NCBI GenBank assembly: GCA_021740785.1
Contig: JAIOZI010000017.1
Span: forward strand, 1-64,000
From: Melioribacteraceae bacterium
GTDB lineage: Bacteria; Bacteroidota; Ignavibacteria; Ignavibacteriales; Melioribacteraceae
Length of the DNA: 64,000 bases
Reading direction: 5' to 3'
The notes under the pieces are model-generated. The model was not told where the DNA came from, made no database searches, and saw nothing but the letters and a program-made list of their open reading frames with translations. A program made the position numbers and the translations under genes. Of this stretch, positions 1-64,000 are shown in pieces. Every line of letters begins with the position of its first letter. The stretch's first letter is position 1.

Positions 1-143
1 ATTAACCCCGACAATTTGTAAGAAAAATATTTTATTCAAATAACGAATTCCAAAATTTCTATATGGCTAAGTATTTGATATTTCTCAACTTACAAATTGT
101 CGGCCCGAAGGGCAGATTTTCCAATGGAAAATCTGGGTTAATA
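1..143 (+). repeat. Dispersed hairpin-rich repeat, copy A (left end outside window)
   Basis: This is the right-hand two thirds of a repeat seen four times in the window (also near 1565-1725/3370-3584, 7730-7954 and 35836-36058). It contains a long-range stem (GACAATTTGTAAG near position 9 pairing with CTTACAAATTGTC near 90), a small GCCC-GAA-GGGC hairpin and a perfect palindrome around CAGATTTTCC/GGAAAATCTG. Its right end, GGGTTAAT, is shared with the other copies. The window starts inside the element. No coding function is visible, although the start of the next gene lies inside it. Confidence 0.85.
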
Positions 144-596
144 TTATTTGTAGGATTGCTTCTTGGTTATTGTACGTCGAAAGAAAATGATCCTATCCCG
201 CAAAGTTTTTTTGGTTATACATTAGATCAAAAACTTACAGGTGAGGAAGCTAAAAATTTTGTTAACCGGCTTCATTTTAATCCTGTTACCGATGTAAAAA
301 ACGAAATTGGATTTTATTCTTCCGGCAGAAATAAATTGTTAATTTATATCACCTATTATGAAAATGAAACAATTGCGAAGGAAAATGAATTGTTGATGAC
401 CAAAAAAATATCACCTGAAAGCCCGGTTTTTTCAGGGGGCGAGTATTTTGAATTATCATCATTGGAGATTTATAAGTGCTTTGGAATGGGTCAAAATCAT
501 TATGTATTTACTCACGGAAATAAATTAATCTGGTTCCAGGTTGATACTGAAATTGGTGACAGCTTTTTGAAATCATATTTAGAATATCTAAACTGA
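63..596 (+). CDS. Hypothetical lipoprotein with repeat-derived N-terminus
   Basis: The family is not recognised. The only ATG-type start in frame lies inside dispersed repeat copy A, so about the first 27 residues are encoded by the repeat. They are followed by a hydrophobic stretch ending in LLLGYC, which looks like a lipoprotein signal with an atypical Tyr before the Cys. The rest (about 135 residues) is soluble, mixed alpha/beta-looking and rich in Phe/Tyr, with no catalytic motif I can name. No Shine-Dalgarno sequence precedes the ATG. The frame stays open to a normal stop, so the gene either uses this acquired start or lost its original N-terminus and is decaying. Confidence 0.6.
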   Translation: MAKYLIFLNLQIVGPKGRFSNGKSGLILFVGLLLGYCTSKENDPIPQSFFGYTLDQKLTGEEAKNFVNRLHFNPVTDVKNEIGFYSSGRNKLLIYITYYENETIAKENELLMTKKISPESPVFSGGEYFELSSLEIYKCFGMGQNHYVFTHGNKLIWFQVDTEIGDSFLKSYLEYLN

Positions 597-695
597 TCTA
601 TCTTTGAAACTATTCGTACTTTTTTACATCTTATCTTTTGGAACATTTCCTAATAAAAATTATATAAGACCTAAACTCTGATTGAAAGGGAAAAA

Positions 696-1472
696 ATGAA
701 AAAATTAATATATCTAGCGTTGTTACTGCTCATTTATTCATCAAGTTCAATTTTTGCTAATGGATTAAAATGGTATTCTTATTCTGAAGGTGCTGCGAAA
801 GCAAAAGCAGAAAATAAATTATTACTTGTGGATTTTTATACAGACTGGTGCGGGTGGTGTAAAAAGATGGATGCAAATACCTACACCGATAAATCTGTGA
901 TTGATTTCCTAAACAAAAACTTTGTCGCTGTAAAAATTAATCCCGAAAAGCCGGGGAAGATTGACTACCAAGGACAGACTTACGATGTAAGCCAATTTGC
1001 CGGTGCGGCTGGTGTCAACGGGTTCCCTGCGACCGGGTTTTTCACTTCAAACATTGAATTGATAAGTGTTATCCCCGGGTATCATGATGCTGAATCCTTT
1101 CTCGATTTGCTGAATTATTTTAAGATGAAGAAATATGAACAGATGGGTTATCAAGAATATATGATTCTAAATAAACTCGAAACTATTTATGCAAGCAACC
1201 CAAATCCCGCGGATTTAAATTTTGTACTGGGATATTTCCATCAATCAATTTTTAATGATTTTCAAAAAGCTGAAACTTTTTACAATAAAGCGCTCAAAAA
1301 TAATTCTAAATATGCAGTAGTATATGCTGCTCTTCATGAAGTTGAAACTAAGAGAGGGAATATTAAGAAAGCTGATGAATGGCTGCAGAAGGCAAAAGCA
1401 AATGGTTACAGTGGCGAAACAGATCTGGAGAATGAATTACAGTCAACCGTAAGAAAATATTTATCGAATTAG
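696..1472 (+). CDS. Exported thioredoxin-like protein with TPR-like tail
   Basis: A signal peptide (MKKLIYLALLLLIYSSSSIF, then Ala-Asn) precedes a thioredoxin-fold domain. The active site WCGWCKK is near residue 51 and a cis-Pro segment GFPATGF near 110. It resembles the Thioredoxin_7/DUF255-like group that reduces or isomerises disulfides outside the cytoplasm. The C-terminal ~100 residues look helical and TPR-like (NPNPADLNFVLGYF, ADEWLQKAKANGY). Start: ATG preceded by GAAAGGGAAAAA. A strong terminator follows, so it is probably transcribed alone. The partner protein is unknown. Confidence 0.85.
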   Translation: MKKLIYLALLLLIYSSSSIFANGLKWYSYSEGAAKAKAENKLLLVDFYTDWCGWCKKMDANTYTDKSVIDFLNKNFVAVKINPEKPGKIDYQGQTYDVSQFAGAAGVNGFPATGFFTSNIELISVIPGYHDAESFLDLLNYFKMKKYEQMGYQEYMILNKLETIYASNPNPADLNFVLGYFHQSIFNDFQKAETFYNKALKNNSKYAVVYAALHEVETKRGNIKKADEWLQKAKANGYSGETDLENELQSTVRKYLSN

Positions 1473-1499
1473 CTATCCCTTATTATTGAAATTAAATAA

Positions 1500-1525
1500 A
1501 GCCCGGTTTATGCCGGGTTTTTTTA
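1500..1525 (+). terminator. Rho-independent terminator
   Basis: A GCCCGG-TTTAT-CCGGG(T) hairpin is followed by a run of T. It lies 28 bases after the stop of the thioredoxin-like gene. Confidence 0.85.
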
Positions 1526-1564
1526 TTTTGGAGTTTTTTTTACTCCTATTAAACGAACCATTCT

Positions 1565-1725
1565 ATTAAATCCAAAAAAATCGTTGGAAGTGAATTTTTG
1601 CCGTTGGCCGCTCATAAAATATTTTAATAAAACATTTTATGCTGCGGGAGTTAACTCCGATAATTTGTAAGAAAAAATTTTACTTAAATAACGAACTACT
1701 AAATTTCTATATAGCTAAGTATCTC
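1565..1725 (+). repeat. Dispersed repeat copy B, left fragment (also the left target duplication)
   Basis: This is the left part of the same hairpin-rich repeat family, beginning ATTAAATCC and containing the TAAAATATTTTAATAAAAC palindrome. It stops abruptly at the left end of the insertion sequence. Bases 1575-1725 recur at 3370-3520 with a single C/T difference (1609 versus 3404), so this is the left 151-bp target-site duplication of the element. Confidence 0.85.
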
Positions 1726-3369
1726 CCGACTTGTGACAACGAAAAAAAAGCATCAAAAAAGTTTTGAAAAATGTTCAAAAACGGTATTTTTGAAAAAGTT
1801 TGTCATACTAAGGCCCCGAGATGAGCGAATTTCATATCAGAACGACCAAAACATCCTCCAAAGCTAAAGCCGTACAAGTTGTTCGATATGAAAATAGGAG
1901 AATGATTATTGTTAAACACATTGGAAGTTCTCACAATCCAGATGAGTTAATAAAGCTAAAGTTAATTGCAAGAGAATATATTGACAAACTAACAAAACAA
2001 CCATCATTGTTTCCAAATGAACAGCCAAAGAATTTAGTGAATATCAAAGACTTTCAATACCTTGGTTTCCGTTATGGGTTGCTCTATGAAACCTTACATG
2101 GATTATGTAAAAGATTCAACTTTCATCGTCATAGGAATCAACTTCTAGTTGATTTGGTTATTGCAAGAATAATACAACCTGGTTCAAAACTACAGGCAAT
2201 CGAATTCTTAAAAGAGTTTCTGGGCATAGAACATAGAAGAGAATATTTTTATCGTGATCTTCCAAAGATGAAAACCATCAAGGAGCCGATTGCACAAAAA
2301 ATATTAAGTATTGCAAAGAAGGAATTTAACTTCAACTTTTCACTTATTTTCTATGATGTAACCACATTGTATTTTGAGAGCGATCGAGCAGATGATTTTC
2401 GAAAACCCGGTTTTTCAAAAGACAATAAGTTTAACCAACCACAAATAGTATTGGGATTGATAGTGACAAAAGAAGGCTTTCCGTTGTGGTATCAAATATT
2501 TGAGGGAAATAAATTTGAAGGGCATACATTAATCCCGATTATCAAAGATTTTAAGAAGAAACATAAGATTGATACCATTACAGTAGTTGCAGATGCGGCA
2601 ATGATAAGTAGTGAAAACATCAAATTACTTTCTTCGGCTTCTCTTAATTACATAGTTGGAGCCAGATTAGCAAATCTTCGACTCTCATTAATAAAGACAG
2701 TATCAGCTAAGTTGAAAAACTCGGATGGTAAAACAGTCAGGGTAAAGACCGAACTTGGAGACTTGATATGTGAATACTCTGAGAAGCGATACCGTAAAGA
2801 TAAACGAGAGATGGACAAATATATAAAAAAAGCAGAAAGCCTTATCAAAGAACCGGGTAAAATCAAAAGAGCGAAATACGTTAAGGTACAGAATCAATCA
2901 TACCAATTGAACAAAACATTAATAGAGAAGAATGAACTTCTGTTGGGAATAAAGGGCTATTACACAAACTTAGAACTGTCAGAAGTAGAAGACAAAACCA
3001 TAATAGAGCATTATCACAATCTCTGGCAAATTGAACATGCGTTTAGGATAACAAAAAGTGATTTACAGATACGTCCAATATATCATAGAAAAAAAGAAAT
3101 AATCGAGGTACATGTGTTGATATGTTTTATGGCATTGGCAGTTTGTAAGTATATGGAATTAAAGACGGAGCAGTCAACACAGTCAATACTAAAGCAGTTG
3201 AAGAGTGTAACTGATGCAAGGATAAAAAACAGATTGAGCGGGCAAGAAGTTATTTTAAGATCAGAAATCAACTCGGATATAGAACTGATTTTAAAGAATC
3301 TTCGTTTTTGAGTTGTTTCCCAAGTTTTTTGAGTCCGATCTGTTGTCATACTAAAAATCACAAGTCAGG
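1726..3369 (+). mobile_element. IS1634-like insertion sequence (IS4 superfamily), ~1.64 kb
   Basis: One transposase gene is bounded by short imperfect terminal inverted repeats: left CCGACTTGTGACAAC, and the complement of the right end CCTGACTTGTGAT. The exact boundary is ambiguous by one base because a C is shared. It is flanked by a 151-bp direct duplication of the interrupted repeat copy. Very long, variable duplications are a known trait of IS1634-type elements. The element looks complete, and the near-identity of the duplications suggests a recent insertion. Confidence 0.85.
1821..3311 (+). CDS. IS1634-like family transposase
   Basis: This 496-residue DDE transposase of the IS4 superfamily has a first catalytic Asp in FYDVTTLYFES (about residue 178) and a second in VVADAAMISS (about 258). 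The Glu lies in LWQIEHAFRITKSDL (about 405), the typical Y/W-x2-E-x6 region of IS4 elements. The N-terminus (HIRTTKTSSKAKAVQVV) resembles that of IS1634-type transposases. The reading frame is intact and full length, so the element may still be active. It sits about 95 bases inside the left terminal repeat. Confidence 0.9.
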   Translation: MSEFHIRTTKTSSKAKAVQVVRYENRRMIIVKHIGSSHNPDELIKLKLIAREYIDKLTKQPSLFPNEQPKNLVNIKDFQYLGFRYGLLYETLHGLCKRFNFHRHRNQLLVDLVIARIIQPGSKLQAIEFLKEFLGIEHRREYFYRDLPKMKTIKEPIAQKILSIAKKEFNFNFSLIFYDVTTLYFESDRADDFRKPGFSKDNKFNQPQIVLGLIVTKEGFPLWYQIFEGNKFEGHTLIPIIKDFKKKHKIDTITVVADAAMISSENIKLLSSASLNYIVGARLANLRLSLIKTVSAKLKNSDGKTVRVKTELGDLICEYSEKRYRKDKREMDKYIKKAESLIKEPGKIKRAKYVKVQNQSYQLNKTLIEKNELLLGIKGYYTNLELSEVEDKTIIEHYHNLWQIEHAFRITKSDLQIRPIYHRKKEIIEVHVLICFMALAVCKYMELKTEQSTQSILKQLKSVTDARIKNRLSGQEVILRSEINSDIELILKNLRF

Positions 3370-3584
3370 AAAAAATCGTTGGAAGTGAATTTTTGCCGTT
3401 GGCTGCTCATAAAATATTTTAATAAAACATTTTATGCTGCGGGAGTTAACTCCGATAATTTGTAAGAAAAAATTTTACTTAAATAACGAACTACTAAATT
3501 TCTATATAGCTAAGTATCTCATATTTCACAATTACAAATCGTCGGTACGAAGGGCAGATTTTCAAATGGAAAATTTGGGTTAAA
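3370..3584 (+). repeat. Dispersed repeat copy B, right part with right target duplication
   Basis: Bases 3370-3520 duplicate 1575-1725. Bases 3521-3584 then complete the interrupted repeat (CGTCGGTACGAAGGGC, a decayed AGATTTTCAAATGGAAAATT palindrome, and the GGGTTAA end). This copy is the most diverged of the four, consistent with an older repeat later hit by the insertion sequence. Confidence 0.85.
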
Positions 3585-3695
3585 TTTTATTGTCATTTGA
3601 AATTTATCCCGTGCTATTTTGAAATCACTTCATTATATTGATCTCCATTATGTTTAGATGTCAACTCCAATTTTCTCATTAAATGTAGTAATTAG

Positions 3696-4421
3696 ATGAA
3701 CGAACATTTTCACAAGTGGTATACCCAGTATTTAAGCCGTGATTTCGAAATGTTGGTATTCGGTCATTCAGGATACCCGGTTATTATTTTTCCTACTTCA
3801 AGAGGGCGTTATTACGAAGCGAAAGATTTCGGTTTAATTGAATCGATAAAACATCATATAGAATCGGGGCATGTTAAAGTTTACTGTCCGGATGGAATAG
3901 ATGGTGATAGTTGGTACAATAACTCAATTCACCCTGCTGATCGCGTGAAGACGCATATGGCTTATGAAAGATGTATTATTCATGATGTGCTTGGATTTGC
4001 AAAATACGAGACTGGTTTTGATAAAGTAGGTGTTGCAGGGTGCAGTTTCGGTGGTTACCATGCTCTGAATTTCGGTTTGCGCAATCCTGAGAAGGTAGGT
4101 TATATTTTTTCAATGAGCGGAGCATTCGATATCAAACAATTCATTATGGGTTATTATGATGAAAATTGTTATTTCAATAATCCACCTGACTATTTACCGA
4201 ATTTGAATGATAAATGGTTTCTTGATCAAATGAAATCGATGGGAATTGTACTTGGCACCGGTGAAGGTGACATGTGTTTCCAGGAGAATATCGAAATGTC
4301 TAAATTACTCGGTCATAAGGGCATAGATCATTGGTTTGATAATCGTCCGGGAGCGGATCATCATTGGTACTGGTGGAAACAGATGTTACCGGATTATATA
4401 TCGCAAATTAATCAGAGATAA
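3696..4421 (+). CDS. Putative alpha/beta-hydrolase esterase
   Basis: A 241-residue cytoplasmic protein with the nucleophile elbow GCSFGGYHA (Ser about residue 113), typical of esterase-D-like alpha/beta hydrolases. A C-terminal ADHHWYWW probably carries the catalytic His. The N-terminus (FGHSGYPVIIFPTSRGRYYE) also fits an esterase family. It is the first gene of a same-strand set with two ATP-grasp-like proteins and a YbdK-like ligase (gap to the next gene 34 bases). It may release, load or cyclise the product they make. The substrate cannot be read from the sequence. Confidence 0.8.
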   Translation: MNEHFHKWYTQYLSRDFEMLVFGHSGYPVIIFPTSRGRYYEAKDFGLIESIKHHIESGHVKVYCPDGIDGDSWYNNSIHPADRVKTHMAYERCIIHDVLGFAKYETGFDKVGVAGCSFGGYHALNFGLRNPEKVGYIFSMSGAFDIKQFIMGYYDENCYFNNPPDYLPNLNDKWFLDQMKSMGIVLGTGEGDMCFQENIEMSKLLGHKGIDHWFDNRPGADHHWYWWKQMLPDYISQINQR

Positions 4422-4455
4422 TATTATAAAAAGTTTTGAATAGGGAGTTTCAATA

Positions 4456-5430
4456 ATGAAAAAAATCGGAATTTTATACGGACAGGAGAATACTTTCCCT
4501 CCAGCTTTAGTTGAAAAAATAAATTCAAAAAAAGAAGATGGAATTATTGCTGAAGCTTTAAAAATAGATAAAGTAATTCAAAATCGACCTTCAGGTTATG
4601 ATGTGGTGATAGATAGAATTTCGCAAGACATTCCGTTTTACAGGGGAATGTTAAAAAATATGGCTAAAACAGGTACAGCCGTTATCAATAATCCCTTTTG
4701 GTGGAGTGCCGACGATAAATTTTTTAATAATTCTCTCGCTTTGGAAATCGGTGTTAAAGTGCCGAAAACTGTATTATTACCTTCAAACCAGCATCCGCCG
4801 GATACCGATGAAAATTCAATGCGTAATTTGGCTTACCCTTTGGACTGGGATTCAATATTTGAATATGTCGGGTTCCCGGTATTCTTTAAACCTTTTGCCG
4901 GCGGCGGTTGGAAACATGTTTATAAATTAAATAACCGCGATGAATTTTTTCATACTTACAATCAAACCGGTCAATTAGTAATGATGCTTCAGGAAGCAAT
5001 TGAGTTTACGGAATATTTCAGATGCTATTGTTTAGACAGAAAAGATGTTAGAATAATGCAGTATGATCCTGCCCAGCCTCATCATTTAAGATATGTCAAA
5101 AATCCAAAACCGGTAGAGCAAAAACTTTTAGAACGAATTGAATCTGATGTTATAAAGTTGAATAATGCGTTAGGGTATGATTTTAATACAGTGGAATTTG
5201 CAATTCGAAACGGTGAACCGTACGCAATCGATTTTGGGAATCCGGCTCCGGATGCCGATGTACATTCAGTCGGACAAGAAAACTTTGAATGGGTACTGGA
5301 AACTGCAGCAAATATGGCAATCAGGCGGGCGAAAAATCATGTTGATGGTCAGTTAAATTTAACATGGGGCGATTTTGTGATTTCTGCAATAGATGGAAAA
5401 CAAGCAAAGGAAAACAAAAAGAAGCAATAA
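4456..5430 (+). CDS. RimK-like ATP-grasp ligase
   Basis: 324 residues. The N-terminal pre-ATP-grasp part (KKIGILYGQENTFPPALVEK) is followed by the ATP-binding lysine and glycine loop FFKPFAGGGWKHVY (about residue 145). The metal-binding acidic end is TVEFAIRNGEPYAIDFGNP (about residues 257-275). ATP-grasp enzymes join a carboxylate to an amine through an acyl-phosphate. A clear ribosome-binding site (AGGGAG) precedes the ATG. It lies between the esterase and the carboxylate-amine ligase, two bases from the latter, so they are almost certainly co-translated. The substrates are unknown. Confidence 0.85.
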   Translation: MKKIGILYGQENTFPPALVEKINSKKEDGIIAEALKIDKVIQNRPSGYDVVIDRISQDIPFYRGMLKNMAKTGTAVINNPFWWSADDKFFNNSLALEIGVKVPKTVLLPSNQHPPDTDENSMRNLAYPLDWDSIFEYVGFPVFFKPFAGGGWKHVYKLNNRDEFFHTYNQTGQLVMMLQEAIEFTEYFRCYCLDRKDVRIMQYDPAQPHHLRYVKNPKPVEQKLLERIESDVIKLNNALGYDFNTVEFAIRNGEPYAIDFGNPAPDADVHSVGQENFEWVLETAANMAIRRAKNHVDGQLNLTWGDFVISAIDGKQAKENKKKQ

Positions 5431-5432
5431 TT

Positions 5433-6542
5433 ATGAATGAAAATAAATTATTTTCAATTGGGATAGAGGAAGAGTTTCAAATTGTGGATCCTGAAACGCG
5501 GGAATTAAAATCTCATATTCAGCAGATACTGGAAGATGGGAAAATGGTGCTGAAAGAGCAGGTTAAAGCCGAGATGCACCAATCGGTTGTTGAAGTGGGA
5601 TCGGATGTTTGCGAGAATATACAGGAAGCGGAAATTGAAGTAAAAAAATTAAGGCGAAATTTAGCCGAAGTAGCGGCAAGACATGATTTGAGGATTGCAG
5701 CGGCAGGAACACATCCATTCTCAAAATGGGAAGATCAGAGAATTACCGATGCTCCGAGATATCACGGTGTAGTTCAGGATATGCAGCAGGTGGCACGCGC
5801 AAATTTAATTTTTGGTCTTCATGTTCACATTGGTATTGACGATAAAGAACAAGCAATTCAAATTATGAATGCTGCTCGATACTTTTTACCTCATATATTT
5901 GCTTTATCAACAAATTCACCTTTTTGGAAGGGTAGAAATACAGGATTTAAGTCCTACCGCGCCAAAATTTTCGATCGTTTTCCACGGACCGGTATTCCTG
6001 ATCATTTTCAGAGTTACAGTGAATTCGAGCGTTATGTAGCATTATTGATGAAAACCGGCTGTATTGAAGATCCTAGTAAAATTTGGTGGGATATACGTCC
6101 GCATTCTAAATACTCAACCCTGGAATTCAGAGTCTGCGATGTTCCAATGTTAGTAGAAGAGACTTTAGCACTTGCAGCAATTTGCCAAGCTGTTGTTGCA
6201 AAACTGCATAAGCTTATGCAGAAAAATCTCGGCTTTAGGCTGTACCGCAGACTTCTAATAAATGAAAATAAATGGCGTGCGGCACGTTACGGGCTCGAAG
6301 GTAAGCTTATTGATTTCGGTAAACAGGAAGAGGTTGATACTCATGTTCTCATTTATGAACTCCTAGATTTTGTGGATGATGTAGTAGATGAGCTTGGGAG
6401 CAGGGAGCATCTTAAATTTATTTATGAAATATTAAAAATGGGTACCGGTGCAAAACGGCAGCTTCAAATATGGGAGCATACTCAAGACACAAAAAAAGTT
6501 GTTGATTTTATCATTGAACAGACATACAAAAATTTAACCTAA
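5433..6542 (+). CDS. Carboxylate-amine ligase, YbdK/GCS2 family
   Basis: 369 residues. The start is set at ATG 5433, two bases after the previous stop; the frame is open 69 bases upstream, but that would overlap the ATP-grasp gene. Family hallmarks are IGIEEEFQIVDPETREL at the N-terminus, AAGTHPFSKW, the metal-site segment FGLHVHIGI (about residue 131), and RPHSKYSTLEFRVCDVP (about 227-243). Members catalyse ATP-dependent gamma-glutamyl ligation, often weakly in E. coli YbdK. With two ATP-grasp neighbours, the likely role is building a small gamma-glutamyl or similar amide compound. A family-level call is safe; the product is inferred. Confidence 0.9.
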   Translation: MNENKLFSIGIEEEFQIVDPETRELKSHIQQILEDGKMVLKEQVKAEMHQSVVEVGSDVCENIQEAEIEVKKLRRNLAEVAARHDLRIAAAGTHPFSKWEDQRITDAPRYHGVVQDMQQVARANLIFGLHVHIGIDDKEQAIQIMNAARYFLPHIFALSTNSPFWKGRNTGFKSYRAKIFDRFPRTGIPDHFQSYSEFERYVALLMKTGCIEDPSKIWWDIRPHSKYSTLEFRVCDVPMLVEETLALAAICQAVVAKLHKLMQKNLGFRLYRRLLINENKWRAARYGLEGKLIDFGKQEEVDTHVLIYELLDFVDDVVDELGSREHLKFIYEILKMGTGAKRQLQIWEHTQDTKKVVDFIIEQTYKNLT

Positions 6543-6546
6543 AATA

Positions 6547-7731
6547 ATGATCCCAGAAATAAGAAACGATTTTAATTCTAATTTTAATGAAAATACATAT
6601 AATAACTTTCTTGAGGAAATTTGGTCTAAGTCTAATGGAATAAACGACTTCCGAATTAATGAAACGCCATTATTTATGGATGCCAAATTTTCTGATACAA
6701 TCCAAAGAGCTTCAAATGATTTGGCGGCTCAAATCAACAACCCGGAATTTCTTCATAGGACGAACTCTGCTTTACCAAAAGATTGGGATATACCTAATGA
6801 GGGAGCACACCCAAATTTTTTGCAATTTGATTTTGCGGTAATAAAAAATGAAAATGGGGAGCACGTCCCAATGCTCATTGAGCTTCAAGGTTTTGCATCA
6901 TTATATTCATTTCAAGCATATCTTGATGTAATGATTCGCAAGTATTTCCAAGTTCCGGAAAAATTTCATGTCTATTTTAACGGATTTAATTTCCAATCCT
7001 ACATAGCAAAACTAAAGAAAATTATTGTTGCAGATTATGATCCTAAGACAGTTGTTTTACTGGAGATACAGCCAAATACTCAAAAAACTAGAATTGATTT
7101 CAATCTAACTAAAGAATTTTTAGGTATAGAAACAGTATGCGTTACTGAAGTTTATTCGAAGAGCAATAAACTCTTTTATAAGCTTGATGGTAGCGAAATT
7201 CAGATAAAACGGATTTACAACAGGGTTATTTTCGATGAGCTGATTAATAAAAACATCACTCCAAAATTTGATTTGAAGGACGAGTATGATGTGGAATGGA
7301 CCGGTCATCCAAATTGGTTTTTTAGAATCAGTAAGCATACACTTCCACTATTATCGGGTGAATTTGTACCTAAATGTTTTTATCTAAATGATTTACGGAG
7401 ACTGCCTGATGATTTGGAAAATTATGTGTTGAAACCGTTATTTTCATTTGCAGGTTCAGGTGTGCAAATAGATGTAACAAGGGAAATCCTTGATAAAATT
7501 CCGGATAGAGAGAATTACATCCTGCAGGAAAAAGTAAATTATGAACCGATAATTAAAACTCCCGATGGTGAAAATGCAAAAGCGGAAATTCGCATGATGT
7601 ACCTTTGGGATAATGAACCTGTATTAGTCAATAATCTTCTCCGAACCAGCAAAGGCAAAATGATGGGCGTTGATTATAATAAAAATAAAACATGGATTGG
7701 TGCAAGTATAGCTTATCATAAGTCTTTATAA
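6547..7731 (+). CDS. Putative ATP-grasp-like ligase (glutathionylspermidine-synthase-like)
   Basis: 394 residues, starting four bases after the YbdK-like gene. The C-terminal half carries YVLKPLFSFAGSGVQIDVT (about residue 297), resembling an ATP-grasp lysine and Ser/Gly loop. KAEIRMMYLW and LVNNLLRTSKGKMMGVDYNK follow, as in circularly permuted or glutathionylspermidine-synthase-like ATP-grasp proteins. The middle has MLIELQGFASLYSFQ. I do not recognise a precise family. As the last gene of the cluster it probably adds a second amide bond. Its stop codon overlaps the edge of dispersed repeat copy C, so the repeat may act as the 3' end of the mRNA. Confidence 0.7.
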   Translation: MIPEIRNDFNSNFNENTYNNFLEEIWSKSNGINDFRINETPLFMDAKFSDTIQRASNDLAAQINNPEFLHRTNSALPKDWDIPNEGAHPNFLQFDFAVIKNENGEHVPMLIELQGFASLYSFQAYLDVMIRKYFQVPEKFHVYFNGFNFQSYIAKLKKIIVADYDPKTVVLLEIQPNTQKTRIDFNLTKEFLGIETVCVTEVYSKSNKLFYKLDGSEIQIKRIYNRVIFDELINKNITPKFDLKDEYDVEWTGHPNWFFRISKHTLPLLSGEFVPKCFYLNDLRRLPDDLENYVLKPLFSFAGSGVQIDVTREILDKIPDRENYILQEKVNYEPIIKTPDGENAKAEIRMMYLWDNEPVLVNNLLRTSKGKMMGVDYNKNKTWIGASIAYHKSL

Positions 7732-7954
7732 ACCCAGATTTTCCATTGGAAAATCTGCCCTTCGGGCCGACAATTTGTAAGTTGAGAAATATCAGATACT
7801 TAGCCATATAGAAAATTTGGAATTCGTTATATGAGTAAAGTGTTTTTCTTACAAATTGTCGGGGTTAATCCCGCAACATAAAATGTTTTAATAAAACATT
7901 TTATGAGCGACCTCCGGCAAAAATTCATTTCCAATGAATTTTTTGGGATAAATT
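7730..7954 (-). repeat. Dispersed hairpin-rich repeat, copy C (full, inverted)
   Basis: A full-length (~225 bp) copy in reverse orientation. It contains both ends (AACCCAGATTTTCC and TTTTTTGGGATAAAT), the CAGATTTTCC palindrome, the GACAATTTGTAAG long-range stem, the AAAATGTTTTAATAAAACAT hairpin and the ATTCATTTCCAATGAAT hairpin. It starts on the stop codon of the upstream gene and fills most of the space before the methyltransferase. Confidence 0.9.
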
Positions 7955-8019
7955 TTTTATTCCCACATTTTTGGTTAATTTTACTCTTTTCTAATTTATT
8001 ACAATTTGCAATTATCATT

Positions 8020-8721
8020 ATGACATCAAAACGTTGGGAACTGGCTCAATCATACGAAAAAAATTGGTGGGCTAATCGAAAAGACATTGTCGATTTTTCT
8101 TTCTATAAAAAATTTGCTGATGATCTAAAAGCGGAAATCAAAGAACATTTGGAAATAAACTCCGGGACCTCAATTCTAGAAATTGGAAGCGGCGCCGGAG
8201 GGATAATCACATTTCTGAACGAATCAAAAGACAGGCATGCTGTTGATCCCCTTGAAGATTTCTACTCATCAATCGAAGATTTCACAAAACAGAGAAATGA
8301 AGAAGTGGAATACATCCGGGGTGTAGGTGAAAAATTACCTTATACCGATCATCGATTTGACCTTATCATTATGGATAATGTACTCGATCACTGTGATGAT
8401 ATTGAGAGTGTGATGAGTGAAGTAAGAAGAGTTCTAAATAGAAACGGGATAGTTTATTTTAAGCAAAATGTTTATACCAAGTGGGGAAGGTTTATCAGGC
8501 AATTAATGGAAAAGTTTACGATTGATAAAGGTCATCCCCATACATTTACTGTGAAGTCTTTAGTAAATCTTTTTTCAGAAAATAGTTTTCAGTCAGTTTT
8601 TGTAAATGAATCGGGCTATTTTTCTACTTGGAAAAAAGAAATCAGTTCATTTGCAATCAAGGATTTGATAAAAGCATTACTGTTAGTAACAAGGAATAAA
8701 TTGACTTATATATTAAAATAA
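8020..8721 (+). CDS. Class I SAM-dependent methyltransferase
   Basis: 233 residues. I chose ATG 8020 (MTSKRWELAQSYEKNWW); a longer frame from 7903 would be encoded by dispersed repeat copy C and is not credible. Motif I is ILEIGSGAGGIITFL (about residue 49), with an acidic residue after strand 2 (HAVDPLEDFY), then LIMDNVLDHCDD and a VLNRNGIVYFKQNVYTKWG strand typical of Methyltransf_11/23 enzymes. The substrate is unknown. It is downstream of the ligase cluster and on the same strand, but the repeat separates them. It could methylate the cluster's product, though nothing proves this. Confidence 0.85.
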   Translation: MTSKRWELAQSYEKNWWANRKDIVDFSFYKKFADDLKAEIKEHLEINSGTSILEIGSGAGGIITFLNESKDRHAVDPLEDFYSSIEDFTKQRNEEVEYIRGVGEKLPYTDHRFDLIIMDNVLDHCDDIESVMSEVRRVLNRNGIVYFKQNVYTKWGRFIRQLMEKFTIDKGHPHTFTVKSLVNLFSENSFQSVFVNESGYFSTWKKEISSFAIKDLIKALLLVTRNKLTYILK

Positions 8722-8765
8722 ATCGATTATACTCAATTGTACTCACAAATAAGCGGAGATGAAGA

Positions 8766-10862
8766 ATGAAAATTAATTCTCGAATTAATGATTTATTTTC
8801 AAGGGTAGCGATAGCGCTTCTTCTAATTATGTTAATGATAGGATGTTCGAAGACTGATGAAGTTAAGATGAAATCACCTGATGGAAATGTTGAAGTAGAA
8901 TTTTTACTAAAGAAAGATGGTTCGCCGAATTACTTGGTAATGTATAAAGGCAGTAAAATAATTGATACATCATCATTAGGTTTTGAATTTCGAGATATGC
9001 CGCCGATCAAAGATAATTTGGTTATTGATAATGTTGAAGTATCCAACATCTCTGAAATTTGGCAGATGGTTTGGGGAGAGCAGAGTGAGGTTGAGAATAA
9101 TTATCAGGAAGTAAAAATAAATCTTGCGGAAAAAAATGAGTCCGACCGGTTGATGAATGTTATTTTCAAAATTTATAATGACGGAATTGGTTTCAGGTAT
9201 GAATTCCCCGAACAAAAGAATATGAATGATATAGTGATAATGGATGAGAACACTCAGTTCAAGTTAACCGGTGATCATAAAGTTTGGTGGATACCCGGAG
9301 ATTGGGATATTTATGAACATCTCTATAAAACTACGCTGTTGAGTGAATTGAAAGTAAATGTAACAGATTTCGATAATCAACTTGCCCAAACCTATATTCC
9401 ATATAATGCAGTTAATACTCCTGTGACAATGAAAACGGACGATGGTTTGTATTTGAGTTTTCACGAAGCGAATTTAACTAATTATTCCGGCATGACGCTT
9501 TTGGTTGATAATGAAAAATTTATGCTTCAAAGCGAACTTGTGGGATCAGCCGACGAATCGAAAGTAAAGATCACGACCCCATTTGTTACACCTTGGAGAA
9601 CTATTCAGATCGGTGAAAAAGCGGGCGATTTGATTGAGTCGAAACTGATTGTAAATCTAAACGAGCCGAATAAACTTGAAGATATTTCATGGATTCAGCC
9701 GATGAAGTACACGGGAATTTGGTGGGATATGCATGTTGGAAGAATGTCTGCTTCATGGGATTATAATAGTGGCAATCATGCGGCAACAACCGAATACACA
9801 AAGCAGATGATCGATTTTGCAGCTTCGAATAATTTAATGGGAGTTTTAGTCGAAGGCTGGAATACCGGCTGGGAAGATTGGACTTCTGCCGAGAGGGAAG
9901 GCATTTTTGATTTTGTTACTCCTTACCCTGATTACGACCTCGAAGAAGTTGTTAGGTATGCGAAGTCAAAAGGTGTTGAGATGATAATGCATCATGAAAC
10001 TTCTGCAGCAGTTACTACTTATGAACAGCAGCTTGACACTGCATATTCTCTTATGAAACGATTGGGAATACATGCCGTGAAAACCGGTTATGTTGGAACC
10101 ATAATTCCGAAGGGTGAATATCATCACGGACAGTTTATGGTGAACCACTACCGCAAAGTATTACTTCACGCGGCTGAGCATCAGGTTATGGTTAATGCTC
10201 ACGAACCAATTAAAGCAACCGGAATTAGAAGAACTTATCCAAATGCGATTGCGCGAGAAGGATTAAGGGGACAGGAATTTAACGCATGGTCTGCTGACGG
10301 AGGAAATCCTCCCGAACATTTAACAATTGTACCATTTACAAGAATGTTAGCCGGTCCAATTGATTTTACTCCGGGAATATTTGATATAAAAATTAAGTAT
10401 CGTGAAAACAATCAAGTTAATACCACAATTGCACATCAGTTAGCGCTGTATGTAGTTATTTACAGTCCGCTTCAGATGGCTCCGGATCTGATTGAAAATT
10501 ATGAAGGACATCCTGCATTCCAGTTTATACGAGATGTGGGCATTGATTGGTCGGAAACAAAAGTATTAAATGGTGAGATCGGAGATTACGTTACAATAGT
10601 AAGAAAGGAAAAGGGGACTGATAATTGGTTCCTTGGAAGCGTTGCGGATGAAAACGGTAAAAGCATGGAAATAGATCTTTCATTCTTAGATGCTGATAAA
10701 AAGTATAATGCAACAATTTATAAAGATGCCGATGACGCGCACTGGAACGATAATCCAACCGCATATGTAATTGAAAATAAAGTACTTACATCGGAAGATA
10801 AATTGTCGCTGAATTTAGTTCCCGGCGGCGGCTGTGCTGTTAGTTTCTTCCCGGTGAAGTAA
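8766..10862 (+). CDS. Glycoside hydrolase family 97, inverting-type (SusB-like) lipoprotein
   Basis: 698 residues with a lipoprotein signal ending LMIGCSKTD, so it is anchored in the periplasm or on the outer membrane. The GH97 layout is present: N-terminal beta-sandwich, (beta/alpha)8 barrel (TGIWWDMHVGRMSASWDY) and C-terminal sheet ending NLVPGGGCAVSFF. At the position of the retaining-type nucleophile it has KTGYVG (about residue 439), with no Asp. It keeps Glu in MVNAHEPIKATG (about 476), as in inverting alpha-glucosidase SusB. Alpha-glucoside hydrolysis is therefore the likely activity. A terminator follows, suggesting single-gene transcription. Compare the second GH97 at 41231-43204. 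Confidence 0.9.
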   Translation: MKINSRINDLFSRVAIALLLIMLMIGCSKTDEVKMKSPDGNVEVEFLLKKDGSPNYLVMYKGSKIIDTSSLGFEFRDMPPIKDNLVIDNVEVSNISEIWQMVWGEQSEVENNYQEVKINLAEKNESDRLMNVIFKIYNDGIGFRYEFPEQKNMNDIVIMDENTQFKLTGDHKVWWIPGDWDIYEHLYKTTLLSELKVNVTDFDNQLAQTYIPYNAVNTPVTMKTDDGLYLSFHEANLTNYSGMTLLVDNEKFMLQSELVGSADESKVKITTPFVTPWRTIQIGEKAGDLIESKLIVNLNEPNKLEDISWIQPMKYTGIWWDMHVGRMSASWDYNSGNHAATTEYTKQMIDFAASNNLMGVLVEGWNTGWEDWTSAEREGIFDFVTPYPDYDLEEVVRYAKSKGVEMIMHHETSAAVTTYEQQLDTAYSLMKRLGIHAVKTGYVGTIIPKGEYHHGQFMVNHYRKVLLHAAEHQVMVNAHEPIKATGIRRTYPNAIAREGLRGQEFNAWSADGGNPPEHLTIVPFTRMLAGPIDFTPGIFDIKIKYRENNQVNTTIAHQLALYVVIYSPLQMAPDLIENYEGHPAFQFIRDVGIDWSETKVLNGEIGDYVTIVRKEKGTDNWFLGSVADENGKSMEIDLSFLDADKKYNATIYKDADDAHWNDNPTAYVIENKVLTSEDKLSLNLVPGGGCAVSFFPVK

Positions 10863-10913
10863 ATTTTGATTTTTTGTAAAAAAATAAATCTAGTAGTTTT
10901 GATTGGATTATAT

Positions 10914-10944
10914 AAAAGGGAATTGATTATGATTCCCTTTTTTC
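10914..10944 (+). terminator. Rho-independent terminator after the first GH97 gene
   Basis: AAAAGGGAAT and ATTCCCTTTT form a stem around a TGATTATG loop, followed by a T-rich tail. Confidence 0.85.
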
Positions 10945-11051
10945 TTTCGGCTGATTGCCAATGAAAAACAGACTTATAAGCGTGAATGGTTTTACAAACA
11001 CATGATAATTTGAAGGATTATTTAACCATCAATTCCTATCCAAAATTTATG

Positions 11052-11081
11052 TTGAAATTCACTTCTCAAATTTTATCTTTA
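11052..11081 (+). promoter_or_regulatory. Candidate Bacteroidota-type promoter (-33/-7)
   Basis: TTG at 11052-11054 and TATCTTTA at 11074-11081 are separated by 19 bases, matching the Bacteroidota TTG-N19-TAnnTTTG pattern except for the last base. Transcription would begin near 11087, which favours ATG 11105 over ATG 11084 for the next gene. The match is by eye in AT-rich sequence. Confidence 0.4.
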
Positions 11082-11104
11082 GAATGAATTATTTGGAATC
11101 CAGC

Positions 11105-12187
11105 ATGAAAAAAAGCAGCCTTTTCCATTTGTTAATTTTATTTGTACTTACTTTCTCCGGTTTAACTGCGCAAACTCTGATTTGTAAATATTGCGGAAAG
11201 GCAATCGAAGGTACATACAATCAGGTCGACAATAATTATTTTCACCCAAATCATTTCCTTTGCGCTGCCTGCAATAAGCCGATCGAGGGAAATTATATGG
11301 AAGCAAATAATAATTACTATCATACAACTTGTTATGAAAACAGTATTGTTCAAAAATGCAGCGTGTGCGGTAAACCCTTAGTTGGTGAATTAATTACTTA
11401 CAAAGGGAAAGATTATCACAAAAAATGTTTTGAAGATGAAATTGCATTAAGATGCAGTTTGTGCAATGGCATAATTAGTGGAAATTATCTCAAGGATTTT
11501 TGGGGGAATATTTATCATTCTGATCATAAAAATAATCATGAAAGATGCGATTATTGTCAACGCTTCATTTCCGAAAAGTTGACAGGCGGCGGATTTACAT
11601 ATGATGACAGCAGAACAATCTGCGGATTATGCTACAAAAGATCAGTTAATGATATAACAAAAGCATCGGAAATATTGAATAATGTAAAACTGGCTCTTGC
11701 TGCTAAAGGTATAAGATTCGACTGGGAAAAAATTCCTGTCAAACTTGTCAATAAAAACGAACTTCAAGAATTAGTAAATGAAGGTGATGTAACTCCAGAT
11801 ATCCGCGGGTTCGCTCATCAAGATTATAAAACGCAAAATGATAAAATAATTGAACGTAATTTTATTATCTATTTGCTGAGCGGTATGCCGTATGAAGATG
11901 TACAAACGGTCGCAGTCCATGAATTGATGCATATCTGGCAATATTTGAATGCACGTCAGAATAATAAACCGCAGTTTAATGAGGGGAGTTGTGAATTTGC
12001 TGCATTTTTAATTGCGGCTGATATTCCCGGTGATTATGGAAAATACCTTCGAGAACAAATTAGCTCGAATGTCGATCCAATTTATGGTGAAGGTTTTAGA
12101 AGGGTTAGAAAAATGGTTGAGGCTCAGGGTAAAACTTTTTGGCTGGAGACACTGAAAAGTTCTGTGGATTTTCCGCCAGGATATTAA
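11105..12187 (+). CDS. Secreted LIM-domain protein with DA1-like metallopeptidase domain
   Basis: 360 residues. ATG 11105 gives a canonical signal peptide (MKKSSLFHLLILFVLTFSGL, TAQ cleavage); an in-frame ATG at 11084 is the alternative. LIM-type zinc modules follow: CKYCGKAI...CAACNKPIEG and CSVCGKPL...CSLCNGII, plus a third treble-clef-like set CDYCQRFI...CGLCYKRS. The C-terminal domain has the zinc-protease motif AVHELMHIWQYLN (about residue 270), FNEGSCEFAAFLIAAD downstream, and a conserved-looking DPIYGEGFRRVRK. LIM plus this peptidase is the architecture of plant DA1 ubiquitin-activated peptidases. Here it is exported, so the substrate must be extracytoplasmic. The peptidase assignment is by motif memory. 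Confidence 0.8.
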   Translation: MKKSSLFHLLILFVLTFSGLTAQTLICKYCGKAIEGTYNQVDNNYFHPNHFLCAACNKPIEGNYMEANNNYYHTTCYENSIVQKCSVCGKPLVGELITYKGKDYHKKCFEDEIALRCSLCNGIISGNYLKDFWGNIYHSDHKNNHERCDYCQRFISEKLTGGGFTYDDSRTICGLCYKRSVNDITKASEILNNVKLALAAKGIRFDWEKIPVKLVNKNELQELVNEGDVTPDIRGFAHQDYKTQNDKIIERNFIIYLLSGMPYEDVQTVAVHELMHIWQYLNARQNNKPQFNEGSCEFAAFLIAADIPGDYGKYLREQISSNVDPIYGEGFRRVRKMVEAQGKTFWLETLKSSVDFPPGY

Positions 12188-12188
12188 C

Positions 12189-12857
12189 TCATGGAAAAAA
12201 TTTATCAATTTTTTGAATGAAAGAATAAACTAGTTGAGCTGTAATTCCCCAAATAACTTCATGGTCTGTTCTGTAAACTAAAACTTTATGCCTTCTTACA
12301 CGCCATGGTTTAGAGTATCTTTCTGGAAGCCCAAGCTCTTTGACGGGAAGTAAATCAACTGTATCTCCATTCTCATCCTTGTGAAAAGGTATTACCTGCA
12401 TATTCACATTATATATTTCCGGTTGATGAGTTATAAAATATTTCAATGGCATTGTAAATACTTTTTCGACTTCATTTTCATAAAGTTTTAATTCAATATT
12501 TTCATAATCAATTATCTCGCCGATATAAGCGTCAACAGTTACTCCCATTGGTCCAATAAGCGTACCCAAATAACCGGCTACTCTGAGTTTATCAACCGGG
12601 ATTCCTAACTCTTCAGTAAATTCTCTTATTGCAGTCGACATTAACGATTCATCGTTGATGTCATGTTCACCGCCAGGAAAACAAATTTCTCCGCCCTGAC
12701 GAATCATTTCAGATCTCTTCTCGAATAATAAGTGATATTCACCGTCAACTAATACCAGCGGAAGCATAACCGCAGAGTTGAAATATTCTTCCTTATTTAT
12801 TATTTCTGTTTCCTTTGGCAGTACACTCGATATTTTTGAAATAAAATCATCCATCAC
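12189..12857 (-). CDS. Nudix hydrolase (CoA-diphosphatase-like)
   Basis: 222 residues with the complete Nudix box GGEHDINDESLMSTAIREFT followed by EELGI (about residues 62-86). The general consensus GX5EX7REUXEEXGU is satisfied. Length and the segment ICFPGGEHD resemble the NudL/CoA pyrophosphatase group, which hydrolyses coenzyme A and related diphosphates. It starts four bases after the stop of the L,D-transpeptidase-like gene, so the two share a transcript. Its stop lies one base from the stop of the convergent LIM gene. Confidence 0.85.
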   Translation of the reverse strand: MMDDFISKISSVLPKETEIINKEEYFNSAVMLPLVLVDGEYHLLFEKRSEMIRQGGEICFPGGEHDINDESLMSTAIREFTEELGIPVDKLRVAGYLGTLIGPMGVTVDAYIGEIIDYENIELKLYENEVEKVFTMPLKYFITHQPEIYNVNMQVIPFHKDENGDTVDLLPVKELGLPERYSKPWRVRRHKVLVYRTDHEVIWGITAQLVYSFIQKIDKFFP

Positions 12858-12861
12858 TTTT

Positions 12862-14145
12862 TTAATCCAATTCTAAATAGGGTAATATTTCATCAATTGT
12901 AACAGGATCAGTTTTATCATCAATTTCAAATACAATTAGAAATCCTTTTAATTGACCTGTAGAAAAAAACGCCGATGCCAATTCAGCCTGATCACTTTCT
13001 ATACAGTCACCGTTTTTATCAGACCACAATTCTATTGATGTAATACATCCCTTTGACGGAGTTAACGGATAATACGATTGATCTTTATAAAAATGTGGAT
13101 CATCAACAGAACCGTGCATGATTATCAATCCGCGCCCATATTTACCTGCATAATAAGATTCGTAAAACATCTTTTCATCTTGAAACTCATCGGGCAGCAA
13201 ATTTTTGTAATCGTCGATTGTCCAAATTTTATTCTTATTTTGTTTGTGAAAAAATATGTCAGGTGTTTTTTCAAACGGTATGCGAGTTAGAATAATTGGG
13301 GTTGGACCGATTTCTTCAGTCGGAGTAATATAATAACCAACTATTGAAAAAATTCCTGTGGGAGTATTCCCGGTTCGCATATAACCGGGCAGGTTAGTTA
13401 CCGACAAAGCCAATTGTGGAATGTTAAAAATATTACCATCCGTATCTTTAACAAATTTACCATCCGGTTTCTTAATGATTGTCAATCCGGGAATTGTTCT
13501 ATCCTCGCGAAAAATTGAATAGATGATTGTTTTATTTTCCTGAAACTGATGTGAGAACAATGCTCTCAATTTATCTTCATTGAAACCGGGTTTCAATTCA
13601 CCCGATAAATCATAACGAAGCATTTTTAGCATCGAATCATTTTCCCAATCAATGAATTTATTAATGAGGAGATCATTATAATATTGCGGTTGGTGTAATC
13701 CATTCTTCAAACCATGATGTACAGCCAAAGCAAAAATTTCTTTGATGCCGGTCTGATTAAGAATTGCTTCGATCTCCTCTGTGAAATCGTTTATGAAAAG
13801 AGAATGAACAGCTTTAAGAGCTGAAATCGTCAGCTTTGTACCGGCAGTATTAGTATTCATTAAGACAGTTTTTATCGCCGAATGCACAGTGTCGTTTTTA
13901 ATCAAATATAGTGATGCATTATCAAAAGCTTGAATCCAGTTTGAAGAATTTTCCGGATAAAAATTATTTGACAGAGTATTATTAATTCCAGCGATTAATT
14001 TTTCCCTAAATTGAACTCTTCTTTCTGATTTTGCAAAGTCGGATTTTAAATTTTTTACATCAACTGTTTGTTGTGCAATTATAAGTACTTGGTAAAAACA
14101 TATAATTATTGATGTGAGTAATATTCTTTTTATCATGCTTACCAT
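12862..14145 (-). CDS. L,D-transpeptidase-like (YkuD-related) exported protein
   Basis: 427 residues with an N-terminal signal sequence (MIKRILLTSIIICFYQVLII; an in-frame ATG at 14136 is an alternative start). The C-terminal half resembles an L,D-transpeptidase catalytic region: LIIMHGSVDDPHF (about residue 345), then TPSKGCITS with the presumed nucleophile Cys. The usual SHGC motif reads SKGC here. NTPTGIFSIVGYY matches the 'tPtG.f.i' segment of the family. The ~200-residue N-terminal part is helical and unrecognised. It would cross-link or trim peptidoglycan in the periplasm. It is divergent from an AmgK/MurU-like pair, also cell-wall related. Confidence 0.65.
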   Translation of the reverse strand: MVSMIKRILLTSIIICFYQVLIIAQQTVDVKNLKSDFAKSERRVQFREKLIAGINNTLSNNFYPENSSNWIQAFDNASLYLIKNDTVHSAIKTVLMNTNTAGTKLTISALKAVHSLFINDFTEEIEAILNQTGIKEIFALAVHHGLKNGLHQPQYYNDLLINKFIDWENDSMLKMLRYDLSGELKPGFNEDKLRALFSHQFQENKTIIYSIFREDRTIPGLTIIKKPDGKFVKDTDGNIFNIPQLALSVTNLPGYMRTGNTPTGIFSIVGYYITPTEEIGPTPIILTRIPFEKTPDIFFHKQNKNKIWTIDDYKNLLPDEFQDEKMFYESYYAGKYGRGLIIMHGSVDDPHFYKDQSYYPLTPSKGCITSIELWSDKNGDCIESDQAELASAFFSTGQLKGFLIVFEIDDKTDPVTIDEILPYLELD

Positions 14146-14224
14146 AAATTGGAGAATAAAAGTAAAATATTTAATTTGAGATCAACAATTATACAAAAAG
14201 AGTTAATCATAAACATACTGCCAA

Positions 14225-15652
14225 ATGATCAAAGAAAAACTTACAGCCTTATTCGAAAAAACATTCAAAGAAAGCGTATCGTCAATTGAAATGCTGCCGC
14301 GTTCAGGTTCAGATCGAATTTATTATAGAATGCGGTCAAGAAACAATTTGGCGATCGGCGCATTCAACCCGGATGTAAGGGAGAACAATGCATTTATAAA
14401 ACTCACTGAGCATTTTCTGAATTACAAATTAAACGTTCCGCAAATTTATGAAGCCGAAGAAGATTATTATTTATTGGAGGATCTTGGTGATACAACACTG
14501 TACTCTTTGATTGAAAAATATTCACCGGGAGAATTTACAGATTCGCTCAAAAACTACTACCACACAGTTATTGCAGATTTACCGAAATTTCAGATTGAGA
14601 CTTCAGCAGATTTAGATTTCGATCTTTGCTACCCGCGGTCTGCTTTTGATGAACAATCAATTTCATGGGACCTAAATTATTTTAAATACTATTTCCTCAA
14701 ATTGACCGGTATAAAATTTGACGAACAACACCTCGAAAATGATTTTAATAATCTTAAACATTTTTTAATCTCGGCAAGATCTGACTTTTTTATTTACCGC
14801 GATTTTCAATCTAGAAACATAATGATCAAAGATGATCATCTCTATTACATTGATTATCAAGGCGGAAGAAAAGGTCCGCTTCAATATGATATTGCTTCAC
14901 TGCTTTTTGATGCTAAGGCAAACATTCCTCAGTCATTTAGAGAGGAGTTGCTGGAATTGTATGTCCAAAATATCAATAAACTTATCAGCTACCCGGACTA
15001 TGATTTTAAGAAATACTTTTATGCATTCGTTCTGATAAGAATAATGCAGGCAATGGGAGCTTACGGTTTCCGTGGCTTTTATGAAAAGAAAAGTCATTTT
15101 TTGAAAAGCATACCGCATGCGATTGAGAATCTAAAATTAGTGTTAAGTAAAATTGATCAACCGGAAAATATTCCGCATTTACGTGAATGTTTGGAATCGA
15201 TAATCAACTCTAAAAAACTAGCTCAATATAATTTTTCCGATTCCACTGGATTAAAAGTAAAGATAACAAGTTTTTCATATAAGAAAGGATTGCCGGAAGA
15301 TTATTCAGGTAACGGCGGGGGATTTGTTTTCGATTGCCGCGCTATTCATAATCCCGGCAGATTTGATGAATATAAAAAGCTAACCGGTAGGGATGAAAAA
15401 GTGATCGAGTTTTTAAAGAAACATTCTGAGGCTGAGTACTTTTTATCAAACGTTTTCTCCTTAATCGATAATTCCGTTGATAATTATTTGAAAAGAGGAT
15501 TTAACAATTTACAAGTCAACTTCGGATGTACCGGTGGGCAGCACCGATCGGTATATTGCGCAGAAAGTTTAACCAATCATCTTAAAGAGAAATATCCTGA
15601 TGTAAGAATTGAATTAATCCACCGTGAGCTTGAAGAAATGGGAATGGATTGA
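14225..15652 (+). CDS. AmgK-like sugar kinase fused to RapZ C-terminal domain
   Basis: 475 residues, two domains. Residues 1-~320 are an aminoglycoside-phosphotransferase-fold kinase: YYLLEDLGDTTLYSLIE, catalytic loop FIYRDFQSRNIMI (about 190) and metal loop YIDYQGGRKGPLQYDIASLL. This matches cell-wall sugar anomeric kinases (AmgK). Residues ~340-475 are a RapZ C-terminal domain with VFDCRAIHNPGR and the signature NFGCTGGQHRSVYCAE (about 433); in E. coli this domain binds glucosamine-6-phosphate. The MurU-like gene begins one base after the stop. Likely role: phosphorylate a recycled amino sugar at C1, with the RapZ part sensing a related sugar. The coupling is my inference. Confidence 0.85.
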   Translation: MIKEKLTALFEKTFKESVSSIEMLPRSGSDRIYYRMRSRNNLAIGAFNPDVRENNAFIKLTEHFLNYKLNVPQIYEAEEDYYLLEDLGDTTLYSLIEKYSPGEFTDSLKNYYHTVIADLPKFQIETSADLDFDLCYPRSAFDEQSISWDLNYFKYYFLKLTGIKFDEQHLENDFNNLKHFLISARSDFFIYRDFQSRNIMIKDDHLYYIDYQGGRKGPLQYDIASLLFDAKANIPQSFREELLELYVQNINKLISYPDYDFKKYFYAFVLIRIMQAMGAYGFRGFYEKKSHFLKSIPHAIENLKLVLSKIDQPENIPHLRECLESIINSKKLAQYNFSDSTGLKVKITSFSYKKGLPEDYSGNGGGFVFDCRAIHNPGRFDEYKKLTGRDEKVIEFLKKHSEAEYFLSNVFSLIDNSVDNYLKRGFNNLQVNFGCTGGQHRSVYCAESLTNHLKEKYPDVRIELIHRELEEMGMD

Positions 15653-15653
15653 A

Positions 15654-16364
15654 ATGAAAGCAATGATTCTTGCCGCGGGATTAGGCACAAGACTAAAACC
15701 ATTAACTGAATCTAAACCAAAAGCTCTTGTTGAGATTAAGGGGCGTACATTACTCGAACACAATATTGAGAAATTATCGAGTTTCGGGATAAAAGAAATT
15801 ATTGTAAACGTGCATCACTTCTCTGATAAAGTAATTTCTTTCCTCGAAAATAAAAAGTTCGGAGGCGATGTGAGAATCATCATCTCTGACGAAACCTCAC
15901 AAATATTAGATACAGGCGGCGCTGTTAAAAAAGCCTCAAAATATTTTGAATCCGAGCCCTTCATTCTTCATAACGTTGATATAATTTCAAATATTAATTT
16001 AGCCGGACTTGTTGAGTCACATATAAATTCAAATTCAATTGCGACTTTGGCAGTAAGGAACCGGGAATCATCGCGTTACCTGCTTTTTGATGAAGATAGA
16101 ATGTGCGGATGGGAAAACATCCGAACGGGTGAGAAAAAAATTAAATGTGAAAAAAATTCTCTTAAGAGATTGGCATATTCGGGAATTCAAATAATTGATC
16201 CGAAATTATTTCATTATTTCCCGGATGAAAATGTTTTTTCAATTATCGATTTATATATAAGTATTTGTGATAAAGAAAAAATATCAGGTTTCTGCCATGA
16301 CGAAGATTATTGGTTTGATCTGGGAACTGTGGAAAAACTGAAACTTGCAGAAAAATATATTTAG
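15654..16364 (+). CDS. MurU-like sugar-1-phosphate nucleotidyltransferase
   Basis: 236 residues. ATG 15654 was chosen because it follows the kinase stop directly and puts the nucleotide-binding motif MILAAGLGTRLKPLTESKPK at the N-terminus, as in the family. ILHNVDIISNIN is the metal-binding Asp loop, and ILDTGGAVKKA and AYSGIQIIDP fit the sugar-binding region. In pseudomonads, MurU makes UDP-MurNAc from the AmgK product, bypassing de novo synthesis. The direct coupling to the AmgK-like kinase supports this role, although other NDP-sugars are possible. Confidence 0.85.
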   Translation: MKAMILAAGLGTRLKPLTESKPKALVEIKGRTLLEHNIEKLSSFGIKEIIVNVHHFSDKVISFLENKKFGGDVRIIISDETSQILDTGGAVKKASKYFESEPFILHNVDIISNINLAGLVESHINSNSIATLAVRNRESSRYLLFDEDRMCGWENIRTGEKKIKCEKNSLKRLAYSGIQIIDPKLFHYFPDENVFSIIDLYISICDKEKISGFCHDEDYWFDLGTVEKLKLAEKYI

Positions 16365-16395
16365 GATGCCCTGCCGGGTTGACAGGTCATCCTTT
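16364..16395. terminator. Bidirectional hairpin between convergent genes
   Basis: GGATGCCCTG and CAGGTCATCC form an imperfect stem between the MurU-like gene and the convergent heme-motif protein gene. The T tail is short, so termination strength is uncertain. Confidence 0.55.
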
Positions 16396-16401
16396 CAATA
16401 A

Positions 16402-17598
16402 TTAAAATCCGGCAACAAACCCAAAACTTAATAAATTCATTTCGTTTTCAAGGTCTCGTCTATATTCCGCAACTAACCGGAAATTTCTTTTTAATAAATA
16501 ACCGCCGTGAACAGCGGCTGACCGGTAATCATAGGCATTGTTGTCACTATCAATAAAGTTATAAAGAAGTGCGCCGTAGAGCCTGCTTTCATCTTTTTCA
16601 GGAGTAATTACCAATTCAGCCATTCCGCCGTTAGTTTTAACTTTTCCATCTGTAAAAACGCCGGAAGAGTAATCGAATTCATCTTCCCTGAGCAGATATT
16701 GAGCATTTAGTTCAACGATATCATCGATGTTAATTGTTAAATCCGGGCCATACATTTTGAAATTATTCAATCCGGTAATTTGAATTGAAGCGCTGGCACT
16801 ATTTATTGATTGGTCGAATTCCTCCTTCCCGAGATAACCAAAAGCACCTAATCGAAAGTAATCACCGATATCTTGAGATATTCTACCGAAGAAATTTTTA
16901 TATTTATCGTTATCAAGCGCATCAGTACTCAATCCATTTCCATTTACAATCTCAAAAATAATATCGGTTCCGGTTTCGAGACCATAAGTTATCATAATAC
17001 CTCTGTCATAAGTTAGATTTGCTTTAGAGAAACCGACCTTAGTTTTATAAATATGATAATCCTCGAGCGTCAAGCGAAGTTCCCGCTTGAATAGAGGATC
17101 GGAAATTTGAAACTGACCGATATACACATCGAGATCCTGACCGAATAAATTGTTAAACATTATAAATGCATCTTCAACTCCCGCAACTTCTCCGCGTTCA
17201 TTCATATAGAAATAAAAATAATATGCCATATCTTTGGCAAGTGAACCTCCGGAAAGCAGTTTTAATAAATACGGAGTACTTAAATCGGTTTTACTATTAG
17301 TATTATCGCTTCTGTAAGTAACATGTGCATCAAGTCTGATTGCTAAGGGAAAGTCTCTGATTAGTGAAAGTTCGGGATCGCCAGTTTCAAGAAAATATCG
17401 AGGCGCTTCTTGATCAGATAATACAAATCCGTTTCCGGCAAAATCATCACCGTAAGGTTTCAATTTTGGGAAAGGTGAATGGCATGTCTGGCAGCTCATT
17501 CTATACTGCCGGGCGAATGCAGGAATCGCAGAAGTTGTATCATGCAGAATGAAAATAGCTATAATCATAATTCCGAAAAACGAAATAAAATTCCTCAT
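16402..17598 (-). CDS. Outer-membrane beta-barrel-like protein with one heme-c motif
   Basis: About 398 residues. Of the tandem ATGs at 17601 and 17598, the second is better spaced from TAAGGAGGA, so it is preferred. A signal sequence ends near SAIPAFARQ, followed by a heme-binding motif CQTCHSPFPKLKPYG (about residue 37). The rest is beta-rich, with alternating aromatic/hydrophobic strands and a C-terminal FGFVAGF, typical of an outer-membrane barrel. It is co-transcribed with the multiheme cytochrome (gap 9 bases). It may pass electrons across or bind cytochrome at the outer membrane. The family is not firmly recognised. Confidence 0.7.
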   Translation of the reverse strand: MRNFISFFGIMIIAIFILHDTTSAIPAFARQYRMSCQTCHSPFPKLKPYGDDFAGNGFVLSDQEAPRYFLETGDPELSLIRDFPLAIRLDAHVTYRSDNTNSKTDLSTPYLLKLLSGGSLAKDMAYYFYFYMNERGEVAGVEDAFIMFNNLFGQDLDVYIGQFQISDPLFKRELRLTLEDYHIYKTKVGFSKANLTYDRGIMITYGLETGTDIIFEIVNGNGLSTDALDNDKYKNFFGRISQDIGDYFRLGAFGYLGKEEFDQSINSASASIQITGLNNFKMYGPDLTINIDDIVELNAQYLLREDEFDYSSGVFTDGKVKTNGGMAELVITPEKDESRLYGALLYNFIDSDNNAYDYRSAAVHGGYLLKRNFRLVAEYRRDLENEMNLLSFGFVAGF

Positions 17599-17607
17599 CA
17601 TTCCTCC

Positions 17608-18957
17608 TTAATCGTAAATGTTAATATCAGTAATGTGTTCGTTTACTTTTACAATTTCTAATTCATCTTCCGGTACATTTAGAAATTCTCCGACCGGGGT
17701 AACTAGTTTTTGATAATTTAGTACAGCTTTAACAGTCATTTTACCGGGTGCCGCTTCAAAAGGTATGTTGAAAGTAAAAGTCTCAACCTTTGTTTCTCTC
17801 GGACCGATTCTGTAGTCAACTCCTAACGAAGCCGTGTTCCATTGTTGAATTGTCATCCTACCTTGAGGATCGAAATATGGCATCCTGAAAATTCGATCAC
17901 CGAACGGAACACCGTCACGTTGAACGCCTTTGAAATCAGGTATATCTTTTGCTATTCCCATGTCCTGGTATGCAAGTACATCAGCAGAGATTGTATATTC
18001 CTCGCCGTCGAACCCTTTTTTATCAACCGGCAAATGAAATGTATTTCCATCGGAATCAGTAGCTTCAACATGCAGCCAGACAATTCTGTCTTCAACAGAG
18101 CCGGTCGGAAATTTATGCCCGGTTTTCTGATTAAAAAGTGCAACCGTAAATTTCACAGTTTCACCCGGTTCAACTTCTCTTATATCCGGATGAATTCTAA
18201 GTTCAATCGTACCTTTGATTTTGCCATTATCATGTGCACCGTGAAATAGATGAAGTTTTGTATCAGGATATTCTACACCCATTGTTGCGGTTTTTGCCGC
18301 AGCTTTAGGCATATGACAATCCTGACACTGAACCCCTTCTTTGGAGTATGGACCTTCGCGCCATTCAATTTGAGTCGATTTCACCCAAATTCCGAAAGGA
18401 CTTTTTTCATTATGACAAATTCCACAGAAGTCGCCCGAACTATGAAGATCACTCTTTACAATTTCATGTGCCGGTGATGTAACCTCACCAATTCGGGAAC
18501 TGTATTTTGTTTTACCGGGACTCATGATATAATTAAAATTATAAGGTATATCACCTTCGAAACCGGTTATGCTGTGACAAACATCGCATGAAACTGCTTC
18601 ATTTGCTCTTGAATTTTCAGAAGGGCGGGGAGGAGGAACGTCACCCGCCAAATAGGATAGCGGTGCATGACATCCGTTGCATCCTTCTCTTACCTCAGCC
18701 ACCTTTTCATCTTTTTCAGCATGTGGGATTGCTAATTCGAAATATTCAATTTCATCCCAATGATGAGTATAAGCTTGAGACATCATTGATTGTTTCCACT
18801 GCTGGTAAAAATCCGTATGGCAGGATGTTCCGCAATATTCCGGCGTTTTGAATGCATCATAAGGAATTGATCCTAATCCACTCGCTTTCTGAGCCCATAT
18901 GTTAATTGAAAGGATGACTGTAAATATTATGATCGAATTTAATTTTAGTCTGATCAT
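17608..18957 (-). CDS. Exported multiheme cytochrome c (c554-like)
   Basis: About 449 residues. ATG 18957 is preferred over 18984 because TTGAGGTG precedes it at good spacing and it gives a clean signal peptide (MIRLKLNSIIIFTVILSINI, WAQ). Heme motifs are CNGCHAP, CDVCHSI, CGICHNE and CQDCHMP, plus an N-terminal YCGTSCHTDFY that has three residues between the cysteines (CX3CH). So there are four standard and one atypical site. The C-terminal ~200 residues are beta-rich (GETVKFTVALFNQKTGHKFP), as in cytochrome-c554-type proteins. It precedes the heme-motif barrel gene, suggesting an electron-transfer pair in the cell envelope. Confidence 0.85.
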   Translation of the reverse strand: MIRLKLNSIIIFTVILSINIWAQKASGLGSIPYDAFKTPEYCGTSCHTDFYQQWKQSMMSQAYTHHWDEIEYFELAIPHAEKDEKVAEVREGCNGCHAPLSYLAGDVPPPRPSENSRANEAVSCDVCHSITGFEGDIPYNFNYIMSPGKTKYSSRIGEVTSPAHEIVKSDLHSSGDFCGICHNEKSPFGIWVKSTQIEWREGPYSKEGVQCQDCHMPKAAAKTATMGVEYPDTKLHLFHGAHDNGKIKGTIELRIHPDIREVEPGETVKFTVALFNQKTGHKFPTGSVEDRIVWLHVEATDSDGNTFHLPVDKKGFDGEEYTISADVLAYQDMGIAKDIPDFKGVQRDGVPFGDRIFRMPYFDPQGRMTIQQWNTASLGVDYRIGPRETKVETFTFNIPFEAAPGKMTVKAVLNYQKLVTPVGEFLNVPEDELEIVKVNEHITDINIYD

Positions 18958-19138
18958 ATACACCTCAAGTTGGTTTGACTTCATTTGGTTTGAAACTTAC
19001 TAATTATATAAAATTAAAATAAGATATGCAAGACAGAGATATCTTGTTACGATTTAGTAATGTAAATAAATTTGCCGCTTCTATTTGTTGGCTATTAAGT
19101 TAAATTTGTGATTGAATTTTCATTAAATTAAATCAATT

Positions 19139-20392
19139 ATGCGAATAAAACTAATTGCAATCGTAATATTTCTAAATCTGAATTTGATTTATTCTCAGAA
19201 CGGAATTGTAAAATCATATTTTATTAATGGTAATAAATCTGCTGAATTGTCTTATACTAATGACGTTTACGACGGGACATGTATTTGGTACTATGAGAAC
19301 GGAAATGTGAAAGTAGAAAAAACATTCAGTATGGGAAAGCTAAACGGATGGGTACGTGAATATTACGAGAATGGTTTGGTTGAAAAAGAATATTATGTGA
19401 ACAATGGATTACTTGATGGTCTGTTCAAAAATTATTATAAAAACGGTGGATTAAAGGAAGTATTAAAATATAAAGCCGGCAGATTGATTAGTAGGGAAGA
19501 AGTACCATACGATTCAAATTTTGATCCGCCTATTTCTTACTATTCAGGAGCAAATAGGATTGATAAAATAAAAAAGAAAAAAGAAATAATAATTTGCGAT
19601 GCTGAAATTTGTCCCGAACCTCTGGGTGGAATGAAAACTATATATAATAATTTAATTTATCCGGAACATGCTAAAATGTATGGATTGCAGGGCAATGTGA
19701 AACTAATTGCATCTGTAAATTCTGACGGAAGAGTTGAGAATGTGACTGTAATTGAAGGCATCGGATTAGGATGTGACGAAGCAGCAGCGGAAGCTGTTCA
19801 GAAATCAAGATTTTTACCCGGCATGCGAAACGGAAAAAATACTGCCTCTAATGTTACATTGCAAATTGAATTTAAACTGGATAAAGATGAATTGGCGCTT
19901 GCTTCAACGCAGAAAGATAATGCGGATAAGCAAACAGAAGCAAACTTAGATGAATTGATTCAAAATCGAAAAAAAGACGATGTTAATTATTTGCAATTAT
20001 CAACTACTGATTCGCTTATTACAAAACCCGTACAAGTACATAGAAATCTTGAGTGCAGTATAGATGTTTGTCCAACCCCGATGGGCGGAATGACTGCGTT
20101 AATGGAAAACCTGGTAATACCTCAAAGAGCTTATCAATTAGGATTGGAAGGGGAAATTGTAATTATCGCAGACGTAGATAAGTACGGTTATGTGCGAGAC
20201 ACGGATGTAATTAAAGGATTGGGACATGGATGCGATGAAGCCGCCGAAGTTGCTGTTTTGGAAACGAAATTTGAACCCGGATTTATCGGAAAGGAAGCAG
20301 TAAGAGCCAATGTAAAATTAATAGTCCCTTTTAAACTTGAAGAAAATAGTGAAAAGGATACTGAAAACAATACTGAAAATAATAATCGGTAA
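19139..20392 (+). CDS. MORN-repeat protein with two TonB C-terminal domains
   Basis: 417 residues with signal peptide (MRIKLIAIVIFLNLNLIYSQ). Residues ~25-120 hold MORN-variant repeats (YENGNVKVEKTFSMGKLNGW, YYENGLVEKEYYVNNGLLDG). Two TonB C-terminal-like domains follow: PEPLGGMKTIYNNLIYPEHA...FLPGMRNGK and PTPMGGMTALMENLVIPQRA...FEPGFIGK, each with an unusual GxGCDEAA segment. There is no membrane anchor beyond the signal peptide, so it is not a classical energy transducer. It is more likely a periplasmic or surface protein binding TonB-dependent receptors or the cell wall. The C-terminus is Asn/Glu rich (ENNTENNNR). Confidence 0.8.
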   Translation: MRIKLIAIVIFLNLNLIYSQNGIVKSYFINGNKSAELSYTNDVYDGTCIWYYENGNVKVEKTFSMGKLNGWVREYYENGLVEKEYYVNNGLLDGLFKNYYKNGGLKEVLKYKAGRLISREEVPYDSNFDPPISYYSGANRIDKIKKKKEIIICDAEICPEPLGGMKTIYNNLIYPEHAKMYGLQGNVKLIASVNSDGRVENVTVIEGIGLGCDEAAAEAVQKSRFLPGMRNGKNTASNVTLQIEFKLDKDELALASTQKDNADKQTEANLDELIQNRKKDDVNYLQLSTTDSLITKPVQVHRNLECSIDVCPTPMGGMTALMENLVIPQRAYQLGLEGEIVIIADVDKYGYVRDTDVIKGLGHGCDEAAEVAVLETKFEPGFIGKEAVRANVKLIVPFKLEENSEKDTENNTENNNR

Positions 20393-20494
20393 TTAATACT
20401 TGAATATATTATTTTAGGGACGTAACTTGTTTTTACCGAATTCATGGTCTATTAACTATCTCTAATAATTTTTTGTAATACGAAATTCTTTTTA

Positions 20495-21493
20495 ATGATT
20501 ATAAATTTCACCAAAACGATAATATTCGCTGTTTTATTATTCCAGCTTTTCACCGGCTGCGAAACCAATCCGCCGAATGCCAACTCCGAAACTGATCTAA
20601 ATTTTAGTTTCTTGATTACTTCAAACATTCCCGGTGCAAAAATTTTTGTTGATGGGATTGATGTAAATAAAACCACGCCGGATACGGTTACCTTATTAGC
20701 GGGAACGCATAATGTTTCAGTTGAACTTGAGGATTATAATAAAGTAAGCCGGACAGTCAGCACGGATGAAATTACGGATTTTGAACTGGAATTTGTGCTA
20801 ACCCCTATAAACCTGTTGAAAACCGTCATCATGGAAGATTTTGCAAATGTAAGCTGTGTACCCTGTGTTACATCGAATAAAATAATTGAGCAATTGGCAA
20901 ATCATACATACGGAAGAAACCGGGTTGCGGTAATTAAATATCCAACAAATTTTCCTTTCCCAAACGATCCGTTTTATCTTCACGCCGGATCATTCGCGGA
21001 TGATCGAATTTCGTATTATAATATTTTGGCTGCTCCAACAATTGTCATTGACGGGATTCAAAAACCGTTATCTCTCGATTCTAATGATATCAAAAATTCA
21101 ATTGATGAGCGAATGCTGCTAACCTCAAAATTTACGTTATCGGTTGATGATAGTTTACAAGGTGATCAGATTTTTGCAAATGTAAAAATCATTTATTGGG
21201 GTGGAATTGATGATGCTTCCAATTTACTGTTAAGAACGGTAATAACTGAAACAAATATAATTTTTGAGGAACCGCCCGGTTCGAATGGTGAGACAATATT
21301 TCATGATGTTATGAGAAGAATTTTGGTCCCGGAATCTCCAATTAATTTCAGTATGCTCCAATCTGATATTCCAACGGAAATAAAATTATCAACAACGATT
21401 TCATCTTCTTGGAATCGAGAGAATTTGAATGTTGTTGTGTTTATTCAAGATGCTGTTACAAAGGAAGTTTACCAGGCAGCATCAACATATTAA
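20495..21493 (+). CDS. Lipoprotein with PEGA and Omp28-like thioredoxin-fold domains
   Basis: 332 residues. The signal peptide ends FQLFTGCETN, a lipobox. A PEGA-type beta domain follows (SNIPGAKIFVDGIDVNKTTP, LLAGTHNVSVELEDY; residues ~45-105). Then comes a thioredoxin-fold Omp28-like domain with IMEDFANVSCVPCVTSN (CVPC about residue 124) and a cis-Pro-like AAPTIVIDGIQ. It is the first gene of an operon whose other members carry the same fold plus type IX sorting tails. It is probably a membrane-anchored disulfide-active or metal-binding protein; the CxxC supports redox activity, but no substrate is evident. Confidence 0.8.
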   Translation: MIINFTKTIIFAVLLFQLFTGCETNPPNANSETDLNFSFLITSNIPGAKIFVDGIDVNKTTPDTVTLLAGTHNVSVELEDYNKVSRTVSTDEITDFELEFVLTPINLLKTVIMEDFANVSCVPCVTSNKIIEQLANHTYGRNRVAVIKYPTNFPFPNDPFYLHAGSFADDRISYYNILAAPTIVIDGIQKPLSLDSNDIKNSIDERMLLTSKFTLSVDDSLQGDQIFANVKIIYWGGIDDASNLLLRTVITETNIIFEEPPGSNGETIFHDVMRRILVPESPINFSMLQSDIPTEIKLSTTISSSWNRENLNVVVFIQDAVTKEVYQAASTY

Positions 21494-21511
21494 TAATTCA
21501 CGAGGTGATTT

Positions 21512-23530
21512 ATGAGAAGGTTGGCAATACTTCTACTCATTGTATTTATAATTTCAAGTTCTCTCAATGCACAAGCGCGTAAAATAGTTTTGCTTGAAGA
21601 AGCAACTAATGCAAGCTGCCCGCCTTGTGCCGCTAATAATCCTGGTCTGCAGGAGTTCTTTTCAAAACATTTTGGCGGAGTAATTTCCGTGCGTTACCAC
21701 GCCTCATGGCCCGGAGTAGATCCGATGTATTCACTCAATATTCCTGAAAATACAGCAAGAATAGATTATTATAATATTTCGGGAGTTCCGAATTATACAA
21801 TGGATGGTGTAAATTACGGTATACCGAGCAATACACTCTTCATGAAAAATCACATGAATGAATTAATTGCTGAAACTTCTCCCGTGAAAATAGAAGTTGA
21901 TGCAGAATTCAATCCCGATTCGGTAATAGTTTCGGTTAAGCTGATTGCATATAATGCAGTTACTCAAAGCAATTTAAAACTCCGTACATCCATAATTGAA
22001 AGAATTGTTTCTTATGCTTCGCCTCCCGGTACAAACGGCGAAACTGAATTCCCGGATACGATGCGTGATTTAATCCCGGATTCAAACGGTGAACCCATTT
22101 CGGAAATTAATGCAGGCGATACTTTAACTTATTCATATAGTGTGGCGGTTAATCCTCAATGGAATTGGGAGGATCTAGCTGTTGTATCCTGGCTTCAATC
22201 AGACGATACAAAGGAGGTTATCCAATCTAATATCAACATTCCTACTTTTATTATTTTCAGTTCGCAGCCTTCAGTTGAATTTATTGATACTAACAGTACA
22301 GTAGTTAGAAACTATAGTATATTTAATGACAATAATGATTCATTGAATATTGAGCTTCAAGTGTCGGAAAAATCATTACCCGGGGATTGGAGTTATGATA
22401 TTATGATTGACGGATTTCCGCAGGATTCAGTTTATTTTTCGATTGCTCCGGGTGATTCTGTATCTTTTGACCTACAGATACTTACCGGCTCCGATGCCGG
22501 AAATATCAATCTCGATTTATTCGCAAAAAATCTTGACGATCCGCATCAATTTGGTTTTACGAGAAGTTATAAAGGAATTTTGAAGAACGGCAATATTTTA
22601 GTTGTTGATAACGACGGTGGTGATAATTACGAGACAAATTATTTCAATATTTTGGAAGAATTGGAATTGAAATATACTGCAATTGCAGAAGCCGACCTGC
22701 TGCTTCTATCAGATGAAGTACTTGACTTTAATTTTGATGCGGTTTTTTGGAACGCAGGATGGGGATTCCCGGCTCTTGTTCCTGCTGATGTAGAATTTTT
22801 GGATCAATATTTAAATAACGTGGGGAATTTATTCATCGCGGGTCAAGATATAGGCTGGGATATTTTCGATTCCGATGGAAGCAGTAATTTTCAAGCCGCA
22901 AAAGATTTTTATAACATCACACTTGATGCAAAATATCTTGGTGATAATTCCAACACTTTCATTATGACAGGAGTAGAGTCTGATCCGGTCGGTAACGGTC
23001 TGGCATTCAGTATCGGAACGGCTTATGCAAGGTATCCTGAATGGATTGAAAGTAATACGGGCGGAAGTGTTGAATTTATTAAATATCAAGGAACAACCAA
23101 ATTCGGCGGTGTGCGTTACCAAAATAGGAAATACAAATCCGTTTATTTGGGAATTGGGTTAGAACAAATAACAAATTCTGAAATGAGAAAAATGCTTATA
23201 GAGAATACGCTTAACTGGTTCGGGATGCTGACTGATGTAAATAATGAGTCAGATAAATTCACAGTGAACAGTTATAAGTTATTCCAAAATTATCCGAATC
23301 CGTTTAATCCAACAACTGAAATTAAATACCAGTTAGTAGAGGACTCGCATATTAAACTGAAAGTGTTTGATATTTTGGGTAAGGAAGTTGCTGTACCGGT
23401 TGATGGTTTCGTTAAATCCGGTGTTCACACTTTTGAGTTCGATGCATCAAATATTTCAAGCGGTGTCTATTTTTATAAAATCGAAACTAATAATTTTACC
23501 GATGTTAAAAAAATGATGATACTCAGGTAA
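21512..23530 (+). CDS. Omp28-like protein with type IX secretion sorting domain
   Basis: 672 residues. Signal peptide (MRRLAILLLIVFIISSSLNA), then an Omp28-like thioredoxin-fold domain with EATNASCPPCAANN (CPPC about residue 37) and GVPNYTMDGVNYG. A beta domain (PSVEFIDTNSTVVRNYSIF) follows, then a GATase1-like alpha/beta domain (NILVVDNDGGDNYETNYF; GNLFIAGQDIGWDIFDSDG). It ends in the type IX sorting domain LFQNYPNPFNPTTEIKYQL...GVYFYKIET. It is expected to be secreted through the type IX system and cell-surface attached. The ribosome-binding site CACGAGGTGATTT lies 19 bases after the previous gene. Confidence 0.85.
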   Translation: MRRLAILLLIVFIISSSLNAQARKIVLLEEATNASCPPCAANNPGLQEFFSKHFGGVISVRYHASWPGVDPMYSLNIPENTARIDYYNISGVPNYTMDGVNYGIPSNTLFMKNHMNELIAETSPVKIEVDAEFNPDSVIVSVKLIAYNAVTQSNLKLRTSIIERIVSYASPPGTNGETEFPDTMRDLIPDSNGEPISEINAGDTLTYSYSVAVNPQWNWEDLAVVSWLQSDDTKEVIQSNINIPTFIIFSSQPSVEFIDTNSTVVRNYSIFNDNNDSLNIELQVSEKSLPGDWSYDIMIDGFPQDSVYFSIAPGDSVSFDLQILTGSDAGNINLDLFAKNLDDPHQFGFTRSYKGILKNGNILVVDNDGGDNYETNYFNILEELELKYTAIAEADLLLLSDEVLDFNFDAVFWNAGWGFPALVPADVEFLDQYLNNVGNLFIAGQDIGWDIFDSDGSSNFQAAKDFYNITLDAKYLGDNSNTFIMTGVESDPVGNGLAFSIGTAYARYPEWIESNTGGSVEFIKYQGTTKFGGVRYQNRKYKSVYLGIGLEQITNSEMRKMLIENTLNWFGMLTDVNNESDKFTVNSYKLFQNYPNPFNPTTEIKYQLVEDSHIKLKVFDILGKEVAVPVDGFVKSGVHTFEFDASNISSGVYFYKIETNNFTDVKKMMILR

Positions 23531-23539
23531 AACGGGGGA

Positions 23540-24265
23540 ATGATGAAAATTAGTATGTTAATTGCTTTTTTTATTTTTGTTTGCAATTTAGTTATTGCAC
23601 AATCATTCACTTTTGAACCGGTCGAAACTGAATTGAGTGGCGAGGTAGGCTCGGAGTTTGTGTTTGAATTTACAATTACTAATGAATCAACGGATAGACT
23701 TACGGTATATATTTTGCGGACTGAAAATAATCTGCCCGAAGGATGGTATTCTTCATTCTGCTTTGATTTTTGTTTTGCAAGTTATATTGATAGTGTTGCT
23801 ACCGACGAAACTTTCGGCACAACGCCTCTTTCTCCCGGTGAATCGAGAGAATTTACAGTTCATGTAACAGCACTTGATATTGAAGGGACTGCAACGGTTA
23901 GTGTTTTAGCAGCTAATCTTAATGACCCGGCTGATCATTTTAATTTTGATTTGACTGCAAATGCTTATCTCACCGACGTGAATGATGAAGGAAAAGTATT
24001 AGAGGAATTTAGATTGCTTCAGAATTACCCGAATCCGTTCAACCCTTCGACAAAAATCGGGTTTTATATTGATAAACCGGGTTATACAAACATTACCCTT
24101 TTTGATATTATGGGAAATGAGATTGCAGTTTTGTTCAATGATGATTTATCAATTGGATATCATGAGATTGATTTTGATGCTGAAAATTTAGCCAGCGGAG
24201 TCTATATTTACCGGCTTCACAATAATGGACGATATTTAATTCAAAAAATGATATTGGAGAAATAA
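23540..24265 (+). CDS. Small secreted protein with type IX sorting domain
   Basis: 241 residues. Tandem ATGs (23540, 23543) follow GGGGGA; the second may be used. A signal peptide ends near VIAQ. A single beta-sandwich domain of ~110 residues (EVGSEFVFEFTITNESTDRL; SPGESREFTVHVTALDIEGT) contains two Cys (FCFDFCF) and looks like an alpha-galactosidase-NEW3/DUF11-like Ig fold. The C-terminal sorting domain is LLQNYPNPFNPSTKIGFYI...GVYIYRLHNN. No enzyme motif is visible. It lies between two Omp28-like genes and overlaps the tlpA-like start by one base, so it probably acts with them at the surface. Confidence 0.8.
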   Translation: MMKISMLIAFFIFVCNLVIAQSFTFEPVETELSGEVGSEFVFEFTITNESTDRLTVYILRTENNLPEGWYSSFCFDFCFASYIDSVATDETFGTTPLSPGESREFTVHVTALDIEGTATVSVLAANLNDPADHFNFDLTANAYLTDVNDEGKVLEEFRLLQNYPNPFNPSTKIGFYIDKPGYTNITLFDIMGNEIAVLFNDDLSIGYHEIDFDAENLASGVYIYRLHNNGRYLIQKMILEK

Positions 24266-24765
24266 TGTTACAAAGAATTGTGCTCATAATATTACTTGTT
24301 TCAGCAGTATCATTTGCACAGAATGAAAATGACTTGAAGAGAATCCAGAATTTCTCGGCTGAACATCTAGACGACAATGTGGTAGAATTAAATGACTATA
24401 TTGGCGATGGACCGCTATTGCTTAACTTTTGGGCTACGTGGTGTAAACCATGTATCGAAGAGATGAAACAATTTCAAAAATTATATGAGAAGTATTCGGA
24501 TCAGGGTATGAAAATGGTAGCTGTATCAGTTGATTCCGAACGTTCTGTATCAAAAGTAAAACCATTTATAAAATCGCGCGGTTATACATTTGATGTTGTG
24601 TACGATACTAATGGTGATATTGCCAGACAGTTTTATGCACAATCAATTCCGTACACAATGATTGTAAATAAGAAGGGTGAGATTGTTTATACTCATTCCG
24701 GTTACATGAAAGGTGATGAAATTAAAACAGGTGAGATTATTGAAAAACTTATTAAAGCTGAATAA
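24265..24765 (+). CDS. TlpA-like periplasmic thiol-disulfide oxidoreductase
   Basis: 166 residues. Signal peptide MLQRIVLIILLVSAVSFAQ, then an AhpC/TSA-type thioredoxin fold with the active site NFWATWCKPCIEEMKQF (WCKPC about residue 57) and cis-Pro in AQSIPYTMIVNKKGEIV. TlpA/ResA proteins reduce disulfides in the periplasm, for example in cytochrome or copper-site assembly. The ATG overlaps the preceding stop by one base (TAATG), showing translational coupling. It sits among Omp28-like CxxC proteins and is a natural reductant for them. Confidence 0.9.
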   Translation: MLQRIVLIILLVSAVSFAQNENDLKRIQNFSAEHLDDNVVELNDYIGDGPLLLNFWATWCKPCIEEMKQFQKLYEKYSDQGMKMVAVSVDSERSVSKVKPFIKSRGYTFDVVYDTNGDIARQFYAQSIPYTMIVNKKGEIVYTHSGYMKGDEIKTGEIIEKLIKAE

Positions 24766-25804
24766 ATATATATTAGCATTTCTGTTAGTAATAAATACTA
24801 TAAATCTCTCTCAAACAGAAAGAATTTCCGTACTAGAATATGTTACAGGCAATTGGTGTCCGAGTTGTGCTTGTGGATATGTTTTTTTAGAGGACTCAAT
24901 TTATACCCAGTTTCCTAATACAATAATATTAGCATATCATGGTCCGAGTGACAGCGGTGATCCGTTTGCGGAATTCGAAGGGAATGATATAATTGATGAA
25001 ATGGAATTTTTTGTTTATCCTAGTGCAGTAATCGATAGAACGGGACCGCCGCAGTTTTTACCCACATGGGACGATACGCTGGCTGTACGGGAAACTGTTG
25101 AACCAACCGTAGAGATTATTCCGGAAATTACTTACAACAGTACTACAAGTAAAGTTAATATTGCTGTTGAAGTTACGGCTCTTACAGAATTACAAGGAGA
25201 ATATTCGATTAATTATATAATTACCGAAGATAGTTTGAACGGTTTTCAATCGGGGAGTGATACTTGTCCCGGAGATGAAAATTTCACTTTTAACAATGTC
25301 GTACGCTCGGTTATTAAGAATAGAGATGGCGGAATTTTGAAGGATTCTTTATGGTTATCTGGTGAGACTGTCTCACATGAAATCACTCACACCTTAGTTT
25401 CTGAAATTAATGTTAGTAACGCAAACTTGATAATATTTGTCAATAAAGTGAATGATGAAATTAACTCCTCGGAGATTCAACAGGCTGTAAAAGTTAAACT
25501 GAATCAAAATGTCGTTGCCGTAAATGAAACTGGAGCTGCGGTTAGTTATAAGTTATTCCAGAATTATCCGAATCCATTTAATCCCGTTACCAGCATTAAA
25601 TTTTTTCTTCCTGTTAATGACAATGTTGAGTTGACGATTTACGATATACTCGGTCGTAAAATTATCACTTTACTTGAAAGTGAAATGAATGAAGGCTATC
25701 ACGAGGTGAATTTTAGTGCCGTTAATTTGACCTCCGGAATTTATTTTTACAGATTGCAAACTTCACAATTTAACCAACTTAAAAAGATGACGCTTCTCAA
25801 ATGA
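24713..25804 (+). CDS. Omp28-like protein with type IX sorting domain
   Basis: 363 residues from the earliest start (GTG 24713 next to ATG 24716), which overlaps the tlpA-like gene by 53 bases. TTG 24740, preceded by CAGGTGAG at good spacing, is an attractive alternative and gives the cleaner signal peptide KNLLKLNKYILAFLLVINTI. The thioredoxin-fold Omp28-like domain carries YVTGNWCPSCACGYVF. Beta strands follow, and the protein ends in the sorting domain LFQNYPNPFNPVTSIKFFL...GIYFYRLQTS. It is expected to be exported by the type IX system. It overlaps the following gene by four bases. Confidence 0.85.
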   Translation: MMKLKQVRLLKNLLKLNKYILAFLLVINTINLSQTERISVLEYVTGNWCPSCACGYVFLEDSIYTQFPNTIILAYHGPSDSGDPFAEFEGNDIIDEMEFFVYPSAVIDRTGPPQFLPTWDDTLAVRETVEPTVEIIPEITYNSTTSKVNIAVEVTALTELQGEYSINYIITEDSLNGFQSGSDTCPGDENFTFNNVVRSVIKNRDGGILKDSLWLSGETVSHEITHTLVSEINVSNANLIIFVNKVNDEINSSEIQQAVKVKLNQNVVAVNETGAAVSYKLFQNYPNPFNPVTSIKFFLPVNDNVELTIYDILGRKIITLLESEMNEGYHEVNFSAVNLTSGIYFYRLQTSQFNQLKKMTLLK

Positions 25805-27348
25805 CGACAAAATCATTCGTAAAACTTCTGCTAATATTTTTATCATATTCCGGTTCTACAATGTTATTTGCTCAATCAAATGTTGTGAAATTACCGGATG
25901 GATTAAGTATCTCAAACCAGTTGGAATATTCATACGATATTGAGAGTGAAAACGAAATATTTGAGAACTGGTTGAACCTCGATTACAGGAACGGGATATT
26001 TACAGCAGGATTCCGGTTCGACACTTTTCAACCAAATGATCCAAACCCTGCTGTCAACCGGGGTAAAACGCGGTATGCAGAATTCAGCTATAAGTATGTA
26101 AAAGCAGAAATCGGGAATTCAAAAGAAGGACTTACAATTACAGCAGGAAACTTTTATGAATTATTTGGAAGGGGATTGATTCTTAAAAGTTATGAAGATA
26201 GAAATGTTAGAATCGATAATAACTTACTCGGAGTTAATCTTAAGGGACACTATGCCGGTTTCAACATAACCGCATTAACCGGAGCCGCTGAAAATCCTAA
26301 TCTGGAAAGAAAAGATATCTTACATGCCTTAGATTTGGAATACACAGGTATAAATGGGACTAGACTTGGAATTTCTTTCGCTTCAAACGATCCATTCGAT
26401 GAAAATTTAGCAAGAACCAGTTTAACCTCACTGAGAGTAAAACAAACATTTTGGAATTTCGATCTTTATACAGAATACGGAATAAAACAAAATAAGGACA
26501 TAATAGAAAATATTTTCAAAGGGAAAGAAGCTTTTACCGGGGCGGCTTTTTACGGGAATTTGAATTTCTATTACGGTTCGCTTGCTTTATCCGGTGAGTA
26601 CAAATACTACGATAATTATGCATTTACATCATCGGATGGGACGATATATTATAATACTCCTCCTTCTGTTAGAAAAGATTATTCATCGGTGCTTCTCAAT
26701 CGCCATCCATCAATTCTTGATCAAAACAACGAACAAGGATTTCAAATTGAGGCGCTCTATTCTGTTAATGAAAACACTCACATAGCCGCTAATGCAAATA
26801 TCACAAAAACACTTTCTCACGGATCTTATTATCAGAGAATAATCGGTACCAATCTCGGCGAAAGAGATTTGTTAAATGATTACTACATAAATCTTGAGCA
26901 CTATTGGGGAGTGGATTATAAATCTATTATTACAATAAATTTCCGTGAAGAACTTATTTCAAATACAAAATCCGTTTCCCCGATTATTGAAAACCAATTT
27001 TATTTTGATGATACCAGGAGTTTGAGAGTTGTGCTGGAACATCAAATAGTTGAAAACTATTCTACCGAGGAAAAGTATTATGATGATGTATTACTTTTGG
27101 AATTTTTCAGCGCACCGAAACTTTCATTATCATTTTTAACCGAAATGGAAACCCGGGAACCGGAAATCGACAAACTAATTCGAAAGTTTTGGATTCTTTT
27201 TCAAATTGGTTATCAATTTTGGGATAATACAGATATTCAGTTATTATTTGGATCACGGCAGGCGGGAAATATTTGTATCGGCGGAGTGTGCCGTTATGAA
27301 CCTGAATTTAGAGGAATTGAATTGAAAATGAGTACTCGTCTCTATTAA
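25801..27348 (+). CDS. Outer-membrane beta-barrel protein (DUF6029-like)
   Basis: 515 residues. Signal peptide (about 25 residues, ending MLFAQ) and then a long series of amphipathic strands rich in Tyr/Phe/Asn (YDIESENEIFENWLNLDYRN, ITAGNFYELFGRGLILKSYE) up to a C-terminal RGIELKMSTRLY, as expected for an outer-membrane barrel. The segment GNFYELFGRGLILKS resembles the DUF6029 family as I remember it. The start overlaps the previous stop (ATGA). As the last gene of the six-gene operon it may be the membrane partner or receptor of the secreted CxxC proteins. The function is unknown. Confidence 0.75.
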   Translation: MTTKSFVKLLLIFLSYSGSTMLFAQSNVVKLPDGLSISNQLEYSYDIESENEIFENWLNLDYRNGIFTAGFRFDTFQPNDPNPAVNRGKTRYAEFSYKYVKAEIGNSKEGLTITAGNFYELFGRGLILKSYEDRNVRIDNNLLGVNLKGHYAGFNITALTGAAENPNLERKDILHALDLEYTGINGTRLGISFASNDPFDENLARTSLTSLRVKQTFWNFDLYTEYGIKQNKDIIENIFKGKEAFTGAAFYGNLNFYYGSLALSGEYKYYDNYAFTSSDGTIYYNTPPSVRKDYSSVLLNRHPSILDQNNEQGFQIEALYSVNENTHIAANANITKTLSHGSYYQRIIGTNLGERDLLNDYYINLEHYWGVDYKSIITINFREELISNTKSVSPIIENQFYFDDTRSLRVVLEHQIVENYSTEEKYYDDVLLLEFFSAPKLSLSFLTEMETREPEIDKLIRKFWILFQIGYQFWDNTDIQLLFGSRQAGNICIGGVCRYEPEFRGIELKMSTRLY

Positions 27349-27462
27349 ATTAATATGAAAAGTCTGATTTTAGTACTGTACATATTAATCTTTTTTTGAT
27401 TATTTTTCATTTCAGTGGTTAATAAGTAGTTGAAAATTTCGAAGGAATTTTGAGGATTAATT

Positions 27463-29577
27463 GTGAATAATGCATTTTTCAGTATGATAATCGAAAAGCC
27501 GCTTAATTCTATTTTAAGTCTCATATTTATTTCCGATTTATATTTATTAATACTCCTCGCATTTCTGCTTTTACTTATAATTTATTTAGTCATCCAAAAT
27601 TATTCTTTCCGGAAAAAAATCAACATTGAAGAAAAATACTTTAGCGCCTACATGGATAATGTGAAAGATTCGATTTTTTTTAAGGATAAGGATTGCCGGT
27701 TTGTTAGAATTAATAAATCAACAGTTGAGAAATTCGGAGTAAAATCCGAAAAGGAAATCATCGGCAAAACAGATTTTGATCTTTTTGCAAATGAACATGC
27801 TTCCGCAGCTTATAATGATGAAATAGAAATTATGAGAAGCGGTAAACCAATTATTGCTGCCGTGGAAACTGAAACCTGGCGTGACGGAAGGGTCACTTAC
27901 GTAAGCACATCAAAATTTCCTTTTTATGATAATAAAAATAGAGTGGTTGGTACATTTGGTGTATCGAGAGACATAACCAGTTTAAAACTTACCGAAAAAG
28001 CGCTCAGGCAGGAAAAAGAAAGATCCGAATTAATATTCAATTTGGTGCCGAGCGCCGTTTTTACAGTTGATCTTGAGAAGAGAATAACAAGCTGGAATCA
28101 TCGTGCAGAGGAGATTACAGGTTATTCTGCAGAAGAGGTTTTAGGAAAAGAATGTATACTTTTTTCTGAATCGCCATGTAAAGATCATTGTGGATTGTTT
28201 GATGGTGAGATTCCGAAACCAATTTTTCATTATGACTGTGAAATTATTACGAAAGCGGGATATAAAAGAAATATCACCAAAAGTATTGAACTTATTCGAG
28301 ATGTTGATGGAAAAGTGATCGGGGGAATTGAAAGTTTTGAAGATATCACAGAAAAACTGGAAACTGACAAAGTACAGCGTGCTCTTTACAGGATTTCTCA
28401 AGCCGTTAATAATTTTGAGGATATTAATGATTTGTATTCAGAGATTCATGCGATTATAATAGGATTAATGCCTGCAGAAAATTTTTATATAGCTATTTAT
28501 GATGAGGAAAATAATCAACTCAGTTTCCCATATTTTGTAGATCAATTTGATGAAAGCCCGGGTATTAGAAAGCCAGGCAGAGGTTTAACCGAATATATTC
28601 TGCGAACGGGGCAGAACCTCCTCGTTGATGAAGAACTTGACAATAAGCTATGTGAACAAGGTGAAATTGATGTAGTTGGCGAGCCTGCAAAAATATGGCT
28701 TGGTATTGCGTTAAAAGCAGATACCAAAACTTTTGGTGTGCTTGTAGTTCAGGATTATGAAAACCCGGAAATATACGGAGAAAAAGAAAAAGAAATTCTA
28801 AATTTCGTTTCGGAACAGATTGCATCCGCAATTTTGAAAAAACAGACTGAAAAACAAATTCTCAAGTACTCTGAAGAACTTAAAGAACTCAATGCCAGTA
28901 AAGACAAGTTTTTCTCTATTATTGCTCATGATTTAAAGAGTCCGTTTACAGCGCTTCTTGGATATAGCGAGATTATTCAGAGTGATTACGATACCATGGA
29001 TGGATCTGAACTTCGCGAGTTCACTAAAAATATGCATGAAGTTGCAAACAGTGTTTATAACCTGCTTGAGAACCTCCTGGAATGGTCGCGTATTCAAACA
29101 GGTAATAAAGAATACAAACCTGAGAAAGTTGAACTCAATGAAATAGTAAACAATATTTTTATGTTATTTGAGCACCTAGCCATCTCCAAAAAGATTGAAT
29201 TGATTAAAAATTTTGATCTGGATATTACAGTGGAGGCGGATAAAAATATGGTTAACACGGTTTTTAGAAATTTACTCTCTAATGCAATTAAATTCACAAA
29301 AGTAAATGGTCAGATAAAAATATCAGCTGAGAAAATCAAAGATGAAGTTGTTGTTTCGGTTGCTGATTCCGGCATTGGAATGTCTGAAGATGATCTGAAT
29401 AAATTGTTTAGAATAGACATACATCATACAACAATCGGAACGGGACAGGAAAAGGGAACCGGGCTCGGTCTGATTCTTTGTAAAGAACTAATTGAAAAAA
29501 ATAAAGGTCAGATAAAAGTTGCAAGTAAACAAAATGAAGGGACTACGTTTACTTTTAATCTACCTGCCGGAACTTAA
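27463..29577 (+). CDS. Orphan hybrid-input sensor histidine kinase (PAS-PAS-GAF)
   Basis: 704 residues from GTG 27463, which is supported by TGAGGATTAATT upstream. A single N-terminal membrane segment (LYLLILLAFLLLLIIYLVI) is followed by PAS domains (DSIFFKDKDCRFVRINKSTV; SAVFTVDLEKRITSWNHRAE with CKDHCGLF) and a GAF domain (about 310-460). The HisKA box is FSIIAHDLKSPFTALLGYS (His about 488), and the ATPase has VVSVADSGIGMSEDD and GTGLGLILCKEL. No response regulator is adjacent, so its partner lies elsewhere. The two Cys in the second PAS could sense metal or redox, but this is only a possibility. Confidence 0.9.
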   Translation: MNNAFFSMIIEKPLNSILSLIFISDLYLLILLAFLLLLIIYLVIQNYSFRKKINIEEKYFSAYMDNVKDSIFFKDKDCRFVRINKSTVEKFGVKSEKEIIGKTDFDLFANEHASAAYNDEIEIMRSGKPIIAAVETETWRDGRVTYVSTSKFPFYDNKNRVVGTFGVSRDITSLKLTEKALRQEKERSELIFNLVPSAVFTVDLEKRITSWNHRAEEITGYSAEEVLGKECILFSESPCKDHCGLFDGEIPKPIFHYDCEIITKAGYKRNITKSIELIRDVDGKVIGGIESFEDITEKLETDKVQRALYRISQAVNNFEDINDLYSEIHAIIIGLMPAENFYIAIYDEENNQLSFPYFVDQFDESPGIRKPGRGLTEYILRTGQNLLVDEELDNKLCEQGEIDVVGEPAKIWLGIALKADTKTFGVLVVQDYENPEIYGEKEKEILNFVSEQIASAILKKQTEKQILKYSEELKELNASKDKFFSIIAHDLKSPFTALLGYSEIIQSDYDTMDGSELREFTKNMHEVANSVYNLLENLLEWSRIQTGNKEYKPEKVELNEIVNNIFMLFEHLAISKKIELIKNFDLDITVEADKNMVNTVFRNLLSNAIKFTKVNGQIKISAEKIKDEVVVSVADSGIGMSEDDLNKLFRIDIHHTTIGTGQEKGTGLGLILCKELIEKNKGQIKVASKQNEGTTFTFNLPAGT

Positions 29578-29762
29578 TCCTATTTTTAATTCTTCTATCT
29601 CACAAATAATAAGAAATTTCATATATTTATAAGTTATAAAAAAATCCATAGTGATTAATTTTAGTTGTTTAAGGTTCTCCCGGATTCAACTAAGGAAGCT
29701 TTAAAATATATTTATCATTATTCATAAATCGATAGGGTACATTGACGTCAATAATATAAATT

Positions 29763-30278
29763 ATGGACAACGAATTAGTAAAATACTTGATTGATCAATC
29801 GAAGCGCGGACGAAAAAAATCTTTCATTGAATTGAGCGGCTATTTCAGCCGAAATGTTTTTACACTCTGCCTTAGAATAATTGTTGACAAGAATATTGCA
29901 GGCGAACTTACTAAAGATATATTTCTAACAGCCTGGGAAAATATTAGATATGTAAGAGATGATACACCAATAGTAAAATGGTTGAATGGTATAGCCGTCT
30001 ATACAATATTTGATGAAATACGAACCGGCGCAGTTAGAGATAGAATATATGCTGATAACGAGCCTGATGAAAACGCAATCCCGGTAAGCTCAAATGATTT
30101 GGAAAATTTGATTTTTAACCTGGAACAAATCGAGCGAATAATTTTTGTATTGCACGATTTAGAAAATTATACTTATGAAGAAATAACAGGTTTTATTGAT
30201 GGATTTGCAGTTCAAGAGACTAAAAAAATATTAAAGGAAGCGCGGCTTAAGTTAATGAGAGGTTTAAATGTTGCATGA
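29763..30278 (+). CDS. ECF-type RNA polymerase sigma factor
   Basis: 171 residues. Region 2 is AGELTKDIFLTAWENIRYVR with WLNGIAVYTIFDEIR, and region 4 is NLEQIERIIFVLHDLENYTY-EEITGFIDG, together forming an ECF sigma-70 protein. It overlaps the following zinc-finger/FecR-like anti-sigma gene by 11 bases, the usual pairing in which the membrane protein holds the sigma factor until a signal arrives. Region 4 is degenerate in its helix-turn-helix (GFAVQETKKILKEA), so the group is not assigned. Its target promoters cannot be read from this window. Confidence 0.85.
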   Translation: MDNELVKYLIDQSKRGRKKSFIELSGYFSRNVFTLCLRIIVDKNIAGELTKDIFLTAWENIRYVRDDTPIVKWLNGIAVYTIFDEIRTGAVRDRIYADNEPDENAIPVSSNDLENLIFNLEQIERIIFVLHDLENYTYEEITGFIDGFAVQETKKILKEARLKLMRGLNVA

Positions 30279-31449
30279 AGAAGTAAATCCCTTACTTCAT
30301 GATTATTTCGAAAACCTTCTCACTGATGATAAAAGAGAAGTTGTTGCCGAACATATGAAATCATGCCCGGACTGTAATAAGGAATTTAAAGGTCTTGTTA
30401 AATTATTCATGCACATTAAGAAACTTGATTTCAATATAGATCCTCCTGCAGATATAAAAGATGAGATTCAAGCAAGACTTTTGCAAATGAGTCATGATGA
30501 AGGGGCGAAAAGGGCACAAGCAGAAAGGAGTAAACTTTCTAGAGAGGATGCATTAACCGACCGGTCCAAAATACATAGAGAAAAAGCTAAGAAAAAGGTT
30601 AAGGTAGTAATCTCCTCCGATGTTAAGAAAAAGATAAATTGGAAGAAAGTTTCGATTATTGCAATTCCTGTTTTAATTCTACTTTACGTTATTTATAATT
30701 CTATAACACCGAGCGATAATTCTCCGTGGACTGCTTTAGAAACTTCAGGTTCATTTGAAATTAATGGTACTTTAAACCATGATGCCGCATTAAATGAGGG
30801 TGATAAAATTGTTATGTCCGGTGATTCCTTCGCTTCATTTTTTATTGAAAGCAAAGGAAATCTTAATCTGTATTCACAAACTAGTGTAGAAGTGCTTAAA
30901 ACATTTGAGGAAGAAAGCCGGATACATCTGAACTACGGGAAAATAAGGTTTCAATCGATAGAAAAATCCAATAACTTTTTTATTGATACACGATTCGGAA
31001 TTATAAATGAATTCAGCGCAGTATTTGATTTGGATGTAAACGGGGATGAAGGTTCTCTTAAAGTCGATAGAAATTTTGTTGAGTTGATTAATGCAGAATA
31101 TTGGACACGTATTCCGTTAGGATATAAGTGCGATATTTCCGAAGGTAGATTTTCAACACCGTACCACAAAAATACGACGGAGAAAATCAAAAATGAAATG
31201 ATAAAATTTGATTTTGAAAACGGGGGGTATTCATCAATCTTGGTTATTGCATCGGAAGCAACGGAAAAAGATGCCTTTACACTTTGGAATTTATTAATCA
31301 GAACAGAGAAAAGAGATAGGGAATATATTTTTGAACGGTTGAATGATCTTTTCCCGCTTTCAAAATCACTGTCAAAAGACAAAATCCTTCAGTTGGATCG
31401 AAGCGAACTCAATGGTTGGTGGGAAGAAATAATTTGGATGTTCAATTAA
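30268..31449 (+). CDS. Anti-sigma factor with zinc-finger and FecR-like domain
   Basis: 393 residues. The N-terminal anti-sigma zinc finger has HxxxCxxC in EHMKSCPDCNKEFKGL (about residues 28-40). A charged linker precedes one membrane segment (VSIIAIPVLILLYVIYNSI, about residues 127-145). The periplasmic part resembles FecR (LNEGDKIVMSGDSFASFFIE; LNLYSQTSVEVLKTFEEESR). It should bind the overlapping ECF sigma factor at its N-terminus and sense an envelope signal. Its stop overlaps the stop of the convergent DUF4342 gene. Confidence 0.85.
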   Translation: MLHEEVNPLLHDYFENLLTDDKREVVAEHMKSCPDCNKEFKGLVKLFMHIKKLDFNIDPPADIKDEIQARLLQMSHDEGAKRAQAERSKLSREDALTDRSKIHREKAKKKVKVVISSDVKKKINWKKVSIIAIPVLILLYVIYNSITPSDNSPWTALETSGSFEINGTLNHDAALNEGDKIVMSGDSFASFFIESKGNLNLYSQTSVEVLKTFEEESRIHLNYGKIRFQSIEKSNNFFIDTRFGIINEFSAVFDLDVNGDEGSLKVDRNFVELINAEYWTRIPLGYKCDISEGRFSTPYHKNTTEKIKNEMIKFDFENGGYSSILVIASEATEKDAFTLWNLLIRTEKRDREYIFERLNDLFPLSKSLSKDKILQLDRSELNGWWEEIIWMFN

Positions 31450-31730
31450 TCACCATCCTCTTCAACAATTTCATATTCATTCTTTTCTTTTTCAGGATCC
31501 TTTCTTATTACTTCTATAGAAAAATTTGCAGCCATACCCGCTAATGCACCAACCGCTGCTAAAATAGGAGCTACAATTGTACCAATTACACCAATCGTTA
31601 AAGGGATTTCAATATACGTTCTGCCCTGGGAGTCCTTAATGATAATGCGTCTTACATTTCCTTCATGAATAAGTTCTTCAATTTTATCAATAAGTTCTTT
31701 GCCTTTTACCTTAAACTCTTCCTTTGTCAT
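31446..31730 (-). CDS. DUF4342-like small membrane protein
   Basis: 94 residues. A basic, helical N-terminus (KEEFKVKGKELIDKIEELIH) is followed by RRIIIKDSQGRTYIEIPLTI and one hydrophobic stretch (VIGTIVAPILAAVGALAGMA), with an acidic tail. This is the layout of DUF4342 proteins, whose function is not established. The stop codon overlaps that of the convergent anti-sigma gene by three bases. No partner is evident. Confidence 0.75.
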   Translation of the reverse strand: MTKEEFKVKGKELIDKIEELIHEGNVRRIIIKDSQGRTYIEIPLTIGVIGTIVAPILAAVGALAGMAANFSIEVIRKDPEKEKNEYEIVEEDGD

Positions 31731-31784
31731 TTGTTCACCTAGTTTTCTCCTTTAGATGTACTTTAATAGAATATGTTCCGAATC

Positions 31785-32165
31785 TTAGTAGTCATTTCTC
31801 AAGTTAGTCTTTTTTTCATTTTCAATTACCTCAACGATATTTCTATATCTTGAGAAAAACGGAAGATCAAAACCTATCTTATATCCAACTACCTTAAAGG
31901 AATAACGCTGCCCCTTTTTGATTTTTTTTATAAGTCTTGAAGAATTATTCTTACCGTGATAGTAATTGTTTTTATTAATAAATATTTCTTTCTCGGTATG
32001 AATTAGAAATAATGTATCTCTATCTATATTTACTAGGGTTTCTTTCTTTTTAACCAAGGCATTTACTTTGGCTTCCGTTAGATACGGTTCAAATATTATC
32101 GCACAAAAATAAACCGAAATAAAAAGTATTAGAAAAGCGAAAACTATTTTGAATAAATATTTCAT
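31785..32165 (-). CDS. Small membrane-anchored protein, DUF1523-like (paralog 1)
   Basis: 126 residues. One N-terminal membrane segment (LFKIVFAFLILFISVYFCAI) is followed by a soluble domain ending SFKVVGYKIGFDLPFFSRYR-NIVEV. It shares this ending and overall layout with the protein at 38989-39375 (KVRVVGYNFRHLLPFLSPYK-NIVEI), so the two are paralogs. The 'VxGY...LPFxSxYxNIVEV' end resembles DUF1523 proteins as remembered. The function is unknown. It is a single gene upstream of, and on the same strand as, the DUF4342-like gene. Confidence 0.65.
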   Translation of the reverse strand: MKYLFKIVFAFLILFISVYFCAIIFEPYLTEAKVNALVKKKETLVNIDRDTLFLIHTEKEIFINKNNYYHGKNNSSRLIKKIKKGQRYSFKVVGYKIGFDLPFFSRYRNIVEVIENEKKTNLRNDY

Positions 32166-32359
32166 TGATTACTTCTGCGAATTAAATGAATTTTCTATTT
32201 AGTCAATTATTTTATTAATTGTACTGCTTTGAAAAAGTTTTGTATTAGTGAATGCCCTAAATAAAAATACTTTTCATGTAGTAAAATAAGAATTTATCCG
32301 GATATAATTAATTCCGTCCCGGAATTTAATTTAAATAGTATATTTTACTAAATTGATGC

Positions 32360-32866
32360 ATGAAAAATATCCTATCGATTAAAATCTCGAAATTTTACAA
32401 CGCACTGAAAAATTTTTTCGAAAAGAATACCGGTAAGCCTAAAAATATTTTGCCAATGGACCGATCAATTCAACTTGATAATTATTCATGCGCGGTTCAT
32501 GCTTCAAATTCAATTCTTAAGATTTTGGACAAACATCCAGAACTGGATATTATTTTTAGTGAACTGGGAACAACGGAGGAAGACGGTACGGACACAGGTC
32601 CAATTCTTCAATTGTTTGAAAACATGAATATTTCATACGAAATTAATGAGAATGCCGGAATCGGTGATATTATAAACAATATTCGGAAAGGGTATCCGAT
32701 GTTGATAACTGTCGATGATTGGGAGCATTGGTGTGTAATTTATGGATATTCTTCTGATTTCATTTTCATCTTGGACAGCAATTGGAAATCATTTCGGTGC
32801 AGGTGGCGAAAGGAGGAATTTCTAAAAAGGTGGGATGATAACTGGATTGCTGTTTTCAAGAAATAG
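32360..32866 (+). CDS. C39-like papain-fold cysteine peptidase
   Basis: 168 residues. The catalytic Cys is in QLDNYSCAVHASNSILKIL (about residue 47, with Gln seven residues earlier), the His in EHWCVIYGYSSD (about 127) and an Asp in IFILDSNWKS, the order expected for C39-like peptidases. There is no signal peptide or ABC transporter domain, so it is not a bacteriocin exporter peptidase. It is upstream of the HlyD-VTC-DUF4956 operon on the same strand with a 225-base gap. The substrate is unknown. Confidence 0.75.
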   Translation: MKNILSIKISKFYNALKNFFEKNTGKPKNILPMDRSIQLDNYSCAVHASNSILKILDKHPELDIIFSELGTTEEDGTDTGPILQLFENMNISYEINENAGIGDIINNIRKGYPMLITVDDWEHWCVIYGYSSDFIFILDSNWKSFRCRWRKEEFLKRWDDNWIAVFKK

Positions 32867-33091
32867 TTCTAAAAATTAACTTCCCTCATAAAATCAATAA
32901 TTCTGATTGCTAAAATTGCTTGCTATTTTTGATAATAAAAGAAATCCTATGCAGTATCGATAATTTATATTCAATTGACAAATCTCCCTCCATGAACAAC
33001 CTATTTAATGATAATGAGATCGGATTTTATGTTAAATTATTGTTAACTTTCACTCTTAATTATTTCTTACAGTTACTGATTTTAATGAAAA

Positions 33092-34171
33092 ATGAGCAAG
33101 ATAAAAAATAGTCTCACCCTGGTATTCCTACTAATTTTAATTATTCTATTATTTTTTATACCGATAAAATTACCGAACAGCATTGTTACAGGGGGACTAG
33201 TATATCCGATACAAGAATACATAATTAAACAAAGTACGGATGGAAGATTTTCTACTGAGACAGTCAATCATTTTACCGGATCCGGTCAAATTAATTTTAC
33301 TTCACAAATGGAACGCGGTGATGTTTCTTCGTTAATTTTTTCTGATGAGTTAATTGGAAATAGTAACAATAATTTAATTTCAACCGGGGATACAATTGCA
33401 AAAATAAGTTCCCAGCTCACTGTTCAAGAAATTTCAAGACTGAAAGGTGAAATCCAAAACGCAAAACGTGAACTGCTTATTTATGAATCCGGGGAAAAAG
33501 AATCGCTTTTAGATGAAGCGGAAAAGAAAATATTATTTGCACAAGAACAGGTTAAAGAACAGGAAAAGATTGTCGCTAGAAATAAAGCACTAAAAGATAA
33601 GGGAATATTATCTGAAGCCGAGTACGATCTCAGTGTAAACCAATTGGAATTATATAAAATTGAAGTCGGTATTGCAAAATCGCAATACGATGTACTGGCA
33701 AAAGGTGAGAAGCAGAGTGTCGCCGAATATTATAAATCTATTATCCGATCTCTTGAAGATGAACTTAGAACCGTTGAGAGAAAAAGTGATCTTTTCAATA
33801 TTATTTCTCATGTTAACGGTATCATAACGGGACGTTTATCCGCGGATACTTTGTTGACTGTATCGGATACATCCGAGTATGTTGTGTTAATTGCAATCAA
33901 AGTTGAAGAATTGGAGAAATTGGGACCGGCGAGTGAAGTTTACATCAATCATCCGGATATATCACATATGAATCCATTTCAGATTGAGAAAATGGATAAC
34001 AAATCATATAATCTTTTAAGTGGTCAAGTTGCAATTGCAATTGTTAAGCTGGATTTGCCTTTGGACCCAATAATGATTGGCAGAAGATTAGAATGTAAGA
34101 TAGATCTTGAAAACAAGACTATTCAGGAAATTGTGATAAGTTTTTTCAAAAATTTATTATCCCATTTTTAA
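33092..34171 (+). CDS. HlyD-like membrane-fusion protein
   Basis: 359 residues. N-terminal membrane anchor (SLTLVFLLILIILLFFIPI), a short lipoyl-like segment, and a long coiled-coil hairpin (EISRLKGEIQNAKRELLIYE ... SEAEYDLSVNQLELYKIEVG ... IIRSLEDELRTVERKSDLFN). A second half-lipoyl/beta-barrel region follows (SHVNGIITGRLSADTLLTVS). This is the architecture of periplasmic adaptor proteins. One base separates it from the VTC-domain gene, so they are co-translated. No transporter is in the operon, so its partner may be the DUF4956 membrane protein. Confidence 0.8.
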   Translation: MSKIKNSLTLVFLLILIILLFFIPIKLPNSIVTGGLVYPIQEYIIKQSTDGRFSTETVNHFTGSGQINFTSQMERGDVSSLIFSDELIGNSNNNLISTGDTIAKISSQLTVQEISRLKGEIQNAKRELLIYESGEKESLLDEAEKKILFAQEQVKEQEKIVARNKALKDKGILSEAEYDLSVNQLELYKIEVGIAKSQYDVLAKGEKQSVAEYYKSIIRSLEDELRTVERKSDLFNIISHVNGIITGRLSADTLLTVSDTSEYVVLIAIKVEELEKLGPASEVYINHPDISHMNPFQIEKMDNKSYNLLSGQVAIAIVKLDLPLDPIMIGRRLECKIDLENKTIQEIVISFFKNLLSHF

Positions 34172-34172
34172 T

Positions 34173-34970
34173 ATGAGATACGAATACAAATTTTTACTTT
34201 CGAATTCAATTCTTCCATCTTTCATGGAAGACCTGAATATGTATGTTTTACCGGATAAATATGCAGAAGATCGCCCCAATTATGAATATACAGTTAGAAG
34301 CATCTATTTTGATACTATAAATCTTGAAGCTTATCATGACAAGCTTGCTGGAATTAAAGTCAGGAAAAAATTCAGAATCCGCGGGTATAATAATCTTGAT
34401 AATGAATCGATTTGTTTCCTTGAAATAAAAAGAAAGTATGAGAGCCGGACTTGGAAGAACCGGTCAAAATTACAGTACAAAGATTTAGGCAACCTGATTA
34501 TTGATAAAAATCTTGAACAAGTATTTGTTAATATCGACGGCAACATACATGCTATTAATGCGGAAAGATTTCTTCATAATATTTCAAAAAGAAATTTAAT
34601 GCCCACTGTACTTGTAGTTTACGACAGGATTCCGTTATTCACAAAGTTTAATACACTTTGCAGAATAACAATAGATAAAAATCTAAGATACCAAGCATTC
34701 CCTAGGTTGGCTTCTCTATTTGATAACAGCAAGTTATCTCCCGCTTTAAGAAATAGATCTATACTTGAAGTGAAATTTGAAAAGGGATTCCCAGGCTGGC
34801 TTATACGGATAATTCAGAAATATCAACTTCAGAGAATGGCATTATCAAAATATACAATCTGTTTGGATGCGGAGAGAAAATTAAAACCATGGCAGAGAAA
34901 ATCGGCTCTACCATTTAAGACGCCTCTGCCGATTGATTTCAGTGATTATAATGGAGATAAGATTAACTAA
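34173..34970 (+). CDS. VTC-domain (polyphosphate-polymerase-like) protein
   Basis: 265 residues forming the VTC/CYTH-like triphosphate tunnel: MRYEYKFLLSNS with the ExK-type start, YTVRSIYFDTINLEAYHDK, KVRKKFRIRGY, CFLEIKRKYESRTWKNRSKL, TVLVVYDRIPLF and ILEVKFEKGFPGW. In yeast Vtc4 this domain polymerises polyphosphate; bacterial versions are largely uncharacterised. It is between an HlyD-like adaptor and a DUF4956 membrane protein, overlapping the latter by one base. VTC plus DUF4956 is a recurrent bacterial pairing. There is no membrane segment, so it is cytoplasmic. Confidence 0.88.
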   Translation: MRYEYKFLLSNSILPSFMEDLNMYVLPDKYAEDRPNYEYTVRSIYFDTINLEAYHDKLAGIKVRKKFRIRGYNNLDNESICFLEIKRKYESRTWKNRSKLQYKDLGNLIIDKNLEQVFVNIDGNIHAINAERFLHNISKRNLMPTVLVVYDRIPLFTKFNTLCRITIDKNLRYQAFPRLASLFDNSKLSPALRNRSILEVKFEKGFPGWLIRIIQKYQLQRMALSKYTICLDAERKLKPWQRKSALPFKTPLPIDFSDYNGDKIN

Positions 34971-35647
34971 TGCTGCAAAATTTTCGGAATATATTCCAGT
35001 TTAACATTACTCTTGAAGAGGTTATAGCAAATCTTTTTGTCGCATTGATTTGCGGATTATTGCTTTCTTTTTTTTACAGGAAGACTTATCGCGGACCGGG
35101 TTTTTCTATTTCGTTTGTAAATGCGCTTGTTATCTTGGCTATGATAACTGCAATTGTGATTATGGTTATTGGAAATAATCTTGCTAGAGCTTTCGGATTG
35201 GTTGGCGCGATGTCAATAATCAGATTTAGAACCGCCGTTAAAGAAACACATGATATTATATTTATCTTTTTTGCATTGGCTGTGGGAATGGCTTCAGGTG
35301 TCGGTTTATATGCAGTTGCAATTGCCGGTACGCTATTCATTGGGTTAGTTTATTTGATGTTAACTAAAACGGGAATTGCTATTCCGGTTAGGGAAGAATA
35401 TTTGCTTCAGTTTACTGTTGATGCATCAGGCGATTTTATACAAACTTATTACACCGACTTTCTCAAGCAGTATTGCCGGAAGTTCAATTTAGTCAATACC
35501 CGTTCTATTAACGGTGATGATTTACTTGAATTATCATATTATGTTAAATTGAAAAATCGAGATTTAGGAACAGAACTTGTAAACAAACTGCGCAAGCATG
35601 AAAAGATTTCAAATGTTAATTTATTCTTTGATGAAGAATATTTTTAG
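34970..35647 (+). CDS. DUF4956 membrane protein
   Basis: 225 residues with about four membrane helices in the N-terminal 135 residues and the family signature ARAFGLVGAMSIIRFRTAVK (about residues 72-91). GVGLYAVAIAGTLFIGLVYL follows. The C-terminal ~90 residues are cytoplasmic and ferredoxin-like (LLQFTVDASGDFIQTYYTDF). DUF4956 proteins are usually linked to VTC-domain proteins and are proposed polyphosphate-related membrane partners. The start overlaps the VTC stop (TAATG). It is the last gene of the operon, and structured repeats follow. Confidence 0.88.
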   Translation: MLQNFRNIFQFNITLEEVIANLFVALICGLLLSFFYRKTYRGPGFSISFVNALVILAMITAIVIMVIGNNLARAFGLVGAMSIIRFRTAVKETHDIIFIFFALAVGMASGVGLYAVAIAGTLFIGLVYLMLTKTGIAIPVREEYLLQFTVDASGDFIQTYYTDFLKQYCRKFNLVNTRSINGDDLLELSYYVKLKNRDLGTELVNKLRKHEKISNVNLFFDEEYF

Positions 35648-35687
35648 AATGGGAAAAATAGTGACCAGGTATAAGAGTCTGTGTGAA

Positions 35688-35813
35688 AATTGTAGAGCGA
35701 AATTTATTTCGCTCTAGGATGTTGTTAAAATGTGCTAAATTCATAATTAGCGAGATGAATCTCGCCTGCCTCGGCGTCAGACGGGCTCTACAATTAACAT
35801 TTTAAAACAGCCC
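35688..35813. repeat. Nested inverted-repeat element (possible terminator or mobile palindrome)
   Basis: The outer arms AATTGTAGAGC (35688-35698) and GCTCTACAATT (35785-35795) are perfect inverted copies. Inside are the hairpin GAGCGAAATTTATTTCGCTC (35695-35714), the hairpin GCGAGATGAATCTCGC and a GTTAAAATGT/ACATTTTAA pair. It follows the DUF4956 stop and could terminate that operon or be a small mobile palindrome. The composition (GC-rich stems such as GCCTCGGCGTCAGACGGGC) differs from the surroundings. Only one copy was found in this window. Confidence 0.7.
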
Positions 35814-35835
35814 ATAAGCCCGATCCCTAATTATT

Positions 35836-36058
35836 AATCCCAAAAAATTCATTGGAAATGAATTTTTGCCGTTGACCGCTTATAAAATGTTTTAATAAAA
35901 CATTTTATGGTGCGGGATTAACCCCGACAATTTGCAAGAAAGATATTTTACTTAAATAACGAATACCAAAATTTCTATATGACTAAGTATTTGATATTTC
36001 ACAACTTACAAATTGTCGGCCCGAAGGGCAGATTTTCCAATGGAAAATCTGGGTTAAT
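35836..36058 (+). repeat. Dispersed hairpin-rich repeat, copy D (full length)
   Basis: A full-length ~222-bp copy from AATCCCAAAAAATTC to CTGGGTTAAT. In order it has: AAAAATTCAT/ATGAATTTTT hairpin (35843-35867), ATAAAATGTTTTA/AAACATTTTAT hairpin (35882-35908), GGGATTAACCCC, the long-range stem GACAATTTGCAAG...CTTACAAATTGTC, GCCC-GAA-GGGC and the CAGATTTTCC/GGAAAATCTG palindrome (36029-36051). The right end overlaps the stop codon of the convergent M16 peptidase gene. The ends (ATTAATCCC and, inverted, ATTAACCC) look like short terminal inverted repeats of a MITE. Confidence 0.9.
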
Positions 36059-38901
36059 TATTTAACACTTACATGTGTATCCATAATTCTATTTCCGTCA
36101 CTATCTAATTCAACCGGATTACCGAAACCCAGGTTCGATAATTGATTCATTTGTGTCGCTGCATCCCCGACAACTAAATAATACATTCTTTCAGGATCAA
36201 GATACTTCTTAGCTAATTCTTTATGTTGTTCCAGTGTCATATTTCTAACAACATTTTCTTCCTGTTTGATGTAATCAAAAGGCAAATCATATTTTGCAAT
36301 ATTGTTCAACATTCCGAGTAATGCGCCTAATGTTTCAAATCTTCTCGCATTGGATTTTAAAAGTGCATTCTTTGTGAATTCAAGATCTTCCTCGGAGATA
36401 CCTTCTGTATAGTTAGCAATTTCATCTCTGAAGATTTCAACACTTTCGTATGTTGCATTTGACTGCACTGCGGATGATGCTACAAAAGGTCCCGGATAAA
36501 TTGATCCGTTGAATGCTGTTCTTGCTCCGTATGTGTATCCTTTTTCTTCACGTAAAATTAGATTTACAATACCGCTGAAACTACCGCCCAATTTATAATT
36601 CATTACGGTTGCCGGATAGTAATCAGGATCATCATAAGTTAATGCAAGATATCCGATTCTTATTTCAGATTGTTTAGCATTCGGCATATCTACAAAGTAA
36701 ACTTGTGAATTTGTCAACTCCTCTGGCTTAACGAAATCCGGAAATGTTACATCCTTTACTTCCCATTTACCGGCAAGATTATTAAACAAACCGGCTGCTT
36801 GATCTTTCGAAATATCACCAACAACCGAGATGTTGGCTACAGTTGGCGAGAAGTTCTTTTCATAATAATTTTTCAAATCGTTTATTGATATTTCCGACAC
36901 GCTTTCTACCGTACCCATCGTTGATTTGGAAAGTATATTTTGATCACCGTAAAGCAGTTTATTAAATACTATGGATGCAATTGAAGAAGCACTCGCTTTT
37001 CTTCGGTTTATTGTTTCAATCGTTTCGCTCTTTAATCTTTCATATTCCTTTACATCCCATCGAGGTTCAAGCAAAATTTCTTCGGCAAGTTTATATACTT
37101 CATCAATCTTTGATTTTAAACAATTTGCTTGAAGAACTATCGATTCATCAGTTGTATAGATGCTGATATTAGCTCCCAGCATATCTATAGCTTCTTCTAA
37201 TTCTAATGGTGTCTTATTTTTTGTCCCTTCCATCATTAGATCGCTTAATAAATTAGCGGCGCCTACTTTGTTGATATCGTCTAATAGTAATCCGCCTTTC
37301 ATCGTAATCGAAAAATTCACTAATGGAATCTCATCATTTGTAATTCCGTAAATCTTCATTCCATTGGCGAGTTCATCATTCCAAATAGTTGGAAGATTTA
37401 ATTGCGGATCCGGACCTTTTTCAGGCTCAATACTTCTATCAAATGCAGAGGGAATTTCTTCAACTTTTATTTCTTCTGCTGTCGATTCGGCGCCGAAAGA
37501 ATTACTAATGTCTTCTTCTTCAATTAAATATGCTTCGGAATTTTCTGCAATTAAATCAGTCTGACCTTTAGGCACAAAACTGGTCATTACATAATTTTTC
37601 CCTTTGATGTATTTGTTATAAGCATTCCAAATATCTTCTGAAGTAACGGATTGAATATTCTTCAAATCCTGCGTAATAAAATCAGGCGATCCTGCATATT
37701 CGTTGTACATTGCTAACTGGAATGATTTACCGAGTATGCTGGAAATTCCGTTGTAAAATTGAGTTTCAGTTTTTGCTTTAATTCTTTTTAGATCATCTTC
37801 GGTGAATCCGTCTTTTTCAAATTTTTCGAAGGCTTCAAAAACAGCATTTTCGACTTCGGTTAAATTTGTATTTGGAAAAGCTCTAACTCTAACTTGAAAT
37901 ACACCTGCAAGTTCATTACTTGATTGATAACCACTAACACTGGGTGCAAGTTTCTTCTCTTCAACTATCACATTATAGAGCGGAGCCTTTTTACCGTCTG
38001 AAAAAAGTTCTCCAAACATATTAAGTGCATAAGATTCTTTTGAATAATTTTCTACCGTTGGAAAAACCATATTGAGTTCAGGGGATTTTGCAAAATTATC
38101 CTCATAATATGCTTTCTTTGTTTCATTCAATTCTATAGGCATTGCTTTCGGAAGTTCAACTTTAGACGACGAAGGAATTTCTCCGAAATATTTTTCAACT
38201 AATTGTTTGACATCATCCGGGTTAATATCTCCAGCAATAACAATAGTTGCATTATTAGGTCCGTACCATTTCTTGTAGAAATCATGAACATCCTGAAGTG
38301 TAGCATTCGCCAAATCTTCCAGTGAACCGATTACCTGCCAATTATAAGGATGATCAGGAGGATATAATAATTTGTTAATTACATAGCCTGTATGACCGTA
38401 AGGCTGGTTATCAACTCTTTGACGTTTTTCGTTTTGAACAACTTCCTGTTGATTCATGAATGCTTCTTGAGTAACGGTACTAAGAAGAAATCCCATTCTA
38501 TCGGATTCCATCCACATAACCATTTCCAATGCATTTTTCGGAACCACTTGAAAGTAGATCGTTCCGTCTTCCCATGTACCCCCGTTAAGAGTACCGCCGG
38601 CATTTTGAATTTTCTTGAAGAATTGGTCTTGACCAACATGCTGTGATTCTTGAAACATCATGTGCTCAAAGAGATGTGCAAAACCTGTTCGACCCTGTTC
38701 TTCACGATTAGAACCAACATGATATTGAACTGCCATCGAAACTATGGGATCGGAATTATCTTGATGTAAAATTACATTAAGACCGTTTGCCAATTCGTAT
38801 TTCTCGTAATCAATGCTAAATTCATCGCCGTTGTTTGTTCCGCATGAATTAATGATAAAAACCAGAAATACTGAAAAGAGCAATAAAAATCTTGTGCGCA
38901 T
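36058..38901 (-). CDS. M16 family zinc metallopeptidase lipoprotein
   Basis: About 947 residues. ATG 38901 is preferred over 38934 because ACGGAGGCATA precedes it and it opens a lipoprotein signal (MRTRFLLLFSVFLVFIINSC). The inverted zinc motif is FAHLFEHMMFQES (HxxEH about residue 75), with the downstream Glu in the NQQEVVQNEKRQRVDNQP region. A second, inactive-looking M16 half follows (residues ~480-940; ANLLSDLMMEGTKNKTP), giving the two-half clam layout of bacterial M16B/insulinase-like peptidases. It should degrade peptides in the periplasm. Its stop overlaps dispersed repeat copy D, which may serve as its 3' end. Confidence 0.9.
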   Translation of the reverse strand: MRTRFLLLFSVFLVFIINSCGTNNGDEFSIDYEKYELANGLNVILHQDNSDPIVSMAVQYHVGSNREEQGRTGFAHLFEHMMFQESQHVGQDQFFKKIQNAGGTLNGGTWEDGTIYFQVVPKNALEMVMWMESDRMGFLLSTVTQEAFMNQQEVVQNEKRQRVDNQPYGHTGYVINKLLYPPDHPYNWQVIGSLEDLANATLQDVHDFYKKWYGPNNATIVIAGDINPDDVKQLVEKYFGEIPSSSKVELPKAMPIELNETKKAYYEDNFAKSPELNMVFPTVENYSKESYALNMFGELFSDGKKAPLYNVIVEEKKLAPSVSGYQSSNELAGVFQVRVRAFPNTNLTEVENAVFEAFEKFEKDGFTEDDLKRIKAKTETQFYNGISSILGKSFQLAMYNEYAGSPDFITQDLKNIQSVTSEDIWNAYNKYIKGKNYVMTSFVPKGQTDLIAENSEAYLIEEEDISNSFGAESTAEEIKVEEIPSAFDRSIEPEKGPDPQLNLPTIWNDELANGMKIYGITNDEIPLVNFSITMKGGLLLDDINKVGAANLLSDLMMEGTKNKTPLELEEAIDMLGANISIYTTDESIVLQANCLKSKIDEVYKLAEEILLEPRWDVKEYERLKSETIETINRRKASASSIASIVFNKLLYGDQNILSKSTMGTVESVSEISINDLKNYYEKNFSPTVANISVVGDISKDQAAGLFNNLAGKWEVKDVTFPDFVKPEELTNSQVYFVDMPNAKQSEIRIGYLALTYDDPDYYPATVMNYKLGGSFSGIVNLILREEKGYTYGARTAFNGSIYPGPFVASSAVQSNATYESVEIFRDEIANYTEGISEEDLEFTKNALLKSNARRFETLGALLGMLNNIAKYDLPFDYIKQEENVVRNMTLEQHKELAKKYLDPERMYYLVVGDAATQMNQLSNLGFGNPVELDSDGNRIMDTHVSVK

Positions 38902-38988
38902 TATGCCTCCGTGATTGATTTGAAAAAGTGTCATTCTTACTGTGAGTTATATTCTATTTTATACAATAATATGGGGATTTTTGATGAA

Positions 38989-39375
38989 CTAATCCATTGA
39001 TTTATTGATGCTAAGCATTAGCTTTCGGTAATCAACAGGTTCATCGACTATCTCAACAATATTCTTATAGGGCGATAGAAAGGGAAGTAAATGACGGAAG
39101 TTATAACCAACAACACGTACCTTGTGAACTGCTTTTTTTCTGAGTAACACACTCATTGAATCGGATGCTGGTTTCGAGTGGAAGAAGTTATCACTATTTG
39201 AATAAATCGAACCGCGGGTTTTAACTAAATATTCACCATTATCGATTCGTTCAATTGATTGAATAACTATATCAATCTCTTCCGATGTTATAATGTCTTC
39301 GGAGATCAGAAATAGTGTAAAAATTGCGAAAGAAACTACACAAATTAACGTTAGGAAATTTATAATGATTTTCAT
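38989..39375 (-). CDS. Small membrane-anchored protein, DUF1523-like (paralog 2)
   Basis: 128 residues with one N-terminal membrane helix (FLTLICVVSFAIFTLFLI) and a soluble domain ending KVRVVGYNFRHLLPFLSPYK. It is the paralog of the gene at 31785-32165: same length, same layout, matching C-terminal motif and a similar GSIYSNSDNFFHSK / IFINKNNYYHGK segment. The function is unknown. It lies upstream of the M16 peptidase on the same strand with a 55-nt gap plus the peptidase leader. Confidence 0.65.
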   Translation of the reverse strand: MKIIINFLTLICVVSFAIFTLFLISEDIITSEEIDIVIQSIERIDNGEYLVKTRGSIYSNSDNFFHSKPASDSMSVLLRKKAVHKVRVVGYNFRHLLPFLSPYKNIVEIVDEPVDYRKLMLSINKSMD

Positions 39376-39498
39376 TGCCGCTTATTTATTAAACTCACTG
39401 TAAAACTACATACGGATTTTTGTTTGTCAAATTGAATACATCACTTTATATTGAATATGTGAGAAAAAACACAATCAATTTAGAGTAGGTGTCTAATT

Positions 39499-40410
39499 AT
39501 GCTGCCATCATTTTTAACAGAATTATCTCCGCATGAGTTTGCAAATAAAATAAAAATGATGAATGACCTTTTGTGTAACTGCCGAATCTGTCCGAATAAT
39601 TGCAATGTGGATAGAACAAAAAATGAGTGGGGGAACTGCCGAACTTCTGATGAGATACTGGTCTCGAGTTATGGTCCTCATTTTGGTGAAGAGCCGTCTT
39701 TGGTAGGGACGAACGGTTCAGGTACTATTTTTTTTACAAGCTGCAATCTCAACTGTGTTTATTGCCAGAATTACGATATCAGTCAGCTTCAAATCGGAGA
39801 AGTAATTTCGGTTAAAGAACTTGCTGATGTGATGATCAAACTTCAAAACCGGGGTTGTCATAATCTCAACCTAGTCACTCCGACACATTTCATTCCGCAG
39901 ATTATTGATGCAATTGAGATTGCAGCTGCACATGGTTTTGAACTACCAATTGTTTATAATTGCGGTGGTTATGAATCGTTTGAAACTATTAAAATGCTTG
40001 AAGGAATTATTGATTTATATATGCCTGATATAAAATACTCGTCTAATGCAAACGGACTGAAATATTCGGGTGTGGAAGATTATTGGGAAGTTACCCGAAA
40101 AGCGGTTAAGGAGATGCATAGACAGGTGGGAGATTTGAAACTAAACAAAAGAGGAATAGCGCAAAAAGGACTACTCGTGCGGCATTTAGTACTGCCAAAT
40201 GATTTGAGCGGATCAAAAGCGGTGATTAATTTTATAACTGAGGAAATTTCAAAGGAAACTTACATTAATATTATGGATCAATACCGCCCTGCATTTATGG
40301 CAATGAAATATGATGAATTATCCAGGAACATTAACGAAGATGAATTCAAAATAGTTGTTGAATATGCGAAGAGCTGTGGTTTAAGAAATATCGCATCCGA
40401 ACTTGTTTAA
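39499..40410 (+). CDS. Radical SAM protein (PflX / COG1313-like)
   Basis: 303 residues. The N-terminal Cys-rich segment CNCRICPNNCNVDRTK is followed by the radical SAM cluster site SCNLNCVYCQNYDISQ (CxxxCxxC with the aromatic before the last Cys, about residue 80) and VTPTHFIPQIIDAIE. The C-terminal end has LVRHLVLPNDLSGS and MDQYRPAFMA. These match the PflX/activating-enzyme-like COG1313 group, whose substrate is generally unknown. Next to it on the same strand is a CoA-binding-domain protein (gap ~50 bases), so they may be co-transcribed. Confidence 0.85.
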   Translation: MLPSFLTELSPHEFANKIKMMNDLLCNCRICPNNCNVDRTKNEWGNCRTSDEILVSSYGPHFGEEPSLVGTNGSGTIFFTSCNLNCVYCQNYDISQLQIGEVISVKELADVMIKLQNRGCHNLNLVTPTHFIPQIIDAIEIAAAHGFELPIVYNCGGYESFETIKMLEGIIDLYMPDIKYSSNANGLKYSGVEDYWEVTRKAVKEMHRQVGDLKLNKRGIAQKGLLVRHLVLPNDLSGSKAVINFITEEISKETYINIMDQYRPAFMAMKYDELSRNINEDEFKIVVEYAKSCGLRNIASELV

Positions 40411-40459
40411 TTATTTTTTAGTTTTACATATATTTTAAATATTGTCAACAAAAAAGAAG

Positions 40460-40918
40460 ATGAAAATGGAAACAAAATCAATTATTAACGATTTCGTATC
40501 TCAAAAGAATATTGCAGTTTTGGGTGTTTCGAGAAATTCTAAAAAGTTTGGAAATTACATTTACAGACATTTACGTGAAAGAGGTTATAATGTTTATCCG
40601 GTGAATCCAAATACTGATGTAATTGAAGGAGATAACTGTTACCGGACAATTTCCGAATTACCTGAAAGTGTCTCTGGTGTTATATTAAATATACCGCCTC
40701 AAAAATCATTATCAGCAATTGATGAAATTAGTGAAAAGGGAATAAAAAAAGTTTGGCTTCAGCAAGGTTCGAGCAATAAAGATGTTACTAAAAAATGTTC
40801 CGACTTAAAGATGGATTTTATCGAGAATCAATGTATTATCATGTATAGTGAACCTGTTGAATCTTTTCATAAATTCCATCGATGGATTTGGAAATTAATT
40901 GGTAAGTATCAGAATTAA
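40460..40918 (+). CDS. CoA-binding domain protein
   Basis: About 152 residues. ATG 40460 or 40466 is preferred to the upstream TTG 40442. The Rossmann-type CoA-binding domain has NIAVLGVSRNSKKFGNYIYR and YNVYPVNPNTDVIEGDNCYR, then SGVILNIPPQ and KKVWLQQGSS. This is the stand-alone YccU-like CoA_binding_2 type. The biological role is not known. It is followed by a small unknown gene 11 bases later. Confidence 0.85.
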   Translation: MKMETKSIINDFVSQKNIAVLGVSRNSKKFGNYIYRHLRERGYNVYPVNPNTDVIEGDNCYRTISELPESVSGVILNIPPQKSLSAIDEISEKGIKKVWLQQGSSNKDVTKKCSDLKMDFIENQCIIMYSEPVESFHKFHRWIWKLIGKYQN

Positions 40919-40929
40919 GAAAGGTTTAT

Positions 40930-41229
40930 ATGGATGGACAACAAATAATCTGCCGTACTCCAAGTATAGGAAAGAAACCTACTAAAATCTCAAAGGAAAA
41001 ATTTGAATTGATACGGGATAGAATTATTGAGATTCTTTCTAAGAATAATGAAGGAGTACTTTTTAAAGATTTACCGAAAATGATATCCGAACGATTGACA
41101 GTGGCGCAGCGCAGTTTGATTGGATCAATTTCGTGGTATACAACAACTGTGAAATTGGAGCTTGAAGTAAGAGGTGAGATAAAAAGAATTCCGAACTCCA
41201 AGCCCCAAAGACTTATTTTAACGAAGTAA
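40930..41229 (+). CDS. Small conserved-looking protein, possible winged helix
   Basis: 99 residues, basic, no signal peptide. The sequence pattern (KISKEKFELIRDRIIEILSK ... VLFKDLPKMISERL ... ISWYTTTVKLELEVRGEIKR) is helix-helix-helix followed by a beta wing, as in winged-helix DNA-binding domains. It resembles DUF6958-type proteins as I remember them. It begins 11 bases after the CoA-binding gene (ribosome-binding site AGAAAGG) and ends one base from the stop of the convergent GH97 gene. Confidence 0.65.
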   Translation: MDGQQIICRTPSIGKKPTKISKEKFELIRDRIIEILSKNNEGVLFKDLPKMISERLTVAQRSLIGSISWYTTTVKLELEVRGEIKRIPNSKPQRLILTK

Positions 41230-41230
41230 A

Positions 41231-43204
41231 TTATTTATAAATTCTAGCTGCCATTCCACCCCCGGGAGCGAGGTGAACCTTTAGTATTTCATCACTTGTA
41301 ATTTTCCGTTGAATTCTTTTATAATCACCGGCGTATTTATCGGCATTGATTCCGTCAATAAAAAGATCAATTTTGTAATCACCTTTCGGTAAAAAATCAA
41401 GATTGAGTTCGAAATCTCTTTCACTCCAATCTGTTATTCCACCGATATACCATTCATCTCCGCTTCTTCTTGCTAATACAACATAATCTCCGACCTTTGC
41501 ATGTAAAACCTTAATCTCGTCCCAGACTGTAGGAACCTTTGCTATGAAATCTAAACTTTCCTTTTCCTTCCTGTAATTTGACGGACTGTCACATAACATT
41601 TGCAGGGGACTTTCATAAATAACATACAGCGCTAATTGCTGGCACCGGGTACCTTGACTCATTGGTCTGGAGTGTGATGCCAGAAAATTTCCTTCGGTAG
41701 TATTCAGCATTGCGCCGGGAGTGAAATCCATTGGTCCCGCAGCCATTCTAATGAAAGGTAAAGTTACACAATGTTCCGGAGTAATAAATTCACTCCACTT
41801 ACTCCATTCCAATCCTCTTACACCTTCTCGAGTTAAAACATTTGGGTAAGCGCGTCTTAATCCGCTAGGTTTATACGCACCGTGAAAGTCAACAATCAAC
41901 TTTCTTTTGGCTGCTTCACGTGCAATAAGTTCATAGTACTCAACCATCCATTGATCATCACGCTGCATAAAGTCGACCTTAATTCCTGCAACACCCCATT
42001 TTTCAAATTGATCGAGTGCTTCTTCCATTTGATCATATAATGTTTTCCATACAACCCATAGGATTAATCCTACGTTTTTTTCTTCAGAATATTTTACAAG
42101 GGCTTCCATATCAATATCCGGATTAATATTGAACAAATCTCCGAGTTTATACCAGCCTTCATCTAAAATCACATACTCAATGTTGTTCGCCGAGGCAAAG
42201 TCAATAAAATGTTTATAAGTTTCATTATTAACTCCCGATTTAAAATCTACTCCGTAAATGTTAAGGGAATTCCACCAATCCCATGCTACCTTACCGGGCT
42301 TTATCCATTCTGTATTTTCCAATTTAAGCGGTGAGGAAAGTTTATAAATCATCTGGGATGATATTAATCCCGCATCATCAGTAATAATTAAAACACGCCA
42401 CGGAAAATTACGCTCGCCTGTTGATTTGGCTAAATAATCTTCGTATTCAATCACTTCAACATCTCTATCGTTCCGTTTCTCTTCCTTCAGCGGATAGTGC
42501 GGGAAAATTGCACTTAAACCATTGTTGCCTTTTGGCGTTAAATAAAATCCGGGATAGTTGTATAAATCCGCTTCGGTAATTAAAACTTTTGTTCCCTCAT
42601 CCATTTCAATCATTGCCGGAATTGAACTGAATTTATCCTCCTCGATTTCACTGATTTTCAAATACTTGTAAACTCTTTCCTGGTGACTGAAAAAACTTAC
42701 TTCCTCAGGAAAATAAATTGAATGATCCGACATGAAATTGAAATTTACATCTTCACTTTCAACAATTATATCTCCATCAAAGTTTGTGATAAATCTATAT
42801 GCAATACCGTCATTATATGCACGAAAAACTAAATCAAAATTTCTTTCGAAGGATAGTGTTAATTCATTACAAAGATTTTCAATAGAAGATGATTTTTCGG
42901 CAACGACCGGTTTTATTATTTCATCAATCAATGTAGTTTTAGAATCGATAAGAGTTGGGTTTGTGCCAAGGGTTTCATGACCACGAATAGTTAACGCAAT
43001 TTTCGACAATTCAATTATTTTGTTATTGTTGTAAATAACTTCGTAATTAATTTCGTCAGTCAAAAATATACTCAACTCAATATTTTTATCCGGCGAAGTA
43101 ACCGAAAAAGTATTACTTAAAGTCTGTGCAGAAGCTGTTTCATAAAATGTAAAAATTAAAACGAAGAACAGTGATAAGTGAAATGATTTTTTTAATATAG
43201 TCAT
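41231..43204 (-). CDS. Glycoside hydrolase family 97, retaining-type
   Basis: About 657 residues. ATG 43204 is preferred over 43219, having TGGAAACCG upstream and a clean signal peptide (MTILKKSFHLSLFFVLIF, ending near ASAQ). The GH97 domains are in order. The barrel has GIKVDFMQRDDQWMVEYY with an Asp at the retaining-nucleophile position (about residue 408) and VDFHGAYKPSGLRRAYPN where inverting members have Glu. By comparison with the characterised Bacteroides pair it should be a retaining alpha-galactosidase-like enzyme. It lacks a lipobox, unlike the other GH97 here. It follows the HD-domain gene by 19 bases. Confidence 0.9.
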   Translation of the reverse strand: MTILKKSFHLSLFFVLIFTFYETASAQTLSNTFSVTSPDKNIELSIFLTDEINYEVIYNNNKIIELSKIALTIRGHETLGTNPTLIDSKTTLIDEIIKPVVAEKSSSIENLCNELTLSFERNFDLVFRAYNDGIAYRFITNFDGDIIVESEDVNFNFMSDHSIYFPEEVSFFSHQERVYKYLKISEIEEDKFSSIPAMIEMDEGTKVLITEADLYNYPGFYLTPKGNNGLSAIFPHYPLKEEKRNDRDVEVIEYEDYLAKSTGERNFPWRVLIITDDAGLISSQMIYKLSSPLKLENTEWIKPGKVAWDWWNSLNIYGVDFKSGVNNETYKHFIDFASANNIEYVILDEGWYKLGDLFNINPDIDMEALVKYSEEKNVGLILWVVWKTLYDQMEEALDQFEKWGVAGIKVDFMQRDDQWMVEYYELIAREAAKRKLIVDFHGAYKPSGLRRAYPNVLTREGVRGLEWSKWSEFITPEHCVTLPFIRMAAGPMDFTPGAMLNTTEGNFLASHSRPMSQGTRCQQLALYVIYESPLQMLCDSPSNYRKEKESLDFIAKVPTVWDEIKVLHAKVGDYVVLARRSGDEWYIGGITDWSERDFELNLDFLPKGDYKIDLFIDGINADKYAGDYKRIQRKITSDEILKVHLAPGGGMAARIYK

Positions 43205-43223
43205 TCGGTTTCCATTCAATTCG

Positions 43224-43829
43224 TTAAAATGTTTTCAATTTTTCTTGAAGTCTCTTGAGATTTTCTTTTTTCCTTGGCTCGAAAAAAGTTTTCGCATAAT
43301 TAGTATAATAGTTATGCTCAAGCATAAAATTGATATTAATTTGTGTCCACTCCTGATCAGTATATTGTATCTCGGTAAAATACTCTAATTCTTTACGGAG
43401 TTGTGATTGATGATTTTCCAAATCGATCAAGCCTAAATGTGCAAGATCGGCATCTTTGATAATTTCCTGTGTAGGAAGAGAAGGGATGAAATTCAACCTA
43501 GTGCATTCAATGCAATTCACAACCTGATCAATTTTTTTCTGAGGGAAATTATTTCGCTTCAGAAAATCTTTTGCAATTTCAATGCTTGCGCTTTCATGCT
43601 CAATATACGATTTAGTAAATCCGGTATCATGAAACCAAGCTGCGAGTATTATGCACTCAAGATCGTAAATATCAACCTTGCTGTTTTTGCCAATTAATTC
43701 TGCAAAATGAGTTACCCTAAAAGTATGGTCTAAATTGTGGAAGGTGTGGTTTTTAGTTAGTCTTTGTTTTAAAATATTTACAACATACTGTTTTATTAGA
43801 CCAATTATACTGGAATATTCACTTGTCAT
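43224..43829 (-). CDS. HD-domain phosphohydrolase
   Basis: 201 residues with the HD motif set: HNLDHTFRVTHFAELIG (His about residue 28), ILAAWFHDTGFTKSYIEHE (HD about 68) and a downstream KDADLAHLG. HD proteins of this type hydrolyse phosphate esters or nucleotides; the substrate is not identifiable. There is no membrane segment. It lies upstream of the GH97 gene in a probable two-gene operon. Confidence 0.85.
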   Translation of the reverse strand: MTSEYSSIIGLIKQYVVNILKQRLTKNHTFHNLDHTFRVTHFAELIGKNSKVDIYDLECIILAAWFHDTGFTKSYIEHESASIEIAKDFLKRNNFPQKKIDQVVNCIECTRLNFIPSLPTQEIIKDADLAHLGLIDLENHQSQLRKELEYFTEIQYTDQEWTQININFMLEHNYYTNYAKTFFEPRKKENLKRLQEKLKTF

Positions 43830-44037
43830 ATTAGCCTGATATTTTGTTTTCTTAATAATAATAAATCATATCAAAAAAATCACAGATGAAATTGTCTTTT
43901 TATAATAAAAATATGCTTTTACAGGAACAGATACTTCCTTTCTTTCGGAATATCTTCCATCAATAATGACATTGGGAAATCATAGGCAAATCCGGAAACA
44001 ATACTTTTACGATTTAATAAACCAAGTGATATCCATT

Positions 44038-46101
44038 TTATACTTTTAAAAGCTTAGCATTTATTGCAACTATAACCGTACTCAATGACATTAAAACAGC
44101 ACCCACAGCCGGACTTAGAACAATACCATAAGAAAATAAAACTCCGGCTGCTAAAGGTATTGCGAATGCGTTATAACCGGTTGCCCAAATTAAGTTTTGA
44201 ATCATTTTATTGTAAGTTGCTTTTGCAAACTTAATTAATGCAACAACATCTTGCGGATTACTTCTCACTAAAATAATATCGGCAGTTTCAACAGCCACAT
44301 CTGTACCGGCGCCGATAGCAATTCCCACATCTGCCTGAGCTAGAGCAGGAGCATCATTAACACCGTCACCGGTCATAGCTACTACCATGCCGCGACTTTG
44401 CACTTCTTTAATTTTTTCAGATTTTTTATCAGGCAGCACTTCCGCAAAATAATCATCGAGACCAAGTTCATCCGCTACCCATTTAGCCACCTGCTTATTG
44501 TCGCCGGTAAGCATCATTGTTTTTATACCCAATTCTTTCAACTGTTTAATCGCTTCTTTGGATTCTTCTCGGATAATATCTGCAAGAGCAAACGCTGCTG
44601 CTAATTTATCATTTACTAAAAGATAAACGACTGTTTTTCCCTCACCGGAAAGTTTGTTTATTTTTTCTTCGTCCTCTATTTTGATGTTGTTCTCATTTAA
44701 GTAACCCGGACTGACAACTTTTATATCTTTCCCGTTTACTTTTCCTTCAGCGCCTTTGCCGGGAATCGAATTGAATTCTTTTAACTCATACTTTTCCTCG
44801 TTTGTCTCCTTAGAAGAACTAACTATTCCTGCTGCAATCGGATGTTCAGATTCCGATTCTACTGTTGCAGCTAATTTTAATGCTTCTTTTTCATCAATGT
44901 TATTATCAAATAGAATTGTATCGGTCACGCCAAATTCACCTTTGGTAAGTGTGCCGGTTTTATCAAAAATAATTGCTTGAATATTTCTCGCATTTTCAAA
45001 TGCGGTACGGTTTCTTATTAATAACCCATGTTTAGCGGAAAGCGCTGTTGATACTGCAACAACTAAAGGAATTGCCAGACCAAGCGCATGAGGACAGGTA
45101 ATAACCATAACTGTTACGGTTCGTGTAAGAGCAAAATTAAAACTCTGCCCGGTAAACATAAGCCATGAAAACATGGTTACCGCTCCGGCGCTTATTGCGA
45201 TTATCGTAAGCCAAAAAGCTGCTTTGTCAGCGAGGTTTTGAGTCTTCGATTTACTCTCTTGTGCATCTTTGACCATCTTAACAACTTGGGAAAGGAAAGT
45301 CTCATCACCGGTTTTTTCGACAACTATTTTTAATGAGCCTTCGCCGTTAATTGAGCCGCCGATTACTTCATCTCCTTCGCCTTTTGAAGCCGGTTTGGAT
45401 TCGCCTGTAATCATCGCTTCATTTATAGAAGTTTTACCTTCAATAATTCTTCCGTCAGCCGGAATTTTTTCACCCGGTTTGATAAGCAGTTTATCTTCGT
45501 GTTTTAGTTCGGATACAGACACATCGACAACATCACCGTTCTCCTTAATTTGATGAGCTTCGTCAGGCATAAGTTTAGCGAGTTCTTCCAATGCTTTTGA
45601 AGCGCCCATAACCGAACGCATTTCAATCCAATGACCGAGGAGCATAATATCGATAAGCGTTGCAAGCTCCCAGAAAAACACCTCGCCTTTTACACCAAAG
45701 ACTACTGCAGCGCTATAAAAGTAAGCGACCGAAATTGCGAGCGCTATCAGGGTCATCATCCCGGGTTGTTTCTTTTTTAATTCATCAAAAAGCCCTTTTA
45801 AGAAAGGATAACCACCGTAGAAAAACACGAACGATGATAAAGCAAAAAGAAGATACAGATCCCCGGTAAAATTGAATGTATCCTTTAAACCGATTAACTC
45901 TTGAATAAGAGGAGAGAGAAGTAATATAGGAACTGTAACAATCAGTGAAATCCAAAAACGTTTTTTGAATTCCTCCACCATGTGTTTGTGGTGATCCTGG
46001 TGGTTGTGTTTATTGTTATGCTGCTTATTATGATTATGATGCTCGTGGTCATCTATGTTATGCTTGCTATCGCCGTGATTATGATGCCGGTGTTCTGCCA
46101 T
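44038..46101 (-). CDS. copB: Copper P-type ATPase, CopB type (P1B-3)
   Basis: 687 residues. A His-rich N-terminus (about 15 His in the first 40 residues) replaces the usual CxxC domains. The membrane metal site is VITCPHALGLAIPL (CPH, about residue 337), characteristic of CopB-type exporters, which move Cu2+ or Cu+/Ag+. The phosphorylation motif is IFDKTGTLTKGEF (Asp about 380), with TGES in MITGESKPASK and the hinge MTGDGVNDAPALAQADVGIA. It acts in the inner membrane. It is the last gene of a minus-strand operon with YHS and SHOCT proteins and diverges from the sensor kinase/NtrC pair. Confidence 0.93.
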   Translation of the reverse strand: MAEHRHHNHGDSKHNIDDHEHHNHNKQHNNKHNHQDHHKHMVEEFKKRFWISLIVTVPILLLSPLIQELIGLKDTFNFTGDLYLLFALSSFVFFYGGYPFLKGLFDELKKKQPGMMTLIALAISVAYFYSAAVVFGVKGEVFFWELATLIDIMLLGHWIEMRSVMGASKALEELAKLMPDEAHQIKENGDVVDVSVSELKHEDKLLIKPGEKIPADGRIIEGKTSINEAMITGESKPASKGEGDEVIGGSINGEGSLKIVVEKTGDETFLSQVVKMVKDAQESKSKTQNLADKAAFWLTIIAISAGAVTMFSWLMFTGQSFNFALTRTVTVMVITCPHALGLAIPLVVAVSTALSAKHGLLIRNRTAFENARNIQAIIFDKTGTLTKGEFGVTDTILFDNNIDEKEALKLAATVESESEHPIAAGIVSSSKETNEEKYELKEFNSIPGKGAEGKVNGKDIKVVSPGYLNENNIKIEDEEKINKLSGEGKTVVYLLVNDKLAAAFALADIIREESKEAIKQLKELGIKTMMLTGDNKQVAKWVADELGLDDYFAEVLPDKKSEKIKEVQSRGMVVAMTGDGVNDAPALAQADVGIAIGAGTDVAVETADIILVRSNPQDVVALIKFAKATYNKMIQNLIWATGYNAFAIPLAAGVLFSYGIVLSPAVGAVLMSLSTVIVAINAKLLKV

Positions 46102-46121
46102 AAATATTACCTCAGTTAAAT

Positions 46122-46337
46122 TTAGTTAAGGTCGTTTTTCATTTCATCAAATTCTTCTTTTGTAATTTCGCCTCGGGCATACCTCTTCTTTAAAATATCG
46201 AGGGCGCTTTCATTTGAGGTGGTTCTAGTATTTTGCTGATTTGCAAAGCGAACGATTAGATAAACTACTAGTACTATAACAACAATCCAAAATAGCCAGC
46301 CGAACGACATACCGCCCATAAAACCATCGTGAAACAT
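46122..46337 (-). CDS. SHOCT-domain small membrane protein
   Basis: 71 residues. A short Met/Gly/Phe N-terminus (MFHDGFMGGMSFGWLF), one membrane helix (FWIVVIVLVVYLIVRFA) and a C-terminal SHOCT motif (LDILKKRYARGEITKEEFDE). Such proteins commonly sit next to copper ATPases. It lies 20 bases upstream of the copB-like gene. The ribosome-binding site GGAGGTATAAT is strong. The exact role is unknown. Confidence 0.88.
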   Translation of the reverse strand: MFHDGFMGGMSFGWLFWIVVIVLVVYLIVRFANQQNTRTTSNESALDILKKRYARGEITKEEFDEMKNDLN

Positions 46338-46364
46338 ATTATACCTCCATTTATTTTTTCGTGC

Positions 46365-46721
46365 TTATTCTAATTCAAAATTCTTCAACTTGTTAATATC
46401 GGCTGTTTTCCAAAGCCATTTTAATTCTTTATCAGTTAAGTGATGAATTTGTTTCAAGATATTAAAAGATTCTATTACAAAATATTCCGTAATTTTATTA
46501 TCCGAAAACAGCGGCGGATCATCCGAAACATATTCATTTACTAAAATAGAATTTATACTGTCTTTACAAAATTCCTCAGCGAAACCAAAATATTTCCCTA
46601 TTACCATTGTCATTTCCCGTTCGTATTCACTTACATTTTTATTCTGCTTTATTAGAATCAGAAATCCTCTCAAAAATTCACTTCTATCCTTAAACGGAAT
46701 TTCTTTCGGAACTATCTTCAT
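46365..46721 (-). CDS. Unknown 118-residue cytoplasmic protein
   Basis: This family is not recognised. The protein is helical and soluble (KDRSEFLRGFLILIKQNKNV; YEREMTMVIGKYFGFAEEFC; LTDKELKWLWKTADINKLKN), with one Cys and no signal peptide. Its start overlaps the YHS gene by 32 bases and it is 27 bases upstream of the SHOCT gene, so it is in the copper operon. The overlap suggests translational coupling with the YHS protein, perhaps as a partner. Confidence 0.7.
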   Translation of the reverse strand: MKIVPKEIPFKDRSEFLRGFLILIKQNKNVSEYEREMTMVIGKYFGFAEEFCKDSINSILVNEYVSDDPPLFSDNKITEYFVIESFNILKQIHHLTDKELKWLWKTADINKLKNFELE

Positions 46722-46920
46722 TTACATCTCCAATGGAAATATATCTTCCGGGATTATCGAGAAATGCTGCAGTACAAAATGGGGAACAGAAATAAAACAT
46801 TTTCCCATTATAAGAAGTTGCAAGCAATTGGAGGTTTTCTTTATCCGGTTTGGTAACCTTCATTTTGCAAACCGGGTCTATATAAATATTCTGTTCACCA
46901 CTCATAGTATAACTATTCAA
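46690..46920 (-). CDS. YHS-domain metal-binding protein
   Basis: 76 residues (ATG 46905 is an alternative start). The YHS domain has IDPVCKMKVTKPD, then LATSYNGKMFYFCSPFCTAA and FLDNPGRYIS, with three Cys as in metal-binding YHS domains linked to copper ATPases. It is cytoplasmic and probably a copper chaperone-like partner of CopB. As the first gene of the minus-strand operon, it lies about 55 bases downstream of the predicted sigma-54 start. Confidence 0.85.
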   Translation of the reverse strand: MNSYTMSGEQNIYIDPVCKMKVTKPDKENLQLLATSYNGKMFYFCSPFCTAAFLDNPGRYISIGDVNEDSSERNSV

Positions 46921-46986
46921 TATTTTTGAAAATGAATTGATTTAATTGTTCTAAGAATTTTTATATTCCTTATAATAAGTTTTATC

Positions 46987-47003
46987 CCAATAACCGTGCC
47001 GAA
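46987..47003 (-). promoter_or_regulatory. Candidate sigma-54 promoter for the copB operon
   Basis: On the minus strand the sequence reads TTCGGCACGGTTATTGG. Against TGGCAC-N5-TTGC this gives CGGCAC, N5 and TTGG, with the GG-N10-GX spacing kept. It differs at the first T and the last C. A palindrome AACAATTGTT (47006-47015) lies just upstream and could be an activator site. The NtrC-type gene is divergent from it. Moderate support only. Confidence 0.45.
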
Positions 47004-47123
47004 GGAACAATTGTTTTTTTATATTGTTTGAGGATGATAATTCAACAGACTGTTTAAGTTTTTTAATTTTTTTAAAATATTTAATTACACTAAATTGATC
47101 TTAAGTAAAAAACATACTTTGAA

Positions 47124-49256
47124 ATGATACCTATCTTTAATACAGTTTTCTTGATTGCAACAATAATTTCAGCAGTCGGAATAATCTATATAATATATTC
47201 GAGAAGCTTAGAAGGCGTATCGCGTAAACTTTACATTCTTGCGTTATTGCTTGTGATCGGTTATTTGATATCCCATTTTGTGCATTTTATTATTATGCCG
47301 ATTGGCGATGTAACAATACTGGATCAGTCCTGTCATTCGTTTTTACTTTTAATAATACTTGTACTTACATTTTTCTCCTATTATTTCCATTCGAAAAAAG
47401 ATATGGGTCTTCTATTGAAGTTATTCCTTATTGTTCCATCTGTTCTAATAATTATATTTATATGGTCTGGAGATTTGATCGAAGCTTCTCATGCACATTC
47501 CGAAAGATTTGAGGCACATTATAGTTCTTTATATGCCGGATATCTTATTTGGTATGTGATGCTGTTATCTCTCAGTATTTATTTCCTTACAAAAAAAGCA
47601 ATGAATTCGGAAAACAAATTAATTAGACCTCAGATATTGATTGTGCTTATCGGGTTAATAATTACAAATCTTACTGCTTTTGTATTTGGCTTATATTTAC
47701 CATGGATTCTTGGTTTTTATTATTTGGTCGAAATAAGTCCACTTGCTTTTTTCATAGGTGTTGTTCTTACCACAACAATAGCGCTTACTCGTTTTAATCT
47801 TTTCCCGGCAGTTATTTCAAGAATACAAACTTTCTCTCTCAATAAAAAAGTTATCTTTGCCGCGGTAATTATAGTTCCTATTGTTATTCTCTTGGTTCAG
47901 ATTCCGTTGGGCAGAATACTATTCAACCTGCAAACAGCCGAACAATGGCAGCACTATTTTATTATGAGTTTATTCGGGGGAATAATAGTCAGCTCGGCAA
48001 TGGCATTTTTGATAACACGAATTATTGCAAATCCATTAAATAAATTGATTGAAAAAACCACAGAGATCCGGAAGGGGAATTATGGTACGGAAGTTGATAT
48101 CTCTTCTAATGATGAACTGGGGAAATTAGCAATAACATTTAATGATATGTCCAAGACCTTAAATAAAGATAGGGAAGAGATTGAACTGAAGCAGGAAAAA
48201 ATCCAAATGCTTCTAAATGCGTTCGAAAAGTCTAATGCTGCTATTTGTGTTCTGGATCTGTCGGGTAAAATGATTGAACTCAATACTAAGTTTTCCAACA
48301 TAATTGATATTGATAAAACCGAACTATACGATGAAATTATTTTTGAAAAGATTAAAAATATTCCAAAGCTGCATGAGCTAGTAGAATTGTTGAACATATT
48401 CAATGGTAAGGATAAGCTGGAAGACGAAATCAAAATAAATACAAGCAGAGGTCAAAAAAATTATTTAGTGTCCATATCGCCATTTATTGTAAATGCAGCC
48501 GAACCTGCAGGCTATCTTTTAATCGCAATCGACATCACAAAAATAAAAGAATTGGAAACGCAGTTGGCTCACTCCGAAAAACTTGCGGCTCTCGGCAAAA
48601 TGGCGGCTGTTTTAACACATGAGATAAAAACTCCGTTGACTTCCATTAAAATGAACAGTGAAATGCTTGCCGATAGCCTGAACTTAGGTGAGGATGATAG
48701 AATCTCAATGAACATTATTCAGAAGGAAATAAACAGGCTGAATAACCTGGTAAAAGAAGTTTTGCTCTTTGCTAAGCAAATGGTTCTGAATAAAGTATCT
48801 TTTGATATACACGACTTAATTAATGAAATTATTCAAAGCGTAGGGAATAAATTTTCCGACAAAAATTTTATTGTAATAAATGATGTGCGAAATGTAAATG
48901 TTTTTGCTGATAGAGATAAACTTCATCAAGTTTTTTTGAACCTGATTCTGAATTCGTATGAATCGTCAGGAAATAATGGGCAGTTGACTATCGAATCGAA
49001 TATCGATAACGGAAGGATCTCTATACATTTAAGTGATAACGGCAAAGGTATACCGGAAGAAATACAGGACAAAATATTCGAACCGTTTTATACCACAAAA
49101 TCATCCGGCACAGGATTAGGATTGGCGGTAGCAAAAAAAATTATCGAACTTCATAACGGCTGTATCGAACTGGAGGCTACTGGAGAAGAAGGCACAACAT
49201 TCAATATAAAATTTGAACTAAACGAAAAGGGTAATGGAAAAAATATTAGTAATTGA
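47124..49256 (+). CDS. Membrane sensor histidine kinase (HAMP-PAS)
   Basis: 710 residues. The N-terminal ~250 residues carry about seven membrane helices, with a His-containing loop (SHAHSERFEAHYSS) that could bind metal. A further helix leads into HAMP (RIIANPLNKLIEKTTEIRKG), then PAS (CVLDLSGKMIELNTKFSNII) and HisKA (MAAVLTHEIKTPLTSIKMNS, His about 499). The ATPase has IHLSDNGKGIPEE and SSGTGLGLAVAKKI. It overlaps the response-regulator gene by 23 bases. Its position between copper ATPase and Cus-like operons suggests it senses periplasmic metal. Confidence 0.9.
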   Translation: MIPIFNTVFLIATIISAVGIIYIIYSRSLEGVSRKLYILALLLVIGYLISHFVHFIIMPIGDVTILDQSCHSFLLLIILVLTFFSYYFHSKKDMGLLLKLFLIVPSVLIIIFIWSGDLIEASHAHSERFEAHYSSLYAGYLIWYVMLLSLSIYFLTKKAMNSENKLIRPQILIVLIGLIITNLTAFVFGLYLPWILGFYYLVEISPLAFFIGVVLTTTIALTRFNLFPAVISRIQTFSLNKKVIFAAVIIVPIVILLVQIPLGRILFNLQTAEQWQHYFIMSLFGGIIVSSAMAFLITRIIANPLNKLIEKTTEIRKGNYGTEVDISSNDELGKLAITFNDMSKTLNKDREEIELKQEKIQMLLNAFEKSNAAICVLDLSGKMIELNTKFSNIIDIDKTELYDEIIFEKIKNIPKLHELVELLNIFNGKDKLEDEIKINTSRGQKNYLVSISPFIVNAAEPAGYLLIAIDITKIKELETQLAHSEKLAALGKMAAVLTHEIKTPLTSIKMNSEMLADSLNLGEDDRISMNIIQKEINRLNNLVKEVLLFAKQMVLNKVSFDIHDLINEIIQSVGNKFSDKNFIVINDVRNVNVFADRDKLHQVFLNLILNSYESSGNNGQLTIESNIDNGRISIHLSDNGKGIPEEIQDKIFEPFYTTKSSGTGLGLAVAKKIIELHNGCIELEATGEEGTTFNIKFELNEKGNGKNISN

Positions 49257-50586
49257 CGACGATCAGTCAATAAGGGAAACTTTGACGACGTTCTTAAAGA
49301 GACAAGGGTATAACCCGGTCTCCGCCGAAGACGGAATGAAGGGTGTTCAGGCGTTAAAAGAGGAACAACCTGAACTGGTGATCTGTGATTATAAAATGCC
49401 GAAGATGACAGGGTTGGAGGTACTAGAAAAAATTAAAGAAATTAACCCGTCAATTCATTTCATAATGATAACCGCTTTCGACGAAATGCAGACCACAATT
49501 GAAGCTATGAAAAAAGGCGCTTACGATTTCATCGAAAAACCAATTGATACAGACAGACTTAAGCTAGCAATTAAACGAGCGCTCGATAATAAAAATCTTA
49601 GTGATAAACTTGATACGATCATCGAAGAAAAAGCCGAAGACTATGAACTGAAAAATATCCTTATCGGTAAATCTCAAATTATGAAAGAGATTTACAAAAA
49701 AATCGGGCAGGTAACGGGCAGCCGGGTTACTGTTCTAATTCAAGGTGAAAGCGGAACAGGTAAAGAACTTGTAGCTCGTTCAATTCATTACAGCGGCATA
49801 ACAAAAAATACTCCTTTCATCCCGGTTAATTGTACTGCGTTGACAGAAACACTTCTCGAAAGTGAATTGTTCGGACACGTTAAAGGAGCGTTTACCGGAT
49901 CGGTGAAAGATAAAAAAGGAAAGTTTGAACTCGCGGGTGACGGCACAATCTTTCTAGACGAAATTTCGGAAATCTCACCTAGTTTACAAGTTAAGCTGCT
50001 AAGAATTTTACAGGAAAAAGAGTTTGAAAGAGTTGGCGGTGAAACTATAATTCCGATGAAAGCAAGAATTATGGCAGCTAGCAATAAAAATATTGAAAAG
50101 CTTGTTGAAGAAGGAAAGTTCAGAGAAGATCTTTTTTACAGGCTAAAAATTGTTACAATTCACTTACCGCCGTTAAGAGAACGTAAAGAGGATATTCCTT
50201 CGTTAGTTAATCACTTTCTAAATAAGATAAACAGAGAACTACATAAGTCGGTTGTAAAAGTACCGGACCAGGTAATGGATATGCTTGTTAAGCATGAGTG
50301 GGTCGGTAACGTACGCGAGTTGGAAAATACATTGATGCAGGCTGTAGTTTTATCCAAAGGGGATGTTCTGCAAAAAGAATATATTTTGCTGCACGAAAGT
50401 GATAATAAATCATACGAGTTTGACTCGGTCTTGAATTACACACTCCACGATGTTGAAAAAATCCACATCAAAAAAATTCTCGAAAAATTAAACTGGGATA
50501 AACCGAAAGCTGCAAAGCATCTCGGTATCTCACTCCCAACTCTTTATAGCAAGATTGAGAATTATGGGATAGGGAAAGATAAATGA
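49234..50586 (+). CDS. NtrC-family sigma-54-dependent response regulator
   Basis: 450 residues. The receiver has ILVIDDDQSIRETL and phosphoacceptor Asp in LVICDYKMPKMTGLE (about residue 51). The AAA+ domain has Walker A QGESGTGKELVAR, the sigma-54 contact loop GAFTGSVKDKKG and Walker B TIFLDEISEIS, with an R-finger region FREDLFYRLKIV. The C-terminal Fis-type helix-turn-helix is KPKAAKHLGISLPTLYSKIE. It forms a two-component pair with the overlapping kinase. A matching sigma-54 promoter lies upstream of the efflux operon (52229-52243), and another candidate lies before the copB operon. Confidence 0.93.
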   Translation: MEKILVIDDDQSIRETLTTFLKRQGYNPVSAEDGMKGVQALKEEQPELVICDYKMPKMTGLEVLEKIKEINPSIHFIMITAFDEMQTTIEAMKKGAYDFIEKPIDTDRLKLAIKRALDNKNLSDKLDTIIEEKAEDYELKNILIGKSQIMKEIYKKIGQVTGSRVTVLIQGESGTGKELVARSIHYSGITKNTPFIPVNCTALTETLLESELFGHVKGAFTGSVKDKKGKFELAGDGTIFLDEISEISPSLQVKLLRILQEKEFERVGGETIIPMKARIMAASNKNIEKLVEEGKFREDLFYRLKIVTIHLPPLRERKEDIPSLVNHFLNKINRELHKSVVKVPDQVMDMLVKHEWVGNVRELENTLMQAVVLSKGDVLQKEYILLHESDNKSYEFDSVLNYTLHDVEKIHIKKILEKLNWDKPKAAKHLGISLPTLYSKIENYGIGKDK

Positions 50587-50962
50587 CCTGGTGAGAACTA
50601 AAGTTGGTGCAGAATATTTTCAGGCTTTAGACAGATACTTGATGATAATTGTTAATAATAATTACCATATGGAAGTAAAAATTAACAGTTGGCTATTCGG
50701 CTAAAAGATAATAAACAAATCATCTTACGAGCGATTTGTAATTTTGCAGGTTTCCCGACATCAAATAAATAAACAGCAACTATATCGTAACCATTTTCCC
50801 ATCAAGGTACCTCGGCTATTTAATTTGAATATATCATAAAATTACATGGCTTATGAAAATCATAATAGATTGTTACATAACAGTTTGCAAGAGGAAGTGT
50901 TTCGCTTTATTTGGATAAAAAATAACATTTGATTCATTATCAACGATTCTCTAACTTATACA
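50587..50962. other. Non-coding or decayed stretch before the toxin remnants
   Basis: No long open frame or recognisable gene was found. It sits between the regulator gene and two decayed toxin-antitoxin modules, so it may hold further decayed sequence. I could not identify any. Confidence 0.5.
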
Positions 50963-51488
<526 letters not shown>

Positions 51489-51502
51489 ATTATTACATTA
51501 TT

Positions 51503-51745
51503 ATGAAAAAATTAATCTCCCTGCCAGCACACTATGATGGTGAAAACATAATTCTTGATACGCCGTTTGAGTTGAAACTAAACGATAAGTTACTTGTAAC
51601 AGTTTTGTCTTCTAGTGATGAATCAGACGATAAAAGTGAGTGGTTAAATGCTTCTATCAATCAGTTGAATCGGGCTTATACAGAAGAAGAACCTCAATAT
51701 TCTCAGGCAATGATAAAAGAATCTAACCCGGAATACAAAAAATAA
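51503..51745 (+). CDS. Antitoxin-like protein of a second (PemK/MazF-type) module
   Basis: 80 residues. The N-terminus ISLPAHYDGENIILDTPFEL and LKLNDKLLVTVLS resemble small antitoxins of the AF2212/DUF104 type; the acidic C-terminus (EEEPQYSQAMIKESNPEY) would bind a toxin. The stop is followed directly by a decayed PemK/MazF-like toxin frame, which fits an antitoxin-toxin pair. It is intact. The family call is tentative. Confidence 0.6.
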   Translation: MKKLISLPAHYDGENIILDTPFELKLNDKLLVTVLSSSDESDDKSEWLNASINQLNRAYTEEEPQYSQAMIKESNPEYKK

Positions 51746-52089
51746 AAGAGAGAGATGTTGTATTAACTGATCTTCCCTAATCTGATGATAAAATAAAGAC
51801 GAGACCTGTTCTATTACTGCGTCAACTTTCTGAACCTTATTGCGATTAGCTGGTTTGTTGTATTAGTTCACAAATTCATCAGATGATTGAGAATTTTGAT
51901 GAATTAATTTCCGAGCGAGATGAGGATTATTTTGATAGCGGTATTCTAAGGGAATCTATAATACGCCTATCGTTTCTTTCTGTTATTCAGTCAAAAATTA
52001 TAGTTGGCTCAATAGGTAATATATCTACAAACCGACATCAAAAGTTATTGCATCGTTTAAGTGATTACCTGATCAACAAATCACTCTAA
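51742..52089 (+). pseudogene. PemK/MazF-like toxin remnant with two in-frame stops
   Basis: The frame from 51742 starts ATA (probably a lost ATG) and reads IKERDVVLTDLP*SDDKIKT, then RPVLLLRQLSEPYCD*, then LVCCISSQIHQMIENFDELI, with stops TAA at 51778 and TAG at 51847. It goes on ESIIRLSFLSVIQSKIIVGS to the end. The order 'RDVVLTDLP...KTRPVLLL...CCISSQ...IIRLSFLSVI' matches PemK/MazF toxins. There is no frameshift. The portion from 51883 is open but lacks the N-terminal fold. Confidence 0.7.
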
Positions 52090-52228
52090 TTAGCGTATTC
52101 TCGGCAAAAATTCCATCCGTCATAATCATCAGAACCATCTCTTTTCAATTCCTTAAAAACATTTAAATTTCTTAAAAATCACCTCCATAAAACATTGTTT
52201 TTAACTCCTAAAACAAATTATTTCCATA

Positions 52229-52243
52229 TGGCACAGTAATTGA
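52229..52243 (+). promoter_or_regulatory. Sigma-54 (-24/-12) promoter of the Cus-like efflux operon
   Basis: TGGCACAGTAATTGA matches TGGCAC-N5-TTGC at all but the last base, with exact GG-N10-GX spacing. Transcription should start near 52255. The only NtrC-type activator in the window is encoded 1.6 kb upstream. Upstream sequence contains AAAACATTGTTTTT, a near-palindrome similar to AACAATTGTT beside the copB promoter; this could be an activator site, but the match is weak. Confidence 0.7.
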
Positions 52244-52259
52244 AATTATGTATGCAACT

Positions 52260-52364
52260 ATGGAAACAGAATTCACACAAATTATTTGGATCACAGTATA
52301 TCTCATTTTAACGATGGGGGTTGTAACTGTAATTCAAAAAATCCAAAAAAGTAAAAAGGATTAA
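52260..52364 (+). CDS. Small membrane peptide (34 aa)
   Basis: METEFTQIIWITVYLILTMG-type sequence: one hydrophobic helix followed by a basic tail (IQKIQKSKKD). An in-frame ATG at 52248 exists, but it lies upstream of the predicted transcription start (~52255). Even ATG 52260 would be almost leaderless. It ends 10 bases before the outer-membrane efflux gene. It is plausible as an accessory peptide of the efflux pump, but it could be chance. Confidence 0.4.
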   Translation: METEFTQIIWITVYLILTMGVVTVIQKIQKSKKD

Positions 52365-52374
52365 AGGAAAAAGT

Positions 52375-53643
52375 ATGAGAAAAGCCGTTTTATCATTCAT
52401 GATTATCTTTGCATTCTTTCAAAATGACTTATTCGCGCAGCAGACTGATCCTCATTTAGAGGAATTAATTAACCGTGCAATTGAAGTAAGTCCGAAATTA
52501 AATGCCCTCCGGAACAAACGATCGGCAGCTGATGCAACGGTTCCACAAGTTTCAAATTTACCCGACCCGATTTTGACATTGGGGCTGGCTAACCTCCCCA
52601 CAAACAGTTTTTCGTTCACTCAAGAACCGATGACGGGAAAAATAGTAGGCTTGAGTCAAATGGTTCCGTTCCCCGGTAAACTTGGAGCTTCAGGTGAAGT
52701 AAGAAGTAAAGATACTGAAATTATTCAGCAGGAAATTGAAGACACTCGCAACGAAATTAAAATGCTGGCAGCTAAAAATTTTTATGATCTGGCAAATATT
52801 CGTGAAACGATTGAACTAACAAAAGAATCGCAAAAATTGTTGGAAAACGTATTGCAGGTTGTTAAAACTAAATACGAAGTTTCGAAAGCAAGCCAGCAAA
52901 ATTTATTTCAAGTACATGCCGAGATAACACGAATCGAAGATAAAATAAAGAAATTGGAGAATAAGGAAAGAACTCTTGTATCTAACATTAATGCTCTTAT
53001 CCTGGAAGACTCCAAAGCCGGGATTGAAACAAGTGAACTGCACGAGATTGCAGCTAAAAATTTTACGGTGAGTTTTCTTGATTCATTAGCGAGAGAATAC
53101 AGACCCTATTTAAAAGGAGTGAAACTGCGTGAAGAACAATCCATGTTGATGAAAGACCTTGCTGAGTACGAATTTTATCCGAACTTCAACCTGGCTGTAC
53201 AATATTCACAAAGAGATGAAATTGCAAAAACAAGTACCGACCTAAATGATTTTGTTTCTTTCATGGTCGGCATTTCATTGCCTATAAACTACGGTGGAAA
53301 GAAATCAGCCGCAGTTGAAGAAGCCGAACTAAAAGGGAAAATGTTTGCGGACCAATATGAAGCGGCAAGGCAAATGTTATTTCAAAAATTCGGTTCCTCT
53401 ATATCTACTTTGCAGGAATTGGAAGAACGTGAGGAATTAATTGCTAATGGATTACTGCCTCAAATGCAGCAAGCTTATTATGCAGCCCTCTCTGCTTACC
53501 AGGTTGGTGAAATTGATTTCATAAATGTGATTGATGCTCAGAATAAATTATTACATGTGGAAACGGAAATTTACGACATAAGAGCAGGCTATTATAAAGA
53601 ATTAAGTCAATTAGAATTTTTGATTGGCACAAATCTAAACTAA
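52375..53643 (+). CDS. CusC/TolC-like outer-membrane efflux protein
   Basis: 422 residues with signal peptide (ending near DLFAQ) and the outer-membrane factor fold: two repeats of long helices (EIEDTRNEIKMLAAKNFYDL, ASQQNLFQVHAEITRIEDK; QMQQAYYAALSAYQVGEIDF) with beta segments (PDPILTLGLANLP; FMVGISLPINYGGK). There is no lipobox, unlike E. coli CusC. It forms the outer-membrane channel for the downstream adaptor and RND pump. The ribosome-binding site TAAAGGAAAAAGT is good. It is the first large gene after the sigma-54 promoter. Confidence 0.9.
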   Translation: MRKAVLSFMIIFAFFQNDLFAQQTDPHLEELINRAIEVSPKLNALRNKRSAADATVPQVSNLPDPILTLGLANLPTNSFSFTQEPMTGKIVGLSQMVPFPGKLGASGEVRSKDTEIIQQEIEDTRNEIKMLAAKNFYDLANIRETIELTKESQKLLENVLQVVKTKYEVSKASQQNLFQVHAEITRIEDKIKKLENKERTLVSNINALILEDSKAGIETSELHEIAAKNFTVSFLDSLAREYRPYLKGVKLREEQSMLMKDLAEYEFYPNFNLAVQYSQRDEIAKTSTDLNDFVSFMVGISLPINYGGKKSAAVEEAELKGKMFADQYEAARQMLFQKFGSSISTLQELEEREELIANGLLPQMQQAYYAALSAYQVGEIDFINVIDAQNKLLHVETEIYDIRAGYYKELSQLEFLIGTNLN

Positions 53644-53673
53644 AAATTGAATTAGCAAAACGGAGATATACAA

Positions 53674-55617
53674 ATGAAGTTGAAGATTTTATTAGTTGCA
53701 GTCACTTCCCTTATTATAGGTGTTCTAGGAACATACTTCTTAGCGCCCTCTTTTTCATCCGACAATGTACTTGAACACTTACATGAAGATGAAGAAGGTC
53801 AATTATGGACTTGCGGCATGCACCCGGAAATTATTTTGGAAGAACCCGGCGATTGCCCGATTTGCGGAATGAAGTTAGTCCCGGTAAAAGGTTCGGGCAG
53901 TGGTATAACAAGCGGTGAAAAAGAAATATTATTCTGGCGTGCCCCGATGGACCCGAATGAAATTTACGACGAGCCTGGCAAATCTAAAATGGGAATGGAC
54001 TTAGTTCCTGTTTATGCTGATGAAGCCGGAGCCGCTGGCGTTGTTTCTATTGATCCGGTTGTTGTTCAAAATATGAATGTAAAAACAGCTTTTGTGAAGG
54101 AAAGACAATTAGCAAATAAAATTGTTACTAATGCTGTTCTATCTACAAATGAAACAACAGACAAGATCATAACAACTAGAGTAAACGGTTGGATTGAAAA
54201 GCTTTATATTAATTATACCGGTCAAAAAGTAAGTAAAGGTGATAAACTTTTAGATATCTATTCACCTGAATTGGTTTCCGCACAAGAGGAATTGCTTACG
54301 GCAATAAATTATCAGAATGCAACCGCATCCAGCAAAGTTTCCAATATAATGGAAAGCGGCAATACCCTCGTAAAGAATTCAATTGCAAAATTGAGACTAT
54401 TGGAAATTCCTGAAAGAGATATAAAAAATATAATAGAGACAGGCGAACTTAAAACATATATGACTCTTTATGCACCGAACAACGGTACGGTAATGCATAA
54501 AAATGTTGATGAAGGTCAGAAAATAATGCCGGGAATGAATTTATTAAGGATTGCTAACTTAAGTGAGTTATGGCTGTATGCAGATATTTATGAATATGAA
54601 TTGGCTAAAATTAAGAAGAGCGCTGAAGCGAAAATAAATTTCAACTTTATGCCCGGCAAAACGTTTAGCGGTAAAGTAGATTTTATTTATCCTACTATCA
54701 ATCCCAAAACGAGAACTGCTAAAGTAAGAATAAATATAAATAATACTAGTGGTGAACTTAAACCGGATATGCTGGCTACAGTTACAATTATTGGGGCTGA
54801 TTTGGGAATATATCCTACCATCCCAGAAGAAGCAATTCTTAGGGGAGGACTTAGTGATATTGTTATTGTTTCAATTGGAGAGGGTAAATTCAAACCGCAG
54901 CCGGTGAAGCTTGGCGCATATGCCGATGGATATTATCAAATACTCGAAGGATTATCCGAAGGAACTGAAATTGTTACTTCCGCTCAATTCTTAATCGATT
55001 CTGAAAGTAACTTAAAAGCAGCGGTTAAAAAGTTTTCATCCGAACCAAGTAAAATCGAAGCAAATGAAACAGATATGAGTGAAGGTACTTCAACAAATAA
55101 GAAAGTTGAGCAAGCCCCTGTTAAAAGCGGAATGAACATGGAAGATGAATCTCATGAGCTGGAACAATCTGAATTGGTTAGAACAGGTATAATCGATCTC
55201 GAAGAAATTGATGAAAACAATGACGGAAAAGTTTATCAGGATGCTATGGATTGGAATGTGATTTCGGATGAGCCCGGTGAATGTCCTTTATGCGGAATGA
55301 CCCTTCAGGAATTCACACTTGAAGAAGCTAAAAAGAATTTGGAAAAACATGGTTATAAAGCAGAAGCGCTATCCGGTGGTAACGAAACAGGGCAGACAAA
55401 TGAATATGGTGTCGACTCACCGTTAATTAGAACAGGTGTAATCGATCTCGAAGCAATTGATGAAAACGATGACGGGAAAGTTTATCAGGATTTTATGGAC
55501 TGGAATGTAATCTCTGATGAACCCGGAAGATGCCCCGTATGCAATATGATACTTCAAGAAGTAACACTGGAGGATGCAAAATCCAACTTAATTGAACACG
55601 GTTATCAAGTAAAGTAA
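53674..55617 (+). CDS. CusB-like periplasmic adaptor with metal-binding modules
   Basis: 647 residues, longer than typical CusB. N-terminal anchor (KILLVAVTSLIIGVLGTYFL), then a heavy-metal-binding domain LWTCGMHPEIILEEPGDCPI...CGMKLVPV (about 45-72) and a second degenerate one WRAPMDPNEIYDEPGKSKMG. The adaptor core follows (VNGWIEKLYINYTGQKVSKG; LYAPNNGTVMHKNVDEGQKI). The C-terminus adds two ~60-residue modules (about 498-563, 583-647), each with an EF-hand-like loop DENNDGKVYQDAMDWNVISD or DENDDGKVYQDFMDWNVISD plus CPLCGM / CPVCNM. The second has Asn for Gly. It delivers metal to the RND pump. Confidence 0.9.
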   Translation: MKLKILLVAVTSLIIGVLGTYFLAPSFSSDNVLEHLHEDEEGQLWTCGMHPEIILEEPGDCPICGMKLVPVKGSGSGITSGEKEILFWRAPMDPNEIYDEPGKSKMGMDLVPVYADEAGAAGVVSIDPVVVQNMNVKTAFVKERQLANKIVTNAVLSTNETTDKIITTRVNGWIEKLYINYTGQKVSKGDKLLDIYSPELVSAQEELLTAINYQNATASSKVSNIMESGNTLVKNSIAKLRLLEIPERDIKNIIETGELKTYMTLYAPNNGTVMHKNVDEGQKIMPGMNLLRIANLSELWLYADIYEYELAKIKKSAEAKINFNFMPGKTFSGKVDFIYPTINPKTRTAKVRININNTSGELKPDMLATVTIIGADLGIYPTIPEEAILRGGLSDIVIVSIGEGKFKPQPVKLGAYADGYYQILEGLSEGTEIVTSAQFLIDSESNLKAAVKKFSSEPSKIEANETDMSEGTSTNKKVEQAPVKSGMNMEDESHELEQSELVRTGIIDLEEIDENNDGKVYQDAMDWNVISDEPGECPLCGMTLQEFTLEEAKKNLEKHGYKAEALSGGNETGQTNEYGVDSPLIRTGVIDLEAIDENDDGKVYQDFMDWNVISDEPGRCPVCNMILQEVTLEDAKSNLIEHGYQVK

Positions 55618-55635
55618 TTTCTGGGAGAAAGTTTA

Positions 55636-58600
55636 ATGGTTAGTCAAGGTACTCAAAAAGACGGTTTAATTGCAAAGCTTATTGAATGGTCAATCAATAA
55701 TAAATTTTTAGTAATAATATTTACACTTTTTTTGATCGGCGCCGGGTATTGGTCTTTAATGAATACCCCCGTTGATGCTTTGCCCGATTTAAGTGATGTT
55801 CAGGTTATTATTTATACCGAATATCCCGGGCAGGGACCGCAAATTGTAGAAGACCAAGTAACTTACCCGATGACTACTAAGATGTTATCCGTGCCATATG
55901 CGCAGGTAGTAAGAGGATATTCATTCTTTGGCTTTTCTATGACTTACATAATTTTCGAAGACGGAACGGATATTTATTGGGCGCGGAGCAGAGTTTTGGA
56001 ATATCTGAGTTCGATGCAGAATGATCTTCCGCAAGGTGTTGCGCCGCAGCTTGGTCCGGATGCTACCGGTTTAGGATGGGTTTATCAATATGCACTTCAA
56101 TCCGATAATCACGATCTGCAAGAACTGCGTTCAATTCAAGATTGGTTTTTGCGTTATGAACTCTCGGCGCTCCCCGGTGTTTCAGAAGTTGCCAGCATTG
56201 GCGGTTTCGTAAAACAGTACCAGGTTAATGTCGATCCTAACAAATTAGCTTCTTACCGGATACCCCTCTCAAAAATTAAAAAAGCTATTAAACAAAGCAA
56301 TAATGACGTAGGAGGAAAGCTTCTTGAAATCAGCGAGATGGAATTTATGGTTAGGGGGCTCGGGTATATTCAAGGTGTTGATGATTTAAAGAAAATTGTT
56401 GTTGGAAATGCAATTGAAACCGGAACACCTATCTTCCTCGATGATGTTGCAAATATAGATGTAGGACCCGAGTTAAGAAGAGGATTAGCAGAATGGAACG
56501 GGGAAGGCGAGACAGTTGGCGGCATTATTGTAATGCGCTACGGTGAAAATGCTTTAGAAGTTATTAATAGAGTTAAAGAACGGCTTGACGAATTACAAAG
56601 TTCACTTCCGGAAGGTGTTGAAATTGTAACTGCGTACGACCGTTCCGATTTAATAAATGCCGCTATCGATAATCTGAAAAACACATTAATCGAAGAAAGT
56701 ATAATTGTTGCAATAATCATTATCCTTTTCTTGCTCCATGTGCGCAGTTCCCTAGTTGCAATTTTTACATTACCAACTGCTGTACTAGCCGCATATATTA
56801 TCATGAAGTATCAGGGGATTAATGCAAACATAATGTCGCTGGGAGGTATTGCAATTGCTATCGGGGCAATGGTTGATGCCGCCATTATTATGGTTGAAAA
56901 TGCTCACACGCATATGGTGCGTGATCAAGAAAAACCGGAAGAGAAAAGAAGACCGCACTGGGCATTGGTTCTTGAATCTGCTAAAGAAGTTGGTCCGTCT
57001 ATTTTTTATTCATTACTTGTGATCACGGTTTCGTTTTTACCGGTATTTACTCTTGAACAGCAGGAAGGACGATTATTTAAACCGCTCGCCTATACAAAAA
57101 CGTATTCTATGGGAATGGCTGCAATTTTGGCTGTTACTATTGTTCCAATACTAATCGGATTTTTTGTTAGAGGCAAAATGCGTAAAGAGGAAAGTAATCC
57201 TTTAACAAAACTGCTTACAAAAATATACCACCCTGTTGTTGATTTCGTAATGAAAAGGAGATGGTGGGTAATTGGTTCTGCTTTAATTATTATGGCGATA
57301 ACATACCTGCCATATTCAAAGTTGGGATCGGAATTTATGCCGCCCCTTTATGAAGGTGATCTGTTATATATGCCGACAACCCTGCCGGGTATATCGGTTA
57401 CCAAAGCCAAAGAGATACTCCAACAAACTGATAAAATAATAAAATCTTTCCCGGAAGTTGAATCGGTTTTCGGGAAGATCGGAAGAGCGAGGACGGCAAC
57501 AGACCCGGCTCCTTTAACCATGATTGAGACAACGATCCAATTGAAGGATAAATCAGAGTGGCGGGAAGATATGACGCCGGATAAACTTATTGAAGAAATG
57601 AATGCGGCAATTCAAATTCCGGGTTTAACCAACGCCTGGACAATGCCGATCAAAACAAGAATTGATATGCTTTCTACCGGGATTAAAACGCCTGTTGGTA
57701 TTAAAATTTCCGGACCCGATTTGAATGTACTTCAAGAGATTGGGCAGGAGATTGAGAATGTTGCCCGAACAATTCCAGGTACAAGGTCGGCTTATGCTGA
57801 AAGGTCTGCCGGCGGAAATTATGTCGATTTCAAAATTGACCGCGACGCAATTGCAAGATACGGATTGAACATAGGTGATGTGCAGGATGTAATTATGTCT
57901 GCAATCGGCGGTATGAATATTTCGCAAACAGTAGAAGGTCTTGAACGTTACCCAATTAATTTAAGATACCAAAGAGATTACAGGCAGAATGTTGAAGCTC
58001 TTAAAAGAGTGCTGGTTCCTATTCCAACCGGCGGGCAGGTTCCGCTTGCTGAGTTAACAGATCTTCAAATTAAAAAAGGACCGCCTGCTATTAAGTCGGA
58101 GAATGCTCGACCAAATGCATGGGTCTATATAGATATAAAAGATATTGACGTTGGTACTTATGTTCAAGAAGCTCAAAGAGTTATTAATGAAGAAGTAACT
58201 CTTCCTGCGGGCTATTCAATAATTTGGTCAGGTCAATACGAATATATGCAAAGATCTTCAAAAAGATTGGCGATGGTAGTACCATTAACATTATTACTGG
58301 TAATTGTGCTTTTGTATATGAATACTAAATCGGTATTAAAAACAAGCATCATCTTATTGGCTCTTCCGTTTTCGATGGTCGGTTCAATCTGGTTCCTTTA
58401 TTTGGCTGATTATAATTTGAGTGTCGCAGTCTGGGTCGGGGTAATTGCGCTGCTTGGGATAAGCGCTGAAACAGGTGTTGTGATGCTTCTCTATCTCGAT
58501 ATTGCATATGATAAATTCAAAAAGCAGGGATTGATAAAATCGCTCAACGATTTGAGGGAAGCAATATTTGAAGGCGCCGTAAAAAGAATACGACCTAAAA

Positions 58601-58830
58601 TGATGACTGTAATGACAACCATGCTTGGCTTATTCCCGATTCTTATTGGCGTGGGAATAGGTTCCGATGTTATGAAGAGAATTGCAGCCCCGATGGTCGG
58701 CGGTATAATAACAAGTTTTATAATGGAACTGACCCTGTTCCCTGCAATATTCTATATAGTTAAGAAGAAAGAAGTGCTTCAGCTAATAAATTCCGATTCC
58801 GGTAATGCAAAACAAATTGAAGGAGAATAA
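55636..58830 (+). CDS. cusA: CusA-like heavy-metal RND efflux pump
   Basis: 1064 residues, the full RND length. Periplasmic N-terminal segment TPVDALPDLSDVQVIIYTEY, TM4 proton-relay motif AIGAMVDAAIIMVENAH (about residue 408) as in copper/silver CusA, and repeated helices (VPLTLLLVIVLLYMNTKSVL; VGVIALLGISAETGVVMLLY). It uses the proton gradient to export Cu+/Ag+ from the periplasm via the adjacent CusB- and CusC-like proteins. Start ATG with CTGGGAGAAAG upstream. Metal specificity is inferred from motif and neighbours. Confidence 0.93.
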   Translation: MVSQGTQKDGLIAKLIEWSINNKFLVIIFTLFLIGAGYWSLMNTPVDALPDLSDVQVIIYTEYPGQGPQIVEDQVTYPMTTKMLSVPYAQVVRGYSFFGFSMTYIIFEDGTDIYWARSRVLEYLSSMQNDLPQGVAPQLGPDATGLGWVYQYALQSDNHDLQELRSIQDWFLRYELSALPGVSEVASIGGFVKQYQVNVDPNKLASYRIPLSKIKKAIKQSNNDVGGKLLEISEMEFMVRGLGYIQGVDDLKKIVVGNAIETGTPIFLDDVANIDVGPELRRGLAEWNGEGETVGGIIVMRYGENALEVINRVKERLDELQSSLPEGVEIVTAYDRSDLINAAIDNLKNTLIEESIIVAIIIILFLLHVRSSLVAIFTLPTAVLAAYIIMKYQGINANIMSLGGIAIAIGAMVDAAIIMVENAHTHMVRDQEKPEEKRRPHWALVLESAKEVGPSIFYSLLVITVSFLPVFTLEQQEGRLFKPLAYTKTYSMGMAAILAVTIVPILIGFFVRGKMRKEESNPLTKLLTKIYHPVVDFVMKRRWWVIGSALIIMAITYLPYSKLGSEFMPPLYEGDLLYMPTTLPGISVTKAKEILQQTDKIIKSFPEVESVFGKIGRARTATDPAPLTMIETTIQLKDKSEWREDMTPDKLIEEMNAAIQIPGLTNAWTMPIKTRIDMLSTGIKTPVGIKISGPDLNVLQEIGQEIENVARTIPGTRSAYAERSAGGNYVDFKIDRDAIARYGLNIGDVQDVIMSAIGGMNISQTVEGLERYPINLRYQRDYRQNVEALKRVLVPIPTGGQVPLAELTDLQIKKGPPAIKSENARPNAWVYIDIKDIDVGTYVQEAQRVINEEVTLPAGYSIIWSGQYEYMQRSSKRLAMVVPLTLLLVIVLLYMNTKSVLKTSIILLALPFSMVGSIWFLYLADYNLSVAVWVGVIALLGISAETGVVMLLYLDIAYDKFKKQGLIKSLNDLREAIFEGAVKRIRPKMMTVMTTMLGLFPILIGVGIGSDVMKRIAAPMVGGIITSFIMELTLFPAIFYIVKKKEVLQLINSDSGNAKQIEGE

Positions 58831-58831
58831 G

Positions 58832-59164
58832 ATGAAAGAGATAAAAGCATATTTACGCAGAGAGAAAGCCGATATTGTGATTGAAAAACTTGAAGATGCA
58901 GGTGTAAAAGGAATGACGGTGATTGATGTTTATGCTTTATGCGAATGGGCGGATAAAGAAAACTATAGTTTTTCAATCGAGTTTGTTGAAAAATATTCAA
59001 AGGTAATAAAACTGGAAATTGTATGCGGCGATGACGAATTAGATAAATTGGTCGAAGTAATTGCGAAATACGGGCATACAGGTAAAAGTGGTGACGGGAT
59101 GATATTTATGTCAACCGTCGATAGTTCGTTAAAAATTAGAACCGGCGAAAAAAATGTTGTTTAA
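58832..59164 (+). CDS. PII-like protein of the efflux-linked (PII-NG) type
   Basis: 110 residues from ATG 58832, directly after the pump stop with ribosome-binding site AAGGAGAATA; a frame starting at 58805 would overlap the pump. It reads as a GlnB-like ferredoxin fold (EIKAYLRREKADIVIEKLED ... GMTVIDVYALCEWADK ... KVIKLEIVCGDDELDKLVEV ... KYGHTGKSGDGMIFMSTVDS). It lacks the conserved uridylylation-type T-loop. PII proteins linked to metal RND pumps have been described as a distinct group (PII-NG). It probably senses a nucleotide or metal and modulates the pump. Confidence 0.82.
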   Translation: MKEIKAYLRREKADIVIEKLEDAGVKGMTVIDVYALCEWADKENYSFSIEFVEKYSKVIKLEIVCGDDELDKLVEVIAKYGHTGKSGDGMIFMSTVDSSLKIRTGEKNVV

Positions 59165-59181
59165 TAAATGCGAGTGTAAAA

Positions 59182-59799
59182 ATGAATAATCCTAAAAAAA
59201 GTACTATCCAAAGATGGGTCTTAATTATAGCATTGGTTTTTGTACATGCGACTGTTCTCGGACAGTCAGAAAATAATAATGTAATGAACTCAATAGAACA
59301 TTATAATTTTCAGATGATGAAGAGTTCTCCGAGTGAAATGCCGGATAGTATAAAATCCATAGTAAGAGAAGATCCGATCGAAGTTGAATCTTTTGATACT
59401 AATAAAGACGGTAAAATTTTCCAAGATCAAATGGATTGGAATGTAATTTCCGATGAACCGGGTGACTGTCCTTTATGCGGAATGAAATTAAAGGAAGTCA
59501 GTATTGATGAAGCGAAAGCTAATTTGGTTAAAAACGGTTTTGCGATTAAGAGCTTTAAAAATGAGAGAAAGAATATTGTTGATTCCAATAATTCTAAAAA
59601 ATCTATTTGGAACAAATACTGCCCGGTTTCCGGTATGAAGATTAGCTTTGGTTCAGAAACAGTAGATTACGACGGCAAGACTATAGGCTTTTGCTGCCCA
59701 AGCAAAGAACACAACAAAGTATTTTTGGAAGATCCCGAAAAATATATCAAGAATCTAAGTATCGACGGTCAAACATTTATTGGAAATGAACAGAAATAA
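59182..59799 (+). CDS. Exported metal-binding protein: EF/CPxCGM module plus YHS domain
   Basis: 205 residues. Signal peptide (about 30 residues, ending near TVLGQ), a short linker, and an EF-hand-like/CPxCGM module (about residues 60-123: FDTNKDGKIFQDQMDWNVIS, DCPLCGMKLKEV). A YHS-like domain follows (YCPVSGMKISFGSE ... VDYDGKTIGFCCPSKEHNKV-FLEDPEKYI). Both parts supply Cys/Met ligands. As an exported, probably periplasmic, protein in the Cus-like operon it likely buffers or shuttles copper/silver. It overlaps the next frame's first possible start but not its preferred start. Confidence 0.82.
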   Translation: MNNPKKSTIQRWVLIIALVFVHATVLGQSENNNVMNSIEHYNFQMMKSSPSEMPDSIKSIVREDPIEVESFDTNKDGKIFQDQMDWNVISDEPGDCPLCGMKLKEVSIDEAKANLVKNGFAIKSFKNERKNIVDSNNSKKSIWNKYCPVSGMKISFGSETVDYDGKTIGFCCPSKEHNKVFLEDPEKYIKNLSIDGQTFIGNEQK

Positions 59800-59845
59800 T
59801 ACTATGAGAAAAAATAAATCAATTAATATACCAGGAGGTATAGTC

Positions 59846-60376
59846 ATGCATAAAACAAAAATAATGAGTCACAGATTAACCGTTTTTTTTACTGTACTTA
59901 TCTTATCGGCAGTCACTTTATTCGCGCTGGAAAAACCGGATAGCACAAAAATGGGTCATAAAATGAATCACTCTATGATGGATTCAACCCATCATTCCAA
60001 AATGATGAAACACAATATGATGGATTCAACCAAACATTCCAAAATGATGAATCATTCAATGATGGATTCAACCAAACATTCCAAAATGATGAATCATTCA
60101 ATGATGGATTCAACCAAACATTCTAAAATGATGAAACATAGTATGATGGATTCATCAAAAATGATGAAACATAAATCATCGATTGTGAGAGAAGAACCGA
60201 TCGACTTAAAAGCTATTGATGCCAACGGCGACGGAAAAGTATTCCAAGATCAAATGGATTGGAATGTAATCTCTGATGAAGCGGGAGAGTGTCCTCTCTG
60301 CGGAATGAAACTTAAAGAAGTCCCCTTGAACAATGCCAAGTTTAAATTGATTGAAAATGGCTTTGAAGTGAAGTGA
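59846..60376 (+). CDS. Exported Met/His-repeat protein with EF/CPxCGM module
   Basis: 176 residues. ATG 59846 is preferred because CCAGGAGGTATAGTC precedes it with ideal spacing; the earlier ATG at 59780 has no such site. Signal peptide (to about residue 27), then four 14-residue repeats of the type MNHSMMDSTKHSKM plus a short fifth (about 40-109). These Met/His clusters are typical of copper/silver binding. The C-terminal module (about 113-176) has DANGDGKVFQDQMDWNVISD and ECPLCGMKLKEVP. Likely a periplasmic copper or silver sponge. Confidence 0.85.
   Translation: MHKTKIMSHRLTVFFTVLILSAVTLFALEKPDSTKMGHKMNHSMMDSTHHSKMMKHNMMDSTKHSKMMNHSMMDSTKHSKMMNHSMMDSTKHSKMMKHSMMDSSKMMKHKSSIVREEPIDLKAIDANGDGKVFQDQMDWNVISDEAGECPLCGMKLKEVPLNNAKFKLIENGFEVK
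59963..60163 (+). repeat. 42-bp coding tandem repeats (Met/His repeats)
   Basis: Four 42-base units, each encoding 14 residues rich in Met and His, and a shortened fifth unit. The third and fourth units encode the same peptide, differing at most at synonymous positions, which suggests recent slippage expansion. Confidence 0.85.
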
Positions 60377-60382
60377 TTCAGC

Positions 60383-60437
60383 GGGGATGGATTTTAGCAT
60401 CCCCTTATAAATAAATGCCGCCTTCGGGCGGCTTGTT
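60383..60437 (+). terminator. Double hairpin terminator inside the metal operon
   Basis: The first hairpin is GGGGATGGATTTTAGCATCC with a final CC (60383-60404). The second, GCCGCCTTCGGGCGGC (60417-60432), is followed by TTGTTTAA. It probably ends or attenuates transcription after the Met/His-repeat gene, so the zinc-ribbon genes downstream may have reduced expression or their own promoter. Confidence 0.7.
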
Positions 60438-60454
60438 TAACAAGAATTGAGGTA

Positions 60455-61222
60455 GTGAAAATGTATTGTAAGAAATGCGGCGCCCCAAATAAGAATGATG
60501 CTAATTTTTGCGAAAGCTGTGGAACTCAATTGTCGAAATCGAAGACAGCTCACAATAATAAAAAAAGGACCGGGGCAAGATTTCAAAATACAAAAAGTGA
60601 TCGTTCTATTTCCGTAAAATCGCTGTGGGTTGGTGCGGTTGTTATTATAGCAGGATTACTGATATACAGTATTATTAATACCAATTCATCAAGAGATTAT
60701 ACTGCGTCGAATGCAATTAATAATTTTAATACAGGCAGTCCAGCTGTTGAAGCTAAAGTTTATGAAATTGCTTCAAAATTTGTTTGCGGGTGCGGAAGCT
60801 GCGGTGAAGAAAGCTTGGAAGTATGTGATTGCAACTTTGCAATTCAAGAAAAACAATTCATTCGTACCCTGGTGCAAAATTCAACTTCCGATGCGGAAAT
60901 ATTAAATGCGGTTAGTAAGAAATACGGCGGTATAAAATCGGATATTAGTGTTGACAAGTCTTTAAAATCATCACCTTTCAACACACCCAGAAGTAATATA
61001 AAATTGGCAGCGACATTCAACGATAGGGTGGAAATATATTCGCAATTTGAATGCCCGTGCGGTCAGTGCGGAGTTGATGAATTAAAAGATTGTACATGCA
61101 ATCATAAAAACGGCGCCATAGAAGTTAAAAGTTTTATAGACTCACAGATAGCGCTCAATCTTTACTCCGTCGATGAAATTGTTTCACAAGTTGCGTCAAA
61201 ATACGGCGGAAAAAAATTATAA
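60455..61222 (+). CDS. Zinc-ribbon membrane protein with two CcmH-like Cys domains
   Basis: 255 residues. N-terminal zinc ribbon YCKKCGAPNKNDANFCESCG, one membrane helix (SLWVGAVVIIAGLLIYSIIN, about 52-71), then two similar Cys-rich helical domains: SKFVCGCGSCGEESLEVCDC with LVQNSTSDAEILNAVSKKYG, and SQFECPCGQCGVDELKDCTC with LNLYSVDEIVSQVASKYGG. The pattern of a Cys cluster then a helix pair ending KYGG resembles the CcmH/NrfF heme-maturation fold, but with extra Cys. Possibly a metal or thiol handler at the outer face of the membrane. The ribosome-binding site TTGAGGTAGTG is clear. Confidence 0.7.
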   Translation: MKMYCKKCGAPNKNDANFCESCGTQLSKSKTAHNNKKRTGARFQNTKSDRSISVKSLWVGAVVIIAGLLIYSIINTNSSRDYTASNAINNFNTGSPAVEAKVYEIASKFVCGCGSCGEESLEVCDCNFAIQEKQFIRTLVQNSTSDAEILNAVSKKYGGIKSDISVDKSLKSSPFNTPRSNIKLAATFNDRVEIYSQFECPCGQCGVDELKDCTCNHKNGAIEVKSFIDSQIALNLYSVDEIVSQVASKYGGKKL

Positions 61223-61256
61223 AGCAGCAGTAGGAAAAATATTAAAGGAAAAAATA

Positions 61257-61916
61257 ATGTCATCAAGTAAATTTTGTACAAACTGCGGTCAAAAACTTAA
61301 CGCCGAGGCAAAGTTTTGTAACAATTGCGGAAACCAGGTTGACGGCAGTTTGTCCTCGAAAAAAGAAAAAGTTTTGGGAAACGAACCTGCTTCCAAATTT
61401 AAATGGGTAAATATTGTTTTGGCTGCACTTTTTGTCGGAGCGATACTCGTTTACTTTTCAACAACACAGACAAAGGAAGAAAAAGTAATTTCTGACCAAC
61501 CGGAGATAATGGAAAGTAATTCTTATCCGCCCGGTAATTTTACGATGAAAGCTGTAAACGCAGTTAATCAAGACGGGAATATTGTTATATCGTTGGACGA
61601 TGTAAAACAGCATAAGTTTGTTTCGTTTATTTATCAAGGACAAAAAGGCGCAGTACCGCTGCTTGCATACATAAATGAAGACGGGAAGGTTATAACGGCT
61701 GTAAGAATGTGTGAGCCGTGCAATTCGGAAAGTTTTCATATTAACGGCGATCAACTTGTATGTGACGCATGCGGAACAACCTGGGAAATCAATAACCTCA
61801 AAGCAATAAGCGGTTCATGCGGTAAATATCCGCCCGATCCTATTCCGAGTAAAGTAGCAGGGAATGAAATTCGAATAAATGAAAATTCTGTTATTGGCTG
61901 GTCAAGAAGAATATAG
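61257..61916 (+). CDS. Zinc-ribbon plus DUF2318 membrane protein
   Basis: 219 residues. ATG 61257 is supported by AAAGGAAAAAATA; an upstream frame start at 61173 would overlap the previous gene. Zinc ribbon KFCTNCGQKLNAEAKFCNNC, membrane helix (WVNIVLAALFVGAILVYFST), then a DUF2318 domain: VRMCEPCNSESFHINGDQLV, CDACGTTWEI, AISGSCGKYPPDPIP. DUF2318 proteins carry CxxC pairs and accompany iron/copper uptake ABC systems (Ftr1/P19-type operons). The ABC permease and ATPase follow, fitting that pairing. Confidence 0.82.
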   Translation: MSSSKFCTNCGQKLNAEAKFCNNCGNQVDGSLSSKKEKVLGNEPASKFKWVNIVLAALFVGAILVYFSTTQTKEEKVISDQPEIMESNSYPPGNFTMKAVNAVNQDGNIVISLDDVKQHKFVSFIYQGQKGAVPLLAYINEDGKVITAVRMCEPCNSESFHINGDQLVCDACGTTWEINNLKAISGSCGKYPPDPIPSKVAGNEIRINENSVIGWSRRI

Positions 61917-61959
61917 AAGGTGCATAGATGAACTCAACAAATTTTTATAGGGAATGAAA

Positions 61960-62442
61960 ATGAAACAGCTATATTTTCTAATAACCTTACTACTTACTTT
62001 AACGGTAAGCGATAACATTGCTCAACATCATGGCGGCATGACAAACAACGGAAAAGAAAAAAGCCCGGCAATTGCCGCGCTGCTATCCATCCAGCCTCTC
62101 CCTATCGCTTTCGGAAATTTCTATACAAAAGATTGGGAACGCGGAATAATTTACACTACTGCAGAGCTTGTACTTTTTATTCCTGCGTCCATTTTACTCG
62201 GGCGTAATAATTGGGGCTGGGGAATGCACGATTATTCATCCGGTGATTACGAGGATAATAAAAGCTGGACAAATACTGAGCGAAATCAATTTTATTACTT
62301 ACTGGCGGGTTACGTAATTGTAAAAATTGTCAGCGCATTTGACGCAGGTTATTCAGCCGAAAATATTAACCGGAATCTGTCATTGAAATATGATGAGCAA
62401 ACTAACTCGGCATTGTTAACATATAATATCCCGATTCAATAA
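61960..62442 (+). CDS. Small membrane protein of unknown function
   Basis: 160 residues from ATG 61960 (AGGGA six bases upstream); ATG 61954 is the alternative. Signal sequence (MKQLYFLITLLLTLTVSDNI), a His/Met-containing segment (AQHHGGMTNNGKEKSP), and two membrane segments (IIYTTAELVLFIPASILLG; FYYLLAGYVIVKIVSAFD) around a Trp-rich loop (GRNNWGWGMHDYSSGDY). The HHGGM segment may bind metal. The family is not recognised; P13/DUF5683-like proteins look superficially similar. It is in line with the ABC permease gene (gap 45 bases). Confidence 0.65.
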   Translation: MKQLYFLITLLLTLTVSDNIAQHHGGMTNNGKEKSPAIAALLSIQPLPIAFGNFYTKDWERGIIYTTAELVLFIPASILLGRNNWGWGMHDYSSGDYEDNKSWTNTERNQFYYLLAGYVIVKIVSAFDAGYSAENINRNLSLKYDEQTNSALLTYNIPIQ

Positions 62443-62487
62443 TTAACAATGCCTGTCGTTTTTTAAAAGGAAGAAAGCAAATATAAA

Positions 62488-63648
62488 ATGAATTTATATA
62501 CTATTGCACGTCAAAGTTTAAGAAGAAGAAAAGCAAAAACATTATTCCTCGCCCTCGGAATAATACTCTCTGTCGGTTTGGTTGTTACATTAATAAATGT
62601 AGGTAATAACGTCAATGAGAGCATCGCTGCCAATCTGGATGAATTCGGTGCTAATATTATTGTAACTCCTCGAAACGACGAGATTAATTTGAATTATGCC
62701 GGTATCAATATCTCCGGCACTACAAATCAAAAAAATGAACTGACAACTGAAGACGTATTGAAAATAAAAAGAATTAAAAATGGTAAGAACATAAGCATCC
62801 TCGCGCCCAAACTGCTCAATATCGCAGTCACTAATAAGGGTAAGGTAATAGTTAACGGTGTAAAATTTGATGAAGAGAAAAGATTAAAGAAATGGTGGAA
62901 GATAAAAGGCAGTTATCCTAATTCTAAAGATGAAATCATTCTCGGAAGTCAAGCTACAGAAAGATTAATGTTATCAAAAGGGGAGAGACTTAAAATAGAT
63001 GGGAATGAATATAAGATTACCGGAGTTTTGAACGAAACCGGTTCGCAGGATGATGAAATGGTATTCATGGATTTAACAGAAGCCGGTCTCCTTTTCAATA
63101 AACAAAACAAAGTAAGTTTTATTGAAGTTGCGGCTTTGTGCTACGATTGTCCGATTGAAGAAATAGTTGCACAAACCTCCGCGATGCTGCCGGGTGCGAA
63201 GGTTACTCCTATTAAACAGGCAATAGAATCGAAAATGAATGCGATTCGCGGTTTTGAAAATTTTGCGGTTGGTATTTCAGCCGTAATTATGCTGATAAGT
63301 GTTCTGATCGTGTTTGTTAATGTTAACGCTTCGGTTAATGAGCGCACGAAAGAAATAGGAATTCTTAAGTCAATTGGGTTTAGAGACTCGCACATTTTAA
63401 AAATTATTATTTATGAAGTAGCATTTATCAGTATTATATCCGGTTTAGTCGGCTACTTAATAAGTTTACCCGCTTCTTCTGTCATAACACCTTTCTTGAC
63501 AATGGAAGGTTATACGGGCGGTAATTTTAATTACGGAGATTTACCGCTTGCTGTGGGCATCTCACTGCTTGTCGGAATAACAGCCGGTTTATATCCCGCA
63601 ATAAGAGCAACTAAACTCGATCCGACAGTGGCTTTTAGAGCAATATAA
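62488..63648 (+). CDS. ABC transporter permease, MacB/FtsX type
   Basis: 386 residues. N-terminal helix after the basic start (IARQSLRRRKAKTLFLALGI), a large periplasmic MacB-like domain (about 50-240; GANIIVTPRNDEINLNYAGI; VNGVKFDEEKRLKKWWKIKG), and the FtsX helices (VNERTKEIGILKSIGFRDSH; SLLVGITAGLYPAIRATKLD). A CYDCP motif in the periplasmic part (AALCYDCPIEE) is notable. Such permeases form pairs with the ATPase that follows 15 bases later. With the DUF2318 protein they resemble accessory modules of metal-uptake operons. Confidence 0.88.
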   Translation: MNLYTIARQSLRRRKAKTLFLALGIILSVGLVVTLINVGNNVNESIAANLDEFGANIIVTPRNDEINLNYAGINISGTTNQKNELTTEDVLKIKRIKNGKNISILAPKLLNIAVTNKGKVIVNGVKFDEEKRLKKWWKIKGSYPNSKDEIILGSQATERLMLSKGERLKIDGNEYKITGVLNETGSQDDEMVFMDLTEAGLLFNKQNKVSFIEVAALCYDCPIEEIVAQTSAMLPGAKVTPIKQAIESKMNAIRGFENFAVGISAVIMLISVLIVFVNVNASVNERTKEIGILKSIGFRDSHILKIIIYEVAFISIISGLVGYLISLPASSVITPFLTMEGYTGGNFNYGDLPLAVGISLLVGITAGLYPAIRATKLDPTVAFRAI

Positions 63649-63663
63649 AGGACGAATAAAATT

Positions 63664-64000
63664 ATGATAGAAATAAATGAATTGACAAAAGAATACATCT
63701 CCGGTAAGGAAAAAGTTTTTGCAGTTAATAATATATCTGCAACTATCAACATGAACGAATTTATAACTGTTATAGGTCAGTCCGGTTCCGGGAAAAGTAC
63801 ATTACTGACATTGCTCGGCGGTTTAAGTAAACCAACTTCCGGTTCTATCGTTGTAGACGATATTGATATTTATAACCTGTCCTCAAAACAACTTGCTAAG
63901 TTCCGGCACGAATACATCGGGTTTGTTTTTCAATCCTTTCAGCTTGTAAACTATTTGACCGTTGAAGAAAATGTTCTTCTGCCGTTGGCAATAACGAATA
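63664..64000 (+). CDS. ABC transporter ATP-binding protein (truncated by window end)
   Basis: 112 complete codons are visible from ATG 63664. It has Walker A VIGQSGSGKSTLLTLLGGLS and the Q-loop GFVFQSFQLVNYLTVEENVL, as in the MacB/LolD subfamily. The signature and Walker B motifs lie beyond the window. It is preceded by AAAGGACGA and follows the FtsX-type permease by 15 bases, so it powers that permease. The remainder cannot be assessed. Confidence 0.88.
   Translation, partial: MIEINELTKEYISGKEKVFAVNNISATINMNEFITVIGQSGSGKSTLLTLLGGLSKPTSGSIVVDDIDIYNLSSKQLAKFRHEYIGFVFQSFQLVNYLTVEENVLLPLAITN

Follow-up and report, generated by a model that had tools for sequence, protein, structure and literature searches.

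An IS1634-family insertion sequence with a probable 150-bp target duplication in an old MITE copy, and a long-duplication branch of its family

Near the start of a stretch of Melioribacteraceae DNA (64,000 nucleotides, positions 1 to 64,000 of contig JAIOZI010000017.1 in assembly GCA_021740785.1; the window), an intact insertion sequence stands between two nearly identical segments of about 150 bp. Nearly all DDE transposases make a short duplication of fixed length, with two active sites gripping the target at a set distance. The locus raises the question of whether these segments are a true target duplication and, if so, what gave the duplication its length and whether the hairpins of the target DNA had a part in it. 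The window begins at the contig end of a draft genome.

The boundaries of the element can be read from its ends. The flanking segments match over 151 bp (1575-1725 and 3370-3520) with one difference, as had been described in an earlier interpretation made without database searches (the sequence-only reading); the difference is C/T at offset 34. The left end of the element reads CC[C]GACTTGTGA and the right end CC[T]GACTTGTGA. The element was taken to extend from 1725 to 3369 on the forward strand (1645 bp), because its short terminal inverted repeats, CCCGACTTGTGA at 1725-1736 (forward strand) and CCTGACTTGTGA at 3358-3369 (reverse strand), then pair without a gap. With these boundaries the duplication is 150 bp long (left copy 1575-1724, right copy 3370-3519), and base 151 is a chance match. 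The long duplication attributed to the element in the sequence-only reading thus held, with 150 bp as the best length and 151 bp as the raw match. The element is present in a single copy, and a search of its own 4.85 Mb draft genome for further copies found none.

The transposase places the element in the IS1634 family. Its gene (1821-3311, forward strand) is intact and encodes a DDE-type protein of 496 amino acids, which scores 336 bits against the NCBIfam profile NF033559 (cut-off 100), in agreement with the family first proposed for it. The PF01609 match corresponds to the DDE catalytic domain, and the motifs starting at protein positions 177 (FYDVTT), 255 (VVADAAM), and 404 (IEHAFR) are likely catalytic. 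The arrangement Y-(2)-L-(3)-E-(6)-K in YHNLWQIEHAFRITK, at protein position 398, fits the YREK motif, which in this family is mostly without the arginine (PMC2266710). An AlphaFold model from the single sequence had a pLDDT of 35 and was set aside. The element also has the length (1645 bp, within 1500-2000 bp) and the C-----YT ends (CCCGACTT and CCTGACTT) of the family. It departs from the AT-rich duplication of 5-6 bp found in most described members (PMC2266710), and for this reason it is grouped with the long-duplication branch; membership in the family is kept because IS1549 and the type element IS1634 are named exceptions. A second, distant IS1634-like transposase gene lies on contig 54 of the same genome (L107, 1638-6065). 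It is split by an insert with ORFs of 502 and 268 codons, sizes that suggest what we take to be an IS21-type pair. As it is interrupted and has no usable ends, this gene was rejected as a comparison element.

The insertion hit an old copy of a miniature element of about 216 bp with ends CCC...GGG. This repeat is short, non-coding, and multicopy, with inverted ends and a duplication of constant length, which are the properties of a MITE. A search for its right end found 101 places in the genome, a total in which one palindromic place figures twice, once per strand; with a longer pattern, 65 left ends were matched. There are thus about 100 copies, making up about 0.5% of the genome. The 5-bp duplication has the general form TTWAW and is exact in most of about 30 copies examined, with the types TTAAT, TTTAA, and TTTAT. 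The window has four copies: A at 1-142, B at 1571-3579 (split by the insertion sequence), C at 7733-7947 on the reverse strand, and D at 35839-36053. In an alignment with 30 other MITE copies, the left part of copy B occupies 1571-1724 and the remainder 3520-3579, both on the forward strand. The duplicated DNA thus comes from the left part of copy B, and the repeat resumes after the element, as the sequence-only reading had it. Its description of the repeat as hairpin-rich was also correct: an intact copy folds strongly (z = -8.8), with two perfect hairpins of 11-12 bp, one hairpin of 10 bp, and a long-range stem. An Rfam search of the window gave no match. No transposase that mobilizes the 216-bp MITE was found. 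Diverged relatives of the MITE occur in other genera of the order (loci L072, L087, and L043; genomes G048, G081, and others). Both ends are conserved in these relatives while the second hairpin differs (in L043 it is a long stem unrelated in sequence), a pattern that looks like structure being kept while sequence changes.

To judge from the other MITE copies, the 150-bp repeat is a genuine target duplication rather than a tandem inherited from the ancestral site. The ancestral site was judged from MITE paralogues in the same genome. The sampled paralogues (about 30) carry the 150-bp segment once and are flanked by 5-bp duplications, and since the compared copies hold the segment once, the ancestral site is taken to have held it once as well. 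Identity between the two 150-bp copies is 99.3%, whereas no other MITE copy compared reaches more than 89.3% against them, which excludes chance. The single base that distinguishes the copies and the position of the site inside the contig make an assembly artefact unlikely. Another possibility is that the 151-bp segment was already tandem and the element landed between the copies with a short duplication of its own or none. The tandem form, which the sequence-only reading had named as the alternative to its claim, is absent from all MITE copies compared. The junctions share their base preference (V^A, described below) with about 20 independent relatives, so that one would have to assume the same coincidence for each of them. 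A tandem origin is scarcely credible for these reasons.

Recombination between two copies of the insertion sequence located in two different MITE copies could also bring similar flanks together. The genome offers about 100 MITE copies for such an event, and in one relative of the element (L043) a MITE adjoins a rearranged flank. However, both flanks of the window element share changes specific to copy B and are one base apart, whereas divergence from the other MITE copies is about 11% or higher. In addition, the TTAAA duplication of copy B is preserved on both sides of the whole composite (1566-1570 and 3580-3584), and the element is single-copy. This makes recombination very improbable, and a target duplication remains the preferred reading.

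Long duplications are found around many related elements and vary widely in length. Relatives were drawn from 97 near genomes, 395 genomes of the phylum, 65 genomes of one putative Chlorobium-like genus, a collection of named genomes, and plasmids; several come from metagenome assemblies. Most keep the left-end pattern CC[CT]GA[CG]TT. Duplications were defined as direct repeats abutting the conserved ends and were found by script. The clean duplications are 32, 33, 34, 45, 47, 49, 72, 72, 73, 73, 90, 93, 93, 118, 127, 147, 150, 171, 406, 407, at least 629 (running to a contig end), and 680 bp. A further three are less clean: one of about 100 bp has masked bases, and two, of 93 and 152 bp, are disturbed by an indel or rearrangement. 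A complete plasmid of Aliarcobacter cryaerophilus carries the 680-bp duplication (L091, 1199-1880 and 3616-4297), which leaves part of a Crp/Fnr-type gene present twice. Two near-identical Persicobacter elements have duplications of 33 and 406 bp, three near-identical elements of the Chlorobium-like genus have 93, 127, and at least 629 bp, and two other near-identical elements have 90 and 407 bp. Variation between copies of one element is seen in these near-identical relatives, the window element being single-copy, and it indicates that the length is not written in the protein. In L043 the left flank (about 1213-1471) abuts a MITE copy, the right flank (3087-3210) contains a palindromic repeat of the GTCATTCTGAGGAGCGGAGCGAC type, and the duplication is interrupted, by rearrangement or misassembly. 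In L037 a perfect hairpin of about 20 bp (about 3105-3160) adjoins the right end of a related element without a detectable duplication.

The phylogeny of the transposases suggests that long duplication is a habit of one branch of the IS1634 family rather than a peculiarity of DNA with hairpins. A tree of 42 transposases, which does not include IS1549 and the Mycoplasma IS1634 and is rooted at the midpoint for drawing only, separates into two halves with 100/100 support. The half that contains the window element has 33 members: 25 have long duplications, seven have none that could be found, and one (Microbacterium) has a possible duplication of 5 bp. Duplications of 32-680 bp are thus present in 25 of the 26 members with a resolvable duplication, and among these same-clade relatives the Microbacterium element is the one possible case of the short duplications that would have spoken against the sequence-only reading. 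Either the rule for this clade has exceptions, or these eight elements are rearranged copies. The other half includes elements from Alicyclobacillus, Acidiphilium, Bradyrhizobium, Gloeothece, Thiodictyon, and Paraburkholderia and one from Rhodococcus. Duplications there are 4-6 bp in all seven cases where one was found; such matches are individually weak, and they agree with the published 5-6 bp. The statement in the sequence-only reading that the IS1634 family is the known exception to short duplications is therefore too broad: it fits one half of the tree, while most described members duplicate 5-6 bp (PMC2266710).

The junctions of the duplications follow a simple base preference. Read from each side, the first duplicated base is A in 37 of 43 junctions (background 28%, P ~2e-15), the second is a purine in 34 of 43, and the base preceding the junction is T in only two of 43. 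This V^A rule is equal at both ends of the elements and at every duplication length. It is read as the trace of two strand transfers, each of which would be guided by local sequence. The duplications do not differ from their flanks in AT-richness, and their lengths show no helical period (P 0.3), so the sequence gives no pointer to unwinding or to a looped duplex.

Target choice by hairpins, which the sequence-only reading had suggested, is not supported as a rule. If the element inserted into extruded hairpins, distant bases on opposite strands would be brought close together, and the hairpins would set both the target and the length. Empty sites were rebuilt for 21 targets, and the strongest local hairpin was compared with that of control sites up to 20 kb away. 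Hairpins are enriched in the targets over all positions (Fisher 2e-6), mainly because the targets are more often noncoding (43% against a background of 12%), an excess that is expected if insertions in genes are lost. With controls matched for coding or noncoding location the enrichment is modest (Fisher 5e-4), and the matched ranks give a KS value of 0.07. About seven of the 21 targets have an unusually strong hairpin, for example terminator-like hairpins in L061, L066, and L102, and the target family in the window is itself strongly structured. Against this, roughly half of the targets lie in coding DNA that folds in the ordinary way, local sliding of the duplication windows gives no hairpin excess (Fisher 0.16), the junctions are not positioned at hairpins, and the MITE, at its share of the genome, has received a single known insertion. 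The hairpin tests weigh less because they were run after the sites had been inspected by eye. Hairpins appear to be neither needed nor shown to be chosen, and insertion guided by them is improbable. Insertion sequences that target palindromes are known, among them IS1397, which targets REP/PU units, and IS231A. The window element resembles them in being located in a structured intergenic repeat and differs in that recognition of structure is unsupported for it.

The locus is very probably explained by a jump of the element into an old MITE copy, with 150 bp duplicated by a transposase of the long-duplication half, presumably through joinings of unfixed spacing and gap repair. The evidence for this is comparative throughout. 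Both 3' ends of the element would be joined to opposite target strands at two places, each picked by a short local motif, a 5'-A with a preceding base other than T. The spacing between the joinings, about 30 to about 700 bp, would not be fixed by the transposase. Their polarity would leave a gap on each side, and host repair synthesis would fill both gaps, copying the whole stretch. In the sister half the two joinings would be coupled at the usual 4-6 bp. We infer that strand transfer is loosely coupled in the long-duplication half, possibly on replicating or gapped DNA. A broader version, which we hold tentatively, is that transfer may be uncoupled across this deep half, with independently chosen V^A sites and a spacing that would be set by a host intermediate such as a fork, a gap, or an extruded hairpin and not by the transposase. 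To our knowledge uncoupled joining of the ends to the target is known in no other clade of DDE transposases.

Replication forks could supply the spacing. The transposase would work at forks through the sliding clamp, and the single-stranded gaps there would set the distance between the joinings; gaps tens to hundreds of bases long would be compatible with the duplications. Binding to the beta clamp is documented for one transposase of the IS1634 family, for which binding strength determines the rate of transposition (PMC4549789). However, the transposase in question comes from Acidiphilium, whose element in the present tree belongs to the short-duplication clade. In an alignment scanned by eye, a C-terminal beta-clamp motif was not conserved in the long-duplication clade. 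The fork route is rather unlikely, and it is possibly one way of realizing the loosely coupled transfer preferred here, not a competitor to the duplication itself.

Long duplications were already known for two elements, IS1549 of Mycobacterium smegmatis and IS1634 of Mycoplasma mycoides. Their direct repeats are 8-514 bp according to the summary in a 2008 review (PMC2266710, citing Plikaytis 1998 and Vilei 1999), according to which no mechanism had been put forward for them. As far as that summary goes, the likeness to the window element consists of the family and the long, variable repeats; the hosts and sequences are different. In contrast to these two cases, the trait described here belongs to a broad clade, reaches 680 bp, and comes with a common junction motif. 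The Acidiphilium IS1634, ISPfe2, and ISGka5, with duplications of 5-6 bp (PMC2266710, PMC3281130, PMC8024623, PMC4549789), share the family model, the DDE transposase, and related ends with the window element. Most short-duplication elements have ends of the form CYGAASTT. Those of their transposases that could be measured are larger and have about 45 additional residues close to the C-terminus. Within the open-access literature searched, the clade-wide rule and the junction motif appear to be new, and the 680-bp case is also unreported.

With a trait that marks a broad clade and keeps the same base preference at both joints whatever the distance, what was an oddity becomes open to comparison. 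Transposases of apparently fixed and unfixed spacing are related and differ by a C-terminal segment, which may make them suitable for a side-by-side study. The long-duplication elements also copy stretches of DNA of a useful size, which can amount to most of a gene.

Another repeat was observed at the far end of the window. Five tandem units of 42 bp at 59963-60172 encode a Met/His-rich repeat, and CPLCGM-type modules are found near them, in the region 53833-60378; the products are perhaps metal-binding.
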